In this document: positions 1 through 64,000 of the stretch, in pieces
Layout of the letters: every line of letters begins with the position of its first letter
Position numbering within the stretch: position 1 is the stretch's first letter
Origin: Mucilaginibacter achroorhodeus
GTDB taxonomy: Bacteria; Bacteroidota; Bacteroidia; Sphingobacteriales; Sphingobacteriaceae
DNA: 64,000 bases
Direction: 5' to 3'
NCBI RefSeq assembly: GCF_007846095.1
Contig: NZ_VOEI01000001.1
Location: 620,001 to 684,000 of the forward strand
Translations under genes and position numbers: made by a program
The notes under the pieces: model-generated
The model's input: only the letters and a program-made list of their open reading frames with translations
Told to the model about the DNA's origin: nothing
The model's database searches: none

Positions 1-113
1 ATATCAGGCCAGGCAGCTACTACATGGGTTTCATCAAAACGGCGCTTTATCTTATAAACATTAAGCATTTGCTCAATGGCATCCTTAATAGATTTATCGT
101 TAGCCTTACGCAT
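1..113 (-). CDS. DUF721 (DciA-like) protein, 3' part cut by window edge
   Basis: Reading leftward from the ATG at 113, the frame begins MRKANDKSIKDAIEQML and stays open to the window edge, giving 37 residues. The start and the later FDETHVVAAW stretch match the N-terminus of the short basic DUF721 proteins that commonly sit next to recF or dnaN. Their relatives include DciA, a factor implicated in loading the replicative helicase. The ATG overlaps the end of recF by 8 bases (ATGCGTAA), so the two genes are probably translationally coupled. The rest of the protein lies outside the window, so its function here is inferred only from this N-terminus and the recF linkage. Confidence 0.75.
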   Translation of the reverse strand, partial: MRKANDKSIKDAIEQMLNVYKIKRRFDETHVVAAWPD

Positions 114-1206
114 CTATATTACCCTCCGTTACCTTAAATAATTTCACCTCAACATTTATTTTTTCAAAAATAGCTTGCACCCGTTCCATACTGGTATCGG
201 TTATAAAAACCTGCCCAAAGTTATTGTTTGATACCATTTGCATCAGTTTGGTAACGCGGTTATCATCAAGCTTATCAAAAATATCATCTAATAGCAGTAG
301 CGGCTTAAAGCCTTTTGTTTGCGTTAAAAATGTATACTGGGCAAGTTTAAGGGCTATTAAAAACGATTTCTGCTGCCCCTGAGAGCCAAACCTTTTCATG
401 GACATACCATGAATGTTAAACTGCAGATCGTCGCGATGGATACCCAGGGACGTACGCTCCAATATCCTGTCGCGCTCCATATTTTTTTTTAGCAGAGTGG
501 CAAAGTTATCCTGCAACAAGGGCGACTCATAAGCCAGCTCAACACGCTCAGCATCCTGACTTAGAAACTGGTAATGGCGGTTAAATATTTCCGTGAAGGC
601 ATCCATAAACACACGGCGTTTCTCAAATATGCGCGTGCCTGATGATACCAGTTGCTCATCATAAATACTTAGCAGTTCCGGGTCATAGCGGCCTTTATCT
701 GCTATTTGCTTTAAGAGACTGTTGCGGTTAGCTAAAACCTTGTTATAAGCAATCAGCTCATCCAGATACTTGCTGTCTGTTTGCGAAATCACATTGTCTA
801 TAAACTTACGGCGTTCTTCACTACCCTCTATAATGATGCTTATATCGTATGGAGAAATCATTACCAAAGGCAGCAGGCCGATGTGATCAGCAAGTCGCTG
901 GTAATCCTTTTTATTTCGCTTAAATTGTTTTTTTTGATTTCGCTTAACACCACAGGCAACCACTTCTTTTCCACCGTTCTTCTGGAACGTCCCGTTGATC
1001 ATAAAGAAATCAGCGCCCTGTTTTATCTGCTGACTATCTATAGGGTTAAAGTAGCTCTTGCAAAGCGAAAGGTAATGCACCGCATCAAGCAAATTGGTTT
1101 TGCCAGCCCCGTTATTACCAACAAAAGCATTTACCCCTTCGGCGAGTGATAACTCTGCTTCGGCGTAATTTTTAAAGTTGATAAAAGAGAGGTGTTGCAG
1201 GTACAT
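106..1206 (-). CDS. recF: DNA replication and repair protein RecF
   Basis: A 366-residue SMC-like ATPase that recognises gapped DNA and helps load RecA through RecOR. The Walker A motif GNNGAGKT lies at about residues 30-37. An ABC-type signature (GSQGQQKS) lies near 275, and Walker B (LLLLDDIFDKL) near 302. Length is normal for RecF. The ATG at 1206 gives the usual start MYLQHLSFINFKNY. It is followed by the overlapping DUF721 gene. RecO is also in this window (47936-48652), but not adjacent. No anomaly is visible. Confidence 0.97.
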   Translation of the reverse strand: MYLQHLSFINFKNYAEAELSLAEGVNAFVGNNGAGKTNLLDAVHYLSLCKSYFNPIDSQQIKQGADFFMINGTFQKNGGKEVVACGVKRNQKKQFKRNKKDYQRLADHIGLLPLVMISPYDISIIIEGSEERRKFIDNVISQTDSKYLDELIAYNKVLANRNSLLKQIADKGRYDPELLSIYDEQLVSSGTRIFEKRRVFMDAFTEIFNRHYQFLSQDAERVELAYESPLLQDNFATLLKKNMERDRILERTSLGIHRDDLQFNIHGMSMKRFGSQGQQKSFLIALKLAQYTFLTQTKGFKPLLLLDDIFDKLDDNRVTKLMQMVSNNNFGQVFITDTSMERVQAIFEKINVEVKLFKVTEGNIDA

Positions 1207-1554
1207 AGTGAGAGATCAAATTTACAATTTTTATTTGGGACTCTCCTCCTGCCCCTTCTCTGCTTCGCAAAGAGGGGGTGATTTTTCTAAGCAACTAACC
1301 CTCTTTTCGCGCAGCGAAGAGAGGGCCAACAAGCGTAGCGATGTTGGGGTGGGTAAAAAGATGTTGAAAGTCTCGGCTATCCGGAAAGATTATTCACGAG
1401 TGATCATTATGGATGTTCATGAACGCTTCGCAATTTAGAGTGGGCATCAAACACAATCCTCACTCATCAGTTTAAGGCCATATATATTATTTTTTTCTGT
1501 TTCATATTAAACTTTATTGCCGTAATAATATCTACATAACAAACACTAAGTACT
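1207..1554. other. Intergenic region between divergent recF and SIMPL gene
   Basis: This 348-base stretch separates recF from a divergent gene. Its left third is occupied by a double-hairpin repeat (1239-1354, listed separately). The remainder is AT-rich (for example around 1480-1500) and should hold the promoters of both neighbours. I could not pick a convincing TAnnTTTG box. The short open frame crossing it has no recognisable content. Confidence 0.5.
1239..1354. repeat. CACCC/CCCTCTTT double-hairpin repeat, copy 1
   Basis: One of four related dispersed elements in the window (others at 16155-16236, 17374-17493 and 33764-33873). It consists of two internal hairpins built on CCCTCTTT...AAGAGAGGG-like arms, including CTCTTTTCGCGCAGCGAAGAG. 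Degraded outer arms (ACTCTCC and GGGTGGG) correspond to ACTCACCC/GGGTGAGT in the better copies. It lies upstream of recF and the SIMPL gene. Confidence 0.7.
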
Positions 1555-2244
1555 ATGAAAAAATTTGTTTTATTAGCCGTATTCGCATTAACCAGCCTTG
1601 GCGCCTTTGCACAAAGCGCTGACCTACGCCGCAAAATTGAAGTTACCGGCACTGCCGAGCAGGAGGTTACACCAGATATTATCAACGTTAGTATTTCGCT
1701 TAAAGAATACATGAATGGCAAAACCAAAGTAACCATTACACAATTAGAGCAGCAACTGGAAAAAGCCGTTGCGCAGGCAGGTATCCCTAAAGAAGATTTT
1801 ACCGTTAACAGCCTGTCATCATGGAACTATACAACCGAAAAGAAAAAGAACCCGGACTTTCTGGCGAGCAAAACCTATGGAATCAAATTTCATGACCTAA
1901 ACAAGTTTAACCAGATAATTGCCAAACTTGATGCAAAAGGCATACAATCTACAAACATCGATAGTTACGATTACTCTAAAATAAACGAGATCAAAAACAA
2001 GCTTAAGCTACAAGCTTTATTATCTGCACGCGATAAGGCAGCATTTTTAGTTAACGGCCTGGGCGATAAACTTGGAAGCGCACTCAACATCACCGAAAGC
2101 GACAACAGCAACTTCCCACAGCCACGTAATGTAATGTTTATGGCAAAGGCCAATATGGCTGGTGATGCTACGCCTGAGTCTGACATTGATGTACGTAAGA
2201 TCAAACTGAGCTTCCAGATCAATGCTATTTTCGAGATAAAATAA
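1555..2244 (+). CDS. SIMPL-domain (DUF541) exported protein
   Basis: A 229-residue protein with a clear Sec signal peptide (MKKFVLLAVFALTSLGAFAQ, cleavage after FAQ). It is followed by a SIMPL/DUF541 domain starting VTGTAEQEVTPDIINVSIS, the usual N-terminal strand of the family. The domain appears to fill the mature protein. SIMPL proteins are periplasmic or outer-membrane associated and oligomeric in some bacteria; their role is poorly defined, with links to oxidative stress in a few cases. It is monocistronic: divergent from recF and followed by a strong terminator at 2264-2293. Confidence 0.88.
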   Translation: MKKFVLLAVFALTSLGAFAQSADLRRKIEVTGTAEQEVTPDIINVSISLKEYMNGKTKVTITQLEQQLEKAVAQAGIPKEDFTVNSLSSWNYTTEKKKNPDFLASKTYGIKFHDLNKFNQIIAKLDAKGIQSTNIDSYDYSKINEIKNKLKLQALLSARDKAAFLVNGLGDKLGSALNITESDNSNFPQPRNVMFMAKANMAGDATPESDIDVRKIKLSFQINAIFEIK

Positions 2245-2263
2245 TCAAATCAATATATAAGTT

Positions 2264-2293
2264 AAACGGCGGGCTTTATGGTCCGCCGTTTTT
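2264..2293 (+). terminator. Intrinsic terminator after SIMPL gene
   Basis: A perfect 9-bp stem AAACGGCGG / CCGCCGTTT with a 10-base loop, followed by a T run, 20 bases after the stop codon. Confidence 0.9.
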
Positions 2294-2352
2294 TGTTGCA
2301 AACATTTGGTTTAGGGGCATGTTAAATAATAACTAACAAACCAAACGGCCTC

Positions 2353-2598
2353 ATGAAAGCTTTAAAATATATAGCAGCTGTACTAATACTTTCTGCAACA
2401 TTAACTGCCTGTGGCGACCGCAGTAATTCAACGCTTGGCGGAACAAAAGATACCGTTGCAAAAGCAGGCACCGGCGACCCTAACAACACAAAGGCTGCCG
2501 ACAGTACCAAGAATGATAGCGGTAAGATGAACGGCGGCAATGCAGATCCATCTGGCCGGAGCGCAGTTGATACTGCAGACGCCCGACCTTTACATTAA
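2353..2598 (+). CDS. Small low-complexity lipoprotein
   Basis: An 81-residue protein with a lipoprotein signal. A hydrophobic segment ends in the lipobox LTAC, with the lipidated Cys at residue 20. The mature part is short, hydrophilic and rich in Asp, Asn, Gly, Ser and Thr, with no recognisable domain. Such peptides are common in Sphingobacteriaceae. It stands alone between the SIMPL terminator and the promoter of the next gene. Function unknown. Confidence 0.7.
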   Translation: MKALKYIAAVLILSATLTACGDRSNSTLGGTKDTVAKAGTGDPNNTKAADSTKNDSGKMNGGNADPSGRSAVDTADARPLH

Positions 2599-2632
2599 CA
2601 GTATCCTTTTGCCCGTTTGCGCGTATAAATGG

Positions 2633-2663
2633 TTGACATTGTAAAAGATACGTTTTATCTTTA
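2633..2663 (+). promoter_or_regulatory. Bacteroidota-type promoter for the receiver-like gene
   Basis: A TTGACA box at 2633-2638, then a spacer to TATCTTTA at 2656-2663. This fits the TTTG/TTG-N20-TAnnTTTG pattern and lies about 22 bases before the ATG at 2686. Confidence 0.6.
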
Positions 2664-2685
2664 CAAACCCCTTAATTAGTTGACC

Positions 2686-3099
2686 ATGATACGTACCCGT
2701 TCCAAAAAAGTTCTTTTGGTAGCGCCGAGCATATTCCCCGACCAGTTACTGGCCGAGTACGATAACGTTAAACATATTTCGGCTATTACCACGATATTCC
2801 CAACCATACACGAGCTTAAACCCCATGTAATATTGTTTGACCATGCCCACATGGCTGACCACATGGAGCGCGTGCTGCGACGTTTGCAATCAAATATTTT
2901 CTACAAGAACATTAAGATCTGTTGCTATAAGCAAAAAGAAAGTCCGCGTGCTGATTCTACCCTTAAAGTTTTAGGTGTTGATCACATGATCTATCATGAA
3001 GACTTGAAGAAGGAATCTAAAAGCAATGCTGCTCTTAACGCCATCAATAACATCATCGATGCTTCATTATTGAAGTGGGTGGCTGGTGTAGGTAATTAA
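2686..3099 (+). CDS. Degenerate response-regulator-receiver-like protein
   Basis: A 137-residue protein from the ATG at 2686; the frame can be extended to a TTG at 2680, which is less likely. The layout resembles a stand-alone receiver domain: KKVLLVAPS as strand 1, HVILFDHAH as strand 3 with an Asp at the phosphoacceptor-like place, and KNIKICCYK as strand 4 or 5. The acidic pair normally following strand 1 is missing, so phosphorylation is doubtful. There is no output domain. A good promoter precedes it and no operon partner is evident. The assignment is structural inference. Confidence 0.6.
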   Translation: MIRTRSKKVLLVAPSIFPDQLLAEYDNVKHISAITTIFPTIHELKPHVILFDHAHMADHMERVLRRLQSNIFYKNIKICCYKQKESPRADSTLKVLGVDHMIYHEDLKKESKSNAALNAINNIIDASLLKWVAGVGN

Positions 3100-3304
3100 T
3101 TTATCTTAATCTCTATTCCATAAAGTAGTCTGCTTCGTTCCGCCGATGACGCGAACGCTGTTGAAGCATTTAATTGGCCCCGGCGCCTCTGCCACAATCA
3201 TTTTACACCCCTGTAACACATTTATAATAAAATGCTGTTAAACTTGCATGCTCTAAAGCATGGCCGCTAAGCCCTGTTTCGAGGGCTTAAATCTTTCAAT
3301 TTCA

Positions 3305-4441
3305 ATGAAAATAGGAATAGTTTGTTATCCTACCTTTGGTGGTAGCGGCGTTGTTGCAACTGAATTGGGCAAAGCCCTCGCCGACCGCGGCCACCAGATC
3401 CATTTCGTTACTTATAACCAGCCTGCCAGGTTAGATTTCTTTTCTGAAAATCTTTTTTACCACGAGGTTTCGGTTGCACAATATCCGCTATTTGATTATC
3501 CGCCTTATGAACTTGCACTTGCAAGTCGCCTTGTTGATGTAGTACGTTTTGAAAAATTGGATGTGCTGCACGTACATTACGCTATACCGCATGCTTCGGC
3601 GGCGTTTATGGCCAAACAGATACTAGCCACCTACGGCATTAGCATACCGGTTATAACCACCTTGCATGGTACCGATATTACTTTGGTGGGCCAGGATAAC
3701 ACGCTAAAGCCCGTAGTCACATTTTCCATCAATAAATCTGATGGTGTAACAGCCGTGTCTGAACATTTAAAAGCCGATACCTACAAATACTTTAAGATAG
3801 AGAAAGATATACGTGTGATACCTAACTTTATTGATATGCAGCGCTTTAGCCTTAAACCTAAGGATCACTTTAAAAAAGCGATCGCTCCCAACGGCGAAAA
3901 AATAATGGTACATACATCTAACTTCCGCAAGGTTAAACGTACAGAAGATGTGATAGAGATGTTTGCCCGTGTTATTAAAACCATACCGGCCAAATTGTTA
4001 ATGGTTGGCGATGGCGGTGAGCGTTCATCTTGCGAAAAATTAAGCCGCTCTTTGGGCATAAGCGAGCATGTGCGTTTCCTGGGTAAACAGGATGCGGTTG
4101 AAGAGATTTTATCTGTTGCCGATCTGTTCCTGATGCCGTCTGTATCAGAAAGTTTTGGTTTGGCGGCTCTTGAGGCCATGGCCTGTAAAGTACCGGTTAT
4201 AAGCAGTAATGCCGGCGGCCTTCCTGAGCTAAATATAGAAGGTGTTACCGGTTTCCTGTTAGATGTTGGCGACGTTGAGGGAATGGCCGAGAAAGCAATA
4301 TATATATTGGAAGATGATGAACGCTTACAGCAGTTTAAGGAAAATGCGCTTGAACGAGCTAAACAATTGCAACTAAGTAATATAATGCCGCTGTATGAGC
4401 GCTATTACGAAGAAGTAATAGAAAACAGCAAAAACCAGTAA
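3305..4441 (+). CDS. bshA: N-acetyl-alpha-D-glucosaminyl L-malate synthase BshA
   Basis: A GT-B glycosyltransferase of 378 residues that joins GlcNAc from UDP-GlcNAc to L-malate, the first step of bacillithiol synthesis. The start MKIGIVCYPTFGGSG is the typical BshA N-terminus with its glycine-rich loop. HVHYAIPHA and TLHGTDITLVG in the first domain, and SESFGLAALEAMAC (the nucleotide-sugar-binding EX7E region) in the second, also match. The frame is open upstream to 3260, but homology favours the ATG at 3305. It is monocistronic here. The bacillithiol-linked ytxJ lies at 29652-29981; bshB and bshC are not in the window. Confidence 0.95.
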   Translation: MKIGIVCYPTFGGSGVVATELGKALADRGHQIHFVTYNQPARLDFFSENLFYHEVSVAQYPLFDYPPYELALASRLVDVVRFEKLDVLHVHYAIPHASAAFMAKQILATYGISIPVITTLHGTDITLVGQDNTLKPVVTFSINKSDGVTAVSEHLKADTYKYFKIEKDIRVIPNFIDMQRFSLKPKDHFKKAIAPNGEKIMVHTSNFRKVKRTEDVIEMFARVIKTIPAKLLMVGDGGERSSCEKLSRSLGISEHVRFLGKQDAVEEILSVADLFLMPSVSESFGLAALEAMACKVPVISSNAGGLPELNIEGVTGFLLDVGDVEGMAEKAIYILEDDERLQQFKENALERAKQLQLSNIMPLYERYYEEVIENSKNQ

Positions 4442-4506
4442 CCTTTTGGCTTGATTTGTGTTATTAGCAAAAACACACACAACAAAAAATAATAACCAAA
4501 TCAACC

Positions 4507-4995
4507 ATGAAAAAGATATTCCAAACAGCAATTGCAGTATTAGCCCTAACCTTTGTTATTTCAGCCTGCTCATCTACCCAAAACACACAATCGGGCATGT
4601 CGTCTGGTAATGTATCACGCGGTAAATTTGTAGGTACCTGGGTTTGTAATGATGTAAGCTATCAGGGCCTTTTACCAAATGCAGTACAAAATGTATTTGA
4701 CCAGGCACCACCCGCAGCTTTCATAGGCAGCACCTGGAAGTTAACCAACAGCGGTAACGGCATGTACTCGCTTACCAATGGCCAGTCTCAAACTATTTTT
4801 TGGTCTGTTTTCAATGGTAACGGTGGCACACAATTCCAATTCAAAAAATTGTTTGAAGGCGATAAAGCTAAAAACGTTGCAGAAGGTTACCGCCTTAATA
4901 TCGGCCAGATCACCAGCACAAACATGAGTTTACTATCACCTGTTGCCGTAGGTAACGGTACAGGCTATGTAGTGTACACCTTTACAAAGCAATAA
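4507..4995 (+). CDS. Lipoprotein of unknown function
   Basis: A 162-residue lipoprotein. The signal ends in ISAC, with the lipidated Cys at about residue 21, followed by a Ser/Gln/Thr linker. The mature domain begins GKFVGTWVCNDV and ends in short beta-like strands (GYVVYTFTKQ). The opening resembles lipocalin-like domains, in which a GTW motif follows the linker; this is fold-level similarity only. It is followed by a strong terminator shared with the convergent lactonase gene. Confidence 0.65.
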   Translation: MKKIFQTAIAVLALTFVISACSSTQNTQSGMSSGNVSRGKFVGTWVCNDVSYQGLLPNAVQNVFDQAPPAAFIGSTWKLTNSGNGMYSLTNGQSQTIFWSVFNGNGGTQFQFKKLFEGDKAKNVAEGYRLNIGQITSTNMSLLSPVAVGNGTGYVVYTFTKQ

Positions 4996-5010
4996 TCCTG
5001 CATTTAACAT

Positions 5011-5056
5011 AAAAGAGAAAGCCCGGGGCATAATGCTTCGGGCTTTCTCTTTTTTA
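5011..5056. terminator. Bidirectional terminator
   Basis: A long stem AAAGAGAAAGCCCG / CGGGCTTTCTCTTT with a roughly 12-base loop and flanking A and T runs. It lies between the convergent lipoprotein (ends 4995) and lactonase (ends 5073) genes. Confidence 0.9.
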
Positions 5057-5072
5057 TGGGGTTATTGAACGT

Positions 5073-6206
5073 TTATTCAACAGCAGCAAATTTCAAACAA
5101 ACCGGGTTACCAATTTCAACACGATTAACTGCTTGTATCAATTTGCCGGTTTCCTGGTCTATCTTGAAAACCACAATGTCATTGGTATACTGATGTGCTA
5201 CCAGCAAGTATTTACCTGATGGATCGATAATAAAATTACGCGGGCCTTTACCACCTGATGGCGTACGTTGAACGAATGTTAACTCGCCATTTTCCGGGTT
5301 AACCGAGAAAAAAGATATATCGTTATAATCGCCGCGGTTTGATGCATACAAGAACTTACCATCTGGCGATAAGTGGATGTCTGCAGCGCCGGTTTGTCCT
5401 TTAGGGTTATCAGGCAATAAAGATATTTCCTGGCGTTGCTTAGGTTTGCCGCTATTATAGTCAAATACCACAACCGAACTACCCATCTCCGTAATCAGGT
5501 ACATAAACTTCTTATCGTTAGAAAAAGCTATGTGCCTTGGGCCATCGCCCGGCTTAACTGAAATAACCGTGCCTTGTGAAATTTGATCTTTCTTAGCTGC
5601 TTTATATTTAGCTATGTGGATCTGGTCGGCACCTAAATCTGTATATAAAACCTGTTTCTCGTCGGGTGATAATACTGCTGTGTGTACATGCGATTTTTCC
5701 TGGCGCTCTTTGTTAGGACCCAGTTTCCTGCTATCGCCAGCGATGGTCAATGCAGCCGGGGCAATAGAGCCATCCTCATTCAATGGCAGCACAGCGATGT
5801 TGCCGCCTGAATAATTTGCAACCAAAAGGTTCTTTTGCCCCTTGTCAACAGTCACATAACAAGGCGCACCACCAAGGGTAGATTGCTTGTTAATGAAATC
5901 CATTTTGCCGGTTTTACCATCGAAATGAAATGCGCTTACTTCACCCTGATCGTTCTCGTTAACAGCGTAAATAAATTTGTTGTTATTTGATACCGCTAAG
6001 TACGACGGATTGCTTACACCTTCAATTTGGTTTAAGTAAGCCAACCTACCGCTTTCCGGGTAAAAACGGTATACTGATATACCCTTGCTGGTGCCGCTGG
6101 TGTAAGTACCTACCACAAGGTCGTATGATTTTGGTCCCATGTGTTTCTTCTGAGCAAAAACCAGCCCAGGGAACATTGCCAAAGCGCAAAATAAAATCTT
6201 TTTCAT
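5073..6206 (-). CDS. Exported lactonase-family beta-propeller protein (6-phosphogluconolactonase-like)
   Basis: A 377-residue seven-bladed beta-propeller of the lactonase (Pgl/YbhE) family. A signal peptide (MKKILFCALAMFPGLVFAQ) predicts export, so the substrate is unlikely to be cytosolic 6-phosphogluconolactone. Typical blade motifs are GTYTSGTSKGISVY, SNPSYLAVSNNNKFIYAVNE, GPRHIAFSNDKKFMYLITE and GPRNFIIDPSGKYLLVAHQ. The frame continues one TTG codon upstream (6209), but the ATG at 6206 starts the signal peptide. It is monocistronic. Many exported homologues are annotated as lactonases without biochemical proof. Confidence 0.9.
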   Translation of the reverse strand: MKKILFCALAMFPGLVFAQKKHMGPKSYDLVVGTYTSGTSKGISVYRFYPESGRLAYLNQIEGVSNPSYLAVSNNNKFIYAVNENDQGEVSAFHFDGKTGKMDFINKQSTLGGAPCYVTVDKGQKNLLVANYSGGNIAVLPLNEDGSIAPAALTIAGDSRKLGPNKERQEKSHVHTAVLSPDEKQVLYTDLGADQIHIAKYKAAKKDQISQGTVISVKPGDGPRHIAFSNDKKFMYLITEMGSSVVVFDYNSGKPKQRQEISLLPDNPKGQTGAADIHLSPDGKFLYASNRGDYNDISFFSVNPENGELTFVQRTPSGGKGPRNFIIDPSGKYLLVAHQYTNDIVVFKIDQETGKLIQAVNRVEIGNPVCLKFAAVE

Positions 6207-6324
6207 CAAGAAATTTGGTTTATGAATGCAAGGTAGTAAAATCCTGATTTTATAACAGCTTTACAAAATTTTACATTTCGCCTGATGATGGTATGACTCC
6301 GCCGCACACCGTTAAGTTTAAATA

Positions 6325-6350
6325 CAAAAGGCGCCTTATCAGGCGCCCTT
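6325..6350 (-). terminator. Terminator after pseudouridine synthase gene
   Basis: Stem GGCGCC / GGCGCC with flanking AAA and a TTATCA loop. Read on the minus strand it ends in TTTTG, just beyond the stop codon of the gene at 6364-7767. Confidence 0.75.
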
Positions 6351-6363
6351 CACTATTATTGTA

Positions 6364-7767
6364 TTATACCAGGTGTTTTAACTGGATGATCTCTTTCTCA
6401 TCAAGATATCTCCAACGGCCGCGAGGAAGGTCCTTCTTATTTAAATTTGCATAAACCGAACGGTCAAGCTTTACAACCTCATACCCTAATGATTCAAATA
6501 TCCTGCGTACAATGCGGTTTTTACCGCTATGGATCTGGATACCTACTTCTTTCTTAGTTCCACCGGTTACATAAGATACGCTATCCGGTTTAATGAAACC
6601 ATCCTCCAGTTCTAAACCAAAACCTATTTTGTTAAGGTCGCCCTGGGTTAGGCTTTTATTCAACTCTACATTGTATAATTTAACAATATTATTGCGTGGG
6701 TGCGATAGCTTATCAGCTAAATCACCATCATTGGTCATTAGCAGCAAACCTGTTGTGTTGCGGTCTAAGCGGCCAACGGGGTAAATACGTTCACGGCTGG
6801 CTTTCTCTACCAGGTGCATAACCGTACGGCGCTCCTGAGGATCATCAGTAGTGGTGATATAATCTTTTGGCTTGTTTAGCAATACGTAAACCATGCGCTC
6901 GCGTTTAAGCGGCTCACCGTTGTAACGTACAAGATCTTTATTCGGATCAACTTTATAACCCAATTCAGATACTACCTCGCCGTTTACAGATACCACACCT
7001 GCCTGTATCAGCTCATCCGCTTTACGGCGGCTGCATATGCCGGCATTAGCAATATAACGGTTCAGCCTTATCAGGCCATCGTCTTTAGCCGTTGCAGCAG
7101 GTGCATTCTTGCGGCTGCGCATAGTTCTTGAAGAACCTTCGTTGCCACCTTCAAATTCGCTACCTTCGCGTTTTCTGTAACCTGATGTTGTGCTTTTGAA
7201 ATCTTTTTTACCCGTGCTGTTGGTATAACCAGTGCCACGGCTTTCGCCAAATGATTTTTTAGGACGATCTGTCCCTTCTGTCTGACGTGCGCCATAAGGA
7301 CGGTCACTTTTTTCGGTAGAGCGAGTTCCATAAGGGCGGTCGCTGTTCTCAGCCCTGCCTGCGTATGGTTTGCCTTTACCAAATGCTTTTTTACCGCCTG
7401 CCTGTTCGCCATAGTTATTGCGCTTTGGGCGGTCACCCTCGGTAGGGCGTGCATTGTATGGGCGGTCGCCTCCTTCGGGACGGCCTGTATATGGCTTGCC
7501 TTTCCCGGCAAATGGTTTTCTGTCGCCAGCTGATGACGCATCAAAACGCTTGCCCGGTTCTTTATCGCCGAACTCTGCCTTGCGGGAAAATGGTTTTGGA
7601 TTTGTTGTGTTTTGCCTTCTGTTACCGTACGGTTTACTATCCGCGTCACGGCTTCCGTAGGGAGCGGAAGAAGACGTTCTTTTCGTGCTTTCGGCACCGC
7701 CACGTTGGCTGCCTGAATTTCTGTTTGGCTTATCGTCGCGATTACCGGTTGGTCTTTTAAATACCAT
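6364..7767 (-). CDS. RsuA/RluB-type pseudouridine synthase with long disordered N-terminus
   Basis: A 467-residue protein. The C-terminal half (from about residue 230) is a standard RsuA/RluB/RluE/RluF-family enzyme. It has an S4 RNA-binding domain (LNRYIANAGICSRRKADELI) and the catalytic motif GRLDRNTTGLLLMTNDG, whose Asp is the nucleophile isomerising uridine in rRNA. The first 220 residues are low-complexity, basic and repetitive, with recurring DRPYGxR and GKPYxGR units. That layout is seen in other Bacteroidota homologues. The head probably binds RNA non-specifically. RluB (23S) is the likelier type, but the target site cannot be read from sequence. Confidence 0.9.
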   Translation of the reverse strand: MVFKRPTGNRDDKPNRNSGSQRGGAESTKRTSSSAPYGSRDADSKPYGNRRQNTTNPKPFSRKAEFGDKEPGKRFDASSAGDRKPFAGKGKPYTGRPEGGDRPYNARPTEGDRPKRNNYGEQAGGKKAFGKGKPYAGRAENSDRPYGTRSTEKSDRPYGARQTEGTDRPKKSFGESRGTGYTNSTGKKDFKSTTSGYRKREGSEFEGGNEGSSRTMRSRKNAPAATAKDDGLIRLNRYIANAGICSRRKADELIQAGVVSVNGEVVSELGYKVDPNKDLVRYNGEPLKRERMVYVLLNKPKDYITTTDDPQERRTVMHLVEKASRERIYPVGRLDRNTTGLLLMTNDGDLADKLSHPRNNIVKLYNVELNKSLTQGDLNKIGFGLELEDGFIKPDSVSYVTGGTKKEVGIQIHSGKNRIVRRIFESLGYEVVKLDRSVYANLNKKDLPRGRWRYLDEKEIIQLKHLV

Positions 7768-7860
7768 ATATTTTTGTTTTGCGCTTTCGCAGCGTGAAGG
7801 GTCAAAAGTACGAAATTTCCGGGATTTTAACCCGCTAATTTATTTTTTTTTACCTGTTTA

Positions 7861-7896
7861 AAAATCGGCGTTTAAACCACTTTAAACGCCGATTTT
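7861..7896. repeat. Perfect 16-bp palindrome in a divergent intergenic region
   Basis: AAAATCGGCGTTTAAA, then a CCAC loop, then the exact reverse complement. It is terminator-like in both directions but lies between two genes that point away from each other (7767 leftward, 8001 rightward), and upstream of the promoter at 7941-7972. Confidence 0.85.
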
Positions 7897-7940
7897 GTAC
7901 CCTTTTTTAAATTCTCAAAACACTAAGTACCTACTAACTG

Positions 7941-7972
7941 TTTGACAGTCTGCCTCATATAACGTACCTTTG
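7941..7972 (+). promoter_or_regulatory. Strong Bacteroidota-type promoter of the transglycosylase gene
   Basis: TTTG(ACA) at 7941-7944 and TACCTTTG at 7965-7972, separated by exactly 20 bases. This is a near-consensus -33/-7 pair lying 28 bases before the ATG at 8001. Confidence 0.8.
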
Positions 7973-8000
7973 CAGCACATCTTACCAAAATGTTTAATTA

Positions 8001-8798
8001 ATGGATAGAAAAGAAATGACTAAAAAACACTTAATTACGTGCTCCGTAATCGTAGTGATGGTTATCATTTCCGCACTCAACATTTTCAGTACAACACCGG
8101 TTATGCCGGCAGCAAAACACATTGTTTTAGTACCTGCAAATCTCCTTTTCAGCAAGCCCGCTGAAGCAGAAGAAGCAGCTTACAATTTTGCTGACGAAGC
8201 GCTACCGCTTGACGACAAAAAAGTAGATTTTAAATTAAAAAAATCGATAGCAAAACACAGGTATAAAACTGTACAGTCAAACGTGTTACATGCTAAAGCC
8301 GATAAAGTGTTTCCAATTATCGAGCCAATCTTAAGAGCTTACGGTATCCCCGAAGATTTTAAATATGTGCCTTTAGTTGAATCAGGCTTACGTGGAGGTA
8401 CGTCGCCAAAGGGTGCACGTGGGGTATGGCAATTTATGCCTGGTACCGCCCGCACCTATGGCTTAAGGGTTAACCGCCGGGTTGATGAACGCCTTAACCT
8501 GCGCAAATCAACCATAGCAGCTTGTAAGTACATCAAAGAGCTTTACCAGGAGTTTAACAGCTGGACGCTTGCTGCAGCAGCTTACAACAATGGTTCTATT
8601 AAACTGGAACGCGCCATTAACAAGCAAAATGAGGATAATTATTTCCGCATGAGCCTTAACCGCGAAACCGGTTCTTACGTTTACAAACTTATAGCCATGA
8701 AGGAGATCATCACGAACCCTGAAAAATACGGTTATAAGAACTTTTACAGCTATAATCATCTACATCAGCTGCCATCTTTTTTGGTAGCTTACAATTAA
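8001..8798 (+). CDS. SLT-domain lytic transglycosylase
   Basis: A 265-residue membrane-anchored or exported peptidoglycan lytic transglycosylase. A hydrophobic segment at about residues 10-28 is the signal or anchor. The SLT catalytic domain (about 115-230) starts with YVPLVESGL, whose Glu is the general acid. It continues with the conserved GARGVWQFMPGTARTYGL and AAAAYNNG motifs. The enzyme cleaves the MurNAc-GlcNAc bond to form 1,6-anhydro ends. It lacks the LysM repeats of MltD. It has its own strong promoter and a terminator, so it is monocistronic. Confidence 0.93.
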   Translation: MDRKEMTKKHLITCSVIVVMVIISALNIFSTTPVMPAAKHIVLVPANLLFSKPAEAEEAAYNFADEALPLDDKKVDFKLKKSIAKHRYKTVQSNVLHAKADKVFPIIEPILRAYGIPEDFKYVPLVESGLRGGTSPKGARGVWQFMPGTARTYGLRVNRRVDERLNLRKSTIAACKYIKELYQEFNSWTLAAAAYNNGSIKLERAINKQNEDNYFRMSLNRETGSYVYKLIAMKEIITNPEKYGYKNFYSYNHLHQLPSFLVAYN

Positions 8799-8827
8799 GT
8801 AATTGTATAAATTACGGAGCACAAAAA

Positions 8828-8864
8828 ATGAAAAGGCTCCTGCCAGTTGGCGGGGGCCTTTGTT
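8828..8864 (+). terminator. Terminator after lytic transglycosylase gene
   Basis: GGCTCCTGCC-AGTT-GGCGGGGGCC forms a stem with two G-U pairs, flanked by A and T runs, 30 bases after the stop codon. Confidence 0.75.
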
Positions 8865-8907
8865 TTATACGCCATAGCGTTTATAAGAATTTAATTAGGC
8901 CTTTTTA

Positions 8908-10209
8908 TTACAGCTTGATTTTTACAAAATAAATGCTGTTATGGTCTACCTTGCCTGTTAACGGCAATAGCTTTTGGGCAAAGGTATTTGAGCCATTATC
9001 CACCACACCAAAATCGTCATCATTTGATATAGCCAGGATGTTTCCCGGAAGCAGCGTGATACCTTCGGCCTTATCATGCGGGTAAACAGTTGGCAGGTCT
9101 TTTAAAAGATCTAAAACCAATGTTTTTGTAACTGGGGTGATGCCTGCACCTTGCAGACCAGCTGTGGTACCCAGTTCTTCTACCGTTTTACCACCGTAAA
9201 GTTTTCCATTGGCTCCGTTATCAGGGTCTGATATATCCGTGGCATTGCTGATATCGATCTTAAAGATCTTTTTAAATTTTGCCGGATTAGTTGCAGCACC
9301 ACCATATAAGCCATCGCGCTCGATAGTAAGGAACGTGGTTGCGTTAACGGCCGTGATCTCGCTACAGCCGGTGAGCGATGGATCATCCATTAGGTAAGCG
9401 TACTGTTTGGTTTTGCCGGTTGCAATTTCATAAGTAAGAATACGCAACACAACAGAGTTGCCGATTGCTGCTTTTGATGGGTTGTACATTGGCGATTGCA
9501 TTAAACCTACCAGTGTTTTTCCATCAGGTGTGATAGCCAGGCCTTCCATACCGCGGTTAGCACGACGCTTTGCAAACACCAAGGGGATCTTCCTTCCGCC
9601 GGTGCCGGTGCCAAATGGATTAATACGCTCTATAGTTTTGCCTGTAGCATCAAAATGGACAATGTGCGGGCCGTATTCGTCGCTCACCCAAAAAGAGCCG
9701 TCTGCGGCACGCACAAGGCCTTCAGAGTCGATACCATCGGCACTGGTTTGTAAAACATTACCGTTAAGATCGTAAGGTACCTCACCAGTTGCACCCTGCC
9801 CTGTTGGGTTAGGCAAACCATTAAGGTTGGCGCCGGCAGCATTTTTAAAGGCAATGGTTTGCTCTAAAACGAGTTTACCATCCTTTAAACGGAATTTTCC
9901 AATTGCCGGGGTAAAATCAGCTTTGCCTAATATTATAGAGTTTGCAGCAGTACCGGCCACATTTGGGCCACGGTCTGTCATTAGGTAAAATACGGTTGGG
10001 TCGTTAGGATCAGCAGCCAAAGCAGAACCAAAACCACCGTTGTAAACTTTTACACCGGCAGCAGTAGTAAAAAGCACAGCAGGATCTGATGCCTCTGCCA
10101 TATCAGGATAGCTTACCGTGGTAACCGGATCAATTGCAACACGGTCTTTCTTACAAGCACTAAAGCTAAGGGCAGCAACAGCAAGAATAGTTAGTAAATT
10201 TTTGTTCAT
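8908..10209 (-). CDS. Phytase-esterase-like lipoprotein
   Basis: A 433-residue lipoprotein with lipobox FSAC (Cys at about residue 19). The mature protein matches the 'esterase-like activity of phytase' family, a beta-propeller fold. Supporting motifs are DRGPN, DGIDSEGLVRAADGSFWVSDEYGP, NRGMEGLAITPDGKTLVGLMQSP and DKAEGITLLPGNILAISNDDD. Members are often annotated as phytase or alkaline-phosphatase-like, but most are untested. It is probably on the outer or inner membrane, facing the periplasm. It is monocistronic, with the GH18/CE4/GT2 gene starting 81 bases beyond its upstream side. Confidence 0.85.
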   Translation of the reverse strand: MNKNLLTILAVAALSFSACKKDRVAIDPVTTVSYPDMAEASDPAVLFTTAAGVKVYNGGFGSALAADPNDPTVFYLMTDRGPNVAGTAANSIILGKADFTPAIGKFRLKDGKLVLEQTIAFKNAAGANLNGLPNPTGQGATGEVPYDLNGNVLQTSADGIDSEGLVRAADGSFWVSDEYGPHIVHFDATGKTIERINPFGTGTGGRKIPLVFAKRRANRGMEGLAITPDGKTLVGLMQSPMYNPSKAAIGNSVVLRILTYEIATGKTKQYAYLMDDPSLTGCSEITAVNATTFLTIERDGLYGGAATNPAKFKKIFKIDISNATDISDPDNGANGKLYGGKTVEELGTTAGLQGAGITPVTKTLVLDLLKDLPTVYPHDKAEGITLLPGNILAISNDDDFGVVDNGSNTFAQKLLPLTGKVDHNSIYFVKIKL

Positions 10210-10289
10210 TTGAGGAGTAGTTAAATTGTCCGCAAAAGAACTTCAGCATTATTAATCTTGCGTTAAGCCATTATCAACGTTAATGTATA

Positions 10290-13200
10290 TTAAACCGGTG
10301 GCTCGTCTCCGCCGCCTACGAGCCCTGCCTTTTTCACTTTCACATTACCGGTACGTTTTAATACACCCCATGTGTTCAACTCCCCTTTTAAAGCTTTGCG
10401 GATAGATTTGAATAAGATGTAATACATCAGTTGCCTCCATATAAAGCGCTGCGGTATCAGATATACCAATTTACCGTACGGTTCCTTTTCCATACGGAAA
10501 GCGATTGCACCCACTATAAAATCGACCAGCAGGAATGCTACATAAAATACCAGCATTTTTTCAGGGTGGCTACCGAATAAACCTAATATCATGATGAGAT
10601 CGGCCAGTGGTGAAAATAGCGGCAAGATGATCTGGAAGATCAGGATGTTAGGCATCCCAACCATACCAAAGTAATTGAACTTGCTATTGAATAAAGCATC
10701 CCGGTTTTTCCAGAAACTCTGGATAACGCCAAAGCTCCAGCGGAAACGTTGTTTAAGCAGTGCATTTAATGTTTCAGGTGCTTCGGTGTAGGCTATCGCT
10801 TCGGCACAGTTTTTCACTACGTAGCCTTCTTTAAGGATACGCATGGTAAGATCACAATCCTCCGCAAGCGTATCATAAGTAAAACCGCCAGCCCTGAATA
10901 TAGCCGACTTGCGGAAAGCACCAATAGCGCCAGGCACAACCGTAATACTATTAATGATGTCAAACGCCCGGCGGTCCATGTTTTGAGCGGTTATATACTC
11001 TAACGACTGCCACTTGGTGATCATATTGGTTTCGTTACCCACCTTCACCGTACCTGCCACTGCCCCTATCTGCTCGTCAGTAAAATAGGTCATCATGTGG
11101 TAAATAGCATCATTTTTGAGCTGGGTGTCAGCATCGATACAGATCACATAATCGTTGGTTGCATGGCTTATACCGAAGTTTAAAGCAGAAGCTTTGCCCC
11201 CGTTAGGCTTGGTGAGCACCGTTACCTTAGGGTGATTTGCATAAGCTTCGCTTACCACTTTGTAGGTACTATCTTTTGAACCATCATCGACAAAAATGAT
11301 GTTGAATACCGGGTATTCGGTCTTTAGCAAACTTTCGATGGTTTTCGTTGCCGTTACTTCCTCATTATAAGCCGGCACAATAATACTTATCGGCGGCAAT
11401 TCATGCGCCGTGTATTGTATCTTCTTGTTATCATTAAACTGCCTTGTTGCCAGTATACCTATAAGGATAATACGACCCATTGCCAGGAATATCGCAAACA
11501 AGAACACGTAGAAGAAGAACTTATTACCCAGGAAGAACCCTACCACAACAATATCGTAGTAATGCCCCCAGAAATTCTGCTCATCGGTAGCTACCGGCAT
11601 CAGTTCGATCTTCTTTTTATTTAGGATATCAGCAATGGTGGTAAACTCGTAGCCGTTCTTTTTAAAGAAATGGATGATGGCCGGGAGAGCCTTCACCGTT
11701 TCTTCGCGCGTATCACCACCCGCATCGTGCAACAGAATCATACTGCCATTGTCTTTCTGGCGAATGGTACGGGCGATGATGCTATCAGCTGTAACGCCAG
11801 GCTGCCAATCCCATGGGTCGATAGACTCCCCTATGGTAATATAGCTTTGTCTGCGGCTCTCGGCCACCGGGATAACCTCTGCAAGCGTTTGCGGCTCGGC
11901 ATCGGCATTAAACGGCGGGCGGAAAAGTATGGTGCTATGCCCGGTTACCGATTCGATCAACTTACGGGTGGAGTTAAGCTCCAGATTAACCCGCTCAAGG
12001 CTTATGGTAGAAATATCAGGGTGAAAGAACGTGTGATTACCAATTTCATATCCTTCATCATAAATACGTTTGAGCAGAGGTATATTTTTCTCTACCATTG
12101 ACCCCACCACGAAGAAAGATCCGGGAACTTTCTCACGCTTCAGAATATCTAATATCCGTGGCGTATAATCAGGATCGGGACCATCATCAAAAGTTAGAAC
12201 AATTTTACCCGGCTTGTAACCATACTTGCGGATAACGTATTTGGTGGGTATAGTTTTATAGTACTGACTGGTAATGATAAAATTTTTCGGATCCATCGAA
12301 ATATCGATCTCTCCTTTGTTAGGTACAGTTATCAGGTCCAGCACCTCGCCATCACCAGCGTAACTGATGTTATTATTTAAACCTACGGTTGTTAGCCTTT
12401 TTATCTCGACGCCGGTTTTCTTTAACGAGTCTATCGAAAGGTTTTTGCGGAAGAAGGTCCACAAGCGCGGGTCTTCACCACCTAAGCGCCAAAGGGCCAC
12501 GCCACCCGTTGCCCAATCGTCAGCCATGCGCATAACATTGAAGTTGGTAGCTGCATCGGCAAAGTAAACGGTGTGGTCGAGACCATCATTACCTAAATAA
12601 GTGTAGTGTGAATTGGCCGAGTTGGAATCGAAAATTATCTTTTTATTTTTCTGCTGTGCAGTACCTATTGCCTGCTGATAACCTATGGATTGCCCAACGC
12701 TACCCTCGGGCCAATCGTACCCGCCGCTGGCAAGCGTTAAGATCACTTTTTCGCTCGGTATAAGAGAACAAACATGATCCAAAATCTCCTCTACCCAGTG
12801 CTGGTGAGCCACGTCGCCGGAGTTGGTGCCGTCGTTGTGTTCATCTATGGCCATCACAAACAAATAATCGTTTACATGCTGCAGGCGCTTAAGGTCGTAC
12901 TCTTCATCATCAGGAGCAACGTTTTGTGTTACCAGCAGGTCATTGGCTTTAAATATCCGGTAAAGATCATTCTGAAAGGCAATATACTCTTTGCTGTTAC
13001 GGTTTTTAATATCTTCAATCTCAACGTTAACACCATTAAAGTTGTAATGCTTTAACACCCCCACCATACTGTTGATGAAAGCGGTACGCAACTTTTTGCT
13101 TTTAAAGATGCGCTGTACATCCTTGGTATCAAATTCGCCGGTTTTATTATCAATGTTTACGTAGTTGGATAAGGTAACAAGTACCTGCTTTTTAAAGCGC

Positions 13201-13673
13201 TTGTTTACGTTGATCAAACCGGTATCAATGGCAGTAGTGAGCGTATCGGCATTGCGCGAAAAAGAAAAACCCTCAGATATGATCATATCCAGGTGAGGCA
13301 TACTCTCTACCAGGGATGTGTAAGCCTGTGATTCCCATGCTTTATAAAAAGCTGCGTTAATACGCCTAGCGTTGTTTGGGTGCTTGAGCTGGTGCAGACG
13401 GCGCGCGCGTGCCAGTTGCTCTATCTCCGCCTTTTCGATTGTAAAATCGCGGTATCTTTTAGATTTTTTGAAAGCATTAAGGTCTTCTTTGGCTATCCGT
13501 TTTGGTGTAGGATCCAAAACCGGCAATGCAGGGTATTCTTTTGATGTTACCGTAATAACGGCAGCAACAACGCCAACTACAAAAACTATAAGTAATACAC
13601 GACTAAGCCATTTAAAACGGTTCCACCTTCCGGGGTTATCGGCCTGAAATATCTGCCTGTTGTTTGAGGACAT
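10290..13673 (-). CDS. GH18-like / polysaccharide deacetylase / GT2 glycosyltransferase fusion
   Basis: An 1127-residue membrane protein with three enzyme modules. A membrane segment lies at about 24-44. A GH18-like domain spans about 100-420; its signature is changed to FNGVNVEIED, keeping the terminal Glu region. A NodB/CE4 deacetylase spans about 485-690, with TFDDGP, the metal-binding pair in NHTFFHPD, RPPF and LLHDAG. After membrane helices at 705-745, a processive GT2 domain spans about 755-990 (VPAYNEE, VDDGSKD, DAD, AEDCDLT, QRFRW), followed by more helices. The GT2 part resembles poly-GlcNAc or hyaluronan synthases, and the deacetylase and GH18 parts would act outside. It likely makes and trims an N-acetylated exopolysaccharide; the polymer is inferred. 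Confidence 0.92.
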   Translation of the reverse strand: MSSNNRQIFQADNPGRWNRFKWLSRVLLIVFVVGVVAAVITVTSKEYPALPVLDPTPKRIAKEDLNAFKKSKRYRDFTIEKAEIEQLARARRLHQLKHPNNARRINAAFYKAWESQAYTSLVESMPHLDMIISEGFSFSRNADTLTTAIDTGLINVNKRFKKQVLVTLSNYVNIDNKTGEFDTKDVQRIFKSKKLRTAFINSMVGVLKHYNFNGVNVEIEDIKNRNSKEYIAFQNDLYRIFKANDLLVTQNVAPDDEEYDLKRLQHVNDYLFVMAIDEHNDGTNSGDVAHQHWVEEILDHVCSLIPSEKVILTLASGGYDWPEGSVGQSIGYQQAIGTAQQKNKKIIFDSNSANSHYTYLGNDGLDHTVYFADAATNFNVMRMADDWATGGVALWRLGGEDPRLWTFFRKNLSIDSLKKTGVEIKRLTTVGLNNNISYAGDGEVLDLITVPNKGEIDISMDPKNFIITSQYYKTIPTKYVIRKYGYKPGKIVLTFDDGPDPDYTPRILDILKREKVPGSFFVVGSMVEKNIPLLKRIYDEGYEIGNHTFFHPDISTISLERVNLELNSTRKLIESVTGHSTILFRPPFNADAEPQTLAEVIPVAESRRQSYITIGESIDPWDWQPGVTADSIIARTIRQKDNGSMILLHDAGGDTREETVKALPAIIHFFKKNGYEFTTIADILNKKKIELMPVATDEQNFWGHYYDIVVVGFFLGNKFFFYVFLFAIFLAMGRIILIGILATRQFNDNKKIQYTAHELPPISIIVPAYNEEVTATKTIESLLKTEYPVFNIIFVDDGSKDSTYKVVSEAYANHPKVTVLTKPNGGKASALNFGISHATNDYVICIDADTQLKNDAIYHMMTYFTDEQIGAVAGTVKVGNETNMITKWQSLEYITAQNMDRRAFDIINSITVVPGAIGAFRKSAIFRAGGFTYDTLAEDCDLTMRILKEGYVVKNCAEAIAYTEAPETLNALLKQRFRWSFGVIQSFWKNRDALFNSKFNYFGMVGMPNILIFQIILPLFSPLADLIMILGLFGSHPEKMLVFYVAFLLVDFIVGAIAFRMEKEPYGKLVYLIPQRFIWRQLMYYILFKSIRKALKGELNTWGVLKRTGNVKVKKAGLVGGGDEPPV

Positions 13674-13720
13674 TAATGGATCTTGAAGTTTAAGTTGATG
13701 AGGTGGTTATGTAGTGTGTA

Positions 13721-13882
13721 TTATTTTGATTGTTTGCCCGGCTCTATACCAGAAAAATCGACACCGCACTTACAATTACTGCCACAGCTTTTTTTTGCGA
13801 ATAAGCTATTATAAATAATGCGGCCAACGTAAGCAATAGCTACAATAAATAATATGGCTATGATAACAACCTGAATATTCAT
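13721..13882 (-). CDS. FeoB-associated-type Cys-rich small membrane protein
   Basis: A 53-residue open frame from the ATG at 13882 to the TAA at 13721. It has one N-terminal membrane helix (NIQVVIIAILFIVAIAYVG) and a Cys-rich tail (KKSCGSNCKCGVDFS). This matches the small FeoB-associated Cys-rich membrane proteins of Bacteroidota, which usually sit beside feoAB and are thought to help ferrous iron uptake. No feoA or feoB is near. It lies between the fusion glycosyltransferase and the ATP-grasp cluster, in the same orientation as both. Confidence 0.75.
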   Translation of the reverse strand: MNIQVVIIAILFIVAIAYVGRIIYNSLFAKKSCGSNCKCGVDFSGIEPGKQSK

Positions 13883-13938
13883 GCTACAAAATTAAGTATT
13901 AAATATATACGTTATGCACGGCAAAAAAGTATAAAAAG

Positions 13939-15135
13939 CTATTTATGCATAAAAGCCACCGTGCCGCCCACCCAGTCAAAATCCTTATTGTAGCGTACGC
14001 CAATCATTTTACCCCTGCTTAACCTTGCCAGGTTTATCGCAAGGGTAGGTTTATTATGCCCATCGGGCCAAAGATACAGCAATCTTATCTCCACCTTAAC
14101 GCCACCATCCGGCGATTCGACAACGGGCACATAATCAACTTTTTGCTGCAGTATCCAGTTCTCAGGGTCAGGCAGTTTTTCTATATCATCATCCATTACA
14201 TCAATGATAACGCCCTGCCCCGCAAAACTAAACAGCGGCTTAAGCACATAATTATGCAAATCATCAGGAATTGTTGCCAGCTTATTTACAAACTGTGTTT
14301 GCGGCACATAATTCCCTTTTAGGAATGGAATGGTGTATTTACTGATTCGATAAAACCAGTTAGGATGCGTTATCCATTCCACATCAAGGGGTTGGCGTAT
14401 ATCAACTACTTTATCAAATATGTTCTGATCACTTTCTATCTCGTCAAATATCAGGCGGTTATAGATCCGCCTTATCCGTTTCTTTTCACCATCAGCGTTA
14501 TGGTAAAAAAGCTGATCGCCTTCCTGTATCAGATCGGCAAGTGAAATTATCGGGGTACCAATGTATCGTTCTGTAAGATAGAAATCAACAGCGGTTTTTT
14601 GTTCGGGCGCGTTTACATCCATCAGTACCACTTCATCGGGCTGGTACGGGCCTAAGATGGTTTCCTTTAGCAGATCTATGTAACTGCTTTTACTTAGCTG
14701 GTTAAAAAAAATGGTTTGATTACCAGGCACGTTAAAGGTATGGCGATAAGTTTCGGCCAGGTGCAACTGAAAACCATACAGCGACGGGAAGCCCTGCATC
14801 TCTATCAGCTTAGGAACGATGTTGCCCGCCTCATCTTTACAAACCCCAAAATCCAGCGCTATAAAGTGAGGATGGTCATTCTCGTTGGCAACGCGCCACT
14901 TATCAGGTATGGCACGCTCGCTCAGTTCCTTAAAGCCCGGTGCGGTTACAACATCTATTATCTCCTGCCCTGCCTGTACCAGTTTATCCCTAAAATCGTC
15001 TGTTAGGAAAACGGGGGTTTCTGCCACGCGAAACTCTACCGGCTTATCCAGTCCTGCATTAAGGTCGACCAGAAAATCGGCATATTTTTCTTCAGTGAAG
15101 TTTTGATTAAATACGGTTCTGACAGATGGGTTCAT
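13939..15135 (-). CDS. ATP-grasp-like amide ligase, last gene of the amidoligase cluster
   Basis: A 398-residue protein from the ATG at 15135; the frame is open to a TTG at 15165. I read it as ATP-grasp-like. KLIEMQGFPSLYGFQ (about 115-130) resembles the substrate/metal segment of glutathionylspermidine-synthase-type folds. YVLKPLFSFAGQGV (about 305) resembles the lysine plus glycine-rich ATP loop. WILQQKVDY and VEIRLLYLW (about 335-360) resemble the next strands. It is the promoter-distal gene of the five-gene minus-strand cluster and is separated from the amidotransferase by a palindromic element (15177-15270). Substrate unknown; a peptide or polyamine amide bond is inferred. Confidence 0.65.
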   Translation of the reverse strand: MNPSVRTVFNQNFTEEKYADFLVDLNAGLDKPVEFRVAETPVFLTDDFRDKLVQAGQEIIDVVTAPGFKELSERAIPDKWRVANENDHPHFIALDFGVCKDEAGNIVPKLIEMQGFPSLYGFQLHLAETYRHTFNVPGNQTIFFNQLSKSSYIDLLKETILGPYQPDEVVLMDVNAPEQKTAVDFYLTERYIGTPIISLADLIQEGDQLFYHNADGEKKRIRRIYNRLIFDEIESDQNIFDKVVDIRQPLDVEWITHPNWFYRISKYTIPFLKGNYVPQTQFVNKLATIPDDLHNYVLKPLFSFAGQGVIIDVMDDDIEKLPDPENWILQQKVDYVPVVESPDGGVKVEIRLLYLWPDGHNKPTLAINLARLSRGKMIGVRYNKDFDWVGGTVAFMHK

Positions 15136-15176
15136 GGGTGATGATGTTTTAAATAATGCGTACAAACTGCCAAATT

Positions 15177-15270
15177 ATGTCATTGCGAGCGATAGCGTGG
15201 CAATCTCATAGGATATATGTTAAAACTCGCTATGAGATTGCAACGTCGCTGACGCTCCTCGCAATGACAT
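15177..15270. repeat. CAATCTCAT palindromic repeat, copy 1
   Basis: Left arm starts ATGTCATTGCGAGCGATAGC and ends CAATCTCAT; right arm starts ATGAGATTGCAACGTCGC and ends CTCGCAATGACAT. The two arms are imperfect reverse complements around a 22-base centre. A second copy lies at 29447-29556. Confidence 0.85.
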
Positions 15271-15291
15271 TTGATATTTTGGCGCACCGTC

Positions 15292-16137
15292 TTACACTCT
15301 TGGTTCCAACTTCTCATACTTCAGCAATGCCTTATTCAAAAAATTGGGAATGATGGTGTGCTGTGTGTGTACTATCTTATCCGGGTCTTCCAGGCGCTCT
15401 ATCATCTCGTTGTATTTCGCTTCGCCGTGCTCTTCTATCACGTCGGCTTTTTTATCTTCGCGCTGTAACAGCATGCTCATTCCGTGCGCATCAGCCTCCG
15501 GATGAAATTGTGTTGCAAAAAAGTACGGGCTAAACCTTATCGCCATCATAGCACGGGGCAAGTCAACGTACGGGCGCTCCTTTTCAAGTGCAACCAGCTC
15601 CATATCTAAATCTTTAAAACGCTTTTCATCTGGATTTATCACTTGCCAGCTACGCGAATCAACCGTGTAAAAGGGATTGCTCAATCCATCAAATATGTGT
15701 TCATTATTCCCGTTGCCAACAATATGCACAGGCAGCACGCCAAAAGACGACGACCGCCGTGTATTGATCTCGCCCAAACCATACTTGCGGCACATCAACT
15801 GGAAAGAGTGACAAACAAAGAAAACATGCTTTTTATCGGCGCTGTTGCCCAGGTTATGATCTTCCAGTTGATCTATAAGATTAAAATAACTGCGTTCCCA
15901 AACGCTGCCTTCGCTATCCAGCGGACTACCCGGACCACCGCTTGATATGTAAGCATCAAAACCCAGGCCCGGCACTTCTGCCTTGCCGCGTACATCAAAA
16001 ACCTGGTAGCTTAAATTTAAATTGTGCTGCATTTTGTAGCGCTCCAGTATCTCCCGGAAACCCCGCATCCCCTCATTTGCCACGCCATCGTATAAGTCTA
16101 ATATGGCTACCTTAATTTCCGGTGTGTTAGTATTCAT
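15292..16137 (-). CDS. Class I glutamine amidotransferase domain protein
   Basis: A 281-residue GMP-synthase-like class I amidotransferase. The nucleophile elbow is FFVCHSFQLMC (Cys at about residue 125) and the His-Glu pair is in ATQFHPEAD (about 213-217), so the triad looks intact. The oxyanion segment is SSGGPGSPLD. It should hydrolyse glutamine, or a gamma-glutamyl compound, to release ammonia or cleave the isopeptide. The extra C-terminal 65 residues are acidic and hydrophilic. It sits between the GCS2 ligase and the ATP-grasp-like gene, so it probably supplies ammonia to, or removes glutamyl groups from, the product of its neighbours. Confidence 0.85.
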   Translation of the reverse strand: MNTNTPEIKVAILDLYDGVANEGMRGFREILERYKMQHNLNLSYQVFDVRGKAEVPGLGFDAYISSGGPGSPLDSEGSVWERSYFNLIDQLEDHNLGNSADKKHVFFVCHSFQLMCRKYGLGEINTRRSSSFGVLPVHIVGNGNNEHIFDGLSNPFYTVDSRSWQVINPDEKRFKDLDMELVALEKERPYVDLPRAMMAIRFSPYFFATQFHPEADAHGMSMLLQREDKKADVIEEHGEAKYNEMIERLEDPDKIVHTQHTIIPNFLNKALLKYEKLEPRV

Positions 16138-16154
16138 AATCTTTTTCTAATTAG

Positions 16155-16236
16155 GCCTCACCCTGTCCTCTCCAAAGGAGAGGGTTCTAAAATCTTTTTT
16201 TAAAGTCCTCTCCTATGGAGAGGATTTAGGTGAGGC
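16155..16236. repeat. CACCC/CCTCTCC double-hairpin repeat, copy 2
   Basis: Outer arms GCCTCACC / GGTGAGGC are perfect. Inside are two small hairpins, CCTCTCCAAAGGAGAGG and CCTCTCCTATGGAGAGG. It ends one base before the stop codon of the GCS2 gene (16238-16240). Confidence 0.85.
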
Positions 16237-16237
16237 T

Positions 16238-17335
16238 TCAAATCCCTTTTAACGTTTGTGATGTGATATAGTCAACCACATCTACAAAGTTATTACTTTG
16301 GTTATAAACAGCCAGTTGCCTATCCGCACCGGTGCCGTGCTCCAGTATTTTGTGTACGTAGGCCAGATCATCCCTTGAGCCAAGCTCATCAACTAGATCG
16401 TCAACAAAATCAAGCAGCTCTAAAACTAGCGATCGGGTGTTCACTTCCATTTCCTTGCCGAAGTCTATCATTTTCCCATCGATGCCGTAACGGGCCGCGC
16501 GCCATTTGTTCTCGTTGATCAAAGCGCGCGAATAGTTGATAAACTTCATGTTCTGTGACCGCAGTTTATAAAGCTTGGCGCACAACGCCTGGAACAATGC
16601 TGTAAAGGCGATAGTTTCATCAACCAACATAGGGCAATCGCAAATGCGAAACTCTATGGTCTCAAAAAACGGATGCACGCGGATATCCCACCATATCTTT
16701 TTAGCATTATCAATACAGTTGGTTTTTACGAGCAATTTGATGTACCGGTCGTATTCTTCAATGCTGCCGAAGTAATCGGGTATTCCCGTCCTTGGGAATT
16801 TATCAAACACTTTGGTACGGAACGATTTGAATCCTGTATTCCGACCCTCCCAAAATGGCGAGTTGGTTGATAACGCATATACGTGCGGTAAAAAATACCG
16901 CACCTGGTTGGCAATGTGTATGGCCATATCGCGCGATTGGATGCCCACATGCACATGTAACCCAAAGATAAGATTTGAGCGTGCAGCTTCCTGCATCTCA
17001 TCCACTATCTCAAAATATCGCGGATGGTCTGTTATCAATTGATGTTGCCAGTGCGAAAATGGGTGCGTGCCCGCGGCACCTATCCGCAGGCCCAGGTCGC
17101 CAGCCAGTTGGGCTACGGTGCCACGTAGTTTGGTCACCTCAGCTCGAGCCTCCTGCGTGTTACGGCAAATGTGTGTGCCCACCTCAACCACAGCCTGGTG
17201 CATTTCGGCCTTCACCTGGTCTTCATGTATCTTTTGCGCACTATCAACAATCTTCTGTTCGTGCGATGTGAGTTCCCTGGTCACAGGGTCAATCACCATA
17301 AATTCTTCTTCAACACCTAAGGTGAACTCGTTCAT
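16238..17335 (-). CDS. YbdK/GCS2-type carboxylate-amine ligase
   Basis: A 365-residue member of the glutamate-cysteine ligase type 2 family (YbdK, COG2170). The start TLGVEEEFMVIDP carries the conserved Glu residues that bind Mg-ATP. GTHPFSHW and FGLHVHVG are the other family signatures. The fold is glutamine-synthetase-like and joins a carboxylate to an amine with ATP. E. coli YbdK has only weak gamma-glutamylcysteine activity, so the natural substrate is open. It lies in a five-gene cluster with ATP-grasp and amidotransferase genes, which argues for a dedicated product rather than glutathione. The organism appears to use bacillithiol instead. Confidence 0.92.
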   Translation of the reverse strand: MNEFTLGVEEEFMVIDPVTRELTSHEQKIVDSAQKIHEDQVKAEMHQAVVEVGTHICRNTQEARAEVTKLRGTVAQLAGDLGLRIGAAGTHPFSHWQHQLITDHPRYFEIVDEMQEAARSNLIFGLHVHVGIQSRDMAIHIANQVRYFLPHVYALSTNSPFWEGRNTGFKSFRTKVFDKFPRTGIPDYFGSIEEYDRYIKLLVKTNCIDNAKKIWWDIRVHPFFETIEFRICDCPMLVDETIAFTALFQALCAKLYKLRSQNMKFINYSRALINENKWRAARYGIDGKMIDFGKEMEVNTRSLVLELLDFVDDLVDELGSRDDLAYVHKILEHGTGADRQLAVYNQSNNFVDVVDYITSQTLKGI

Positions 17336-17373
17336 AATTGGTTAGGGGTTATTGGTTGTAACAGTTCGTTTTG

Positions 17374-17493
17374 ACTCACCCGGTCGTCGCTCCGCTCGAC
17401 CACCCTCTCTCCGCAAGCGGAAAGAGGGAATTTAATTTTCACCCTCTTTGCGCAGCAGAGAGGGTCGACCAGCGAAGCATAGTCGGGGTGAGT
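17374..17493. repeat. CACCC/CCCTCTTT double-hairpin repeat, copy 3
   Basis: Perfect outer arms ACTCACCC / GGGTGAGT enclose two hairpins (CCCTCTCTCCGCAAGCGG... and CCCTCTTTGCGCAGCAGAGAGGG). The right end shares a base with the TAA stop codon of the ATP-grasp gene (17493-17495). Confidence 0.88.
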
Positions 17494-18626
17494 TACTTCT
17501 TCGTCTTTTTAGGTGCTGCTTTTTCGGCGGCAACCTTTTTAGACTTTTCTTCTTTCGCTGCGGCTGCCTTCTTAGGTGCCGCTTTCTTTTTCGCCTTGCC
17601 TTCTTCAGCTATTGTATGATCTATTGGACCTTCTGTTACAGGATTGGCTTGCAGACTGATATTTTTTGCCACGTACAATTCTTTACCCGCAACAGAGGTT
17701 TTTAGGTACTCGCCCCAGGTAAGGTTATCGCGGTCGTCTTTTTGCTTTTTGGCGCGTTCAATGGCATAGCTTGCTGCGGTTTCAACCACCCAGTCAAAAT
17801 TTTCCTGGCCCACGCTGGTCACTTCGGCATCAGGTGCGGGGTTGCAGAAGTCTATTGCATACGGAATGCCGTTACGCACGGCAAACTCAACGGTGTTAAA
17901 ATCGTAGCCTAAGTATTGGTTAAGGCGCAAAACATAATCGGTAATAGTTTCCAGCATTTTTTTGGATGCAGGTGCTTTGCCATGCTCATAACGCAGGTGG
18001 TGCGGGTTACGCGGTTCGTACTGCATAATGCGCACGTGCTTTCCACCAATGCAGTAGCAGCGGAAGTAATCGTCAAAGATGATCTCTTCCTGCAGTAACA
18101 TTACCAGCTGCTTGGTTTCGGCAAATTTTGCCCAAAGATCTTCGGCATCGCTGATCTTGTAAACATCGCGCCAACCGCCACCATCAAAGGGCTTCATGTA
18201 GGCCGGGAATCCAACGTAGTTAAACATTGCTTCCCAATCCAGCGGATAGGCCAGGTTACGAAATGATCTATCAGTTGTGTTATCCGGATGATCTTTTGAT
18301 GGCAATAACACCGTTTTAGGCACCGGCACGCCTATTTTAGTAGCGAGGGCGTTGTTAAAGAACTTCTCATCAGCACTCCACCAAAATGGGTTATTGATAA
18401 CCGCCGTACCGGTGATAGCTGCATTTTTAAGCGATGCGCGGTAAAAAGGCACATCCTGCGATATACGGTCAACAATTACCGAATAGCCCAATGGCTCACC
18501 TTGCAACATTTTATCAATGCGCACAAATTCGGCGCTGATACCTTTCTCGGCCTTCTCGTTAATGCGATCAACAAATGCCTGAGGAAATGAATTTTCCTGC
18601 CCAAATAAAATGCCTATTTTTTTCAT
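17493..18626 (-). CDS. ATP-grasp ligase with lysine/alanine-rich tail
   Basis: A 377-residue ATP-grasp protein (RimK-like). The ATP-binding lysine and glycine loop are in YMKPFDGGGWRDV (about 181-193). LLQEEIIFDDYFRCYCIGG follows as the hinge and adenine strand. The Mg-binding acidic segment is NTVEFAVRNG-IPYAIDFCNPAPD (about 276-300). These indicate an ADP-forming carboxylate-amine or thiol ligase. The last 38 residues are a histone-H1-like tail of KKAAPKKAAAAK-type repeats, unusual for a metabolic enzyme. It is the second gene of the cluster, downstream of an esterase gene and upstream of GCS2. Confidence 0.85.
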   Translation of the reverse strand: MKKIGILFGQENSFPQAFVDRINEKAEKGISAEFVRIDKMLQGEPLGYSVIVDRISQDVPFYRASLKNAAITGTAVINNPFWWSADEKFFNNALATKIGVPVPKTVLLPSKDHPDNTTDRSFRNLAYPLDWEAMFNYVGFPAYMKPFDGGGWRDVYKISDAEDLWAKFAETKQLVMLLQEEIIFDDYFRCYCIGGKHVRIMQYEPRNPHHLRYEHGKAPASKKMLETITDYVLRLNQYLGYDFNTVEFAVRNGIPYAIDFCNPAPDAEVTSVGQENFDWVVETAASYAIERAKKQKDDRDNLTWGEYLKTSVAGKELYVAKNISLQANPVTEGPIDHTIAEEGKAKKKAAPKKAAAAKEEKSKKVAAEKAAPKKTKK

Positions 18627-18724
18627 GGTAGTTTGTTTGGTGCCGGTTGAGAGAGCCGGACGTGTTTCTTTAAGATTTTTATTTTTAAGTAGCTATCTTG
18701 ATTCTTGTCTCTTAATTCTTTATT

Positions 18725-19432
18725 CTATTTTATCGTACTCAAATAATGCGAGAACATCTCTTTCCAAATCGGCCAGTCGTGCTTGCCATCAGGCCGGATA
18801 TCCAGCCAGTGATTGATGTTTTTGTTATTTAAAATATGAGATAGCGTAAGGTTATATTCCTTGCAAATATCCCAGTCTGATGTACCTAAAATGATGTTCA
18901 TTTGCCAAAGCGCCCAGTTGTCGCTGCGCGGTAAGTAATCTACCGGATTATTATAAAATATGTTGTCATCATAATACCCATCGGTAAACATTCTGATATC
19001 GAAAGCGCCTCCCATGCTAAAGAGGTGCCCAACTTTCTCGGGATGTTTAAAGGCAAAGTTGGCAGCATGGTAACCACCAAAACTGCATCCGGCAACGGCT
19101 ACCTTGCCTACGCCCGTTTCATGCATGGCCCATGGTGCCAGCTCTTCAAGCAGCATTTTATTGTACCAGGCATATCGGCGGGCGCGATCTGCGGGATGGA
19201 TACCTTTATCGTACCAGGTAATGTCATCAAAGGTTGATGGGCAGTAGATCTTGACCAGGCCTTCATCAATAAACCATCGCACACTATCAATAAGTCCGTG
19301 GTCTTTATTCTGATAATATGCGCCCTTCGTAGTCGGGAATAAAAGCACCGGGTAACCACGGTCACCAAAAACCAGCATCTCAACGTCGAGGTTTAAATTT
19401 GGCGAGTGCCAGCGATGATATTGTTCCTTCAA
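18725..19432 (-). CDS. Alpha/beta-hydrolase esterase, first gene of the amidoligase cluster
   Basis: A 235-residue serine esterase of the esterase D / putative esterase family. The nucleophile elbow is VAVAGCSFGGYHA (Ser at about residue 117). A His is in GKHDWPIW near the C-terminus (about 223). No signal peptide is present, so it should be cytosolic. The start is a TTG at 19432; an in-frame TAA lies 18 bases upstream and no ATG is available. It heads the minus-strand cluster and may remove an ester or release the final product. A second, divergent esterase lies 134 bases away. Confidence 0.85.
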   Translation of the reverse strand: MKEQYHRWHSPNLNLDVEMLVFGDRGYPVLLFPTTKGAYYQNKDHGLIDSVRWFIDEGLVKIYCPSTFDDITWYDKGIHPADRARRYAWYNKMLLEELAPWAMHETGVGKVAVAGCSFGGYHAANFAFKHPEKVGHLFSMGGAFDIRMFTDGYYDDNIFYNNPVDYLPRSDNWALWQMNIILGTSDWDICKEYNLTLSHILNNKNINHWLDIRPDGKHDWPIWKEMFSHYLSTIK

Positions 19433-19565
19433 TTGCCGGTGGTTAAATTAAAAAGGTAAGTTAATGGGTTTGGATGTTAATGTCAACATTATGCCAAATA
19501 ATTCTGTTTTAAGCTTTTGGTAAACTTTAAAACTTATTTTTGTCCCCTTAAATTTAAAAACACCT

Positions 19566-20375
19566 ATGTACTACAGTACAGAGACAGCGATAATGATAGA
19601 CGAACAGGAACTGATAGTTACTTCTAAGATACTTGACCGGGATATTACCTGCACCCTGCTTAAGCCACAGGCAGATGCAATTACTGAACCTTTGAATTTG
19701 TTACTACTTAACGATGGCCAGGAAGTAAACGCACTTGGGCTTGTTGATACACTTGAGCAACTTTACGACCGTAATAGCATAAAGCCTGTGCTGGTTGTAG
19801 CTATACACGCTAATGACGAGCGCCTGCAGGAATATGGCGTAGCTGGTAGACCCGACTTTAAAAAGCGTGGCAGCAAAGCGGCGCTTTACACGCAATTCAT
19901 TTTAAAGGAGCTTATTCCATTTATCAAAGCGGAAACGGATGTGGATGAGTTTGAAAGTACAGCGATAGCCGGATTTTCTTTAGGAGGCTTATCGGCCTTT
20001 GATATTGCCTGGAACAATCCGCAGGTATTTGAAAAAGTCGGAACATTCTCCGGTTCTTTTTGGTGGAGAAGCAAGGACCTGGGCAAGGGCTACACCAATG
20101 ACGACCGCATTATGCACGCAGTTATCAAGAATGCCGCAACAAAACCTGATCTGAAATTTTGGCTGCAAACCGGCACCAAAGATGAAACCGCCGACCGCAA
20201 CAACAACGGCATCATTGATTCTATTGACGATACTATCGACATCATTAAGGAACTTTTAGCTAAAGGCGCACAACGCAGCGACATCCAATACCTGGAGATG
20301 CTGAACGGAACGCATGACACCGCAACATGGGGCAAAGCCATGCCTAAGTTTTTGTGCTGGGCGTTTGGGAAATAG
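19566..20375 (+). CDS. Alpha/beta-hydrolase esterase, divergent from the amidoligase cluster
   Basis: A 269-residue esterase of the same broad family as 18725-19432. The nucleophile elbow is TAIAGFSLGGLSAFD and the His is in LNGTHDTATW near the C-terminus. DETADRNNNGIIDSIDD is an acidic, calcium-loop-like insert. No signal peptide is seen, so it is cytosolic. The ATG at 19566 is taken; an in-frame ATG at 19593 would give 260 residues. A TATTTTTG box at 19535-19542 is a possible -7 element. It probably shares a control region with the minus-strand cluster. Confidence 0.85.
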   Translation: MYYSTETAIMIDEQELIVTSKILDRDITCTLLKPQADAITEPLNLLLLNDGQEVNALGLVDTLEQLYDRNSIKPVLVVAIHANDERLQEYGVAGRPDFKKRGSKAALYTQFILKELIPFIKAETDVDEFESTAIAGFSLGGLSAFDIAWNNPQVFEKVGTFSGSFWWRSKDLGKGYTNDDRIMHAVIKNAATKPDLKFWLQTGTKDETADRNNNGIIDSIDDTIDIIKELLAKGAQRSDIQYLEMLNGTHDTATWGKAMPKFLCWAFGK

Positions 20376-20388
20376 CCTTACAGGGTAA

Positions 20389-20871
20389 TTAATCCTTCTG
20401 TATCAAACAAACTGCATAGGCAACCACACCTTCTTCTCGGCCTATAAAACCGAGCTGCTCGTTGGTAGTTGCTTTAATGGAGATATCTTCAACATCGATA
20501 CCTGCAGCTTGCGCAATGTTGGCCTGCATAGCCGGTATGTGCGGGTTTATCTTAGGAGCTTCAAGGCAAACCATAGCATCTATGTTTCCTATCTTCCAGC
20601 CTTTTTCTCCAATCAGCTTAACAACGTGCTGTAGAAGGATAAGGCTGCTGATACCTTTCCAGCGGTCATCTTTGTTGGAGAAATGATAACCTATATCGCG
20701 CAGGTTGGCTGCACCTAACAGTGCGTCGCAAATGGCATGCAACATTACATCTGCATCAGAGTGGCCGTATGCACCACTGGTATGTTCAAGGTTTACGCCA
20801 CCTAATACAAACGGGTGGTTTTGCCTTAGCTGATGTACATCAAAGCCAAAGCCTACTTTAATTTTAGTCAT
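20389..20871 (-). CDS. ispF: 2-C-methyl-D-erythritol 2,4-cyclodiphosphate synthase
   Basis: A 160-residue MEP-pathway enzyme making the cyclic diphosphate intermediate of isoprenoid synthesis. Metal ligands are visible in GFDVHQL and GHSDADVMLHAICDALLG. The IGYHF and KATTNEQLGFIGR motifs are also standard. Length is normal. Its ATG overlaps the TGA-end of porV by four bases, so the pair is co-transcribed although the functions are unrelated. Confidence 0.97.
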   Translation of the reverse strand: MTKIKVGFGFDVHQLRQNHPFVLGGVNLEHTSGAYGHSDADVMLHAICDALLGAANLRDIGYHFSNKDDRWKGISSLILLQHVVKLIGEKGWKIGNIDAMVCLEAPKINPHIPAMQANIAQAAGIDVEDISIKATTNEQLGFIGREEGVVAYAVCLIQKD

Positions 20872-22055
20872 TTATTTTTTGCCGCTGTAGTGGCATTGCT
20901 TACGCCGCCAAAGTTAGCTGATAATGTAAAACGCAGGGTATTGGCAAGCGGACTATTTTGCTGGCTCGCTATAAGGTATGCAAAATCAAAACGGTAATCT
21001 TTGTACTTAACCCCAAAACCTGTTGTAAGATAATGGCGACCACCCTTTTGCGGGTTCTCGTAAAAATAACCTGCACGTATGGCAAGCATATCGTTGTACA
21101 TGTATTCAACCGCAGGAGACAATGTAATTTCTCTTAATTCCTCGCTAAACCCGCCCGGCGCATCTCCAAAGGATTGAAATATACCAGCCGGCACAGACAC
21201 ATTGTCATCATGCCCCTTAACAATGTTACCCTGCGCATCCCTAATAGGCGGCGTAGGAACCAAGAGTTTATTCACGTCAAATGCTACTGTGAACTTGTTA
21301 AGGCTATCCAGTTTCCAGCTATTTGCAACACCGAGTTTTAAATTGGTTGGTAAAAAGTAGCTGGTACCGTTATCTGCATACGTGATCTTGGTACCAATGT
21401 TTGAGATATTACCGCCAAAAGAAAACGTCTTATTATCGCCATAGGGCTTTGTATAATAAGCAGACACACCGGCAGCAAAAGCATTACCGGCCTTATAGGG
21501 CTGGCCGCTACCTGTTATAAAAGAACCATTATTAAAATTTGAGTAGATGTACCTGGCCTGCAAGCCTAAGGATAGATTATTACCAAATTTACGTGCAAAG
21601 GCAACATCAAACGAAAACTCGTTTGGCGTGTAGGTCCCCATATCAACCTGGTTCTTGTCTATCAGTTGTATCGATCCCAGGTTGAAATATCTGAAAGAAG
21701 CCCCGATCGTATTACGCTCATCCATTTTATAGGCATAGCTTAAATAAGAAAGGCTTACATCAGGCACCAAATGGCGTAGCCAGGGATTGTAGGATACGGA
21801 TACGTTATGATTATCTTCTAAAAAAGCAAGTTTAGCCGGGTTCCAATAATTATCATTTGCATCCGGCGACAATGCCACACCGGCATCACCCATTGCACCG
21901 GAGCGCGAGTCGGGCGTTACATTAAGGAAAGGAACGGCTGTTGGTATTGCATTGGTGTTGCTACCATTTACACCGGTTGAGCTTTGTGCAGCAACAATTG
22001 CAGGCATGCCTAACAATAGATATAACAAGATGCACTTTGGCTTAAGAAAATTCAT
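20868..22055 (-). CDS. porV: Type IX secretion system outer-membrane protein PorV
   Basis: A 395-residue FadL-like outer-membrane beta-barrel with a signal peptide ending VAAQS. The N-terminal stretch FLNVTPDSRSGAMGDAGVA and YWNPAKLAFLE is the PorV signature. PorV shuttles type IX cargo from the Sov translocon to the PorU sortase. porU is often next to porV, but here the downstream neighbour is ispF and the upstream neighbour is divergent gldJ. The assignment rests on the N-terminal signature, the barrel-like alternating pattern and the gldJ linkage. Confidence 0.9.
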   Translation of the reverse strand: MNFLKPKCILLYLLLGMPAIVAAQSSTGVNGSNTNAIPTAVPFLNVTPDSRSGAMGDAGVALSPDANDNYWNPAKLAFLEDNHNVSVSYNPWLRHLVPDVSLSYLSYAYKMDERNTIGASFRYFNLGSIQLIDKNQVDMGTYTPNEFSFDVAFARKFGNNLSLGLQARYIYSNFNNGSFITGSGQPYKAGNAFAAGVSAYYTKPYGDNKTFSFGGNISNIGTKITYADNGTSYFLPTNLKLGVANSWKLDSLNKFTVAFDVNKLLVPTPPIRDAQGNIVKGHDDNVSVPAGIFQSFGDAPGGFSEELREITLSPAVEYMYNDMLAIRAGYFYENPQKGGRHYLTTGFGVKYKDYRFDFAYLIASQQNSPLANTLRFTLSANFGGVSNATTAAKNK

Positions 22056-22268
22056 TGGTGCAATTTAATGTTATTAAACAAATAAGCGATAAATTAAACA
22101 TGCAATTATGAAAGACAATAGCCTCATCTCGGGTGCTTCAAAAAAATGTAACCGCAAGCAAAATTAACACGTATAAAGGCAACAGTCTATGTGGCTTTTG
22201 GCGTCCTTTAGGCTCAGTTTGTTATTTAATTTTTTATAAATTTACCAGCAAATATTTACAATTTGAAG

Positions 22269-23930
22269 ATGAGATTACTTACCAATACTGCTTTAGTGAT
22301 GTTGGGCTTAGGCTTTATGCTAAGCAGTTGCAGTAAAAAGGAGCAGTCGCAAAAAACCGGCATTACCTATAATGACAGGACAAATGGCGGGTACTTGCGT
22401 TTCAGGCAAAACCACCCTTCTCCGGGCCCTGGTCTTGTCCCTATTGAGGGTGGTACGTTTGTACTTGGCGGCAGTGCCGATCAGGACATTACCTATGAGT
22501 ATAACAACATCCGCCGGAGGGTAACTGTGCCTTCTTTTTACATGGATGAGACCGAGGTATCTAACCAGGATTGGCTGGATTACCTGCATTGGATAAATAT
22601 TACTTTCCCTAACGATAATGAATTGTATTACAATGCCCTGCCAGACACATTGGTATGGCGCAGTCCGTTATCTTACAATGAGCCTTATGTAAGCAATTAC
22701 CTGCGCCACCCTGCTTTCCAGGACTATCCTGTAGTGGGTGTAACATGGAACCAGGCACAGGAGTATTGCATATGGCGTACCGACCGTACCAACGAGAATA
22801 TTTTGCGCGAGCGCGGTAACCTGGTAAGCTGGAAAGATAAAGCAGGTAAACAAGGCCAGGGCAACGCAGGAGCCGGTACCGGAGCAGACCAGCCTTTTAA
22901 CACTGATATTTATTTGAACGGACAATACCGCGGCCAGGGAATAGATGGTAAGAAAATGATAACCGACCTTAACCCTAATGCTAAATCAAATGGTACAGGC
23001 AAAAACGGACGTGCTGTACGCCCTGTGCGCATGGAAGACGGTATTGTGAAACAAGGTTACCGCCTGCCTTCTGAAGCAGAGTGGGAATATGCTGCATTAT
23101 CTCTTGCAGGCAATACGCAGTTTGAGAACATCAACGATGGTAAGGTTTACCCATGGAACGGCCTTGGTGTGCGCTCACCCAAAAGCAAAACCCGCGGTTT
23201 GATCTTAGCTAACTTTAAACGTGGCAGCGGTGATAACGCCGGTGTAGGTGGCGGACTAAATGATAAAGCGGATATTACCGCACCAGTACGGTCTTACGAA
23301 CCAAATGACTTTGGTTTATATAACATGGCTGGTAACGTAAACGAGTGGGTTGCTGATACCTACCGCCAAACCTCTTTTGAGGATGTGGACGATTTTAACC
23401 CGTTCCGTGGTAATGAATTTACCAACAAACGCCTCGCCGACCCGGCAAAAGGCCTTTATGCAAAAGATAAATATGGCAGGCCGATTAAAGACGCAGCAAA
23501 GTCTAACAAGAAATTAAAATACAGCGAAATGCTGGCCTTACAACAAGGCGGACAGGCTGCAGGAGCTAACCAACAAGCGGGCGCTAATGGCAACAGTGCA
23601 CAGCTTGCTAATGGCGCAACTCCAACCAAAGACCCGCTTGCGGGCAAAGCCTACACTGCAGATAGCCGTGGCTTTAGAGATACCGTGAATACTGCACTAT
23701 ATGGTACAACAACCCTGGTTAACGACCACTCTAAGGTTTACAAGGGCGGATCATGGAACGATATGGCTTATTGGTTAAACCCGGCCGCCCGTCGTTTTAA
23801 AGACCAGGACGAATCCAGTGCCGAAATAGGTTTCCGCTGTGCTATGACCATGGTGGGCGCACCGGAGATACACCCTCAAGGTAAGCCACACTTGCCGGTT
23901 AAAAAGGCAAAACCTTTTAAAGCGAGGTAA
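22269..23930 (+). CDS. gldJ: Gliding-motility / type IX secretion lipoprotein GldJ
   Basis: A 553-residue lipoprotein (lipobox LSSC) with a formylglycine-generating-enzyme-like (sulfatase-modifying factor) fold. Motifs are PIEGGTFVLGG, MDETEVSNQDWLDYL, ALPDTLVWRSPLSYNEPY, YPVVGVTWNQAQEYCIWRTD, GYRLPSEAEWEYAA and IGFRCAM. The LPDTLVWR segment and the layout match GldJ rather than GldK. GldJ supports the GldK-N ring of the type IX system. An insert at about 415-455 is Gln/Ala/Gly-rich and of low complexity. The ATG at 22269 is chosen over an upstream TTG (22263). Divergent from porV. Confidence 0.92.
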   Translation: MRLLTNTALVMLGLGFMLSSCSKKEQSQKTGITYNDRTNGGYLRFRQNHPSPGPGLVPIEGGTFVLGGSADQDITYEYNNIRRRVTVPSFYMDETEVSNQDWLDYLHWINITFPNDNELYYNALPDTLVWRSPLSYNEPYVSNYLRHPAFQDYPVVGVTWNQAQEYCIWRTDRTNENILRERGNLVSWKDKAGKQGQGNAGAGTGADQPFNTDIYLNGQYRGQGIDGKKMITDLNPNAKSNGTGKNGRAVRPVRMEDGIVKQGYRLPSEAEWEYAALSLAGNTQFENINDGKVYPWNGLGVRSPKSKTRGLILANFKRGSGDNAGVGGGLNDKADITAPVRSYEPNDFGLYNMAGNVNEWVADTYRQTSFEDVDDFNPFRGNEFTNKRLADPAKGLYAKDKYGRPIKDAAKSNKKLKYSEMLALQQGGQAAGANQQAGANGNSAQLANGATPTKDPLAGKAYTADSRGFRDTVNTALYGTTTLVNDHSKVYKGGSWNDMAYWLNPAARRFKDQDESSAEIGFRCAMTMVGAPEIHPQGKPHLPVKKAKPFKAR

Positions 23931-23947
23931 AGCACTTTTTAAGATAT

Positions 23948-23983
23948 AAAAAGCCGATTCAGAAATGGGATCGGCTTTTTTTA
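23948..23983. terminator. Terminator after gldJ
   Basis: AAAAAGCCGAT / ATCGGCTTTTT, a perfect 11-bp stem with an 11-base loop and T run. It also lies at the end of the convergent DinB gene. Confidence 0.9.
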
Positions 23984-23987
23984 TGGA

Positions 23988-24512
23988 TTAAGGTCTGTTA
24001 AAATCTGCCTTAATGCGCTCCAGTTGTTTCAAATGATGTTGAAGGTGGATACGAATGAATTTTAACCATTGCCAGGCATTTAACATACCCATACGCGGAT
24101 GTTTATTGCGCCACTTCGGTTTGGCTGTTTTAATGGGGGCCACAATGCCATCGAGTCGTTTACGTGCTTTTATGATAAGGTTTTTAGCCTCTTCCCTGGA
24201 GATCTTTTTAACCGTTGCCTCCATCTCTGGCGGGGCTTTCAGTTTAAACGGCGGGAAAGTACCTGAAAGAAGCACATAATGGCCTATTAATGTTGGCCCG
24301 GATTTGGTTGGCGCGCACACGTTATGAGTACAGCGTTCCAGCGCAATGCTTGAAGCAAGTGTTGCTTTTAGAATATGATCATAAACCTCAGCATAGCTCC
24401 AACCGCCCTTTGATGGTGTTTCAGTAAAGCGATCTTCGTTTATATCTTCAAGCAGGTTGCGGTAACTGCTCAAAGCTTCATCAATAGCGCGGCGCTCATT
24501 AACAAGGTTCAT
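23988..24512 (-). CDS. DinB-superfamily protein
   Basis: A 174-residue four-helix-bundle protein. Candidate metal-binding His residues are in EVYDHILK (about residue 46) and in HLQHHLKQL near the C-terminus, the usual DinB/YfiT three-His arrangement. Family members are metal-dependent thiol transferases or hydrolases, and some use bacillithiol. That link is tempting because bshA and ytxJ are in the window, but it is not shown by this sequence. The gene overlaps the upstream HAD gene by four bases. Confidence 0.8.
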   Translation of the reverse strand: MNLVNERRAIDEALSSYRNLLEDINEDRFTETPSKGGWSYAEVYDHILKATLASSIALERCTHNVCAPTKSGPTLIGHYVLLSGTFPPFKLKAPPEMEATVKKISREEAKNLIIKARKRLDGIVAPIKTAKPKWRNKHPRMGMLNAWQWLKFIRIHLQHHLKQLERIKADFNRP

Positions 24513-25204
24513 AACATTAAAGTTAACTCTTTTAAATCGTGAATTTGTACTTTAACATCTGCCGGTTTATCCAGATGGAAGGGATTGAAATAAATAGCAT
24601 CCATACCAACACCCATCGCTCCACGGATGTCGGCCTCTATACTGTCACCTATCATCACGCTTTCTTCGATTGTAGCGCCTGCTGTTTTAACCGCATGATC
24701 AAATATCCGGGGATCGGGTTTGTTAACGCCAACATCCTCAGATATGATCAGGTTTTTGAAATACCCTCCCAAATTGCAACCATCTAATTTTAGTGCCTGC
24801 GAATCTTTAAAACCGTTTGATATTAAATGCAGCGTATATTTATCCTGCAGATAACGCAGCGTTTCGTGCGCATGCGGGAAAAGATTGGTTTTGGTAGGGC
24901 AAAGCTTTACATAAGCATCTTCAAAATTGGCGGGGATCTTATCAGGCGCTAATCCCAACTCTAAAAAGGTGCTTTTAAAACGGGCCTCGCGCAAGGCATC
25001 CTTTGTAATTAGCCCCAGGTGATATTGTGCCCAAAGTGTGTGGTTATGGCGAGTATAAGTTTCTATAAAAACCTCTGCAGAATCAACACCAACTTCCTGT
25101 AATTCATAAGTGCCATAAAGTTCCTGCAGGGTTTCCTCAGCATTTTTATCAAAATCCCAAATGGTATGGTCAAGATCGAAGAAAATATGGCGGTATGTTT
25201 TCAT
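24509..25204 (-). CDS. YjjG-type HAD noncanonical pyrimidine nucleotidase
   Basis: A 231-residue HAD phosphatase. Motif I is FFDLDHTIWDFDKNAEETL, a variant of the DxDxT signature typical of the YjjG family. Motif II is LISNGFK, and motif III/IV is KPDPRIF followed by MIGDSIEADI. YjjG-type enzymes dephosphorylate noncanonical pyrimidine nucleotides as house-cleaning. It forms a two-gene unit with the downstream DinB gene (4-base overlap). Confidence 0.9.
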   Translation of the reverse strand: MKTYRHIFFDLDHTIWDFDKNAEETLQELYGTYELQEVGVDSAEVFIETYTRHNHTLWAQYHLGLITKDALREARFKSTFLELGLAPDKIPANFEDAYVKLCPTKTNLFPHAHETLRYLQDKYTLHLISNGFKDSQALKLDGCNLGGYFKNLIISEDVGVNKPDPRIFDHAVKTAGATIEESVMIGDSIEADIRGAMGVGMDAIYFNPFHLDKPADVKVQIHDLKELTLML

Positions 25205-25315
25205 GGCACTTGTAAAACGGTGTAAAGCTAAACAAGTTTTAAAGCTTATTATCGTTGCATAGTTTTATTAGCCACTATTTACAAACAAACCCGGCAAATA
25301 CTAACTTACCTTATT

Positions 25316-26821
25316 ATGCTACCATTACTCACTGCAAAACAAATTCGGGATGCCGATGCCTATACTATAGCAAAAGAACCAATAAGCTCTGTCGATCTGA
25401 TGGAGCGGGCCTCTAAGGCATTTGTAGGCTGGTTTGTCAATCATTTTCAGGACAAGCAGCAAAGCATAACCGTTTATTGCGGTACAGGTAACAACGGCGG
25501 AGATGGATTAGCCATTGCCCGTATCCTGGGTGAGCATGGCTTCAAAAATTTGACTGTGAAGGTTATCCGATTTTCTGATAAAGCCAGCAATGATTTTAAA
25601 ACTAACCTTGAAAGACTACAAGCTACCGATGTTAAAATAACAGAGATCAATAAGGGCGAGACTGATTTTAACCAGCAAGCTGATATTATTATCGATGCTT
25701 TGCTGGGCAGCGGTTTAAATAAGCCGCTGGCGGGTGATTATAAAAATCTGGTAGAATACCTGAATAAACTTGATACAACCGTTGTTGCCGTTGACGTGCC
25801 GACAGGGTTTTACACTGATGCGGAGATACCGAAAGACGCCACTATTCTGAAAACGGATATAACTATTACCTTTCAACAACCCAAGATCAATTTTCTACTG
25901 CCGGAGTCGGGGCCCTACATTGACTGCTGCGAGGTGGTAAAAATTGGTTTGAGTGAAGAGTTTATCCATGCAGTTGATACGCCCTATTATTTGGTGGAGC
26001 GAGAGGATATAAGGAAGATTTTAAAACCCCGCAAACGTTTCAGCAATAAAGGAACCTATGGCCACGCCTTGATCATAGCGGGCAAGGATGAAACTATGGG
26101 TGCTGCCTTGCTGGCATCTTCGGCTTGTGCACATGCCGGTGCCGGACTGACAACTGCTTGTATACCTCAAAGTGGCCTAATTGCCCTGAACAGTTCTATG
26201 CCCGAAGTAATGGCGCTTATTCGTAAAGATGAAGAATTGCCTGCAATAGCATGGGATAAATTTTCTTCCATTGGCATTGGGCCCGGTTTGGGGAAAAGCA
26301 CCGATACGTTGCAGTTGTTAAATGACATTATTGAGCATTACAAAAAGCCGGTAGTGATAGATGCAGACGCTGTGAATCTATTGGCAGATAATAAACAATT
26401 GCTGAACGAACTGCCAACCGGTAGCATCCTTACCCCTCACATGAAAGAATTTGATCGTTTATTTGGCCAACACGAAAACTGGTGGCAACGTGCACAAAAG
26501 GCAAAAGCTAAAGCCGAAGAGCTGGCGATTTATATTGTTTTAAAAAACGATTACACCATCATTGCAACGCCGGCAGGGAAATTATACTTTAATTCAACAG
26601 GAAACCCGGCTATGGCAACCGGAGGTATGGGCGATATACTTACAGGGATTATCACAAGCCTTTTAGCGCAACATTACACCCCGGAGCAGGCGTGTTTAGC
26701 AGGCATTTACATCCACGGCAAGGCGGGTGATGAATTGGCTTTACCAAACCGTTTAAACGTGGTATTGCCCCAACAAGTAGCAAACCAATTGCCAGCAACC
26801 ATGGCAAAGTTGATTGCATAA
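25316..26821 (+). CDS. nnr: Bifunctional NAD(P)H-hydrate epimerase / ADP-dependent dehydratase
   Basis: A 501-residue repair enzyme. The N-terminal YjeF_N epimerase domain (about 1-215) has CGTGNNGGDGLAIAR and DALLGSGL. The C-terminal ribokinase-like dehydratase domain (about 230-500) has IGIGPGLGK, VIDADAVNLL and NPAMATGGMGDILTGII. It restores NADH and NADPH from their hydrates. The two activities are fused, as in most bacteria. It is monocistronic, divergent from the HAD gene. Confidence 0.96.
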   Translation: MLPLLTAKQIRDADAYTIAKEPISSVDLMERASKAFVGWFVNHFQDKQQSITVYCGTGNNGGDGLAIARILGEHGFKNLTVKVIRFSDKASNDFKTNLERLQATDVKITEINKGETDFNQQADIIIDALLGSGLNKPLAGDYKNLVEYLNKLDTTVVAVDVPTGFYTDAEIPKDATILKTDITITFQQPKINFLLPESGPYIDCCEVVKIGLSEEFIHAVDTPYYLVEREDIRKILKPRKRFSNKGTYGHALIIAGKDETMGAALLASSACAHAGAGLTTACIPQSGLIALNSSMPEVMALIRKDEELPAIAWDKFSSIGIGPGLGKSTDTLQLLNDIIEHYKKPVVIDADAVNLLADNKQLLNELPTGSILTPHMKEFDRLFGQHENWWQRAQKAKAKAEELAIYIVLKNDYTIIATPAGKLYFNSTGNPAMATGGMGDILTGIITSLLAQHYTPEQACLAGIYIHGKAGDELALPNRLNVVLPQQVANQLPATMAKLIA

Positions 26822-26822
26822 A

Positions 26823-26854
26823 AAAAGCGAATGCAAGTATAGACATTCGCTTTT
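26823..26854 (+). terminator. Terminator after nnr
   Basis: AAAAGCGAATG / CATTCGCTTTT, an 11-bp stem immediately after the stop codon. Confidence 0.85.
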
Positions 26855-26896
26855 CAAACTATTAACTGATCTTATAAAGAACTACATACTTCTAAC

Positions 26897-26939
26897 TAAC
26901 TGTATATATGACGCGCTTTGCGGTCATTCGTTACAGTTA
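26897..26939. repeat. Interrupted inverted repeat between two terminators
   Basis: Three nested paired segments, TAACTGTA/TACAGTTA, ATGAC/GTCAT and CGC/GCG, with short internal loops. It lies alone between the nnr terminator and the anti-sigma terminator. It could be a protein-binding palindrome or a small structured RNA. Confidence 0.5.
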
Positions 26940-26996
26940 ACAACGCGAAATATTAGAAAGTTTTATATTAAATATAATATTTAACAAAAATTTAAC

Positions 26997-27035
26997 AAAC
27001 GAAGGCCGAATTCTGGTAGAATTCGGCCTTCGTTT
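26997..27035 (-). terminator. Long terminator of the sigma/anti-sigma operon
   Basis: A perfect 18-bp stem (AAACGAAGGCCGAATTCT and its reverse complement) with a 3-base loop. It lies about 30 bases beyond the end of the anti-sigma gene. Confidence 0.9.
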
Positions 27036-27064
27036 GTTATTATTATAAGTACTTATATATTATT

Positions 27065-27901
27065 TTAGAACTGACCAATAACTACCATCTGGTTTAACGT
27101 AGGGTTAATACTGCCACCTTTGGGTTCAAGTGTTACTGCAAACCCCTGGGCAGAGGCAACGTTCTTCATTTCTTTAACAATGGCACTATCAACAGTTGCG
27201 TTGTCAAATATACCCATATCAACAGGCTTACCTTTAACCAGTGCCCACAACTGGTACTGGTGTTCGGCATCATGTTTTGGTAACTTCATGGCATTCATGT
27301 CAACCATAACCTTTTGGGTTGACGGGTTCCATGCAAGTACCATGGAAGCCGATGGTGTTTTTGGTAATCCTTTAAGCCTTACTATGTGGTAATTAGTATC
27401 AAGGTACAGCTTTAATTGCTCATCCTTTAAATTAACCTGATTTGCAAATTTAGTTTTATCAGCCTGTAGAACCGCTAATTGGGTATTGGATTCCTGCAAT
27501 TGGCTGTAAAGGTTCACCAATCCATAAATGCTGATAAGCAACAAAGCAACGGAGGCTGCAAAAGCATACTTGTAAAATTGTGTACGCTTTGGCATGGTTA
27601 TAACATTGTCATCCTCGTACGCTATCTCATCAGTGTGTTTACGCTGTTTTGTAAATATCCTGTCGTCGCCGAGGTTAACCAGGGTGCTGTTAACTATTTT
27701 GTCTTTGAGATTTTCAGATGGCTCAATGGCATGTTCTTGTGCATACATTTCCATTGACTTTTCTATTTCGGCAATTTCTGCCTTCACGGCAGGATATTTC
27801 AGGGCCATCCGCTCTACTTCAAGCCTTTCGTCCGGGGTAAGGTCCCCCAGAACATAAAGCTCCAGCACTCCTGATTCAATATATGCCTTAACGTCTTCCA
27901 C
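27065..27901 (-). CDS. RskA-type membrane anti-sigma factor
   Basis: A 278-residue single-pass membrane protein. An N-terminal cytoplasmic helical region (ELYVLGDLTPDERLEVERMA) is the sigma-binding domain. One membrane helix lies at about residues 111-128 (YAFAASVALLLISIYGLV), then a coiled-coil segment, then a C-terminal RskA domain (AVLAWNPSTQKVMVDM-like strands, QYQLWALVKGKPVDMG). The start is GTG at 27901, overlapping the sigma stop codon as TAGTG, so the pair is translationally coupled. No zinc-binding HxxxCxxC motif is seen. It should hold the partner ECF factor inactive at the membrane. Confidence 0.9.
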   Translation of the reverse strand: MEDVKAYIESGVLELYVLGDLTPDERLEVERMALKYPAVKAEIAEIEKSMEMYAQEHAIEPSENLKDKIVNSTLVNLGDDRIFTKQRKHTDEIAYEDDNVITMPKRTQFYKYAFAASVALLLISIYGLVNLYSQLQESNTQLAVLQADKTKFANQVNLKDEQLKLYLDTNYHIVRLKGLPKTPSASMVLAWNPSTQKVMVDMNAMKLPKHDAEHQYQLWALVKGKPVDMGIFDNATVDSAIVKEMKNVASAQGFAVTLEPKGGSINPTLNQMVVIGQF

Positions 27902-28509
27902 TATTCATTAAAATGTTTTCTGAGCTGTTGAATAGCCATTCTCAACCGTGTTTTAATAGTACCCAATGGAATGTCGAGTTCTTCGGCAGCTTCCACGTGT
28001 GTATACCCTTTAAAATAAACGAGGTCGAGGATAGATTTTTGTTCGGGTTTCAGTGTTTGTACTAAATCCCTTATACCCAACAGTTCAGGATTGTAAACCG
28101 TATTCCTTTGTTCGTCAATGAAAGTTACGTTATTTTCAAGCTCTTGGTTTTTGCCCTGGTTTCTAAAATCTTTAGATCTTACTTTATCTATCGATAAATT
28201 GCGGGCAATGTTTACCATCCAGGTAAACAAACGACCTTTTTCGGCGCTGTAACCAGAAAAAGAGTTCCAGATCTTCACAAAAGTTTCCTGTAAAATATCT
28301 TCGGCAAGCTCCTCATCAATTACAATCCGAACAATAACACCGTACAACGATGCAGAGTACATGTCATACAAAGCCTCAACAGCAATTTTCTCGCGGTTGC
28401 GCAGCGCTTGTATCAGTTCTTCTTCTGATAGTGATATTTTACGTTTTGGGCTCAAATCGCAGTAAGATAGAAAGGAAACATCACATATCAAACAAATGTT
28501 TTTCTGCAT
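27901..28509 (-). CDS. ECF sigma factor
   Basis: An RNA polymerase sigma-70 family factor of up to 202 residues. Region 2 contains [14 protein letters not shown] and [19 protein letters not shown]. Region 4 contains [36 protein letters not shown]. The ATG at 28509 lies within the end of lipA (29-base overlap); a TTG at 28455 ([13 protein letters not shown]) outside lipA is an alternative, giving 184 residues. Its anti-sigma partner follows at once. Regulon unknown. Confidence 0.92.
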
Positions 28510-29359
28510 GGTAAGAAGACCTTACCAGCGGGCCGCTTTCTACGTACTTAAATCCTTTTTTCAGGCCCCATTCTTTATATGATGCAAACTGATCAGGATG
28601 TATCCAATCGACTACCGGGTGGTGGTTGCGCGTAGGCTGCAAATATTGCCCAAGGGTAAGAATGTGAACGCCTGCTTCAAGCAGATCATCCATCGCCTCA
28701 AGTACGTCCCCTTCCTTTTCGCCAAGACCAAGCATAATGCCTGATTTTGTACGAAGACCAGCTGCAGATATCCTGCGCAGGGCATCTAAACTACGATCGT
28801 ATTTTGCCTGTATACGAACTTCGCGTGTTAAACGGCGAACAGTTTCCAGATTGTGTGATACTACTTCCGGGCGAACTGCTATAACACGGTCGAGGTTTTC
28901 CCATATTCCGCGAAAATCAGGAAGCAGGGTCTCAAGCGTTGTATCCGGGCTTTCGCGGCGAATTGCATTGATTGTTTCTGCCCAAATAATAGAACCACCA
29001 TCTTTAAGATCATCACGGTCTACAGAGGTGATTACACAGTGCTTAACCTGCATCAGTTTTACCGAATTGGCAACGCGCTCAGGTTCGTTAGTATCAACAG
29101 CAAGCGGCCTTCCAGTAGCTACGGCACAAAAAGAGCAGGAACGGGTACAAATATTACCCAATATCATGAAGGTTGCAGTGCCTGCGCCCCAGCATTCGCC
29201 CATGTTTGGGCAATTGCCGCTTTCGCAGATGGTGTGAAGTTTATGCTCATCAACCAAACCACGAACGTGCGCATATTCTTTCCCTACCGGAAGTTTTACT
29301 CTCAACCAATCCGGCTTACGTTGCGGCGGGTTTGCTGGTACTACTGGCAAATCAATCAT
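28481..29359 (-). CDS. lipA: Lipoyl synthase
   Basis: A 292-residue radical-SAM enzyme inserting sulfur into octanoylated protein domains. The N-terminal auxiliary cluster motif is [12 protein letters not shown] (about residues 46-57) and the radical-SAM motif is CTRSCSFC (about 72-79). The C-terminal [10 protein letters not shown] segment is standard. It is monocistronic or reads into the sigma gene, whose reading frame begins inside its 3' end. Confidence 0.97.
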
Positions 29360-29421
29360 GCTACAAAAATAGCGAAAAACAAAGTATGTGCACCCGCACT
29401 GTAAACGAATATTACGCAGAA

Positions 29422-29562
29422 ACGATAATGCAGGCTTTATTCAGCTATGTCAATACGAGGAGCGATAGCGACATAGCAATCTCATAGATTGATCAGCAAT
29501 GATGCGTGAGGTAATTGTCGCCTATGAGATTGCCGAGCTACGCTCGCAATTGACATTATCGT
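29422..29562. repeat. CAATCTCAT palindromic repeat, copy 2
   Basis: Related to 15177-15270. The left arm starts ATGTCAATACGAGGAGCGAT and ends CAATCTCATAG. The right arm starts CTATGAGATTGC and ends CAATTGACAT. Outer flanks ACGATAATG / CATTATCGT pair as well. The core is 29447-29556. It lies in the 292-base gap between lipA and ytxJ. Confidence 0.85.
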
Positions 29563-29651
29563 ATAGATGTATAAACAAAAAAAGTCCCCAGGAAAAACCC
29601 CGTGGACTTAAAAATATCTTGATTCCTGAATTTAAAATTCTTGCTTCTCTA

Positions 29652-29981
29652 CTACGCCATTACACTCATCGCCTCATCAACGGAGATCGATCCGTGCGAT
29701 TGGTCAAGGATGCATTCACCATCTTTAATAACCAGCATTTGCGGTGACTCATGATGGACTGAAAAGTCCTGAGCTATTTTGTTAGAAATATCACGATGTT
29801 GGATGAGGTCTAGAAAATATACTGGCATATCTGCCGGCAAGCTATCCCAATCCATCTCGAAACGGCGTTTAGCCATCATGCTGATAGAGCAACGGGTGCT
29901 ATGTTTGAAAATAAGGCTAAAGCCTTGTTTATTCTTAATACCTTCCAGCTGATCAGCCGTTTCCAACTTTGTCCATTCCAT
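29652..29981 (-). CDS. ytxJ: YtxJ-type bacillithiol-system redox protein
   Basis: A 109-residue thioredoxin-fold protein. The monothiol active site TRCSIS lies at about residues 29-34. The cis-Pro strand ESPQMLVIKDGECI follows. It matches YtxJ, a bacilliredoxin-like protein associated with bacillithiol-producing Firmicutes and Bacteroidota. It probably removes bacillithiol from mixed disulfides, although biochemical proof for YtxJ is limited. It is consistent with bshA at 3305-4441. No cofactor motif is seen. Confidence 0.88.
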   Translation of the reverse strand: MEWTKLETADQLEGIKNKQGFSLIFKHSTRCSISMMAKRRFEMDWDSLPADMPVYFLDLIQHRDISNKIAQDFSVHHESPQMLVIKDGECILDQSHGSISVDEAMSVMA

Positions 29982-30058
29982 AGCGCAAAAATAGTGTTAT
30001 AATGTTTCTTATAAGTAAAAACAGTGTAAAACTACCTTAATTTTCTGACTGGTTGTGG

Positions 30059-30166
30059 TTACCGGTGATTAGGGTAAGAACCATAAGCAGGGCAAAGCTT
30101 ATTTGAACATGAAGCCAAGCCGCCAAGCGTGAGTGCAATAATTGCGATGTAAAAAATCTTTTTCAT
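30059..30166 (-). CDS. 35-residue lipoprotein
   Basis: A short frame from the ATG at 30166 to the TAA at 30059. It starts MKKIFYIAIIALTLGGLASC, a clear lipoprotein signal with lipobox LASC. The mature peptide is only 16 residues: CSNKLCPAYGSYPNHR, with a second Cys. Similar tiny lipoproteins with a CPAY motif occur in Bacteroidota. Function unknown. Confidence 0.65.
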   Translation of the reverse strand: MKKIFYIAIIALTLGGLASCSNKLCPAYGSYPNHR

Positions 30167-30189
30167 TTATATTGGTATTTTGTACTATT

Positions 30190-30687
30190 TTATGTGGTAA
30201 GGGTTTTGTTTAAATCAGCCATTTTTATGGCAGTTACGGCCGCTTCATCGCCCTTGTTGCCATGTTTACCACCACTACGGTCAATCGCCTGTTGTTGATT
30301 ATCAGTGGTTAACACCCCAAATATAACAGGTTTTGAGTATTTTATGGCAACGTTTGTTACTCCATTTGCAACTGCCTCACAAATAAAATCAAAATGTCTG
30401 GTTTCTCCTTGTATAACACAGCCAAGCGTGATAACAGCATCAACTTTTTTGTTTTTTAACAGTAGTTCTGCCCCTGTAGTAAGCTCAAAACTGCCCGGAA
30501 CGGGGTACGAGTATATGTTCTCCGGTTTCGCTCCATATTTTACAAGGCTATCATAAGCGCCTTTATAAAGTGCATGAGTTATTTCTGCATTCCATTCTGC
30601 TACAACAATGCCGAAGCTAAAGTTCTCTGCTGATGGTATTTCACTCGCGGTTGAAAAATCGGAAAGGTTTTTTAATTGGGTAGCCAT
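30190..30687 (-). CDS. ribH: 6,7-dimethyl-8-ribityllumazine synthase
   Basis: A 165-residue riboflavin-pathway enzyme forming the lumazine precursor. Motifs are VPGSFELTTGAELLL, GCVIQGETRHFDFICE and the C-terminal GKHGNKGDEAA. Length is normal for the icosahedral or pentameric type. It follows the TPR gene but is separated from it by a terminator. Confidence 0.97.
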   Translation of the reverse strand: MATQLKNLSDFSTASEIPSAENFSFGIVVAEWNAEITHALYKGAYDSLVKYGAKPENIYSYPVPGSFELTTGAELLLKNKKVDAVITLGCVIQGETRHFDFICEAVANGVTNVAIKYSKPVIFGVLTTDNQQQAIDRSGGKHGNKGDEAAVTAIKMADLNKTLTT

Positions 30688-30727
30688 GTTATTTATGCAA
30701 TTGTGCTAAATATAAATGTTGTAAACA

Positions 30728-30756
30728 AATAATGCCTGCTTGCGGCAGGCATTATT
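30728..30756 (-). terminator. Terminator after the TPR gene
   Basis: AATAATGCCTGC / GCAGGCATTATT, a perfect 12-bp stem with a 5-base loop, between the TPR gene and ribH. Confidence 0.88.
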
Positions 30757-30779
30757 AATATTATGATCTCAGCGTGAAA

Positions 30780-31454
30780 TTATTTTGCTTCAACGCGGCC
30801 AATGTAAGCATCAATGCTTTGAGCTTCGGCGCTTTCAGGATAATCTGATTTTATTTTTTTGTAAGCTTCAGCAGCGGCAGCTTTGTCTTTTTTAGCTTCG
30901 TAAACCAAGCCTAACTTTTTAAGATAAAGCGGGCTTAAGAATTTGTTTGAAGCTTTGTCTGCAGCTTTTTTAAAGTAGGTTTCTGCCTTATCGTAATCTT
31001 TTAATTCAACGTAGGCATCACCTGTAGCACCAAGTGCCTCTGCAGAAACCATGTTATCATCACCATGGAAATTGCTTAAATTTTCAATAGCCTGGCGGTA
31101 TTCGCCTTTGTTAAGATATGCGGTACCCAGGTAAAAATAAGCAAGGTTAGCAGTTTTGGTGTTGCTGTAATCAGCAATGATCTTTTTAAAACCAGGATAA
31201 CCTGCATCGCCGTTAATGGCCTTATCCCATTCCTTGTTAGCCCAAAAATCTTGTGCTACGTGCATTTGGTTCGCCGCTTTACCTTCACGCGGGGCCAGGT
31301 AAAGTTTAAGATAAGCCACATAAATAACAATCATTACAACAATTGCTGCTGCAATAAATAACAAGCTTTTTTGGTTTTCCTGAACAAAACTTCCGCCCTT
31401 TACAACACGTGCTTTCTCTGCTTCAGTTTTAGTTTTTACCTCCGTTGCTGACAT
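30780..31454 (-). CDS. Membrane-anchored TPR protein
   Basis: A 224-residue single-pass protein. A cytoplasmic N-terminus of about 30 residues precedes a membrane helix (SLLFIAAAIVVMIVIYVAYL, about 30-49). About four tetratricopeptide repeats follow (for example LAYFYLGTAYLNKGEYRQAI and YVELKDYDKAETYFKKAADK). The layout resembles YfgM, which works with PpiD in E. coli at the Sec translocon. A PpiD/SurA-like gene lies at 60546-62651, though not adjacent. The YfgM role is an inference from architecture only. Confidence 0.85.
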   Translation of the reverse strand: MSATEVKTKTEAEKARVVKGGSFVQENQKSLLFIAAAIVVMIVIYVAYLKLYLAPREGKAANQMHVAQDFWANKEWDKAINGDAGYPGFKKIIADYSNTKTANLAYFYLGTAYLNKGEYRQAIENLSNFHGDDNMVSAEALGATGDAYVELKDYDKAETYFKKAADKASNKFLSPLYLKKLGLVYEAKKDKAAAAEAYKKIKSDYPESAEAQSIDAYIGRVEAK

Positions 31455-31580
31455 CTGTATTTTAAAATTAAGTTTGCAAAAATACGGTTTTCAAACCTTT
31501 TAGCAAATTAAAGTTTTGCCGATTTCAGATGCGCAAATTTCAGGCGTGCAGATATTTGAGATGACGTATGGATGCAATGG

Positions 31581-33608
31581 CTACGAAAACTTTTCTTCCA
31601 TCATTTTTTCCAAGGCAAACATCTCATCACGCAGCTTGGCCGCCAGCAGGAAATCCATGTTCTTGGCTGCGGCAACCATGTCTTTACGGGTGTTCTCGAT
31701 AGATTTTTTCAGATCGGCTTTGGTCATGTACTGCACTATAGGGTCTGCAGCAAGCGTTGCCACTTCCGTCTCTACATATGCCTGTTGCACACCACCTTTA
31801 AAGTCCACAACAGAGGTTTGCTCCATTATTTCCGATTTGGTTTTGCCTACCGTTTTAGGGATTATTCCATGTTCTTCGTTGTATTTAATTTGCTTTTCGC
31901 GGCGGCGATTTGTCTCCTCAATTGTGATCTGCATCGATTCGGTAATAGTATCGGCATACATAATTACCCTTCCGCGATCGTTCCTGGCCGCCCGGCCTAT
32001 CGTTTGTATCAACGAACGCTCGGAACGTAAAAAACCTTCTTTATCAGCATCTAAAATGGCTACCAAAGATACTTCGGGTAAATCAAGCCCCTCACGCAGA
32101 AGATTGATACCAATTAGTACATCAAACTCGCCCAAACGCAGTCCGCGCAATATCTCTACACGCTGCAAGGTTTTTACCTCTGAGTGGATGTAACGGCATT
32201 TTATGCCTAACCTATCCATGTACTTAGCCAGTTCTTCGGCCATGCGCTTGGTCAGGGTGGTCACCAATACGCGGTCGCCGGCTTTGATAGTTTTATCAAC
32301 CTCGTCCAGCAGATCATCCACCTGGTTAATTACCGGGCGGATATCAATAACAGGGTCAAGCAATCCGGTAGGGCGTATAACTTGTTCTATTACCACCCCT
32401 TCAGATTTTTCCAGTTCAAAATCGCCGGGGGTTGCGCTTACATAAATAGTTTGCGGTGCCAAACGTTCAAACTCCTGAAAGTTTAACGGACGATTATCCA
32501 TAGCCGCCGGTAAACGGAAACCATACTCAACCAATGATATCTTCCGAGACCTGTCGCCACCATACATAGCCCTGATCTGTGGCACAGTAACGTGGCTTTC
32601 ATCGATCACCATCAGGTAATCATCAGGGAAGTAATCCAGCAAGCAGAATGGGCGCATGCCTGGCTGCCGGCCATCAAAAAAGCGCGAATAGTTTTCTATG
32701 CCACTACAATACCCTAACTCGCGTATCATCTCCAAGTCGTAATTAACCCTTTCCTCAAGGCGTTTGGCCTCGATGAAACGCTGGTCATCTATAAATTGCT
32801 TTTTGCGTACTTCCAACTCTTCCTGTATAGCCCAAACAGATTGCTGAAAACGATCTCGCGGGGCAACGTAAAGATTGGCCGGATAAACCACCATGTGCGT
32901 GGTTTTCTCAATGGTTTTGCCGGTAGTAATATCAAAGCTGCTTAGCTCTTCAATATCGTCACCAAAAAAAGAAACGCGGTAAGCATAATCCAGATAAGGC
33001 GGGAAAATGTCTACGGTATCACCTTTAACCCTAAAGGTTCCGCGTTTGAAATCTGCAGTGGTGCGGGCATATAATATCTCAACCAAACGGTGCAAAAACG
33101 CATTACGACTTACGCGGGTGCCTACTGCAAATTTAAATACAGAAGCGGCAAAGTCTTCCGGGTTCCCCATACCATAGATGCAGGATATAGATGAGACTAC
33201 AATAACATCCCTGCGACCACTCATTAATGCTGATGTTGTACGCAGGCGGAGTTTTTCTATTTCCTCATTTATCTGGAGATCTTTCTCTATATAAGTATTA
33301 GACGAAGGTATAAATGCCTCCGGCTGATAATAATCGTAATAAGATACAAAGTAGTTCACCGCATTCTCCGGGAAGAATTGCTTAAATTCTCCGTAAAGCT
33401 GTGCCGCCAAAGTTTTGTTATGGCTTAATATCAACGTTGGCTTTTGCGTTTGCTCAATTACGTTTGCGATAGTAAAAGTTTTACCTGAGCCAGTAACACC
33501 GAGCAGGGTTTGAAACTGATCGCCATTGTTTACGCCATCAACCAGTTGGCGGATAGCTTCTGGCTGGTCGCCGGAAGGTACATATTGAGAGGTTATTTTA
33601 AAATCCAT
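31581..33608 (-). CDS. uvrB: UvrABC excinuclease subunit B
   Basis: A 675-residue damage-verifying helicase-like ATPase of nucleotide excision repair. Walker A is GVTGSGKTFTIANVI (about 39-53). The beta-hairpin segment is SYYDYYQPEAFIPSSNTYIE. DESHVTVPQI is the DEAD-like motif. The C-terminal UVR domain (KNMDFLLAAKLRDEMFALEK) recruits UvrC. Length is normal. uvrA lies about 1 kb upstream on the same strand, with upp inserted between them on the other strand. Confidence 0.98.
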   Translation of the reverse strand: MDFKITSQYVPSGDQPEAIRQLVDGVNNGDQFQTLLGVTGSGKTFTIANVIEQTQKPTLILSHNKTLAAQLYGEFKQFFPENAVNYFVSYYDYYQPEAFIPSSNTYIEKDLQINEEIEKLRLRTTSALMSGRRDVIVVSSISCIYGMGNPEDFAASVFKFAVGTRVSRNAFLHRLVEILYARTTADFKRGTFRVKGDTVDIFPPYLDYAYRVSFFGDDIEELSSFDITTGKTIEKTTHMVVYPANLYVAPRDRFQQSVWAIQEELEVRKKQFIDDQRFIEAKRLEERVNYDLEMIRELGYCSGIENYSRFFDGRQPGMRPFCLLDYFPDDYLMVIDESHVTVPQIRAMYGGDRSRKISLVEYGFRLPAAMDNRPLNFQEFERLAPQTIYVSATPGDFELEKSEGVVIEQVIRPTGLLDPVIDIRPVINQVDDLLDEVDKTIKAGDRVLVTTLTKRMAEELAKYMDRLGIKCRYIHSEVKTLQRVEILRGLRLGEFDVLIGINLLREGLDLPEVSLVAILDADKEGFLRSERSLIQTIGRAARNDRGRVIMYADTITESMQITIEETNRRREKQIKYNEEHGIIPKTVGKTKSEIMEQTSVVDFKGGVQQAYVETEVATLAADPIVQYMTKADLKKSIENTRKDMVAAAKNMDFLLAAKLRDEMFALEKMMEEKFS

Positions 33609-33915
33609 GCGTTAAACAAAAATACGTATAAACGTTTAGTTAATTGATGACCGGCAATATCAGTTAACGATTTTGACCGTGCAATGTTCGACATCGTAGT
33701 GCAAAGGAAAGACGGGTTAGTGACAAGGGTATGTCAAGAGTAAAAAAGCCCACGCGTTATTTTACTCACCCCGACATCACTACGCTCGTCGACCCTCTCT
33801 TCGCTGCGCGAAAAGAGGGTGAAGTGAAAAAACAAAATCCCTCTCTTCGAAGCAAAGAGGAGCTGGGGTGAGTCCATAAGTTAGCAAAGCTTTCCTGAAA
33901 TCATTATATTTAACC
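33609..33915. other. Intergenic region between uvrB and upp
   Basis: A 307-base divergent gap. Its right half is filled by repeat copy 4 (33764-33873). The left part holds no clear gene or strong -33/-7 pair. Confidence 0.5.
33764..33873. repeat. CACCC/CCCTCTTT double-hairpin repeat, copy 4
   Basis: Outer arms ACTCACCCC / GGGGTGAGT are perfect. Inner hairpins are CCCTCTCTTCGCTGCGCGA...AGAGGG and CTCTCTTCGAAGCAAAGAG. It is closely related to copy 3 at 17374-17493, including the CGACCCTCTC core. Confidence 0.88.
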
Positions 33916-34572
33916 ATGCCAACAACACAGCCTTTTATCCTTAATAAAACCAATAGCATTGCCAATCAATTTTTAGCGGAGCTGAGGGACGCCAACATTC
34001 AACAGGATAAATCTCGCTTTAGACAAAATCAAGAACGATTAGGTGGCATATTAGCTTATGAAATAAGCAAAACTCTTGACTACGTTGAGCGAGAAGTGCA
34101 AACCCCGTTAGGCATTGCGCCGGTAAATATGCCTGTTGATGCGCCGGTGATAGGAACTATTATGCGCGCCGGCCTTCCTTTTCACCAAGGATTTATCAAT
34201 TTCTTTGATCGTTCGCCGTCGGCATTTGTAACGGCTTTCAGAAAAGTGAAAAAGAGCGGCTCGTTTACCATTCAACTCAATCACATATCCAGCCCTGATC
34301 TCACCGGAAAAACGCTGATCTTATGTGATACCATGTTGGCAACCGGGCAAAGCATTGTTATTGTTTGCAAAGAACTGATGGCGCTTTATGATATTAAGCA
34401 ATTGCATATCGCCTGCATTATTGCCAGCACCGAAGGTATTGCCCATGTACGCGCTAACCTGCCTAAAGCTAAGATTTGGACCTGTGCCGTAGATGATGAA
34501 ATGACCAGCAAAGCTTACATCGTCCCCGGTTTAGGTGATGCCGGTGATCTGGCGTTTGGGGAGAAGGCGTAA
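33916..34572 (+). CDS. upp: Uracil phosphoribosyltransferase
   Basis: A 218-residue pyrimidine-salvage enzyme converting uracil and PRPP to UMP. The PRPP-binding segment is LILCDTMLATGQSIVIV, and the C-terminal uracil-recognising motif is VPGLGDAGDLAFGEK. IMRAGLPFHQG is also typical. It lies between divergent uvrB and convergent uvrA; its stop is two bases from the uvrA stop. Confidence 0.96.
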   Translation: MPTTQPFILNKTNSIANQFLAELRDANIQQDKSRFRQNQERLGGILAYEISKTLDYVEREVQTPLGIAPVNMPVDAPVIGTIMRAGLPFHQGFINFFDRSPSAFVTAFRKVKKSGSFTIQLNHISSPDLTGKTLILCDTMLATGQSIVIVCKELMALYDIKQLHIACIIASTEGIAHVRANLPKAKIWTCAVDDEMTSKAYIVPGLGDAGDLAFGEKA

Positions 34573-34574
34573 AC

Positions 34575-37421
34575 CTACTTTATCCCCATTTCCTTTTTCA
34601 AAAACTTACCTGTAAAACTATCTTTTACCTTGCAAAGGCCTTCGGGGGTGCCGCTGAAAAGGATCTTGCCGCCGCCTGCTCCACCTTCGGGACCAACGTC
34701 TATTACGTGGTCTACTACTTTTATTACATCAAGGTTGTGCTCAATCACCAGTACGGTGTTGCCTTTGTCAACCAGTTGCTGCAATACACCAAGCAATACG
34801 TTAATGTCCTCAAAATGCAAGCCTGTTGTTGGCTCATCTAATATATAGAAGGTGTTACCGGTATCTTTTTTAGAAAGCTCGGTAGCCAGTTTTACACGCT
34901 GAGCTTCACCGCCTGATAGGGTTGTTGAGGCCTGGCCGAGTGTAATGTAACCTAAACCCACATCATTTAAAGTTTTCACCTTACGGTAGATAGATGGGAT
35001 ATGTTCAAAAAATGGTGTAGCATCCTCAATGCTCATATCCAGCACATCGCTGATAGACTTGCCGCGGTAACGTACTTCCAAAGTTTCGCGGTTGTAACGG
35101 CGGCCCTGGCATTCTTCGCATGGAACCTGTACATCCGGCAAAAAGTTCATTTCTATCACTTTCATACCCGCACCCTGGCATGTTTCGCAACGGCCGCCCT
35201 TTACGTTGAAAGAGAAACGCCCGGGTTTGTAACCCCGTATACGCGACTCCGGCAGGGCCACAAATAAATTCCTAATATCAGAGAACACACCGGTATAAGT
35301 AGCCGGGTTTGAACGCGGCGTACGGCCAATAGGCGTCTGATCTATCTCGATAACCTTATCAATGTTTTCCAGCCCCTCTATCTTATCATAAGGCAGCGGA
35401 TGTTTCTTAGCACGGAAAAAGTGGTGGTTAAGGATAGGATATAAAGTCTCGATGATCAAACTCGATTTACCCGAGCCCGATACACCTGTTACCCCTATCA
35501 ACTTACCCAACGGAAAATCAACCGAAACTTTTTTGAGGTTATGGCCGGTTGCTTTTTTGAGGCTTAGCACTTTACTATTGCCTTCCCTGCGTTTTTTTGG
35601 GATGGCAATTTCTTTTTTGCCGTTAATGTATGATGTGGTGAGTGTAGTGGCGTTCATTAGTTGAGCGGGCGTTCCTTGTGCAACAACAGTGCCCCCGTGC
35701 ACACCTGCCGCCGGCCCCATATCAATCACGTGGTCGGCTTCCAGTATCATGTCCTTATCGTGCTCAACAACTAAAACTGTGTTACCCAGATCACGCAGGT
35801 TTTTAAGGGCGTTGATCAAACGCTCATTATCGCGCTGGTGCAGGCCTATACTTGGCTCATCAAGAATATACATCACATTCATCAACTGTGAGCCTATTTG
35901 CGTAGCCAGCCTGATGCGCTGCGCCTCGCCACCTGATAAGGTTTTGGCTGTACGGTCAAGCGTTAAATAACTCAAACCAACATCCAGCAGGAAGCCTATA
36001 CGGGCACGGATCTCTTTTAATATTTCTTTGGCTATAACGTTCTGGCGTTCGTTCAAACGATCTTCCAAACCGGTGAACCAGGCATCAAGCGTGGTGATAT
36101 CCATGCAAGCCAGTTCAAAAATGTTCTTCTCATCAACCTTAAAATGCAGCGATTCTTTCTTTAAACGGGCGCCATTACAAACCGGGCAAGTACGCAATAC
36201 ACGATAGTTTTCCATATCGTCCATGCCCTCATCGCCGCGGCGTTCCTGTTGCTCTTCCAGCATACGGATGATACCATCAAACGTGATCTGATAGCTTTGA
36301 ACATTCCACTTATTGTACTCAACGGCAACGGTTATCATATCTGGCGTGCCGTTCAATATGATATCCAATTGCTCGCGTGTTAACTTTTCTATCGGGGTAG
36401 ATAGCGAGAACTCATATTTTTTAGCCAATGATTTTAAAACCTGGAAGATCCACGTTTCGCGGTAGTCGCCAATAGGGGCTAAACCGCCGTTCATGATGCT
36501 CAGTTTGGGATTAGGTATAACCGAAGCTTCATCCACTTCAAATATATATCCCAAGCCATTACACTTTTCGCAAGCACCATAAGGCGAGTTGAATGAAAAG
36601 GTATTCGGCTGTGGCTCATCATAAGAAATGCCCGATACCGGGTCCATTAGGTATTTACTAAAGTAAGCAACGTTATTGTCCTTATCGGCAATGCGGATAA
36701 TTCCCTTAGCAGTTTTCAAGGCTGATTGTACCGAAGTGAACAGTCGTTTGCTATCTGCTTCGCTAACCATCAGTCGGTCCACTACAATATCAATATCATG
36801 GATCTTATAACGGTCGAGCTGCATTTTGGGCTCAACGTCCATTATCTGGCCGTCAACATAAACCTTTAGATAACCTTGCTTGCGGATCTGCTCAAACAAT
36901 TCGCGATAATGTCCTTTACGAGCCTTTACTACTGGCGCCAGGATGTTTACCGGCTGTCCATCAAATTTTTCAGAAATGGTTTTAAGTATCTGATCTTCAC
37001 TCATGCGCTCCATCTTTTCGCCGGTGGTGTAGCTGTAGGCATCACCTGCGCGGGCAAAAAGCAAACGCATAAAATCGTATATCTCGGTAATGGTACCTAC
37101 TGTTGAGCGGGGGTTTTTGCTGGTGGTTTTTTGCTCAATAGCAATAACCGGACTAAGGCCTGATACTTTGTCAACGTCCGGGCGCTCCATACCGCCCATA
37201 AACTGGCGTGAGTAAGCCGAAAATGTTTCCATATAACGGCGCTGGCCCTCAGCGTAAATGGTATCAAAGGCCAACGAGGACTTTCCGCTGCCACTAAGGC
37301 CGGTAATTACAACCAGCTTGTTGCGCGGAAAAGAAACATCGATATTTTTTAGATTATGTACCCGGGCACCATAAACCTCAACCTCACTTTGCTCGCCCAG
37401 ATCTATTATTTTTTCGTTCAT
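34575..37421 (-). CDS. uvrA: UvrABC excinuclease subunit A
   Basis: A 948-residue ABC ATPase dimer that recognises DNA lesions. Two ATP sites are visible: [14 protein letters not shown] near the N-terminus and [14 protein letters not shown] near 645. Two signatures are [16 protein letters not shown] and [16 protein letters not shown]. Zinc-binding CxxC pairs occur at [17 protein letters not shown] and [14 protein letters not shown]. Length and layout are normal. It is convergent with upp. Confidence 0.98.
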
Positions 37422-37780
37422 ATATCTTTAAGGAAACATTGTAAATGCGGCTTAGTTTTAGGCTATAAGCGCATTGCTAAAAATTTTCGCAAATATACGT
37501 AAAACTGTCGGGCTTTCATAGGGTTAACCAAGTCACGGCCTCCATGTTTACATTTACATTAAACCACGTGCCTAAACGCACGTAACCATATCAATGAATA
37601 AATAACAGCTTAACCTTGTCTCAATATCCAAGCAATTTATGGCGATAAAACCGGCATAAACGCTGTAAATAAGATTATCAAATAATTAAGTAAAAATCAA
37701 GCGTTTGTAAAAAGCTTAAAGGGTTTTCTTATCCCGCAAATTAACTGTATCTTTGCGCAAAATTTATAAGGCGGCATTTC
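37422..37780. other. Intergenic region between divergent uvrA and typA
   Basis: A 359-base gap with no gene. It holds a small perfect hairpin ACGTGC-CTAAAC-GCACGT (37566-37583), AT-rich stretches, and the typA promoter at its right end. No SOS-type palindrome was recognised upstream of uvrA. Confidence 0.5.
37724..37755 (+). promoter_or_regulatory. Promoter of typA
   Basis: TATCTTTG at 37748-37755 is a perfect TAnnTTTG box, 25 bases before the ATG. A weak TTTT box at 37724-37727 lies 20 bases upstream in the -33 position. Confidence 0.65.
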
Positions 37781-39592
37781 ATGCAAAAAATCAGAAATAT
37801 TGCGATCATCGCACACGTTGACCACGGTAAAACCACTTTGGTTGACAAAATTTTACATAGCTGCGCCATTTTCCGCGACAACCAGGAAACAGGCGAGCTT
37901 ATCCTTGACAACAACGACCTTGAGCGCGAGCGCGGTATCACTATCGTGTCTAAAAACGTATCGGTACGTTACAAGGATGTGAAGATAAACATTATTGATA
38001 CCCCGGGCCACGCCGACTTTGGTGGCGAGGTTGAGCGCGTATTGAAAATGGCAGATGGCGTATTGCTGCTTTGTGATGCTTTTGAAGGCGCCATGCCTCA
38101 AACGCGTTTTGTAACGCAAAAAGCATTGGCTTTAGGCCTTAAACCAATAGTGGTTGTAAATAAAGTTGATAAAGAAAACTGCCGCCCCGAAGAGGTTTAC
38201 GAACAGATATTTGAATTGTTCTTTAACCTTGAAGCTACCGAAGAGCAACTGGATTTCCCGGTTATCTACGGTTCATCAAAACAAGGTTGGATGAGCACCG
38301 ACTATAAAAAACCAACGCAGGATATTTTCCCGTTGATGGATGCTATCCTGGAGAACATCCCACCGGCTCCTATTGAAGAAGGTACTTTGCAAATGCAGAT
38401 CACGTCGTTAGATTATTCATCTTTCGTTGGTCGTATAGCAATCGGTCGTGTTGCTCGTGGTACGGTTAAAGAAAACCAACCGGTATCTTTGGTAAAACGC
38501 GACGGCACTATTCAAAAAACACGTATTAAAGAGCTTTATACTTTTGAAGGTTTGGGTAAAGTTAGGGCTACTTCAGTTAGCTCGGGCGATATCTGTGCCG
38601 TTGTTGGTATTGATGGTTTTGACATTGGCGATACAATTGCCGATTTTGATAAACCGGAGCAATTAGAGGTTATCAAAATTGATGAGCCTACTATGAACAT
38701 GCTGTTCACCATCAACACTTCACCATTCTTTGGTAAAGAGGGTAAATTTGTAACATCGCGCCACCTACGCGATCGTTTGTACAAAGAGATGGAGAAAAAC
38801 CTGGCACTTAAGGTTGTTGAAACCGAGTCGCCGGATTCATACCTGGTGTACGGTCGTGGTATCCTTCACTTGTCGGTACTTATCGAGACCATGCGTCGTG
38901 AAGGTTATGAGTTACAGGTAGGCCAGCCACAGGTTATCGTTAAAGAAATTGACGGTGTTAAATGTGAGCCTGTTGAAACCCTGATAGTTGACGTTCCGGG
39001 TGATGTTGCCGGCAAGGTAATTGAACTGGTTACACAACGTAAAGGTGACCTATTGGTAATGGAGCCAAAAGGCGACCTACAACACTTAGAGTTTAACATC
39101 CCTGCACGTGGTATTATTGGTTTACGTAACAACGTATTAACTGCTACAGGTGGCGAGGCTATTATGGCACACCGCTTTAAAGCATACGAGCCGTGGAAAG
39201 GTCAGATCCCTGGTCGTTTGAACGGTGTATTGGTTTCTATGGATACAGGTAAAACCACAGCTTTCGCTATCGATAAATTACAGGATCGTGGTCGTTTCCA
39301 CGTAGATCCGGGTGTTGATGTTTACGAAGGCCAGGTTTTAGGCGAGCACATCCGCGATAACGATTTGGTTATCAACTTAACTAAAGGCAAACAGTTAACC
39401 AACATGCGTGCATCCGGTAGCGATACCAACGTACGTATTGCACCTGCAATTAAATTCTCGTTAGAAGAATCTATGGAGTATATCCAGGCTGATGAATACA
39501 TTGAGGTAACCCCGCAAAGCATTCGCTTACGTAAGATATACCTTAATGAGAACGAGCGCAAAATAAACGCTAAAAGGTTTGTAAGCCAATAA
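37781..39592 (+). CDS. typA: Ribosome-associated GTPase TypA/BipA
   Basis: A 603-residue translational GTPase. G1 is [18 protein letters not shown]3 is [17 protein letters not shown] and G4 is [13 protein letters not shown]. The EF-G-like domains and the C-terminal BipA-specific domain ([20 protein letters not shown]) are present. It assists 50S assembly and stress or cold adaptation. It is monocistronic with its own promoter and terminator. Confidence 0.98.
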
Positions 39593-39631
39593 TTAGATAT
39601 TAGAGGTTAATCTTTTAACATTAAATAATTT

Positions 39632-39660
39632 AAAGGCATCCGTTATGGATGCCTTTTTTG
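39632..39660 (+). terminator. Terminator after typA
   Basis: AAAGGCATCC / GGATGCCTTT, a 10-bp stem with a 5-base loop followed by Ts. Confidence 0.9.
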
Positions 39661-39726
39661 TAACGCTAATCCTCACTCTTAACGATATCTGAACTGTAAC
39701 CACTAACAGTTATATTTACATCTTAA

Positions 39727-41040
39727 ATGCGAATACCTAACATCCCCGGATTTGATAAAGCTGCTTTAGAAAAGTATTTTAAAAATACAGGTATGGCACT
39801 TATTGGTAAGGTAGGCAGCCTGCTTATTAAAATGCTGGTGAGTATTGCGGTTGCTCGTTACTTAAGTAAAGATAGGTTAGGTATTGTAACAGGCGGCTTA
39901 ACCTATGTATACCTTTTCTCGGCTCTTGCCACCCTGGGATTAGACCAATTTGTAGTTAAAGAGTTACATCAATACCCCAAGCTTCGTGACAGCATTCTTG
40001 GTACATCTTTCTGGATGAAGTTTACAGCCAGTTTATGCTGTATTCCATTGATGTGGCTGGCTTACCATGTATACCCTGCAAAAGACACACCATTTCTTTA
40101 TGTTGTAATATTATCCGCCACAGGTGTCGCGCAAGCTTTTAACATTATCGATTCATATTTCCAGTCGGAAGTTAAATCGAAATATATTATGCAGGTACAA
40201 GTCGCAGGAAACCTGGTTTCTGCTGCTGTAAAACTGGCATTGATATATTTTAAGATGCCGCTTATATACTTCGTTTACGCATATGGCTCAGATTTTTTAT
40301 TGCTGGCAATAGGCTATTGTTTAACCTACCAACGCCAGGGACGCAACTTGTTAAAGTGGCGTTTTGATGGCAAATTGGCAAAAAAACTTTTGCATTATTC
40401 ATGGCCGCTTATCATATCAGGTATAATGGTGTCATTATATATGAAGATCGATCAGTTAATGATCCAAAATATTGCAGGGGTTAAAGAAGCAGGGGCTTAC
40501 GCAACCGTGGCCGCTTTGAGTGAAGCCTGGAATTTTGTACCTTCTGTTATAGTAGCAACGCTATTCCCGGCCATTTTAAATGCCCGACGAGATGACCCCG
40601 CCAGGTATTCAAAGCGTATCCAGAATTTGTATGATCTGATGGTCTATCTGAGTCTTCCGGTAGCTTTGATCATTACATTCGCTTCTCCGCTAATTTATAA
40701 GCTATATACTCCGGAGTATGCGTATGCTGCCCCAACCTTATCCATTCATATATGGTCAGGTTTGTTTGTTTTTTTAGGCGCAGCCAACGGGCAATATTTA
40801 ATAGCCGAAAATTTGGTGAAGATAACCTTCATTCGGTCCGCTTTTGGAGCGATTGTTAATATAGTGCTCAACCTTATACTTATACCATCAATGGGCATCA
40901 AAGGAGCAGCAGTTGCAACACTTATAGCTTATGCAAGTTCAACATTTTTTATTCTTTTAATACCAAAAGCCAGCTCTCAGGGATTAATGATGTTAAAATC
41001 GCTATTTTTAGTATCTTTAATTCGCCGTATATTTAAATAA
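39727..41040 (+). CDS. Wzx-type polysaccharide flippase
   Basis: A 437-residue protein with about 12 hydrophobic membrane segments in the pattern of the MOP-superfamily oligosaccharide flippases. The N-terminal GKVGSLLIKMLVSIAVARYL and central YATVAALSEAWNFVPSVI stretches are typical. It would move undecaprenyl-linked glycan units across the inner membrane. It opens a small polysaccharide islet that runs to 45304. It ends 16 bases before the next lipoprotein gene, so the two are probably co-transcribed. Confidence 0.88.
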   Translation: MRIPNIPGFDKAALEKYFKNTGMALIGKVGSLLIKMLVSIAVARYLSKDRLGIVTGGLTYVYLFSALATLGLDQFVVKELHQYPKLRDSILGTSFWMKFTASLCCIPLMWLAYHVYPAKDTPFLYVVILSATGVAQAFNIIDSYFQSEVKSKYIMQVQVAGNLVSAAVKLALIYFKMPLIYFVYAYGSDFLLLAIGYCLTYQRQGRNLLKWRFDGKLAKKLLHYSWPLIISGIMVSLYMKIDQLMIQNIAGVKEAGAYATVAALSEAWNFVPSVIVATLFPAILNARRDDPARYSKRIQNLYDLMVYLSLPVALIITFASPLIYKLYTPEYAYAAPTLSIHIWSGLFVFLGAANGQYLIAENLVKITFIRSAFGAIVNIVLNLILIPSMGIKGAAVATLIAYASSTFFILLIPKASSQGLMMLKSLFLVSLIRRIFK

Positions 41041-41056
41041 ATTTTAAACCTTATAC

Positions 41057-41821
41057 ATGAAAAGATCTTTACCTACAATTTTATCATTGTTCATTTTAGC
41101 TATTTCACTTGCGTCATGCGTACGGTCACAAGAAGCTATAGACGATCTCAAAAAATCTTGTTTATATAACGATAAAACAGATTACTTTAAAAAATGGAAA
41201 AGCGCATTTACTGAGATAACAGAAGTTAACGGATCTGTTAAAAAAACCGCGACAATTTATCCTTTAGGATATTTTTGGATAAACAGTGATGGCAGCTACA
41301 GAATTTTAAGCGATGTTGCGCCAAAAAAAGGTAAGTGGGACGTAACTGACAGCTGCAAGTTTGTTCTCGACGCCGGCAGGTCTTACAAAAAAGAATTTGA
41401 TGTAGTTAAGCTTGACAAGGATTCTCTGGTATTACGATACACCCAAGGCAACAAAACTTTTACCAGCCATTTTGCGGCCTTTAATTGTTTCGATATATCA
41501 AAGCTTATAGTTACATGGGATAATACTGAAACAGAATATCAGTATTATGATGATAATGAAATATACAGCCGATATACCGAGCGTCCGGTCGGATATTTTT
41601 GGTTAAAACCAAACACAATGTATGAGCGCGAAAGCAATGGTAATTACCTGGCCGGAAGTTGGACAGTAGACGGTGAATGCAGACTTACACTTGATAAAGG
41701 CGATAAAAAACTTGAGAGAAGTTTCGAGATTCAAAAACTCACCAATGATTCTTTGATCATATGGAGAAAGGATACGTTAGCCCATGCTAATTATCTGCAA
41801 AAGTACATCAGGCACAAATAG
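41057..41821 (+). CDS. Lipoprotein with two tandem lipocalin-like repeats
   Basis: A 254-residue lipoprotein (lipobox LASC). The mature part holds two similar halves. Each begins with GYFW, continues through GKWDV or GSWTV, then CKFVLDAG or CRLTLDKG, then VVKLDKDSLVL or IQKLTNDSLII. This internal duplication suggests two small beta-barrel domains of lipocalin type. No catalytic motif is seen. It follows the flippase by 16 bases and converges on the FkbM gene. Confidence 0.7.
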   Translation: MKRSLPTILSLFILAISLASCVRSQEAIDDLKKSCLYNDKTDYFKKWKSAFTEITEVNGSVKKTATIYPLGYFWINSDGSYRILSDVAPKKGKWDVTDSCKFVLDAGRSYKKEFDVVKLDKDSLVLRYTQGNKTFTSHFAAFNCFDISKLIVTWDNTETEYQYYDDNEIYSRYTERPVGYFWLKPNTMYERESNGNYLAGSWTVDGECRLTLDKGDKKLERSFEIQKLTNDSLIIWRKDTLAHANYLQKYIRHK

Positions 41822-41827
41822 GCCAAA

Positions 41828-42511
41828 TTACATTTTTTTAAAGAACAGGGTGCGCAAAGTTTTAGCAATAAAGCTATAGCCCTGTTCTTTTAAGTACTCA
41901 TAAATAGCAGAATCTTTTAAATTTTCCAGATCAACTCTGTCTTCTACAGCGATATAAGCTGGCTTATATTTTCCCCAGTTATTTGATTGTAACACAGCCA
42001 AGTCTAAACCCTCCACATCAATGGTAAGGAAATCTATGGCTTGGCCAACGGGCAGGTACTGATCAAAAACATCGGCCAGGGGCATGGTCAAAATCGGCAG
42101 CTCTTGCGTTATCCTATATTTACTGTTCTCTTTGTCTCGCTCCTGCGATAGTTCTTTCGAAAAGCCGTTTAGTGCCGGCTCATTAAAACAATAGAAAGTA
42201 AGCTCACCTTTAGTAGGGCTTATGCCTATATTTAAGTTAATATCTTTTTTTCTGAATAATTTAAAAGCTTTTATAGAACCGGGTGTCGGCTCTATATTTA
42301 TGCCTCGCCAACCCTGTTTATAAAAGAATAAGGTGTTTGAGAACCTGTAGGGGTGATGCGCCCCTACGTCAACAAAAAAGCCTTTGTAATTTTTCTTACC
42401 CTCATAAAAAGATCGCAAAACCATATCCTCACCCTCTTGAGAGTATGATGTGTATTTTTGAAAATAATTTAAAGGAAGGTATTTAACGAGTATTTGCTTC
42501 AAGCTAAACAT
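41828..42511 (-). CDS. FkbM-family methyltransferase
   Basis: A 227-residue SAM-dependent methyltransferase of the FkbM type. GFFVDVGAHHPYRFSNT is the SAM-binding motif I, INIEPTP is motif II and DFLTIDVEGLDLAVLQS is the family signature. These enzymes often O-methylate sugars. It lies in the polysaccharide islet, opposite in strand to its neighbours. Confidence 0.9.
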   Translation of the reverse strand: MFSLKQILVKYLPLNYFQKYTSYSQEGEDMVLRSFYEGKKNYKGFFVDVGAHHPYRFSNTLFFYKQGWRGINIEPTPGSIKAFKLFRKKDINLNIGISPTKGELTFYCFNEPALNGFSKELSQERDKENSKYRITQELPILTMPLADVFDQYLPVGQAIDFLTIDVEGLDLAVLQSNNWGKYKPAYIAVEDRVDLENLKDSAIYEYLKEQGYSFIAKTLRTLFFKKM

Positions 42512-42575
42512 TGTGCCAAATTACAAAATCTTTGCTCAATTGATAAGCCAGTATTACAGTTCATGATTATAAATA

Positions 42576-42604
42576 CAAAAGGCCGGCTTTAGCCGGCTTT
42601 TTGT
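42576..42604 (-). terminator. Terminator after the frameshifted lipoprotein gene
   Basis: GCCGGC-TTTA-GCCGGC with flanking A and T runs, about 20 bases beyond the stop at 42624 and upstream of the FkbM gene. Confidence 0.75.
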
Positions 42605-42623
42605 ATTGGCAAAACTGTTTTTA

Positions 42624-43353
42624 TTAGAAAGAAGCTGGTAATGGGCTAAAGTAAGCATCAAGGATATTAGTATAACCTGATGAAACAGTTTTTGTGCTAC
42701 CATCATTGTACCACGCGTAAGTATGATCGTTGCTACCGGCAATACCTATACCTACAATGTTGCTTATGGTTTTACCAGAAGCAGGCGTATAAGGATAAGG
42801 CGAGCGTATCGCGCCAAGATCTGTTGAGTTACCAACAGAAGCAGTGCCGTCTTTATACCATGTATAAACCTGGTTGTTTGTTTTGGCGATAGAGATTGCC
42901 ACAATATCAGCAGGCGTTTTGCCAGAGGGCATAGCATATGGCTTAGGGGCGATATGCGCGGTTGCATTATTGCTGAAGCCAACAGACATAGTACCATCTG
43001 AGTACCAAAAATAACACCAATTAGTATTTGCTATTGCAATTGCCACAACATTGCCCGGCGTTTTCCCTGATGGAAGAGAGTATGGAACCGGAGACCTGTA
43101 CTGAACAGAGTTAGTTGAAGTCCCAGAAGAAACCGTACCAGATTTTGTCCAGTAGTAACAAGTATCACCTTTAGAGATGTCTATTTCTGCTATATCACCA
43201 ATATTTAGCACTAAATGTGCTTTTTTTAGCTTCAATAGTAGCGCTTTTGGTTTCGTTAGCTTCTGGAATTTTTTGTTCTTTTGAACAGCCAATAAAAAAC
43301 AATGATACTGATAGTGCAGAGCCTATTATAAAGGCGTTCTTAAAAATTTTCAT
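42624..43353 (-). pseudogene. Repeat lipoprotein, frame broken at a seven-A tract
   Basis: From the ATG at 43353 the frame codes a lipoprotein signal (MKIFKNAFIIGSALSVSLFF, lipobox FIGC) and a linker, then stops (TGA) at residue 53. Its downstream body is open in the +1 frame. The frames would join if the seven-A tract (seven T on the plus strand, 43221-43227) had six, giving 242 residues. The body is four repeats of about 48 residues, each with a Y-x-W-x-x-(D/S)-G-(T/S) core (YYWTKSG, YFWYSDG, YTWYKDG, YAWYNDG). They resemble beta-propeller or lectin blades; the family is not recognised. The break may be a sequencing error, phase variation or true decay. Confidence 0.75.
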
Positions 43354-43578
43354 GAATGTAAGTTTTAGGAATTTAATTTTGTTAAGGTTTTATTAATTGT
43401 ACTGAACACTGTGCTCAAAACAAAAGATTGTATTTTATTTCTTCATAGGCAATAATTATTTTAAACGTAATATATAAAATACTATTTATAACCAATATGA
43501 AATTTTAATTAAATTTTGGTTAATGCTATTAAAAATAATTTTATTGATTGAGCAGTGTTATATTATTAATATTGCGAT

Positions 43579-44349
43579 ATGCAGGTATCCCAACTTAGCG
43601 GTAACGTAAAAACTGCTTATGACGAGTTCTACAAAAAGCATGATGAAGAATGGCGTATGCTTGGCGCTAAATATAAGGCGCAGCATATCATCGGAGTTAG
43701 CAGTGGCCATAAATTCAGAAAAGTGCTTGAGGTTGGTGCCGGTGATGGTAGTATCTTGAAATACTTATCAGATGCCGGCTTTGCGGCCAAATATCACGCA
43801 GTAGAAATATCTGAGAGCGGCGTTGCGCACATTGCCAACAGGCAGATCAAAAATCTGGCATCGGTACAGATCTTTGATGGGTACAAACTACCGTTTGAAG
43901 ATGACTCTTTCGACCTCATCATTCTATCGCATGTTTTGGAGCATGTAGAACACGAACGTTTGTTGCTTAGGGAGATCAAAAGGGTAGCGAAAAACTTTGT
44001 TATAGAAGTACCTATTGATTATAAAACCAATGTCGATAAACGCATTAAACATTTTTTGGCTTACGGACATATCAATGTTTATACTCCCACTTCATTACGG
44101 TACCTGCTGCAAACAGAAGGCTTTGAAATTAAAGCAGACCTTACATCCATCATAGCCCCTGAGGTTACCCGCTTTAATACTTTCATCAACCAGAAAAAAG
44201 CTAAGAACTTTTTGAAAAGTTTTAAGATAAGTGCAGAGTTTGCCGTAAAAAACACACTAATAAAATTAAGTTCGGCCTACAAAGAAAAGTTTGCCAATGC
44301 CTATACGGTATTATGCAGCAAAACCGATAAGCAGGCTGAGATATTCTAA
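43579..44349 (+). CDS. Class I SAM-dependent methyltransferase
   Basis: A 256-residue methyltransferase of the UbiE/type 11 kind. Motif I is VLEVGAGDGSILKYL (about 51-65), motif II AVEISESGVA, and post-I/motif III FEDDSFDLIILSHVLEHVEHE. It could methylate a sugar or lipid-linked intermediate of the islet. An AT-rich 225-base region lies upstream. The gene reads toward the glycosyltransferase, 37 bases away, and is probably in one unit with it. Confidence 0.88.
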   Translation: MQVSQLSGNVKTAYDEFYKKHDEEWRMLGAKYKAQHIIGVSSGHKFRKVLEVGAGDGSILKYLSDAGFAAKYHAVEISESGVAHIANRQIKNLASVQIFDGYKLPFEDDSFDLIILSHVLEHVEHERLLLREIKRVAKNFVIEVPIDYKTNVDKRIKHFLAYGHINVYTPTSLRYLLQTEGFEIKADLTSIIAPEVTRFNTFINQKKAKNFLKSFKISAEFAVKNTLIKLSSAYKEKFANAYTVLCSKTDKQAEIF

Positions 44350-44386
44350 GCCGATATCATTAATCATTAACTCAATAATTCACTAA

Positions 44387-45304
44387 TTGACATCTCCTGC
44401 TCCCATAGCGCTTTTTGTTTATAACCGGCCCGATCATACCAGCGAAACGCTTGCTCATTTGAGAAAAAACGAGCTTGCTTCAGAGAGCGAGTTGTTTATT
44501 TATTCGGATGGTGCCAAAACTGCAAAGGATAAACAGGGCGTATTAGATGTCCGGAGGATTGCCCGGGAGGTTACAGGCTTTAAAACCATAAAACTTATTG
44601 AACGAGAAAGTAATCTGGGGTTGGCAAACTCCGTCATCAGCGGGGTTACTGATCTTGTAAATACCCACGGGCGGGTAATTGTGTTTGAAGACGATCTTGT
44701 ATCATCGCCATACACTTTAAAGTATTTCAACGATGCCTTGGAACGTTACCAAAACGATGACAAGGTAATGCACATTAGCTCTTATATTTTTCCGCTGGAG
44801 AATAGTGAGTTGCCGGAGACCTTTTTTTTCCGCGCTGCCTTTAGCTGGGGCTGGGCTACCTGGGATAGAGCCTGGAAAAACTTTGAACCGGATATTGATA
44901 AACTCATCTCAAAGTTTGATGCGCAAAAGATCAATCAATTCTCCATTGAAGGCACCATGAACTTCTGGAAACAGATGCTTGATTTTAAGGCCGGCAAAAA
45001 CAATTCCTGGGCTATACGCTGGTACGCATCTGTTTTCTTAAATGGCGGACTTACCCTGAACCCTTCCCGGTCGCTGGTGCATAACATTGGCCACGACGGC
45101 AGCGGTACGCATTCCAACATAGAAAATATGTACAGCACACATGTAGCTCAACAACCTGTTACATACCTCCCAGATGTGATAAAGGAAAATGAAAAGGCGT
45201 ATGATGCAATAAAATACTTCTTAAGTAACAGGAAAGGTTCAATATTAAAACGCTTGATACGAAGAGCTAAACAACTGAAAGTTAAATACTTTTCTCGCGG
45301 GTAG
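44387..45304 (+). CDS. GT2-like glycosyltransferase with TTG start
   Basis: A 305-residue GT-A-like glycosyltransferase. PIALFVYNRPDHTSETLAHL is the N-terminal strand, LFIYSDGAK and VIVFEDDLVSSPY carry the nucleotide- and metal-binding acidic residues, and SWGWATWDRAW is a typical acceptor-region motif. The only usable start is a TTG at 44387; an in-frame TAA lies directly before it. The EDD motif is the probable DxD equivalent. It is the last gene of the islet. Confidence 0.85.
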   Translation: MTSPAPIALFVYNRPDHTSETLAHLRKNELASESELFIYSDGAKTAKDKQGVLDVRRIAREVTGFKTIKLIERESNLGLANSVISGVTDLVNTHGRVIVFEDDLVSSPYTLKYFNDALERYQNDDKVMHISSYIFPLENSELPETFFFRAAFSWGWATWDRAWKNFEPDIDKLISKFDAQKINQFSIEGTMNFWKQMLDFKAGKNNSWAIRWYASVFLNGGLTLNPSRSLVHNIGHDGSGTHSNIENMYSTHVAQQPVTYLPDVIKENEKAYDAIKYFLSNRKGSILKRLIRRAKQLKVKYFSRG

Positions 45305-45463
45305 GTTTATCAACAATTAAATGGTGTTTTTCTTGATTGTTAACAAATATTATTCATAAAAATTAGTCTACTTAGTATATAGATATTATATTTGACTTAA
45401 TTGTTATCTATCTACTCCAACCAATTGTTCTTTATGATAAATAATGAGGTCAGTAAAAACACG

Positions 45464-45496
45464 AAAAGAGAAAACCATAAGTTTTCTCTTTTTTGT
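45464..45496 (+). terminator. Terminator in the gap after the glycosyltransferase
   Basis: AAAAGAGAAAAC / GTTTTCTCTTTT, a 12-bp stem with a CATAA loop and T run. It lies about 160 bases after the stop and 50 before the next ATG. Confidence 0.8.
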
Positions 45497-45547
45497 TTCT
45501 GAAACATTGGTGTACTTTTTGGTGTTATTCCTATAAATGCTAAACCA

Positions 45548-45790
45548 ATGAAGGAAGATAAAGATACCGCACCGGCAGAGCGTGACGGCAAATACGAGTT
45601 TGAAATTCACTATTCTGGCCGCGAAGTAAACTGCAAAGTTGAAAAGGAACAAAATAAACTAACCGTACAAATAGACAACAACATCAATGCTGAACTTAGC
45701 ATACAGGAAGATGGTTGCCTGGTACAAACAGGGGGTAACGAACTTGCCGACTCGGCGATAGATTACATCAAGAAACGTATTTTAGGATAA
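45548..45790 (+). CDS. Small conserved-looking hypothetical protein
   Basis: An 80-residue soluble protein with no signal. It is charged (KEDKDTAPAERD) at the N-terminus, then has a beta-type pattern (YEFEIHYSGREVNCKVEKE, LTVQIDNNINAELSIQEDG) and a C-terminal helix (SAIDYIKKRI). No known family recognised. It lies between two terminators, so it is transcribed alone. Confidence 0.65.
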   Translation: MKEDKDTAPAERDGKYEFEIHYSGREVNCKVEKEQNKLTVQIDNNINAELSIQEDGCLVQTGGNELADSAIDYIKKRILG

Positions 45791-45805
45791 TATTGCTTAT
45801 CCAAT

Positions 45806-45840
45806 TAAAGAGCACAAATTCTTTTGTGCTCTTTATATTT
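45806..45840 (+). terminator. Terminator after the 80-residue protein gene
   Basis: TAAAGAGCACAAA / TTTGTGCTCTTTA, a perfect 13-bp stem with a 4-base loop. It lies immediately before the AI-2E transporter start. Confidence 0.88.
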
Positions 45841-45859
45841 TCACTCAGTCCTACCGCCT

Positions 45860-46954
45860 ATGACCGTTCAATACCTCAACCAGACTCTTCGCATATTACT
45901 GCTTTTTATTCTCACTTTTGTTGTGCTTTACTTTGGCTCGGTTGTATTGGTGCCGCTTACCTTCGGTTTGGTTTTAGCCCTGCTGTTACTGCCGGTTTGC
46001 AACTGGCTCCAGAAAAAAGGTTTGGGTAATGGTTTATCTTCAGCATTAAGCATAGTATCGTTAATTGCTTTAGTAGCAGGGATTGTTACGTTATTACAAT
46101 ATCAACTCACCGATCTGTTAGACGACCTTTCAAAAATTGAACAACGGATAAGTGAGCTTATAGATTCTACTAAAGATTATATACAACAGCATTTTGGTAT
46201 CTCGCATAAAGAGCAGCAAAAGATAATCAAAGAACAACAAGCAGGTGGCATGGGACAGGCTGCCGGAATGATCACTACCCTGTTGGGTTCATTTGCAGGT
46301 ATCCTGGTTGATACAGTGTTGGTGTTGGTATATACCTTCTTATTTATTTTTTACCGTGCCCATTTTAAAAAATTTGTATTGAGGTTGTTTAAAACTGAAG
46401 ATAAGCCAACTACAGAAAAGGTATTGGATAACGCCGGCAAAGTGATACAAAGTTACCTGGGTGGTTTGGCATTAATGATTGCGATGCTATGGATCATGTA
46501 CGGCATAGGTTTCAGCATTGTTGGTGTTAAGAATGCATTATTCTTTGCCATACTTTGCGGTGTGCTGGAGCTCGTACCTTTTGCGGGTAACATCACCGGC
46601 ACCTCTATCACGGTATTAATGTCTTTAGCGCAAAGCAGCGATACTAAAATAGTTTTTGGTGTACTGATAGTTTATGGCTGTGTACAGCTATTGCAAACTT
46701 ATGTGCTTGAACCGCTGATAGTGGGCGACAGGCTAAACATCAACCCGTTGTTTACTATCCTCATCATCGTTGTTGGCGAGGCTGTATGGGGTATCCCTGG
46801 CATGATACTGGCCGTACCAATGTTAGGCATCTTTAAGATCATCTGCGATAATTTTGAACCCCTGCATGATTATGGTTTCCTGATAGGGCCGCCAAAGGAA
46901 AAGAAGGGTGAAGAAGGAAATTTCCTTACCAAATTATTCAAGTCAAAAAAATAA
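45860..46954 (+). CDS. AI-2E family transporter (UPF0118)
   Basis: A 364-residue protein with about eight membrane segments in the AI-2E/PerM pattern. GFGLVLA-type first helices, the soluble helical linker (about 95-145) and the C-terminal YVLEPLIVGDRLNINPLFTI followed by GIPGMILAVPMLGI are family signatures. The name reflects E. coli TqsA; other members are Na+/H+ antiporters, so the substrate is not known. The frame is open 36 bases upstream into the terminator; the ATG at 45860 starts the first helix region. Convergent with the next lipoprotein. Confidence 0.9.
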   Translation: MTVQYLNQTLRILLLFILTFVVLYFGSVVLVPLTFGLVLALLLLPVCNWLQKKGLGNGLSSALSIVSLIALVAGIVTLLQYQLTDLLDDLSKIEQRISELIDSTKDYIQQHFGISHKEQQKIIKEQQAGGMGQAAGMITTLLGSFAGILVDTVLVLVYTFLFIFYRAHFKKFVLRLFKTEDKPTTEKVLDNAGKVIQSYLGGLALMIAMLWIMYGIGFSIVGVKNALFFAILCGVLELVPFAGNITGTSITVLMSLAQSSDTKIVFGVLIVYGCVQLLQTYVLEPLIVGDRLNINPLFTILIIVVGEAVWGIPGMILAVPMLGIFKIICDNFEPLHDYGFLIGPPKEKKGEEGNFLTKLFKSKK

Positions 46955-46957
46955 ACC

Positions 46958-47908
46958 CTATTTGGCGGCTTTAATGCCCTTAATATTTACCGATATGGTG
47001 CTGGCCTGCTTCATCCCGAGTGTTTCACCGGGAATAGTTGTCATAAACATCTTAAGGTAAGTATTCATGATTGCCGTTGATACTTTAATATAATTAGCCT
47101 GTGCATCGTCATCGCCCAAAAAAGGAACGAGCGGTTTGTTATAATGCCAAACTCCTGCTGAGTCAACAGTAGCCTCAAATGAATAATCAAAATCCTGATA
47201 GGCCTTATGGATCACTATATCGTAAGTTGGGGTAAGGTAATCGTCATCGGTAGCGTATTTATTATCCAAAAGGCTTGGCTTGGTTTTGCGCTTGGTAACC
47301 TGCAGGTTGGGGTTTTTACTGATGAGTTGTACCGGATTGGCTGCAGCGAAAGCTTTTTTAATATCGGCATTGGCCTTATTAACCAGTCCGCGAACAAACA
47401 AAGTATCTTTTTTGCTGGCAGCTTGCAACTGTTTCAAATCCTTTCCTGTGCGTTTAATATAAGGTTCCGAATAAAGCTTCATAACCACGCGCGATTTATG
47501 GATGTCTATCGAATCGCCTTGTGCTTCCAATAACTCAAAAACCAGGCTATCCTTGCTTATTTTTTTCATTTTAAGGAAGGCATGGGCGATATTAAAAACA
47601 GAATCGGTACCTAAAGCCAGCGGGAAATTATAATAGGCATCTTTCTGCGGACTATACAAAGCTGCTGAATCTGATGATACAAAGCGTAAGCGCCAATCAG
47701 GAGTTAAGTGGTAGCCGTACTCGTTATAGGATAGACCGTTACTTTTCTGCCTGCGCGATACCTCTATGAAGGTAATGCCCTCCACGCTTTTAAAAGAAGT
47801 TATGGGTTTCTCACCATGTCCCGGCCGTTGCGAGCGGTATTTACATGCGGTGATGATTGATATAGATGTGATTAAAAGTATAAGAGCGTTTTTATACGTG
47901 ACAGACAT
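46958..47908 (-). CDS. Lipoprotein of unknown function
   Basis: A 316-residue lipoprotein (lipobox ITAC, Cys at about residue 22). The mature protein has no domain I recognise. A beta-rich stretch (GYHLTPDWRLRFVSSD, DSLVFELLEAQGD) and a basic central segment are visible. The C-terminus (TTIPGETLGMKQASTISVNIKG) looks like a beta-hairpin. It lies 27 bases upstream of recO on the same strand... its 3' end converges on the AI-2E gene. Function unknown. Confidence 0.65.
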   Translation of the reverse strand: MSVTYKNALILLITSISIITACKYRSQRPGHGEKPITSFKSVEGITFIEVSRRQKSNGLSYNEYGYHLTPDWRLRFVSSDSAALYSPQKDAYYNFPLALGTDSVFNIAHAFLKMKKISKDSLVFELLEAQGDSIDIHKSRVVMKLYSEPYIKRTGKDLKQLQAASKKDTLFVRGLVNKANADIKKAFAAANPVQLISKNPNLQVTKRKTKPSLLDNKYATDDDYLTPTYDIVIHKAYQDFDYSFEATVDSAGVWHYNKPLVPFLGDDDAQANYIKVSTAIMNTYLKMFMTTIPGETLGMKQASTISVNIKGIKAAK

Positions 47909-47935
47909 GCTGCTAAATTATATAATTATATGTAT

Positions 47936-48652
47936 CTAACCCAGAACCTCTTCCAAAACCTCGTGCGAGCGGATGTTGCCAAACCCCTCTATGTGCATGG
48001 CGTAGTATTCCAGCAGTTTATTGATGAGATAACGGCGTTCATCGTTACTTAGTTTTACGCTATCGATGTTGCCAAAATTGCTTTGAAGCAAATGGTGAAA
48101 ATTTTTGGTATGCGGCGGCGATAAATAGTTAAGCGTATCGGGCTTGTAGTTAACAAAAACACCATCCTTCATATCAAAAAAATCGGCTGGTTTACCGTGA
48201 GGGTAAAAGCCCAGGTAGCGTGTTAATTGAATCAGAAAGAGCAGGTGAAAGTTGGCCAGTCCGGTGGTTTTATGGTCAAGCAGTTCTATGGCATTAAATA
48301 CAAAATCAAACAGGTTTTCGTCTGCGCTTTGCTGTTTAATAGCTTTGTAAAGCACCTCGTTAAGGAATATAGCGATGCAGCTTTTGATAACATCATAAGG
48401 CACGCTTTGCAAAACGGGGGCATTTTTTAACTCTGAGATTCGCTGCACGTTGCCGTTGGCCTTGTGATAAACCACCATATCAACCAAATGGAGAGGCTGC
48501 AGCATGTTGCGGCTTATTTTAGCTTTTGGCTTTTTAGCGCCATTAACGATGTATGATTGCAGACCAAATTTTTCGGTGAAGATCTGTACAACAACGCTGC
48601 TTTCGCTGTAATCAGTAGTTTTAAAAACTATGCCTCTGGTTTTATACAGCAT
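47936..48652 (-). CDS. recO: DNA repair protein RecO
   Basis: A 238-residue recombination mediator working with RecF and RecR. The N-terminal OB fold starts YKTRGIVFKTTDYSESSVVVQIFTEKFG, the usual RecO opening. The C-terminal helical domain is present, but the four-Cys zinc motif seen in some RecO proteins is missing, as in many Bacteroidota. It overlaps dgkA by 11 bases and is co-transcribed with it. Confidence 0.93.
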   Translation of the reverse strand: MLYKTRGIVFKTTDYSESSVVVQIFTEKFGLQSYIVNGAKKPKAKISRNMLQPLHLVDMVVYHKANGNVQRISELKNAPVLQSVPYDVIKSCIAIFLNEVLYKAIKQQSADENLFDFVFNAIELLDHKTTGLANFHLLFLIQLTRYLGFYPHGKPADFFDMKDGVFVNYKPDTLNYLSPPHTKNFHHLLQSNFGNIDSVKLSNDERRYLINKLLEYYAMHIEGFGNIRSHEVLEEVLG

Positions 48653-49007
48653 TGATAAGCGTGATGATCTTCGGGATAAAAATAATACAGCCGGTGATAA
48701 GTGAGAAAATTGCCACCAGCAAAACTGCCCCGGCGCTTACATCCTTAACGTGACCGGCAAGTTTATTATAGTTTGGTGATACAAGATTTGTAAGCGTTTC
48801 TATGGCGGTATTCAGCATTTCGGTAACCAGCATAAGCATGATGCAGAGTATTATCCATTGCCATTCGTTAGCGTTAATATGCAGCCACCAGCCCAAAGCG
48901 CTTGCCGCTAAAGCTGCAAAAACATGTATCCTGAAATTTTGTTGCGTAACAAAGGCATACTTAAACCCTTTGAACGCAAAACCAAAACTGCGGATGAGCT
49001 TTTTCAT
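48642..49007 (-). CDS. dgkA: Diacylglycerol/undecaprenol kinase family protein
   Basis: A 121-residue three-helix membrane kinase of the DgkA/UdpK family. The catalytic stretch VTEMLNTAIETLTNLVSP and the following KDVSAGAVLL are the family signatures, with Glu and Asn of the ENTAIE-type motif kept. Gram-positive relatives phosphorylate undecaprenol. It recycles lipid carriers or diacylglycerol here. It is followed by recO (11-base overlap) and preceded by a small membrane protein (4-base overlap). Confidence 0.92.
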   Translation of the reverse strand: MKKLIRSFGFAFKGFKYAFVTQQNFRIHVFAALAASALGWWLHINANEWQWIILCIMLMLVTEMLNTAIETLTNLVSPNYNKLAGHVKDVSAGAVLLVAIFSLITGCIIFIPKIITLINAV

Positions 49008-49204
49008 TTGGCGCGGCTCTTCTTTAAATTACCAAACAGCATCATTAAAAAGCTAATGCAGCCAGCCAGGCCAAAACCGGCGGTAGCACCCCGTAAAATG
49101 TTCATCATGTCGGTATTTTCTTTTGTAGCGAAGAAAACCACTATCCAATAACACACACACGCAACAGCCAACAAGATCACCGTACGCCTTAATTGATTCT
49201 TCAT
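49004..49204 (-). CDS. Small two-helix membrane protein
   Basis: A 66-residue protein from the ATG at 49204. Two membrane helices are visible: RTVILLAVACVCYWIVVFFA (about 7-26) and ATAGFGLAGCISFLMMLFG (about 40-58). It ends in a basic tail (NLKKSRAK). It overlaps dgkA by four bases, so the three genes (this, dgkA, recO) form a unit. No family recognised. Confidence 0.7.
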   Translation of the reverse strand: MKNQLRRTVILLAVACVCYWIVVFFATKENTDMMNILRGATAGFGLAGCISFLMMLFGNLKKSRAK

Positions 49205-49249
49205 TTGTTGCAAATATATTTAATTTGCTCAGCAAAGCATTTCTACGCT

Positions 49250-50026
49250 ATGGATTTACAACTAACCGATAAAGTGGCCATTGTACTGGCCGCCAGCAAG
49301 GGATTGGGCAAGGCTATTGCCAATACGCTATCTGCCGAAGGCGCAAAAGTTATCATTGGCTCCCGCGACGCTGAAGAATTAAACAAAACGGCCCAGGACA
49401 TACGCAACTTAACCGGCAACGAGGTAACGGCTATCCGGGTTGATGTTGCTGATGCCGAAGGTGTTAATGAGTTTGTAAAGCAAGCTGTTGCCGTTTACGG
49501 CCGCATAGATATACTATTAAATAATGCGGGTGGGCCACCGTTTGATAAGTTTGAAAACTTTGATGACGAGCAATGGCAAAAAGCTTTCGAGCTTAATTTG
49601 CTAAGCATGGCACGTACATCGCGGCTGGTACTCCCATATATGAAACCTACAGGGAGCGGGCGCATCATCAATATCATCAGCGGGTCGGTGAAATCTGTAT
49701 TGCCAAATTCGATATTATCAACCACAATGAGGATGGGCGTTGTTGGTATGGCGAAACTAATGGCAGACGAGCTTGGGCCTTACAATATCACCGTAAACAA
49801 CGTAGCGCCGGGTTTTATACTTACCGATCGCATTAAACACACGTTACCTAAGGATGTTGACCCGGAAGAAGCTATAAAGGAGAAAACCAAAAGCATTCCC
49901 CTGGGCCGTATCGGTAATCCCGAAGAGCTGGCTGCATTGGTTACCTTCCTGGCATCAGAACAAGCCGCCTACATCACCGGACAAACCATACAGATCGATG
50001 GCGGCGCAGGAAGAAGTATCTATTAA
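49250..50026 (+). CDS. Atypical SDR oxidoreductase lacking catalytic Tyr and Lys
   Basis: A 258-residue Rossmann protein. AIVLAASKGLGKAIA is the cofactor loop (TGxxxGxG variant) and LNNAGGPP is the NNAG-like motif. In the active-site helix, the YxxxK positions read S-x-x-x-R (LSTTMRMGVVGMAKLMADELG), so both the proton-relay Tyr and Lys are replaced. This resembles a divergent 3-oxoacyl-reductase-like SDR branch. It may use another residue or be non-catalytic. The ATG at 49250 is chosen; the frame extends into the divergent gene's region upstream. Confidence 0.88.
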   Translation: MDLQLTDKVAIVLAASKGLGKAIANTLSAEGAKVIIGSRDAEELNKTAQDIRNLTGNEVTAIRVDVADAEGVNEFVKQAVAVYGRIDILLNNAGGPPFDKFENFDDEQWQKAFELNLLSMARTSRLVLPYMKPTGSGRIINIISGSVKSVLPNSILSTTMRMGVVGMAKLMADELGPYNITVNNVAPGFILTDRIKHTLPKDVDPEEAIKEKTKSIPLGRIGNPEELAALVTFLASEQAAYITGQTIQIDGGAGRSIY

Positions 50027-50208
50027 ACCTCTTGCCCTTTGCGCTGCGTTAGAGCCTTTGGCGCTTTCAAAAGCAGTACGCCGGTTACAAAACCAGCACC
50101 TACACTGGTCCACCGTTCGGTATTATGGTTAGTTGTTTTGATGCTTATCAGAGTAAGTACCCCTGCTAACACCAGGCCGGTTATAAGCAGTATAATATTT
50201 GGCTTCAT
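50023..50208 (-). CDS. Small membrane protein
   Basis: A 61-residue protein from the ATG at 50208. One strong helix (IILLITGLVLAGVLTLISI) and a second weaker one (TSVGAGFVTGVLLLKAPKA) are seen. It is convergent with the SDR gene, sharing four bases at the ends. No family is recognised. The ATG and hydrophobic pattern support a real gene, but the evidence is modest. Confidence 0.55.
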   Translation of the reverse strand: MKPNIILLITGLVLAGVLTLISIKTTNHNTERWTSVGAGFVTGVLLLKAPKALTQRKGQEV

Positions 50209-50319
50209 TGTAATTAATTATTGGTTACATAAGTTAGGCAGAAAAAGTTATTTATCAATCTAATGGTAATATACTTTTGACATGGCACTGTTTTAAGTTT
50301 TGTTATACTTGCAACCGAA

Positions 50320-50934
50320 ATGGAAGCTACTTCACTAAAGAAATATAAAGCCCTTACCAAACTTTCATCAGGAGATTTTGAGGCATTTTTATACGATTGC
50401 GATGGTACCCTTGCAGATAATATGGGTGCGCATAAACAGAGTTACATTCGTGTTGCCGCCGATGAAGGTATTGTGATAGAAGGTGATATTATTGATGAGT
50501 TTGCCGGCCTCCCTACCCAAAATGTGATAGGCGAAATAAATAAGCGCTATAACACTAATTTTGATCCGGCAGATTTTGCCGGCCGCAAGCAAAAGATATT
50601 TTTTAACGAGTTTATTGAGCATACCCAGCCGATTGATTACGTGGTCAACCACCTTAAGAACCATGTCGGTAAGGTGCGTGTTGGAGTTGTAAGTGGCGGC
50701 AGCCGCAGATCTGTTGAGAAAACTTTAAGCGTTTTAGGAATATTAGATATGGTAGAGGTGCTGGTGTGCGCAGGCGAAACACCCAATGGCAAACCTTACC
50801 CTGATCCGTTTTTGGCCGCAGCCGAAAAATTGGGCGTAGACCCAAAAAGATGCCTTGTGTTTGAGGATGGCGAACCGGGCGTACAGGCTGCAATTGCCGC
50901 CGATATGCAGTGGGTGCGCATCGATAAGATCTGA
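50320..50934 (+). CDS. HAD phosphatase, beta-phosphoglucomutase / YqaB-like
   Basis: A 204-residue HAD-IA phosphatase. Motif I is LYDCDGTLADNMGAH, motif II GVVSGGSRRS, motif III in NGKPYPDPFLAAA, and motif IV CLVFEDGEPGV. The CDG (not CDL) context and the small helical cap suggest the sugar-phosphate phosphatase branch (YqaB/YfbT-like). Substrate not known. A TATACTTG box lies at 50304-50311. The stop is one base from that of the SRPBCC gene. Confidence 0.88.
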   Translation: MEATSLKKYKALTKLSSGDFEAFLYDCDGTLADNMGAHKQSYIRVAADEGIVIEGDIIDEFAGLPTQNVIGEINKRYNTNFDPADFAGRKQKIFFNEFIEHTQPIDYVVNHLKNHVGKVRVGVVSGGSRRSVEKTLSVLGILDMVEVLVCAGETPNGKPYPDPFLAAAEKLGVDPKRCLVFEDGEPGVQAAIAADMQWVRIDKI

Positions 50935-50935
50935 A

Positions 50936-51403
50936 TTACATCTTCCCGAACATATCTTCGATAGCCTTAGTGCGATATTTAAAAATATCTTTAACCTTTT
51001 TGCCTACAAAAACATTGTTGGCTATAGTGCCTACAACGCTGTATGGAATAGCATAATGCAAGATATCAGTCATCTCTACACCGCCCGGAATTTCCTTAAA
51101 GTGATGCTGATGGTGCCATAGGGCGTACGGGCCAAAACGCTGTTCATCTACAAAGTACTGCTTATCTGCTACGTGGGTAATTTCGGTCATCCAGCTCATT
51201 TTAATGCCCAGCAGCGGCGATATTTTGTATGTGATGATCATACCTGCATACATTTTGGTTTCGGCGGTATAATCTGATGTCACCACAAATTTCATGTCTT
51301 CCGGAGTAATCTTTTGAAGGTTAAGCGGCGAAGAAAAGAAATCCCAGGCTTCATCAATGCTGATGGGGATGTTCTGTTTAAATTTTAACGCGTATGTTTT
51401 CAC
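50936..51403 (-). CDS. SRPBCC-fold ligand-binding protein
   Basis: A 155-residue START/SRPBCC-fold protein. LKFKQNIPISIDEAWDFFSSP is the usual opening of the cyclase/dehydrase-like branch, and the remainder alternates beta strands with a C-terminal helix (FKYRTKAIEDMF). The start codon is GTG at 51403. Such proteins bind hydrophobic ligands. Function here unknown; it follows the orphan gene at 51419 by 15 bases. Confidence 0.82.
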   Translation of the reverse strand: MKTYALKFKQNIPISIDEAWDFFSSPLNLQKITPEDMKFVVTSDYTAETKMYAGMIITYKISPLLGIKMSWMTEITHVADKQYFVDEQRFGPYALWHHQHHFKEIPGGVEMTDILHYAIPYSVVGTIANNVFVGKKVKDIFKYRTKAIEDMFGKM

Positions 51404-51418
51404 GCCAAAACAACAATA

Positions 51419-52054
51419 TCAATTGGCATTTGTGTTACTGTCTTTGACTAATTTTCGCCGTCCGATCCAAATGTCTCCATTCCTTTTTTCATAATAGACA
51501 CCATGCTGCGCGTGTAAATGTTTGGTGTATCCTTCTTTAAGATAATCATTTACATCTAACCCGTCGTCTTCTATCTCTGATTGAAAAATTATATTGCTAT
51601 CATCCCCCAATATCCATTCAAATTGTTCAAGATCATAGAAAGGGGAAAAGAGCTTTTGAAAAGGAAAAGGTTTGGATAGTTTAGATTCCCAATAAAACCG
51701 TTTGTGTTCACCAATCTGATCTATCTTATAACATATAATTTCCGATTGAATATATGCAGGGTCATATAGCCAAAGTATCAAATCAAAAGGAGAACCATGG
51801 GATTTGAAGATGCTTTCCCATTGGTTAAAGGCAGTTATAAATTTCCCAATGATAATTTTATAAACCCATAGCGGAGGCTGTCGGCGTATAAGCTTATAAA
51901 AAGATGGCAGATAACACCGCTCGTAGTCATAACCAGTTTTATTGAATGTTACTAAAGATGGTATCGCTATAATTTTACCCCACCTATCAATATATTTTAG
52001 ACGCCTTTTCCAACCTCTAATCTTTTTCTTGTTAGAGTTATAAAGTTTTAACAT
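51419..52054 (-). CDS. Orphan protein of unknown function
   Basis: A 211-residue protein from the ATG at 52054; the frame is open further upstream into the rhodanese gene, but the ATG at 52054 is one base from its stop codon. It is basic at the N-terminus (NSNKKKIRGWKRRLKYID) and rich in Trp, Tyr and Phe. It has no signal, no membrane helix and no known motif. Codon use looks more AT-rich than its neighbours. It may be recently acquired. Confidence 0.6.
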   Translation of the reverse strand: MLKLYNSNKKKIRGWKRRLKYIDRWGKIIAIPSLVTFNKTGYDYERCYLPSFYKLIRRQPPLWVYKIIIGKFITAFNQWESIFKSHGSPFDLILWLYDPAYIQSEIICYKIDQIGEHKRFYWESKLSKPFPFQKLFSPFYDLEQFEWILGDDSNIIFQSEIEDDGLDVNDYLKEGYTKHLHAQHGVYYEKRNGDIWIGRRKLVKDSNTNAN

Positions 52055-52055
52055 T

Positions 52056-52895
52056 TTAATTTTTTTCCGTTGCAATTGGTAAATCCCGGCGGCTCCATTC
52101 GCTCCACGAGCCAACATATAAACGCGGACCAACTATACCTGCGTGTTCCATACCCAGCAACGTATGGCAGGCCGTAACTCCCGACCCACAATGCACTATC
52201 ACATCGCCGGGTTTAATGTTGCCAATGGTGTTCTGGTACAAGGTTTTTAAGGCCTGCGCAGTAAGGTATTTTCCTTCGGGAGATAAGCTATTACTGTAAA
52301 ACAAATTTACCGCGCCGGGGATATGCCCGGCAACCAGGTCTAAAGGTTCAGTATGGCCAAGATACCGGGCACCTTCGCGCACATCTATAACAACACGGTT
52401 ATCGTCTTTAGCGGCCTTTTTAACCTCTTCAATATCAACGGTGTTTTTATAACTATCGGCAACAGGGTAAAGGGTGGCTGCAGGCTGGGGCTTGTAGTCA
52501 TCAGTACTTAACTCAACACCCTCGTCTGTAGCTGCTTTTAAACCGCCGTTTATCACCTGCACGTTATCATGCCCTATCGAACGCAGCATCCACCACAGCC
52601 TTGCACCACCCATAGCGGCATTTTTATCATCATAAATAATAACGTGCTTATCGGGCGTAAGGCCCCAGCGCTGTAACGTTGCAGCAAAGTCGTGTAGGTT
52701 AGGCAGCGGATGGCGGCCGCCATATGCTGCATCTTCAGGATGATCGGCCAGATCATCATCAAGCGAAGCAAAAATTGCGTTTGGTAAATGCCCCTGCAAA
52801 TAGCGTTCGTGAGCGTCAGCGCCGCCACGCACATCTATCAACACAACAGCAGGATCATATATTTTAGGGTCGGTAATTTCTATTAATGGGGACAT
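52056..52895 (-). CDS. Two-domain sulfurtransferase (rhodanese, SseA-like)
   Basis: A 279-residue tandem rhodanese. The N-terminal inactive domain contains VIIYDDKNAAMGGARLWWML. The C-terminal domain carries the active-site Cys in VHCGSGVTACHTLL (about residue 230). The CGSGVTA loop is typical of mercaptopyruvate sulfurtransferases rather than thiosulfate rhodaneses. It transfers sulfur from 3-mercaptopyruvate or thiosulfate. Upstream is a 155-base gap with a distant inverted repeat. Confidence 0.92.
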   Translation of the reverse strand: MSPLIEITDPKIYDPAVVLIDVRGGADAHERYLQGHLPNAIFASLDDDLADHPEDAAYGGRHPLPNLHDFAATLQRWGLTPDKHVIIYDDKNAAMGGARLWWMLRSIGHDNVQVINGGLKAATDEGVELSTDDYKPQPAATLYPVADSYKNTVDIEEVKKAAKDDNRVVIDVREGARYLGHTEPLDLVAGHIPGAVNLFYSNSLSPEGKYLTAQALKTLYQNTIGNIKPGDVIVHCGSGVTACHTLLGMEHAGIVGPRLYVGSWSEWSRRDLPIATEKN

Positions 52896-52903
52896 GTTTT
52901 TTC

Positions 52904-53026
52904 AGAGATTAGTTAATTGGAGGTGAGAGATCAGGTCTCATTATCGGCGACCAAGCCCCTGCCTGCCTAATTAAAGGCAAGTTAGAAAAACCTCAGCAGA
53001 AATGAAACCGCAGCTAACTAATCTCT
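52904..53026. repeat. Distant 12-bp inverted repeat
   Basis: AGAGATTAGTTA at 52904-52915 and its exact reverse complement TAACTAATCTCT at 53015-53026 flank about 100 bases in the gap between the rhodanese and YkuK-like genes. The middle holds a smaller palindrome (GCCTAATTAAAGGC). Confidence 0.6.
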
Positions 53027-53050
53027 AATCACAGATTCCTGATCAACTCG

Positions 53051-53524
53051 TCACTGAACCATCTTATTTGCACAGCATGAGCTTGCGAAGGCTTCGGGTT
53101 TAGCTTTAAATACAAAACCCATGCTTAGTATATACCCCATAGCCTCATGCAAGGCCTGGTTGCTTTTAAACATTGGGTTGGTGTTAATATCGGCATGTAC
53201 CTCAAGTTCCACATCGTAAAGGTCAAGCAGGTCGCAAAGTTTGTAGGCGATGTCAATTGATTTTTGTACCTCGTGTAACATACGCTCCTTGATGCTCATT
53301 TTTTGCGATGTACGCTCCTGGTGGATGAACATAAAAGCACCACGCTGCTCGCGGATGAACACAATAACGGTAGCAAAATCAGTAATCGCTCCCTTTACCT
53401 GCGAATCTGTACCGATACAAACTTTAAGCTTGTTGCCGAGGGATGTTTCGCGCTCAATAGCTGCTTCTACTTCTTCAAGAATAGGTGTTTGGATCACCTC
53501 GCCGCTAAATTTTCTCCAGGTCAT
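53051..53524 (-). CDS. YkuK-type RNase H-fold protein (DUF458)
   Basis: A 157-residue protein. KVCIGTDSQVKGAITDFATVIVF is the N-terminal RNase-H-like strand with its Asp, VELEVHADINTNPMFKSN carries further acidic residues, and LHEAMGYILSMGFVFKAKP closes the domain. This matches the YkuK/DUF458 family. The C-terminal SSCCANKMVQ is Cys-containing. Biological role not established. Confidence 0.85.
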   Translation of the reverse strand: MTWRKFSGEVIQTPILEEVEAAIERETSLGNKLKVCIGTDSQVKGAITDFATVIVFIREQRGAFMFIHQERTSQKMSIKERMLHEVQKSIDIAYKLCDLLDLYDVELEVHADINTNPMFKSNQALHEAMGYILSMGFVFKAKPEAFASSCCANKMVQ

Positions 53525-53965
53525 AAAAATTGGGTTTAGTTAATTTTTAATTCAATGACCAGTTACAGGTCTATAAAAATAAGCGATAACTTATTTTATA
53601 AACGTTATGAAGCGATGATTTATTTGTTAACATTTATTTGATTGCTAACATGTTAGCTGGCGCAAAAACACTTTACAACTACAGGCTATTTTATTTTAGA
53701 GCGGGTTGTAACCTTTTACATTTAACACAGTCTTAACGTTATAATAATTTGATTACCCGACTTTTGTAAAAATAAGGAAAGATGAATTTTGAATTTGCTT
53801 ACTTGTTTGTAATAGGATTACTGGTATTGCTGGGTGCATTCTATTTAAGCCCTTACGAACTAAAGGTTAATGAAGACGAGGAAGAAGAAAGATCTTTCTG
53901 AACGTTTGCATTGCCAGCCAATACCAATCAAAAATTATCAGGCCATGCCGGCCTCAATGTTTTAG
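53525..53965. other. Intergenic region with one small gene
   Basis: 441 bases. The left part is AT-rich (ATAAACGTTATGAAGCG and similar) and is probably promoter DNA for the divergent genes. The 39-residue frame at 53782-53901 is listed separately. Nothing else is recognised. Confidence 0.5.
53782..53901 (+). CDS. 39-residue single-helix membrane peptide with acidic tail
   Basis: MNFEFAYLFVIGLLVLLGAF forms a membrane helix, followed by YLSPYELKVNEDEEEERSF, an acidic tail. A purine-rich ATAAGGAAAG sits just before the ATG and acts as a plausible ribosome-binding site, unusual for this phylum. No family recognised. It lies 65 bases before the LpxH-like gene on the same strand. Confidence 0.6.
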   Translation: MNFEFAYLFVIGLLVLLGAFYLSPYELKVNEDEEEERSF

Positions 53966-54820
53966 ATGGCAAAGCGCGAAGTTGATATTGTAATTATATC
54001 TGATGTACACTTGGGCACCTACGGCTGCCACGCAAAAGAACTCCTCAAATATTTAAAAAGTATTAAGCCAAAAATGCTTATCCTCAATGGGGATATCATT
54101 GATATTTGGCAATTCAGTAAGTCATACTGGCCAGAGGCACACATGAAGGTAGTGCGCCGTATCCTCAAATTTGTCACCGAGGGTGTCCCGGTCTATTATC
54201 TTACCGGCAACCATGATGAGATGCTGCGTAAATTCACTGATTTTAACCTGGGCACTTTTCAACTGCTGGATAAGATCGTCTTAAATATCGATGGCCATAA
54301 AGCCTGGATATTCCATGGTGATGTTTTTGACGTTACCATGCAGCACTCAAAGTGGTTGGCTAAATTAGGTGCAATAGGTTATGATACGCTGATACTGATC
54401 AACAGCCTTACAAACTGGTTCTTAACTATAATGGGTAAACCCAAAATGAGCTTTTCGCAAAAGGTAAAAGCAAAGTTTAAAGATGCTGTTAAGTTCATCA
54501 ATCAGTTTGAGCAAACGGCCGCCGACCTGGCTGTCGAAAAATCTTACAGCTATGTTATTTGCGGGCACATTCACCATGCCGAAATGCGCCAAATTAATGC
54601 AACAAACGGCACAGGCGAGGTTACTTACTTAAATAGTGGCGACTGGGTTGAAAGCCTTACTGCATTGGAGTACAACAACAAAAAGTGGGACATATTTAAA
54701 TATCAGCCTGATGACTTTAAACAGGAGGCTGAAGACGACGACACAACCGACGCGGAAGACCTTGATGCCAAATTAGACGTGCGCAGCCTTTTAGAAAGAT
54801 TTAAGCAGGAAACGCATTAA
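53966..54820 (+). CDS. LpxH-like UDP-2,3-diacylglucosamine diphosphatase / metallophosphoesterase
   Basis: A 284-residue calcineurin-like phosphoesterase. All metal-binding blocks are present: ISDVHLG, NGDIIDIW, TGNHDE, FHGDVFD and CGHIHHAE. The GNHDE and CGHIHHAE motifs and the length match the LpxH-like proteins annotated as UDP-2,3-diacylglucosamine diphosphatases in Bacteroidota. That enzyme makes lipid X in lipid A synthesis. The C-terminal 30 residues are acidic and disordered. It lies 41 bases upstream of a MurG-like glycosyltransferase. The exact substrate is inferred. Confidence 0.85.
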   Translation: MAKREVDIVIISDVHLGTYGCHAKELLKYLKSIKPKMLILNGDIIDIWQFSKSYWPEAHMKVVRRILKFVTEGVPVYYLTGNHDEMLRKFTDFNLGTFQLLDKIVLNIDGHKAWIFHGDVFDVTMQHSKWLAKLGAIGYDTLILINSLTNWFLTIMGKPKMSFSQKVKAKFKDAVKFINQFEQTAADLAVEKSYSYVICGHIHHAEMRQINATNGTGEVTYLNSGDWVESLTALEYNNKKWDIFKYQPDDFKQEAEDDDTTDAEDLDAKLDVRSLLERFKQETH

Positions 54821-54861
54821 GATTTACTAAAGCGATTATATTTGCTGCTCATCTCAACCTC

Positions 54862-55851
54862 ATGAAAATATTGTTCGGTATACAGGGTACAGGCAACGGC
54901 CACATTAGCCGTGCCCGCGAGATCGTGCCTTTACTGCAGCAATACGGCGAGGTTGACCTGTTGGTTAGCGGAACCGAGGCGGAGGTAAGCCTGTCGCAAC
55001 CGCTTAAATATAAATTCCACGGCTTTAGCTTTGTTTTTGGCAAAAATGGTGGTGTTGATAATTGGGCCACCTTTAAGATCATGAACTTGCGGCAGCTTTG
55101 GAAAGATTTGCACAGCTTGCCGCTTAACGATTACGATCTCATCATCAATGATTTCGAGCCCGTTAGTGCATGGGCTTGTCGTTTGCAAAAAGTACCTTCG
55201 GTATCATTAAGTCACCAATGCTCGTTTGTATCAGATAAAACGCCCCGGCCAAAAAAATGGAACTATGCCGAGTGGTTGTTCAAATACTACTCCCCTACCA
55301 CCCACCATATCGGTTTTCACTTTGAGCGGTATGACCATTTTATCCATACCCCGGTTATACGTAGTGATATCCGCAAAATGGAAACATCAGATAAAGGTCA
55401 CTATGCCGTTTACCTGCCTGCTTATAGCGATAAAACCCTGGTAAAATATCTGAGCCAAACCAGCGATGTTGAGTGGCAGATCTTCAGCAAGCGCCAGAAA
55501 ACCCAATATCGGGAGGGTAATGTTCAAATCTTCCCGGTAAATAACGAGGCGTTTAATGCCAGCCTGGCCAGCTGTACCGGCCTGCTTACAGGCGGCGGTT
55601 TTGAAGGGCCTGCAGAAGCACTTTACCTCGGTAAAAAAGTTTTGATGATCCCTATGAGAGGCCAGTACGAACAACAATGCAACGCACTATCCGCATCTAA
55701 GCTTGGCGTTGAGGTGATACACACCATCGGGCATGATTTCGTCCCGCGTATCAACAACTGGCTGGCCAATGACAATCGTATTGTTGTTGATTTCCCAGAT
55801 GAAACGGCGCAGATCGTTGATGAGATGGTAAAGAAATATGCAAGGCGATAA
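54862..55851 (+). CDS. MurG/GT28-like glycosyltransferase
   Basis: A 329-residue GT-B protein. ILFGIQGTGNGHISRA is the N-terminal glycine-rich loop and GLLTGGGFEGPAEALYLGKKVLMIP is the C-terminal nucleotide-sugar-binding motif. It belongs to the group of small MurG-like transferases. Membrane association is likely through the basic N-terminal domain. It follows the LpxH-like gene, suggesting an envelope lipid or glycolipid role. Confidence 0.85.
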   Translation: MKILFGIQGTGNGHISRAREIVPLLQQYGEVDLLVSGTEAEVSLSQPLKYKFHGFSFVFGKNGGVDNWATFKIMNLRQLWKDLHSLPLNDYDLIINDFEPVSAWACRLQKVPSVSLSHQCSFVSDKTPRPKKWNYAEWLFKYYSPTTHHIGFHFERYDHFIHTPVIRSDIRKMETSDKGHYAVYLPAYSDKTLVKYLSQTSDVEWQIFSKRQKTQYREGNVQIFPVNNEAFNASLASCTGLLTGGGFEGPAEALYLGKKVLMIPMRGQYEQQCNALSASKLGVEVIHTIGHDFVPRINNWLANDNRIVVDFPDETAQIVDEMVKKYARR

Positions 55852-56080
55852 TCAGCTTCTCTAACCTTGCAGTATTTTATTAGGAATGGACGTGATTGCG
55901 GAAAAAGAAAAGGTACATCCACAGGCTTTTAATCACACTACTCCCATTACTCATGAAATACTTAAGTAGCAATATCTTCGCCCCTAAAAGGCGATACAGC
56001 ATTCGTTTCGCACTCAAACATTCATACATTCCCTACACTCTAATATTTTCTGTTAATTTTACCGCGCTGCAGGTAACGCT

Positions 56081-57067
56081 ATGATCAATATTTTTAAGTC
56101 CTTTAATCCACTTAATGTTCTTTGGCTGGCTATCCTGGTGTTTATTTTTCGTATCGGCTACATCGCTGAGGCCCCTGATAAACTGCAGTTTATTTCTGTT
56201 GAGCCTTTTGCAAGGCTGCTGCTACCCGTTGGTTATGAGTACGCATTTTCCCCTTTTGAAAACGTTTTCATTGCAGGCTTGCTGATATTAAGCCAAGCTG
56301 TACTGTTAAATTTCCTGGTTAATAAGTACAACTTACTTGGCAGATCAACTTTTTTGCCATCATTAATGTATGTTACGGTTACGGCATTGTTTCCGCAGTT
56401 TTTAATATTGAGTGCACCATTACTATGCAACTTCCTGCTCATATGGATGCTGTTTAAGCTATTCAGTTTTTATAAGGGAGAGGATGCAAAATCAACTGCC
56501 TATGATCTGGGAATGATCGTAGCAATTGGTACGGTTATCTATTTACCTTACGTATACCTGTTTTTGGCCATTTGGATAGGCCTTATCATTTTTAAACCAT
56601 TTAACTGGCGCGAATGGATCTCAGGTGTGCTTGGTTATGCTACGGTATTTTTCTTCTTCGCTGTGTTTTATTATCTGAATAACCGCTTGGGCAGCTTTTA
56701 CCAGATATGGGCACCGCTTGGCACTAAATTTCCAAACAGCATCAACATTAAATATTTAAACTACCTGGTGCTGGTGCCGGTGATTGTTATCATAGGTTTG
56801 TTCCTATTTTATTTCCAAAAGAATTATTACAAAAGCTACGTACAAGTTCGCAAATCCTTTCAGTTGTTGCTGGTAATATTTGTAATTGGCGGGTTATCAT
56901 TTTATGTAAAAAGCCGGTTCAGTTTAACGCATTTCATACTATGTGCAGTGCCTTCGTCTGTGTTTCTGGCATACTATTTTGTAAACGCCAGCCGGAAATG
57001 GTTTTATGAAAGCCTTTATTTACTGCTGCTTATCAGCATCATATATTTCCAGTTTAACACTTTTTAA
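56081..57067 (+). CDS. Multi-pass membrane protein (DUF6427-like)
   Basis: A 328-residue protein with about nine hydrophobic helices (for example NVLWLAILVFIFRIGYI, VFFFFAVFYYLNNR, YLVLVPVIVIIGLFLFYF). It looks like a DUF6427-type protein of Bacteroidota. No catalytic motif is visible. It lies 46 bases before purQ. Family assignment is from pattern, not from a search. Confidence 0.65.
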   Translation: MINIFKSFNPLNVLWLAILVFIFRIGYIAEAPDKLQFISVEPFARLLLPVGYEYAFSPFENVFIAGLLILSQAVLLNFLVNKYNLLGRSTFLPSLMYVTVTALFPQFLILSAPLLCNFLLIWMLFKLFSFYKGEDAKSTAYDLGMIVAIGTVIYLPYVYLFLAIWIGLIIFKPFNWREWISGVLGYATVFFFFAVFYYLNNRLGSFYQIWAPLGTKFPNSINIKYLNYLVLVPVIVIIGLFLFYFQKNYYKSYVQVRKSFQLLLVIFVIGGLSFYVKSRFSLTHFILCAVPSSVFLAYYFVNASRKWFYESLYLLLLISIIYFQFNTF

Positions 57068-57100
57068 CTATTACATTCGTCCAAATTTCAGCGGTTATGT

Positions 57101-57108
57101 TAGCTTTG
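57101..57108 (+). promoter_or_regulatory. Possible purQ -7 box very close to the ATG
   Basis: TAGCTTTG, a perfect TAnnTTTG box, ends four bases before the purQ ATG (57113). A weak TTCG lies at 57076-57079. If used, the transcript would have almost no 5' leader. Confidence 0.5.
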
Positions 57109-57112
57109 TAAC

Positions 57113-57805
57113 ATGAAATTTGGTGTAGTAATTTTCCCCGGATCAAATTGTGATGAAGATATCATTCACGTTCTGCAGAACGTAATGGGCCAGCAAGTGG
57201 TACGTTTATGGCACAAAGACCATGACCTGCAAGGTGCCGACTTCATTGTTTTACCGGGTGGTTTTTCTTTTGGCGATTACCTTCGTTCCGGCGCTATCGC
57301 ACGTTTCTCCCCTATTATGCAAGAGGTTATCCAGTTTGCTGCAAAAGGTGGTAAAGTAATGGGTATCTGCAATGGTTTCCAGATACTGGCAGAGGCTGGC
57401 CTGGTACCGGGAGCATTGTTACACAATAAGAACCGCAAGTTTATTTGCCGCAACATTTACATGAGGGCACAAACCCAAAATTCAATGGTTACACGCGGCA
57501 TCGACCCGCAAAGGGCGCTTAAAATACCTTTGGCGCATGGCGAAGGAAATTATTTTGCTGACGCTGACGTGTTGAAAAGCATTAATGATAACGACCAGGT
57601 GTTGTTCCGCTATTGCGATGAGGCCGGAAACATTACCGACGAAAGCAACCCTAACGGTTCATTAGAGAACATTGCAGGTGTCACCAATAAAGAGCGTAAC
57701 GTGTTCGGCTTTATGCCACACCCGGAGCGTGCTTCTGAAAGTTTGGTGGGCAACCAGGATGGCTTAGCTATATTTGAGTCGATTTTGTCATTGGCTAACG
57801 CTTAA
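57113..57805 (+). CDS. purQ: Phosphoribosylformylglycinamidine synthase, glutaminase subunit
   Basis: A 230-residue class I amidotransferase feeding ammonia to PurL in purine synthesis. GVVIFPGSNCDED is the classic start, VMGICNGFQILAEAGL has the Cys nucleophile (about residue 86), and GFMPHPERA carries the His and Glu of the triad. Its stop overlaps the coaX start as TAATG, so the pair is coupled. Confidence 0.97.
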   Translation: MKFGVVIFPGSNCDEDIIHVLQNVMGQQVVRLWHKDHDLQGADFIVLPGGFSFGDYLRSGAIARFSPIMQEVIQFAAKGGKVMGICNGFQILAEAGLVPGALLHNKNRKFICRNIYMRAQTQNSMVTRGIDPQRALKIPLAHGEGNYFADADVLKSINDNDQVLFRYCDEAGNITDESNPNGSLENIAGVTNKERNVFGFMPHPERASESLVGNQDGLAIFESILSLANA

Positions 57806-58548
57806 TGCTTAACCTGGCCGTTGATATTGGCAACACCTTCATAAAGATCGCTGTTTTTGAAAACGACGATCTGATAAAGGCTAAGCAATACGAACACGTT
57901 GATTTAAGTGACATTGACGCTATTATTGCCGGGCGCAGTTTTGCAAATGTTATCATTTCATCAGTAAAACAAACTGAAGATGCATGGCAAAGCATTTTGG
58001 CCGATAAGTTTAACATTACAAAGTTTAACAGCCAGATAACTGCCGGCATCAACAATTACTATAAAACACCGCAAACACTTGGTGCCGACAGGTGGGCCGC
58101 TGTAATTGGGGCGCATTATTTATATCCTTCGCATAACAACATCATCATAGGCGGCGGCACTTGCATCACTTACGATTTTGTTGATACAGCAGCAAATTAT
58201 TTTGGCGGCAGTATATCACCGGGCTTAAATATGCGTTATAAAGCGGTTAACTATTATACAGCTGCTTTGCCCCTATTAAATGCGGACGAAAAATTTGATG
58301 CAATCTACGGCGAAGACACCGCCTCGGCCATACGGTCGGGCATACAAAACGGAATAAAATATGAGCTGCAAGGCTTCATATCTGAGTATATAAAACAAGG
58401 TGCCGGGTACAACATTATACTGCACGGGGGCGACAGTATTTTTTTTGATACTCTATTGAAAAATAGCATCTTTGCCCCCTATGTTAAAATTGAACCGTAC
58501 CTGGTTCTTAAAGGATTAAACGCAGCGATAAACAAGCATAATGACTAA
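57805..58548 (+). CDS. coaX: Type III pantothenate kinase
   Basis: A 247-residue ASKHA-fold kinase catalysing the first step of coenzyme A synthesis. DIGNTFIKIAVFE is the phosphate-1 motif, TLGADRWAAVIGA contains the conserved Asp and pantothenate-binding residues, and GGGTCITYDFV is phosphate-2-like. It is inhibited neither by CoA nor by feedback in other type III enzymes. It overlaps the next gene by eight bases. Confidence 0.96.
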   Translation: MLNLAVDIGNTFIKIAVFENDDLIKAKQYEHVDLSDIDAIIAGRSFANVIISSVKQTEDAWQSILADKFNITKFNSQITAGINNYYKTPQTLGADRWAAVIGAHYLYPSHNNIIIGGGTCITYDFVDTAANYFGGSISPGLNMRYKAVNYYTAALPLLNADEKFDAIYGEDTASAIRSGIQNGIKYELQGFISEYIKQGAGYNIILHGGDSIFFDTLLKNSIFAPYVKIEPYLVLKGLNAAINKHND

Positions 58549-59863
58549 ATATTTAAGGTTATTACCGGCACTATTTTTACTTAGCACAGCAACACTTAGC
58601 GTAAAGGCGCAAAGTACAGCCACTACCAGCTCTCCATATTCTCGTTATGGCCTGGGCGATATCAATCCTGCGTTATTACCGCAAAATCTTGCTATGGGTG
58701 GAATTGGTGTTGCAACAAACCGTATAAGCGGTTTCAACAACGTTAACATCATCAATCCGGCCTCTTACGCTTACGTAAACCTTACTACTATTGATATTGG
58801 TCTTTACGGCAGTTTTAACACGCTCGAAAAAAACGGCTCTCCATCACAAACCAATTCCAACTTTAGGCTAAGCCACGTTGCATTTGCTATACCGGTTACA
58901 GCAAATTCTGCCCTAAGCTTTGGCTTAATGCCTTATAGCGAGTTAGGTTACAGCTACAGGTCAGTCGCTTCAAATCTGGGTACCGGTAATGCAGTAGATA
59001 CCAATGCTGTTAACTATATCTACAACGGCGATGGAGGCCTTACACGTTTCCATGTTGGTTATGGTTTTAAAATAGGCAAGAACCTTTCAATTGGTGCCAA
59101 TGCATCTTACATATTTGGTAATCTTAAAGAATCACAATCAACTGAGATACCAAATTTAGCGGGCGTTCATAACTCGCGCATCGAGGAAAGCAACAGCATT
59201 AAAGGCTGGAACTATGAGTACGGTTTGCAATACGCTTTCAACTTCTCGGCACGCAGGCACTTAACCTTTGGATACTCGGGCGCAGCCTCTACTAATCTTA
59301 ACAGTCAGCGCAGTTATATTGTAAGCAGCTATTTCCGCAGTGCAAATGGTGACGAAGGTGTTGCAACTGATACTTCTGTTAATAACCAGCAAGCCGCTGC
59401 AAAGATCAGGTTACCTAACATCAACCGCTTTGGTGTTTCTTACCAATATGATGGCAAGTATTTGATCGGAGCGGATTATTCGATGAGCAATTGGTCAAAA
59501 CTAACCATTGCCGGCGTGAACAGTGGTTTGCAGGATAGCCGCACGCTGAACGTTGGCGGCCAGATTACACCAAATTCAAACTCCTTAAATAATTATTTTG
59601 CATCGGTAGATTATCGTTTGGGCTTCATTTACGACCAAACGTACATGAAAATAAACGATACTGATATAAAACGCTATGCTGTTACGGCAGGACTTGGGCT
59701 TCCTTTAAGGGCTAATAATAGCAGTTTCTACAAGATCAACGTGGGTGCCGAAGTTGGCAGACGCGGAACACTCGTTAACGGTTTGATCAGAGAGAACTAT
59801 GTTAATATCCATCTATCGTTTACACTTAATGATAAGTGGTTCCAGAAATACAGGTTTGATTAA
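58541..59863 (+). CDS. Outer-membrane beta-barrel protein
   Basis: A 440-residue exported protein with signal peptide ending VKAQS. It starts PYSRYGLGDINPALLPQNLAMGGIGVA, a motif shared with Bacteroidota barrel proteins that resemble FadL/OmpP1. The rest alternates hydrophobic residues and ends in IHLSFTLNDKWFQKYRFD, a typical beta-barrel close. It lies between coaX and lptC, a conserved arrangement in the phylum. Function unknown; possibly linked to lipopolysaccharide export by its place next to lptC. Confidence 0.85.
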   Translation: MTKYLRLLPALFLLSTATLSVKAQSTATTSSPYSRYGLGDINPALLPQNLAMGGIGVATNRISGFNNVNIINPASYAYVNLTTIDIGLYGSFNTLEKNGSPSQTNSNFRLSHVAFAIPVTANSALSFGLMPYSELGYSYRSVASNLGTGNAVDTNAVNYIYNGDGGLTRFHVGYGFKIGKNLSIGANASYIFGNLKESQSTEIPNLAGVHNSRIEESNSIKGWNYEYGLQYAFNFSARRHLTFGYSGAASTNLNSQRSYIVSSYFRSANGDEGVATDTSVNNQQAAAKIRLPNINRFGVSYQYDGKYLIGADYSMSNWSKLTIAGVNSGLQDSRTLNVGGQITPNSNSLNNYFASVDYRLGFIYDQTYMKINDTDIKRYAVTAGLGLPLRANNSSFYKINVGAEVGRRGTLVNGLIRENYVNIHLSFTLNDKWFQKYRFD

Positions 59864-59872
59864 TTTAGGGTA

Positions 59873-60448
59873 ATGCCAGGCGGACTAAAAAACTGTTTGC
59901 TTTATACATCGGTTGTAATCACAGGATTACTCTTAGGCGCTTGTGAGAACGACCTTAACAAAGTGCGCGCAATTGCAGCCGCTGACGCTACAAAGCCAAT
60001 ACAGCGCACTACGGGTGTTGATATGATCCTGAATGATTCTTCTGTCCTAAAGGCACGCTTACTTACTCCGCTACTTTACGAATATGATACTAAGGACAGC
60101 ACAGCACATAAGTTTATGCCTAAAGGGGTGAAGGTTTTGCTTTTCAATGGCACCACAAACCCTGAAGGTACGGTAACTGCTGATACAGGTTACTACTACG
60201 ACGCCAAAGAAATGGCGAAATTCAAACATAACGTAGTTGCGATAAATGACGAGGGTACCAAATATCAATCGGAAGAATTGATCTGGGACCGTAAGACCAA
60301 TAAAATATACTCCACCAAAAAGGTTTTGATGACTAAGCCTACTGGCGACCAAATGGAGGGTACAAGTTTTGAAAGCATTGGGCTTAAAAATCCGGTCTTC
60401 CAAAATGCCACCGCTGTTATCCACGTAAACGGCGAAGAAGCTCAATAA
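59873..60448 (+). CDS. lptC: LPS-export periplasmic protein LptC
   Basis: A 191-residue protein with an N-terminal lipoprotein-like signal (GLLLGACEND). The mature part is a LptC/OstA-like beta-jellyroll, with YDTKDSTAHKFMPKGVKVLLF and YQSEELIWDRKTNKIYSTKKV, the latter holding the typical LptC YxTEEL-type strand. It carries LPS from LptB2FG toward LptA. The lipoprotein anchor, rather than a helix, is common in Bacteroidota. Confidence 0.9.
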   Translation: MPGGLKNCLLYTSVVITGLLLGACENDLNKVRAIAAADATKPIQRTTGVDMILNDSSVLKARLLTPLLYEYDTKDSTAHKFMPKGVKVLLFNGTTNPEGTVTADTGYYYDAKEMAKFKHNVVAINDEGTKYQSEELIWDRKTNKIYSTKKVLMTKPTGDQMEGTSFESIGLKNPVFQNATAVIHVNGEEAQ

Positions 60449-60545
60449 AAAGAGCAAATTATTCCGCAAACTTTTGTATCATAAAAGTTTAGTAAAAATT
60501 GTATCTTGCGCCTCTTTTAAGAAAAAAATTATATAGAATAGTTGT

Positions 60546-62651
60546 ATGGGTATCATGAGTTACCTGCGAGACAGGATGGGAAAAATTCTCGCATTTGTTA
60601 TTGGATTGGCGCTTTTAGCCTTTATCGGAAGTGAAGTTGTACACAGCGGCAGTTCGTTTTTTAGAGGTGACGCAACCACTGTTGCCGAAGTAAATGGCGA
60701 AAAGATTGACTACAAAGACTTTAGCCAACGTATCGAAGCAAGTACAGATCAGTTTAGGCAGCAATATAACCAGCCGCTAACCCCACAGGTTACCGACTAC
60801 ATTCAAAATACAACCTGGAACCAATTACTTACCGGCATCCTTTTGAAAAAGGAGATCGATAAATTAGGTTTAGTTGTTGGTGAGGCCGAAACCGCATCAA
60901 TGATAAGCGGCAACAATCCTGACCAGCAGATACAAAGCCAATTTGCTGACGAAACCGGCAAATTCGACAAAGCTAAACTTAACCAGTTTCTTTCTTATAT
61001 CAACTCAGGCAAAGTGCCTGCTGCCGAGTTTGAAAGATGGGGCAACTTTGTTAAAAACGTTATCGATTCTAAAAGACAACAAAAATACGTTGCACTGGTA
61101 AGCAATGGCCTGTATGTAAACTCGCTTGAGGCACAAGACGATTACACTGATAAGAACAAGCTGGCTAACTTCAAGTACACTGTACTTGATTATGCTTCCT
61201 TACCGGATAGCAAAATTAAGCTTACTGATGACGATTATAGCACTTACTACAACGAGCACAAAGGCCAGTTTAAAAACCCTGAAGAAACCCGCAGCTTTGA
61301 GTACGTAAGCTTTAATGCAGCCCCATCTAAACAAGATAGTGCAGCTATCAAAGATCAGGTAGAGAAATTAGCTGCATCATTCAAATCAGCTCCTAACGAT
61401 TCATTATTTGTACAGATCAATGCTGAAACAAAAACACCGTTAGTATATGCAAAGAAAGGCCAATTAGACCCAACGCTCGATTCTACGATGTTCAATGCAG
61501 CAAAAGGTACCGTTTACGGACCATACCTTGCCGGCGGCAAATATAAAATAGCCAAACTAATTGATACTAAAGTTGGACCGGACTCAGTTAAAGCGCGTCA
61601 CATCTTACTAAATCCTGCAACTGAAGGTGGTATGGATAAAGCTGTTGCAAAGGCAGACTCGTTAAAAAAATTGATCCAGGGCGGTAAATCATTTGACGAA
61701 CTGGCTAAGACTTACTCAATCGATAAAAACTCAGCTGTTAAAGGTGGCGACCTTGGCACATTTGGCCGTGGTGCCATGATTCCTGCTTTTGAAGATGCGG
61801 CTTTTGATGGCAAAGCCGGAGACCTTAAAGTTGTTAAATCTCAATTTGGTGTGCACCTTTTGCAAATAGAAAGTCAAAAAGGCTCATCTAAAGTAGTTAA
61901 AGTTGCCGTTATAGATAAATCGCTTACGCCAAGCAGCGAAACTCAAAACGCAGCTTACGCAAAAGCCCAGCAATTTTTGGCTACAGTTAACTCAGATAAC
62001 TTTACTGCACAAGCTAAAAAAGCAGGATTAGCTGTTAAAACTTCTGACGATGTAACCGGTGTTGCGTCAAGTTTAGCAGGCCTTGATAACGCAAGACCAA
62101 TAGTTAAATGGGCTTTTGGTGCAGATAAAGGCGCCATTGGCGACCAGGTGTTTGCCGTAGGCGATCAATATGTTGTTGCCCGTTTAAGCAATATTAAGCC
62201 ACAAGGCGCTTTACCTTTAGAAGCGATTAAAAAACAGATTGAGCCGGCTGTATTGCTTGATGTTAAAGGCAAACAATTGGCAGAGAAATTCCAGTCTGCA
62301 TTAAATGGATCAACCAGTATTGATCAGGTTGCTCAAAAAGCAGGCAGCAAAGTAACTCCTGTTCAAAATATCGTATTTGCTAACCCTGTGTTACCGGGTT
62401 CATCAGCAGAGTATCTGCTTGTAGGTTCTATCTTCGGTTCGCAGCCAAATAAATTATCAGCGCCTGTGAAAGGCCAAAGCGGCGTGTATGTTTACACTGT
62501 AGAAAGCTTTGTAAACCCTGCGCCGCTAACTAACACTGTAAGAGAGAAACAACAGCTGAGCCAGGTATTGGCACAGCGCACCCCTGGTTCTTTACTTGAT
62601 GCCTTAAAAGATAAGGCTAATGTAAAAGATAACAGAGCTAAGTTCTTGTAA
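60546..62651 (+). CDS. PpiD/SurA-like periplasmic peptidyl-prolyl isomerase
   Basis: A 701-residue inner-membrane-anchored foldase. A helix lies near the N-terminus (KILAFVIGLALLAFIGSEVV, about 13-32). A SurA_N-type domain (EVNGEKIDYKDFSQRIE) follows. A PPIC parvulin domain lies at about 345-450 (ARHILLNPATEGG, GGDLGTFGRGAMIPAFEDAAF). A second, degenerate PPIC-like region may follow. It assists outer-membrane protein folding. An in-frame ATG at 60555 is a plausible alternative start. A terminator follows. Confidence 0.92.
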   Translation: MGIMSYLRDRMGKILAFVIGLALLAFIGSEVVHSGSSFFRGDATTVAEVNGEKIDYKDFSQRIEASTDQFRQQYNQPLTPQVTDYIQNTTWNQLLTGILLKKEIDKLGLVVGEAETASMISGNNPDQQIQSQFADETGKFDKAKLNQFLSYINSGKVPAAEFERWGNFVKNVIDSKRQQKYVALVSNGLYVNSLEAQDDYTDKNKLANFKYTVLDYASLPDSKIKLTDDDYSTYYNEHKGQFKNPEETRSFEYVSFNAAPSKQDSAAIKDQVEKLAASFKSAPNDSLFVQINAETKTPLVYAKKGQLDPTLDSTMFNAAKGTVYGPYLAGGKYKIAKLIDTKVGPDSVKARHILLNPATEGGMDKAVAKADSLKKLIQGGKSFDELAKTYSIDKNSAVKGGDLGTFGRGAMIPAFEDAAFDGKAGDLKVVKSQFGVHLLQIESQKGSSKVVKVAVIDKSLTPSSETQNAAYAKAQQFLATVNSDNFTAQAKKAGLAVKTSDDVTGVASSLAGLDNARPIVKWAFGADKGAIGDQVFAVGDQYVVARLSNIKPQGALPLEAIKKQIEPAVLLDVKGKQLAEKFQSALNGSTSIDQVAQKAGSKVTPVQNIVFANPVLPGSSAEYLLVGSIFGSQPNKLSAPVKGQSGVYVYTVESFVNPAPLTNTVREKQQLSQVLAQRTPGSLLDALKDKANVKDNRAKFL

Positions 62652-62672
62652 CATAAAATAAAGTAATTTTAC

Positions 62673-62709
62673 ATCCGGCAGCTGCGTTATAGCTCTGCCG
62701 GATTTTTTA
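62673..62709 (+). terminator. Terminator after the PpiD-like gene
   Basis: ATCCGGCAG / CTGCCGGAT stem, 9 bp, with a 13-base loop containing AGCT and a T run after it. Confidence 0.88.
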
Positions 62710-62731
62710 TTTAGAACAGGTACTATCAGAT

Positions 62732-63247
62732 ATGGAAATACAGGAAAATATCATCAATAAAGTTGCGCAAAGCGGTTTGGTCACCTTAGATCCTGCGCAA
62801 TTTTATGTTGCAGGCGAGCGGGTGGTTTATGATATTAAAGACAATCTGTTCCACGGGCTTATCCTTAGGGAAAAAGATTTCCGTGAGTTTGTGAAGAGCC
62901 ATGATTGGGCACAATACCAGGATAAGTATGTGGCCGTAACCTGTACTGCAGATGCTATAGTACCTGCCTGGGCTTACATGCTGTTAGCCAACAAAATGGC
63001 AACTTATGCAAAAGAAGTTATATTTGGTGATGCAGATGTTTTAGAAACGGTGCTATTTGTAAAGGCAATGAAAGACTTGGATGTTGAACAATATCGCGAT
63101 CAGCGCATTGTAATAAAAGGCTGTGGTGATGTGCCGGTACCTGTGTCGGCCTATGTTGAATTGACGCAGAAATTAACACCCGTTGCAAAAAGTTTGATGT
63201 TTGGCGAACCATGTTCAACAGTACCCATTTACAAGCGCCGGGATTAA
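62732..63247 (+). CDS. DUF2480 family protein
   Basis: A 171-residue cytosolic protein that matches the DUF2480 family of Bacteroidota by its opening (KVAQSGLVTLDPAQFYVAGE), the central VAVTCTADAIVPAWAYML and the end GEPCSTVPIYKRR. Function unknown. Cysteines near 69 and 165 could bind metal; that is speculation. It lies 34 bases before the DUF3108 gene and is probably co-transcribed with it. Confidence 0.88.
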   Translation: MEIQENIINKVAQSGLVTLDPAQFYVAGERVVYDIKDNLFHGLILREKDFREFVKSHDWAQYQDKYVAVTCTADAIVPAWAYMLLANKMATYAKEVIFGDADVLETVLFVKAMKDLDVEQYRDQRIVIKGCGDVPVPVSAYVELTQKLTPVAKSLMFGEPCSTVPIYKRRD

Positions 63248-63281
63248 ACCGTAGCATGCATATTGCGTCTAAAACGATTAA

Positions 63282-64000
63282 ATGAAGAAATTTATAAGCG
63301 CCCTGTTAATAATACTATGCAATACAGCGGGCGCGTGGGCGCAAGAGCAGGTTGCCAAAACAAAGGAGGTAGCCTTTAAAGCGGGAGAGCAGATAACCTA
63401 CAAATTGCGATACGGTTTTTTAAGTGCTGCAGAAACGGTTATTAAGGTTGAAGATAGTCCGCTAAAGTTTGAGGGGCGGCCAGTTTTACATATCAACGCA
63501 CAAGCTAAAACCCTGGGTACATTTAACTTTTTGTTTAATGTTAGAAACGAGTACCATAGTTATATAGATCCTGCCACCTTACTTCCGTATTATTACTGGG
63601 AAAACAGAAAAGAGGCCAAGTACCGCCACACTGATAAAGTAACTTTTGACAGGCAAAAGAATATTATAACTGCCGATAAGGGGCAATTCTCTTTCAAAGG
63701 AGATGTATTCGATTTCTTATCGTGCTACTACTACGCGCGAAACATTGATATAACAGGATTAAAAGTGGGCGATGTTTTAACCCTTAGATATTTCCTGGAA
63801 GATGGCATTCACCCGCTTACCATCACTTATCTTGGCAAGGAACAGACGAAATGCAACCTCGGCACTTTCAACTGTTTAAAATTTAGCCCCACAATAATTC
63901 CCGGTCGTATATTTAAAAAGAACAGTAAGCTATATTTGTGGATCACTGATGATAAGAACCGTATCCCGGTTAAGGCCAACGTTGAGATAGTTGTAGGTAG
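63282..64000 (+). CDS. DUF3108 exported protein, cut by window edge
   Basis: An incomplete frame of 239 codons running off the right edge. A signal peptide (MKKFISALLIILCNTAGAWA) precedes KAGEQITYKLRYGFLSAAE, the typical DUF3108 opening. The body continues as long beta strands (HTDKVTFDRQKN, VGDVLTLRYFLEDG). DUF3108 proteins are periplasmic or outer-membrane linked and of unknown role. The 3' end is outside the window. Confidence 0.85.
   Translation, partial: MKKFISALLIILCNTAGAWAQEQVAKTKEVAFKAGEQITYKLRYGFLSAAETVIKVEDSPLKFEGRPVLHINAQAKTLGTFNFLFNVRNEYHSYIDPATLLPYYYWENRKEAKYRHTDKVTFDRQKNIITADKGQFSFKGDVFDFLSCYYYARNIDITGLKVGDVLTLRYFLEDGIHPLTITYLGKEQTKCNLGTFNCLKFSPTIIPGRIFKKNSKLYLWITDDKNRIPVKANVEIVVG

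Follow-up and report, generated by a model that had tools for sequence, protein, structure and literature searches.

A recurrent six-gene amidoligase cluster in Mucilaginibacter achroorhodeus and its relatives, a candidate pathway for a small peptide-like amide in Bacteroidota

Gene content and arrangement of the locus

At positions 13939-20375 of the window (the whole stretch of 64,000 nucleotides that was analysed), five minus-strand open reading frames and one divergent plus-strand open reading frame were found, in agreement with the content and placement given in the initial annotation. The six genes are designated A to F:

A, 13939..15135 (listed open reading frame up to TTG 15165), minus strand: 398-aa predicted ATP-grasp ligase of the YgiC/YjfC, glutathionylspermidine synthetase and eukaryotic glutathione synthetase fold
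B, 15292..16137, minus strand: class I glutamine-amidotransferase-fold protein (PF00117) with Cys109, His212 and Glu214
C, 16238..17335, minus strand: putative YbdK-type (GCS2) carboxylate-amine ligase (PF04107, NF010039)
D, 17493..18626, minus strand: predicted RimK/LysX-fold ATP-grasp ligase, core approximately residues 1-320
C-terminal tail of D, 17496..17657, minus strand: 54 aa, rich in Lys, Ala and Pro, disordered
E, 18725..19432, minus strand: alpha/beta serine hydrolase
E-F intergenic region, 19433..19565, between the divergent genes: presumed promoter region
F, 19566..20375, plus strand: PF00756 esterase, divergent from E

For A, the ATG at 15135 is a more likely start than the listed TTG at 15165, since M11 of the listed open reading frame was invariant in 34 of 34 aligned proteins (the window protein and 33 of 46 homologues) and 29 of these 33 homologues begin with it. 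The gaps E-D, D-C, C-B and B-A comprise 98, 157, 100 and 156 bases and exceed the medians determined across the relatives, which amount to 70, 35, 7 and 88 bases (46, 73, 47 and 44 pairs measured). The complete order, with F divergent from E-D-C-B-A, was found again in loci of Mucilaginibacter and Pedobacter, and the divergent F-E arrangement showed a median gap of 152 bases in 43 loci.

The Bacteroidota-type promoter pattern occurred 5 times in the window compared to 4.8 expected and not at all within the cluster, while sigma-70-type sites amounted to 13 compared to 13.4 expected. Terminator-like sites were counted 14 times compared to 7.5 expected, none of them on the minus strand in the intergenic gaps of the cluster. 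By these counts a single transcript is neither proven nor excluded. The earlier statement that no transporter is present holds true for the six genes themselves, but not for the surroundings in some lineages, in which a TonB-receptor-like gene or a symporter neighbours the cluster. An assignment as defence system was set aside; PADLOC gave one weak match (C to PDC-S02, 17.8 bits, E 9e-4). Concerning plasmid-borne spread, 72,556 plasmid records were searched by tblastn at E 1e-5, with D from residue 63 onwards and with A as queries, and gave no match.

Ligases and esterases of the cluster

Since neither A nor D matched Pfam at E 0.01, the identity of both as ATP-grasp proteins was decided by fold. 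The predicted model of A (pLDDT 90.8) aligned with YgiC (7uk8; VIA Z 26.5, 3.5 A, 345 residues aligned), GspS (Z 24.8) and human glutathione synthetase (Z 24.0), and all 24 Foldseek matches at E <=0.001 belonged to the YgiC, glutathionylspermidine synthetase and glutathione synthetase group. Judged from this model, the whole chain of A is predicted to adopt the fold of this group, which refines the former description as a second ATP-grasp-like protein. The glutathionylspermidine synthase family PF03738 gave no match to the window protein even at E 10 and matched 5 of the 34 aligned A proteins weakly (best E 9.4e-4). When the sequences of solved structures were searched, the single protein resulted in four matches at chance level, and the alignment in matches to YgiC (E 0.08) and an iron transport protein (E 0.6). 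For A as well as for D, a fold shared with known ligases does not mean a shared reaction.

C exceeded the curated cut-offs of PF04107 (GCS2; 218 bits, cut-off 21), TIGR02050 (309.7 bits, cut-off 176.4) and NF010039 (542.3 bits, cut-off 371) and is accordingly classed, at the level of sequence, with the YbdK-type GCS2 carboxylate-amine ligases, as annotated before. It is the sole GCS2 match in its own genome at E 0.001, its matches among solved structures were YbdK 1r8g and 1tt4, and its alignment comprised the window protein and 21 of 74 homologues.

The core of D is predicted to have an ATP-grasp fold, which confirms the ATP-grasp gene of the initial annotation: its model resembled RimK (4iwx; VIA Z 21.2, 2.8 A, 256 residues aligned) and LysX (Z 19.6), and the structures of RimK, LysX and ArgX ranged from Z 18.3 to 21.2. 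With 30.4 bits, D remained below the cut-off of the RimK family TIGR00768 (143.4 bits), and the sequence search of solved structures gave no match. CDC123 was absent among the 50 structural matches listed for D, which excludes nothing. In the tail, pLDDT values below 50 were obtained for residues 321-372 and 374-377.

The best structural matches of D, RimK and LysX/ArgX, modify the end of a protein or a carrier protein. This raises the alternative that D, alone or with A, attaches amino acids to a protein, the Lys-rich tail of D being one possible target, while B, an M29-type peptidase found in some related loci, and E remove them. Such tails recur among the D proteins, and R2K_2 gave weak matches to 33 of the 40 aligned D proteins (the window protein and 39 of 73 length-filtered homologues) with a best E of 0.0041, the window protein itself reaching 12.3 bits and thus lying under the cut-off of 26.2. 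According to PMC4431377, the R2K clade is defined by a pair of conserved lysines within the RAGNYA domain, and protein modification has been proposed as its role. However, the tail was shorter than 20 residues in 38 of 78 D proteins, including those of loci with the full gene set such as L049, and C and A look like ligases of small molecules. Furthermore, no small gene resembling a carrier was recognised in the few wide gaps inspected. Altogether, protein tagging appears unlikely. As regards a graspetide cluster, which would have a precursor peptide gene beside the ATP-grasp gene, the examination for open reading frames covered the wide B-A and D-C gaps of a few loci.

The two esterases proposed earlier were both recovered. 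E reached 28.6-32.2 bits, over the respective cut-offs, for Abhydrolase_1, Esterase and ABHD18, whereas F reached 102 bits versus a cut-off of 22 for Esterase (PF00756). By eye, the likely triads were assigned as Ser117 (GCSFGG), Asp188 and His218 in E, invariant in 45 of 45 aligned homologues, and as Ser138 (GFSLGG), Asp206 and His250 in F, invariant in 63 of 63; length filtering left 45 of the 47 open reading frames on the plus strand and 63 of the 71 on the minus strand for these alignments. Among solved structures, E found 8pjr alone and F seven entries, enterochelin esterases included.

A further explanation would be a glutathione-like thiol or another low-molecular-weight redox compound, in which C would act as glutamate-cysteine ligase and A would correspond to glutathione synthetase. 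C as a GCS2 protein and the eukaryotic glutathione synthetase fold of A agree with this, and the family of F includes S-formylglutathione hydrolase, to which F showed a weak match of 21.5 bits. Nevertheless, there would be no obvious task for D. BshC was found on another contig of the genome, and the claimed synthesis of bacillithiol is therefore plausible; since 291 of the 296 sampled genomes possess BshC, bacillithiol would be at hand in almost all of the sample and a second thiol is not needed, though not excluded. With only 5 of the 296 genomes lacking BshC, the sample offers almost no contrast for comparing the presence of the cluster with the absence of BshC. We regard the thiol as very improbable.

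Co-occurrence in Bacteroidota and the exchange of A for X

Among 296 Bacteroidota genomes, D was matched in 109, A in 92 and C in 103, which corresponds to about a third of the sample. This count includes the own genome, so that 295 others were used for co-occurrence; one genome with a weak D match (G271, E 1.7e-4) is contained in the 109 but left out of the 108 D genomes considered there, and B was counted as present only at E 1e-30 or better. With hypergeometric p values that ignore phylogeny, D and A occurred together in 88 of the 295 genomes (p 8e-52), D and C in 90 (3e-44), A and C in 86 (6e-51), D and B in 68 (2e-37), C and B in 57 (3e-21) and A and B in 54 (3e-21). In the same order, 41, 35, 38, 22, 25 and 14 of these pairs were not found within 6 kb, some of which may be split by contig ends; 8 D-A, 10 D-C and 7 A-C pairs lay on one contig yet more than 6 kb apart. 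The families are thus not confined to this strain but co-occur phylum-wide, also where they are not adjacent. In a species-level contig collection, at least 586 of the 595 matched stretches listed encode a relative of D, and the best 80 of these at least 586 loci contained C in 78, F in 73, B in 51, E in 48 and A in 47 cases.

Within the genus, 36 other genomes were compared. D, C and A were all present in 18 and all absent from 14, while two contained D and C (assemblies 83% and 61% complete), one D without A or C (G036, 99% complete, D 65% identical) and one C without D or A (G034); a weak C match of 30.7 bits in G016 was scored as absent. In the phylum sample, a divergent D occurred alone in 4 genomes, C alone in 9 and A without D in 3.

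The most regular pattern was observed for D and a second ATP-grasp-type protein, X. Of 107 D genomes in the phylum sample, 103 carry either A or X and never both, the other 4 being those with a divergent D. At more than 600 bits, the level at which X was counted, it was found in exactly the 15 genomes with D and B but without A and in no genome with A; 25 of the 40 matching genomes fell below this level, for example G193 at 362 bits. In a tree of the window's D and the D proteins of 73 fetched loci (74 in all, fewer than the 108 D genomes), the 14 D proteins of the X type formed one clade with a support of 0.998. The alignment of X comprised seven proteins, three of them start-trimmed by eye. 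Two X proteins were scanned against the circularly permuted ATP-grasp families PF14403 and PF04174 (cut-offs 32 and 23.1) and reached 32.5 and 27.8 bits (L124) and 25.8 and 20.3 bits (L119), respectively. The names of these Pfam families suggest that A and X may share a fold; the comparison of their profiles was not significant (E 0.09). Among the 103 genomes with D and either A or X (own genome excluded), C was missing from 13, of which 8 have X and 5 have A, and B from 35, which indicates that the steps of C and B are dispensable or supplied elsewhere.

If the six genes were mere neighbours with separate tasks, genomes with D only or C only and the scattering of the genes in several families would be expected, and both are seen. 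This reading is opposed by the co-occurrence of non-adjacent genes, by the mostly joint presence or absence in the genus and by the replacement of A by X in one clade of D, and we consider it highly improbable. The idea of one compact pathway, put forward in the initial annotation, is supported: the families co-occur beyond this strain, contrary to the refuting condition named there, and D, C and A are mostly present or absent jointly within the genus.

Protein B, the proposed pathway and known systems

B had been annotated as a glutamine amidotransferase with intact motifs. The fold was corroborated by PF00117 (GATase; 37.6 bits, cut-off 22.8), and the triad C109, H212 and E214 was invariant in 18 of 18 aligned proteins (the window protein and 17 of 51 homologues). 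Intact motifs hold true for this triad and for the candidate triads of E and F, but not for the nucleophile elbow of B. The elbow of class I glutaminases follows the pattern G-x-C-x-G-x-[QEH], whereas in B it reads F-V-C-H-S-F-Q, and [FL]-[VI]-C-H-S-[FY]-Q across the homologues, and C, H, S and Q do not vary among the 18 aligned proteins. Among solved structures, B weakly matched homoserine O-succinyltransferase and 3l7n.

The slot of B is informative as well. At E 1e-30, 34 genomes with D, C and A lack B. In 5 of the 7 such genomes with C and A within 6 kb, an M29-type peptidase is located between C and A, while the other two (G060 and G065) have no M29 gene at this point. Based on this peptidase in 5 loci and the altered elbow, B may be a hydrolase of amide or gamma-glutamyl bonds, which we consider more likely here than an ammonia donor. 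As a true glutamine amidotransferase, B would deliver ammonia to A, X or D and the product would be an acid or peptide converted to its primary amide. The class I triad in a PF00117 protein would fit, as would the presence of B in 15 of 15 X genomes and, for the 14 X loci fetched, its proximity to D in 13; in view of the elbow, the genomes without B and the peptidase in its place, however, we regard this as rather unlikely.

There is, in our judgement, about an even chance that the genes constitute one cytosolic pathway, broadly conserved among Bacteroidota, in which ATP-dependent ligations follow one another to yield a small, non-ribosomal, peptide-like amide. We infer that all proteins would act on one molecule in the following order. 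C would probably form a gamma-glutamyl or another carboxylate-amine bond, D, as a RimK/LysX-like ligase, would add a further amino acid, and A or X would join the carboxylate of the small peptide to an amine, possibly a polyamine, comparable to glutathionylspermidine synthetase and YgiC/YjfC. B, or instead the M29-type peptidase, could hydrolyse an amide, as a deprotection or turnover step, and E and F, as serine hydrolases, could remove or release an acyl group.

More tentatively, and with some doubt, the product might be an unrecognised but broadly conserved small molecule of Bacteroidota, probably a peptidyl-amine or gamma-glutamyl-amine conjugate, for which D and A or X form a near-obligate pair accompanied by C and which is turned over by B or the M29-type peptidase. 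If so, the conjugate would behave like a cofactor or a stress metabolite and be inherited through descent, unlike a natural product specific to a strain. A single compound would represent common but unseen chemistry in a major environmental phylum, and the pairing of D with A or X would offer an exact genetic entry point to the search for it.

Among the literature matches listed, no paper describes this set or a product made by it. Several known systems share parts of it. In ergothioneine biosynthesis, the GCS2 protein EgtA adds a gamma-glutamyl group, which is later removed by EgtC, an amidotransferase-type hydrolase of the class II (Ntn) fold. A GCS2 protein and an amidotransferase-type putative hydrolase likewise occur here, but B is not class II and no gene resembling EgtB, EgtD or EgtE is found among the six. 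Compared to RimK, LysX and ArgX, D shows a like fold but scores far below the family cut-off. YgiC and YjfC are described in PMC12568646 as peptidylpolyamine synthetases, and A shares the fold of these E. coli proteins and of glutathionylspermidine synthetase/amidase, all of them peptide-spermidine ligases (Z 24.1-26.5). The combination of a ligase with an amide hydrolase in the latter would be paralleled by A and B, whereas A of the window gave no GSP_synth match and is accompanied by D and C. In the NRPS-independent formation of E-64, Cp1B, an ATP-grasp enzyme of the glutathione synthetase fold, joins an acid with an amino acid before a second amide ligase acts, as described in the same source (PMC12568646). 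Its structure 9cjn aligns to A with Z 22.4, but the oxygenase, decarboxylase and ANL-family ligase of this fungal secondary-metabolite cluster have no counterpart among the six genes. The multi-amidoligase neighbourhoods of Iyer et al. 2009 (10.1039/b917682a), as summarised in PMC4431377, are operons mixing ligases, often for successive peptide ligation; both these and the present cluster combine different ligases in one operon-like set.

The six genes and the folds of their ligases

The initial annotation had reported an amidoligase gene cluster of six genes within 6.4 kb, and six matching ORFs are present in the window:

13939-15135, minus strand: A, ATP-grasp ligase (the listed ORF starts at a TTG, 15165)
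15292-16137, minus strand: B, class I amidotransferase-fold protein
16238-17335, minus strand: C, YbdK-type GCS2 ligase
17493-18626, minus strand: D, ATP-grasp ligase with RimK/LysX-like fold
18725-19432, minus strand: E, serine hydrolase
19566-20375, plus strand: F, serine hydrolase

The host genome is Mucilaginibacter-like; among the matches listed, the closest named loci for D are from Mucilaginibacter sp. 44-25 (97% identity) and M. conchicola (96%). C scores above the curated thresholds set for PF04107, TIGR02050 and NF010039 and is the sole GCS2 match of the host genome. E and F showed invariant Ser, Asp and His at the expected triad positions, assigned by eye. In F, residues of about 206-222 form a conserved D-R-N-N-N-G-I-I-D-like loop with the look of a calcium-binding loop, and D210, R211, I217 and D218 are invariant in 63/63 aligned homologues. 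Beside A, one protein of 1127 amino acids (10290-13673) combines GH18, polysaccharide deacetylase and GT2 domains.

A and D matched no Pfam family at E 0.01, and their structures were predicted. The model of D (pLDDT 75.5, with minima in the tail and at residues 207-212) aligned best with RimK (4iwx; Z 21.2, 2.8 Å, 256 residues) and also with LysX/ArgX, while the top Foldseek matches were ArgX, Ddl, RimK and LysX. Weak matches to the R2K_2 ATP-grasp family were obtained for 33/40 of D and its homologues, the D of the window lying below the cut-off. Its C-terminal tail (17496-17657) is disordered and Lys/Ala/Pro-rich. A tail of at least 20 residues occurs in 40 of 78 D proteins, 38 of these ending in Lys and 30 in Lys-Lys; in the phylum sample, 12/69 canonical D proteins, spread over several families, carry a Lys-rich tail.

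The model of A (pLDDT 90.8) aligned over almost its whole length with E. coli YgiC (7uk8; Z 26.5, 3.5 Å over 345 residues), and also with YjfC, glutathionylspermidine synthetase (Z 24.8) and human glutathione synthetase (Z 24.0). The ranking comprises 23 entries of this group, followed by Z 12.4 and then 8.3. In the alignment of A proteins, E122 in LIEMQGFPS is invariant; compared by eye, the motif resembles the E-x-N of the YgiC/glutathione synthetase group, with Gln replacing Asn. YgiC and YjfC are termed peptidylpolyamine synthetases in PMC12568646, which credits the peptide-spermidine ligase activity to Pederick et al. 2023. From the fold similarity alone, a polyamine-type acceptor would be a lead for A.

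Gene order and co-occurrence

Among the loci fetched with D (the best 80 of at least 586 D relatives, many with contig ends close by), tblastn found C in 78/80, F in 73/80, B in 51/80, E in 48/80 and A in 47/80. The gene order, proposed earlier as a check in other genomes, recurs in these loci, with F divergent, followed by E-D-C-B-A. The median gaps amount to 70 (E-D), 35 (D-C), 7 (C-B) and 88 bases (B-A), compared to 98, 157, 100 and 156 bases in the window. In many named Chitinophagaceae loci F, D and C alone are visible.

The neighbours are less constant than the cluster genes: GH18-deacetylase-glycosyltransferase matches (mostly Mucilaginibacter and Pedobacter) occur in 25/80 loci, ispF in 18/80 and PorV in 14/80. 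The commonest further families, each named via Pfam on one member, are BipA/TypA (29), cyclic-nucleotide-binding regulator-like (23), YceI (23), pirin (22) and TonB-receptor-like (17). Examples from some lineages are:

L065:3683-6850: TonB-receptor-like gene
L045:12646-14824: cNMP-binding, YceI and pirin genes

The contig of L065 is labelled Williamsia (an actinobacterium), yet bears Bacteroidota-type F, D and C; it is probably a misbinned or misnamed assembly.

In alignment-based searches of 296 genomes of one phylum, Bacteroidota, D matched in 109, A in 92, C in 103 and B (counted at E 1e-30) in 70 genomes. The families coincide widely beyond the strain, as the initial annotation had asked to be checked. 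The co-occurrence p-values are tiny and were computed ignoring shared descent.

Co-occurrence of gene pairs, leaving out the window's own genome; some pairs scored as apart are split by contig ends.
Pair: genomes with both; different contigs or >6 kb apart; same contig, >6 kb apart
D and A: 88; 41; 8
D and C: 90; 35; 10
A and C: 86; 38; 7
D and B: 68; 22; 6

The genus provides a finer test than the phylum sample. Of 36 other genomes, 18 carry D, C and A, 14 carry none, two carry D and C (incomplete assemblies), and one each carries D only (G036) or C only (G034). C is missing in 13/103 phylum-sample genomes having D with A or X, the latter a different, probable ATP-grasp protein found in genomes without A. 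Nine genomes, e.g. G223 and G301, showed a C match at 269-348 bits without D, A and B, which is probably a different YbdK-type paralogue. In one genome (G021; L025, L028) D is split into two overlapping pieces, one with an internal stop, and may be broken; A and C gave full matches despite the split D.

Apparent exchange of A and of B

Fifteen genomes carry D and B without A, and each encodes a protein X of about 455 residues. Of two X proteins scanned, one exceeds and the other falls short of the Pfam thresholds for circularly permuted ATP-grasp families. Matches to X above 600 bits occur in exactly those 15 genomes and in no genome having A. D and B lie within 6 kb in 14/15 of them, and the coordinates place X between the two; the remaining genome, G345, has D and X at one locus, with B on a separate contig. 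The 14 X-type D proteins form one clade of the D tree (support 0.998), and the profile comparison of A with X gave no significant similarity. Therefore, one ligase appears to have been replaced by the other while the partner D was retained, which argues for function. Within the phylum sample, D is accompanied by A or X in all but four genomes, each with a divergent D (213-351 bits). An exception to a strict rule is the genus member G036, with an ordinary D (65% identity) and no A (the genus was scored for D, C and A).

B had been annotated as a glutamine amidotransferase. The class I fold stands, and Cys109, His212 and Glu214 are invariant in 18/18 aligned proteins. The canonical class I amidotransferase elbow is G-x-C-x-G, whereas that of B reads [FL]-[VI]-C-H-S-[FY]-Q. 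B is absent from 34 genomes that have D, C and A. In seven of these, C and A are no more than 6 kb apart, and in 5/7 an M29-type peptidase gene (four identified by Pfam, the fifth by clustering) occupies the slot of B between C and A. At L154 an extra small ORF accompanies it; in the other two genomes (G060, G065) the C-A interval holds no gene. This points rather to amide hydrolysis by B, with glutaminase activity as a less likely alternative.

Hydrolases and transporters were also found at unlinked copies of A. A sodium:solute symporter gene precedes A in 3/4 genomes examined in one family (Pfam check on two), and in G181 both are fused in a single 867-residue frame:

L197:4637-7237: sodium:solute symporter gene, immediately preceding A
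L199:6987-8369: sodium:solute symporter gene, immediately preceding A

In two other families an Amidohydro_3-type gene lies immediately upstream of A (L201, L202, L203, L214; Pfam check on L201 and L203), overlapping the A start at L203. Seen in one genome each are an M42 peptidase preceding B-A and, separating A from B, an S33-like hydrolase. The recurrent peptidases, with few cases of each, fit a peptide-like product.

Proposed pathway and relation to known systems

Most likely, C and D would form a short amide-linked acid, which A or X would couple to an amine, while B or the M29-type peptidase, together with E and F, would serve trimming or turnover of the product. What the analysis establishes of this model is its list of components, the folds of ligases A and D, and that the set is genetically coherent. 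As stated in the initial annotation, the six genes include no transporter, carrier protein or NRPS. Since BshC is present in 291/296 genomes, bacillithiol is independent of the gene set.

A paper on this gene set was not found among the literature matches listed, and one may exist. Operons in which several kinds of amidoligase are brought together have been described before (PMC4431377, with reference to Iyer et al. 2009).
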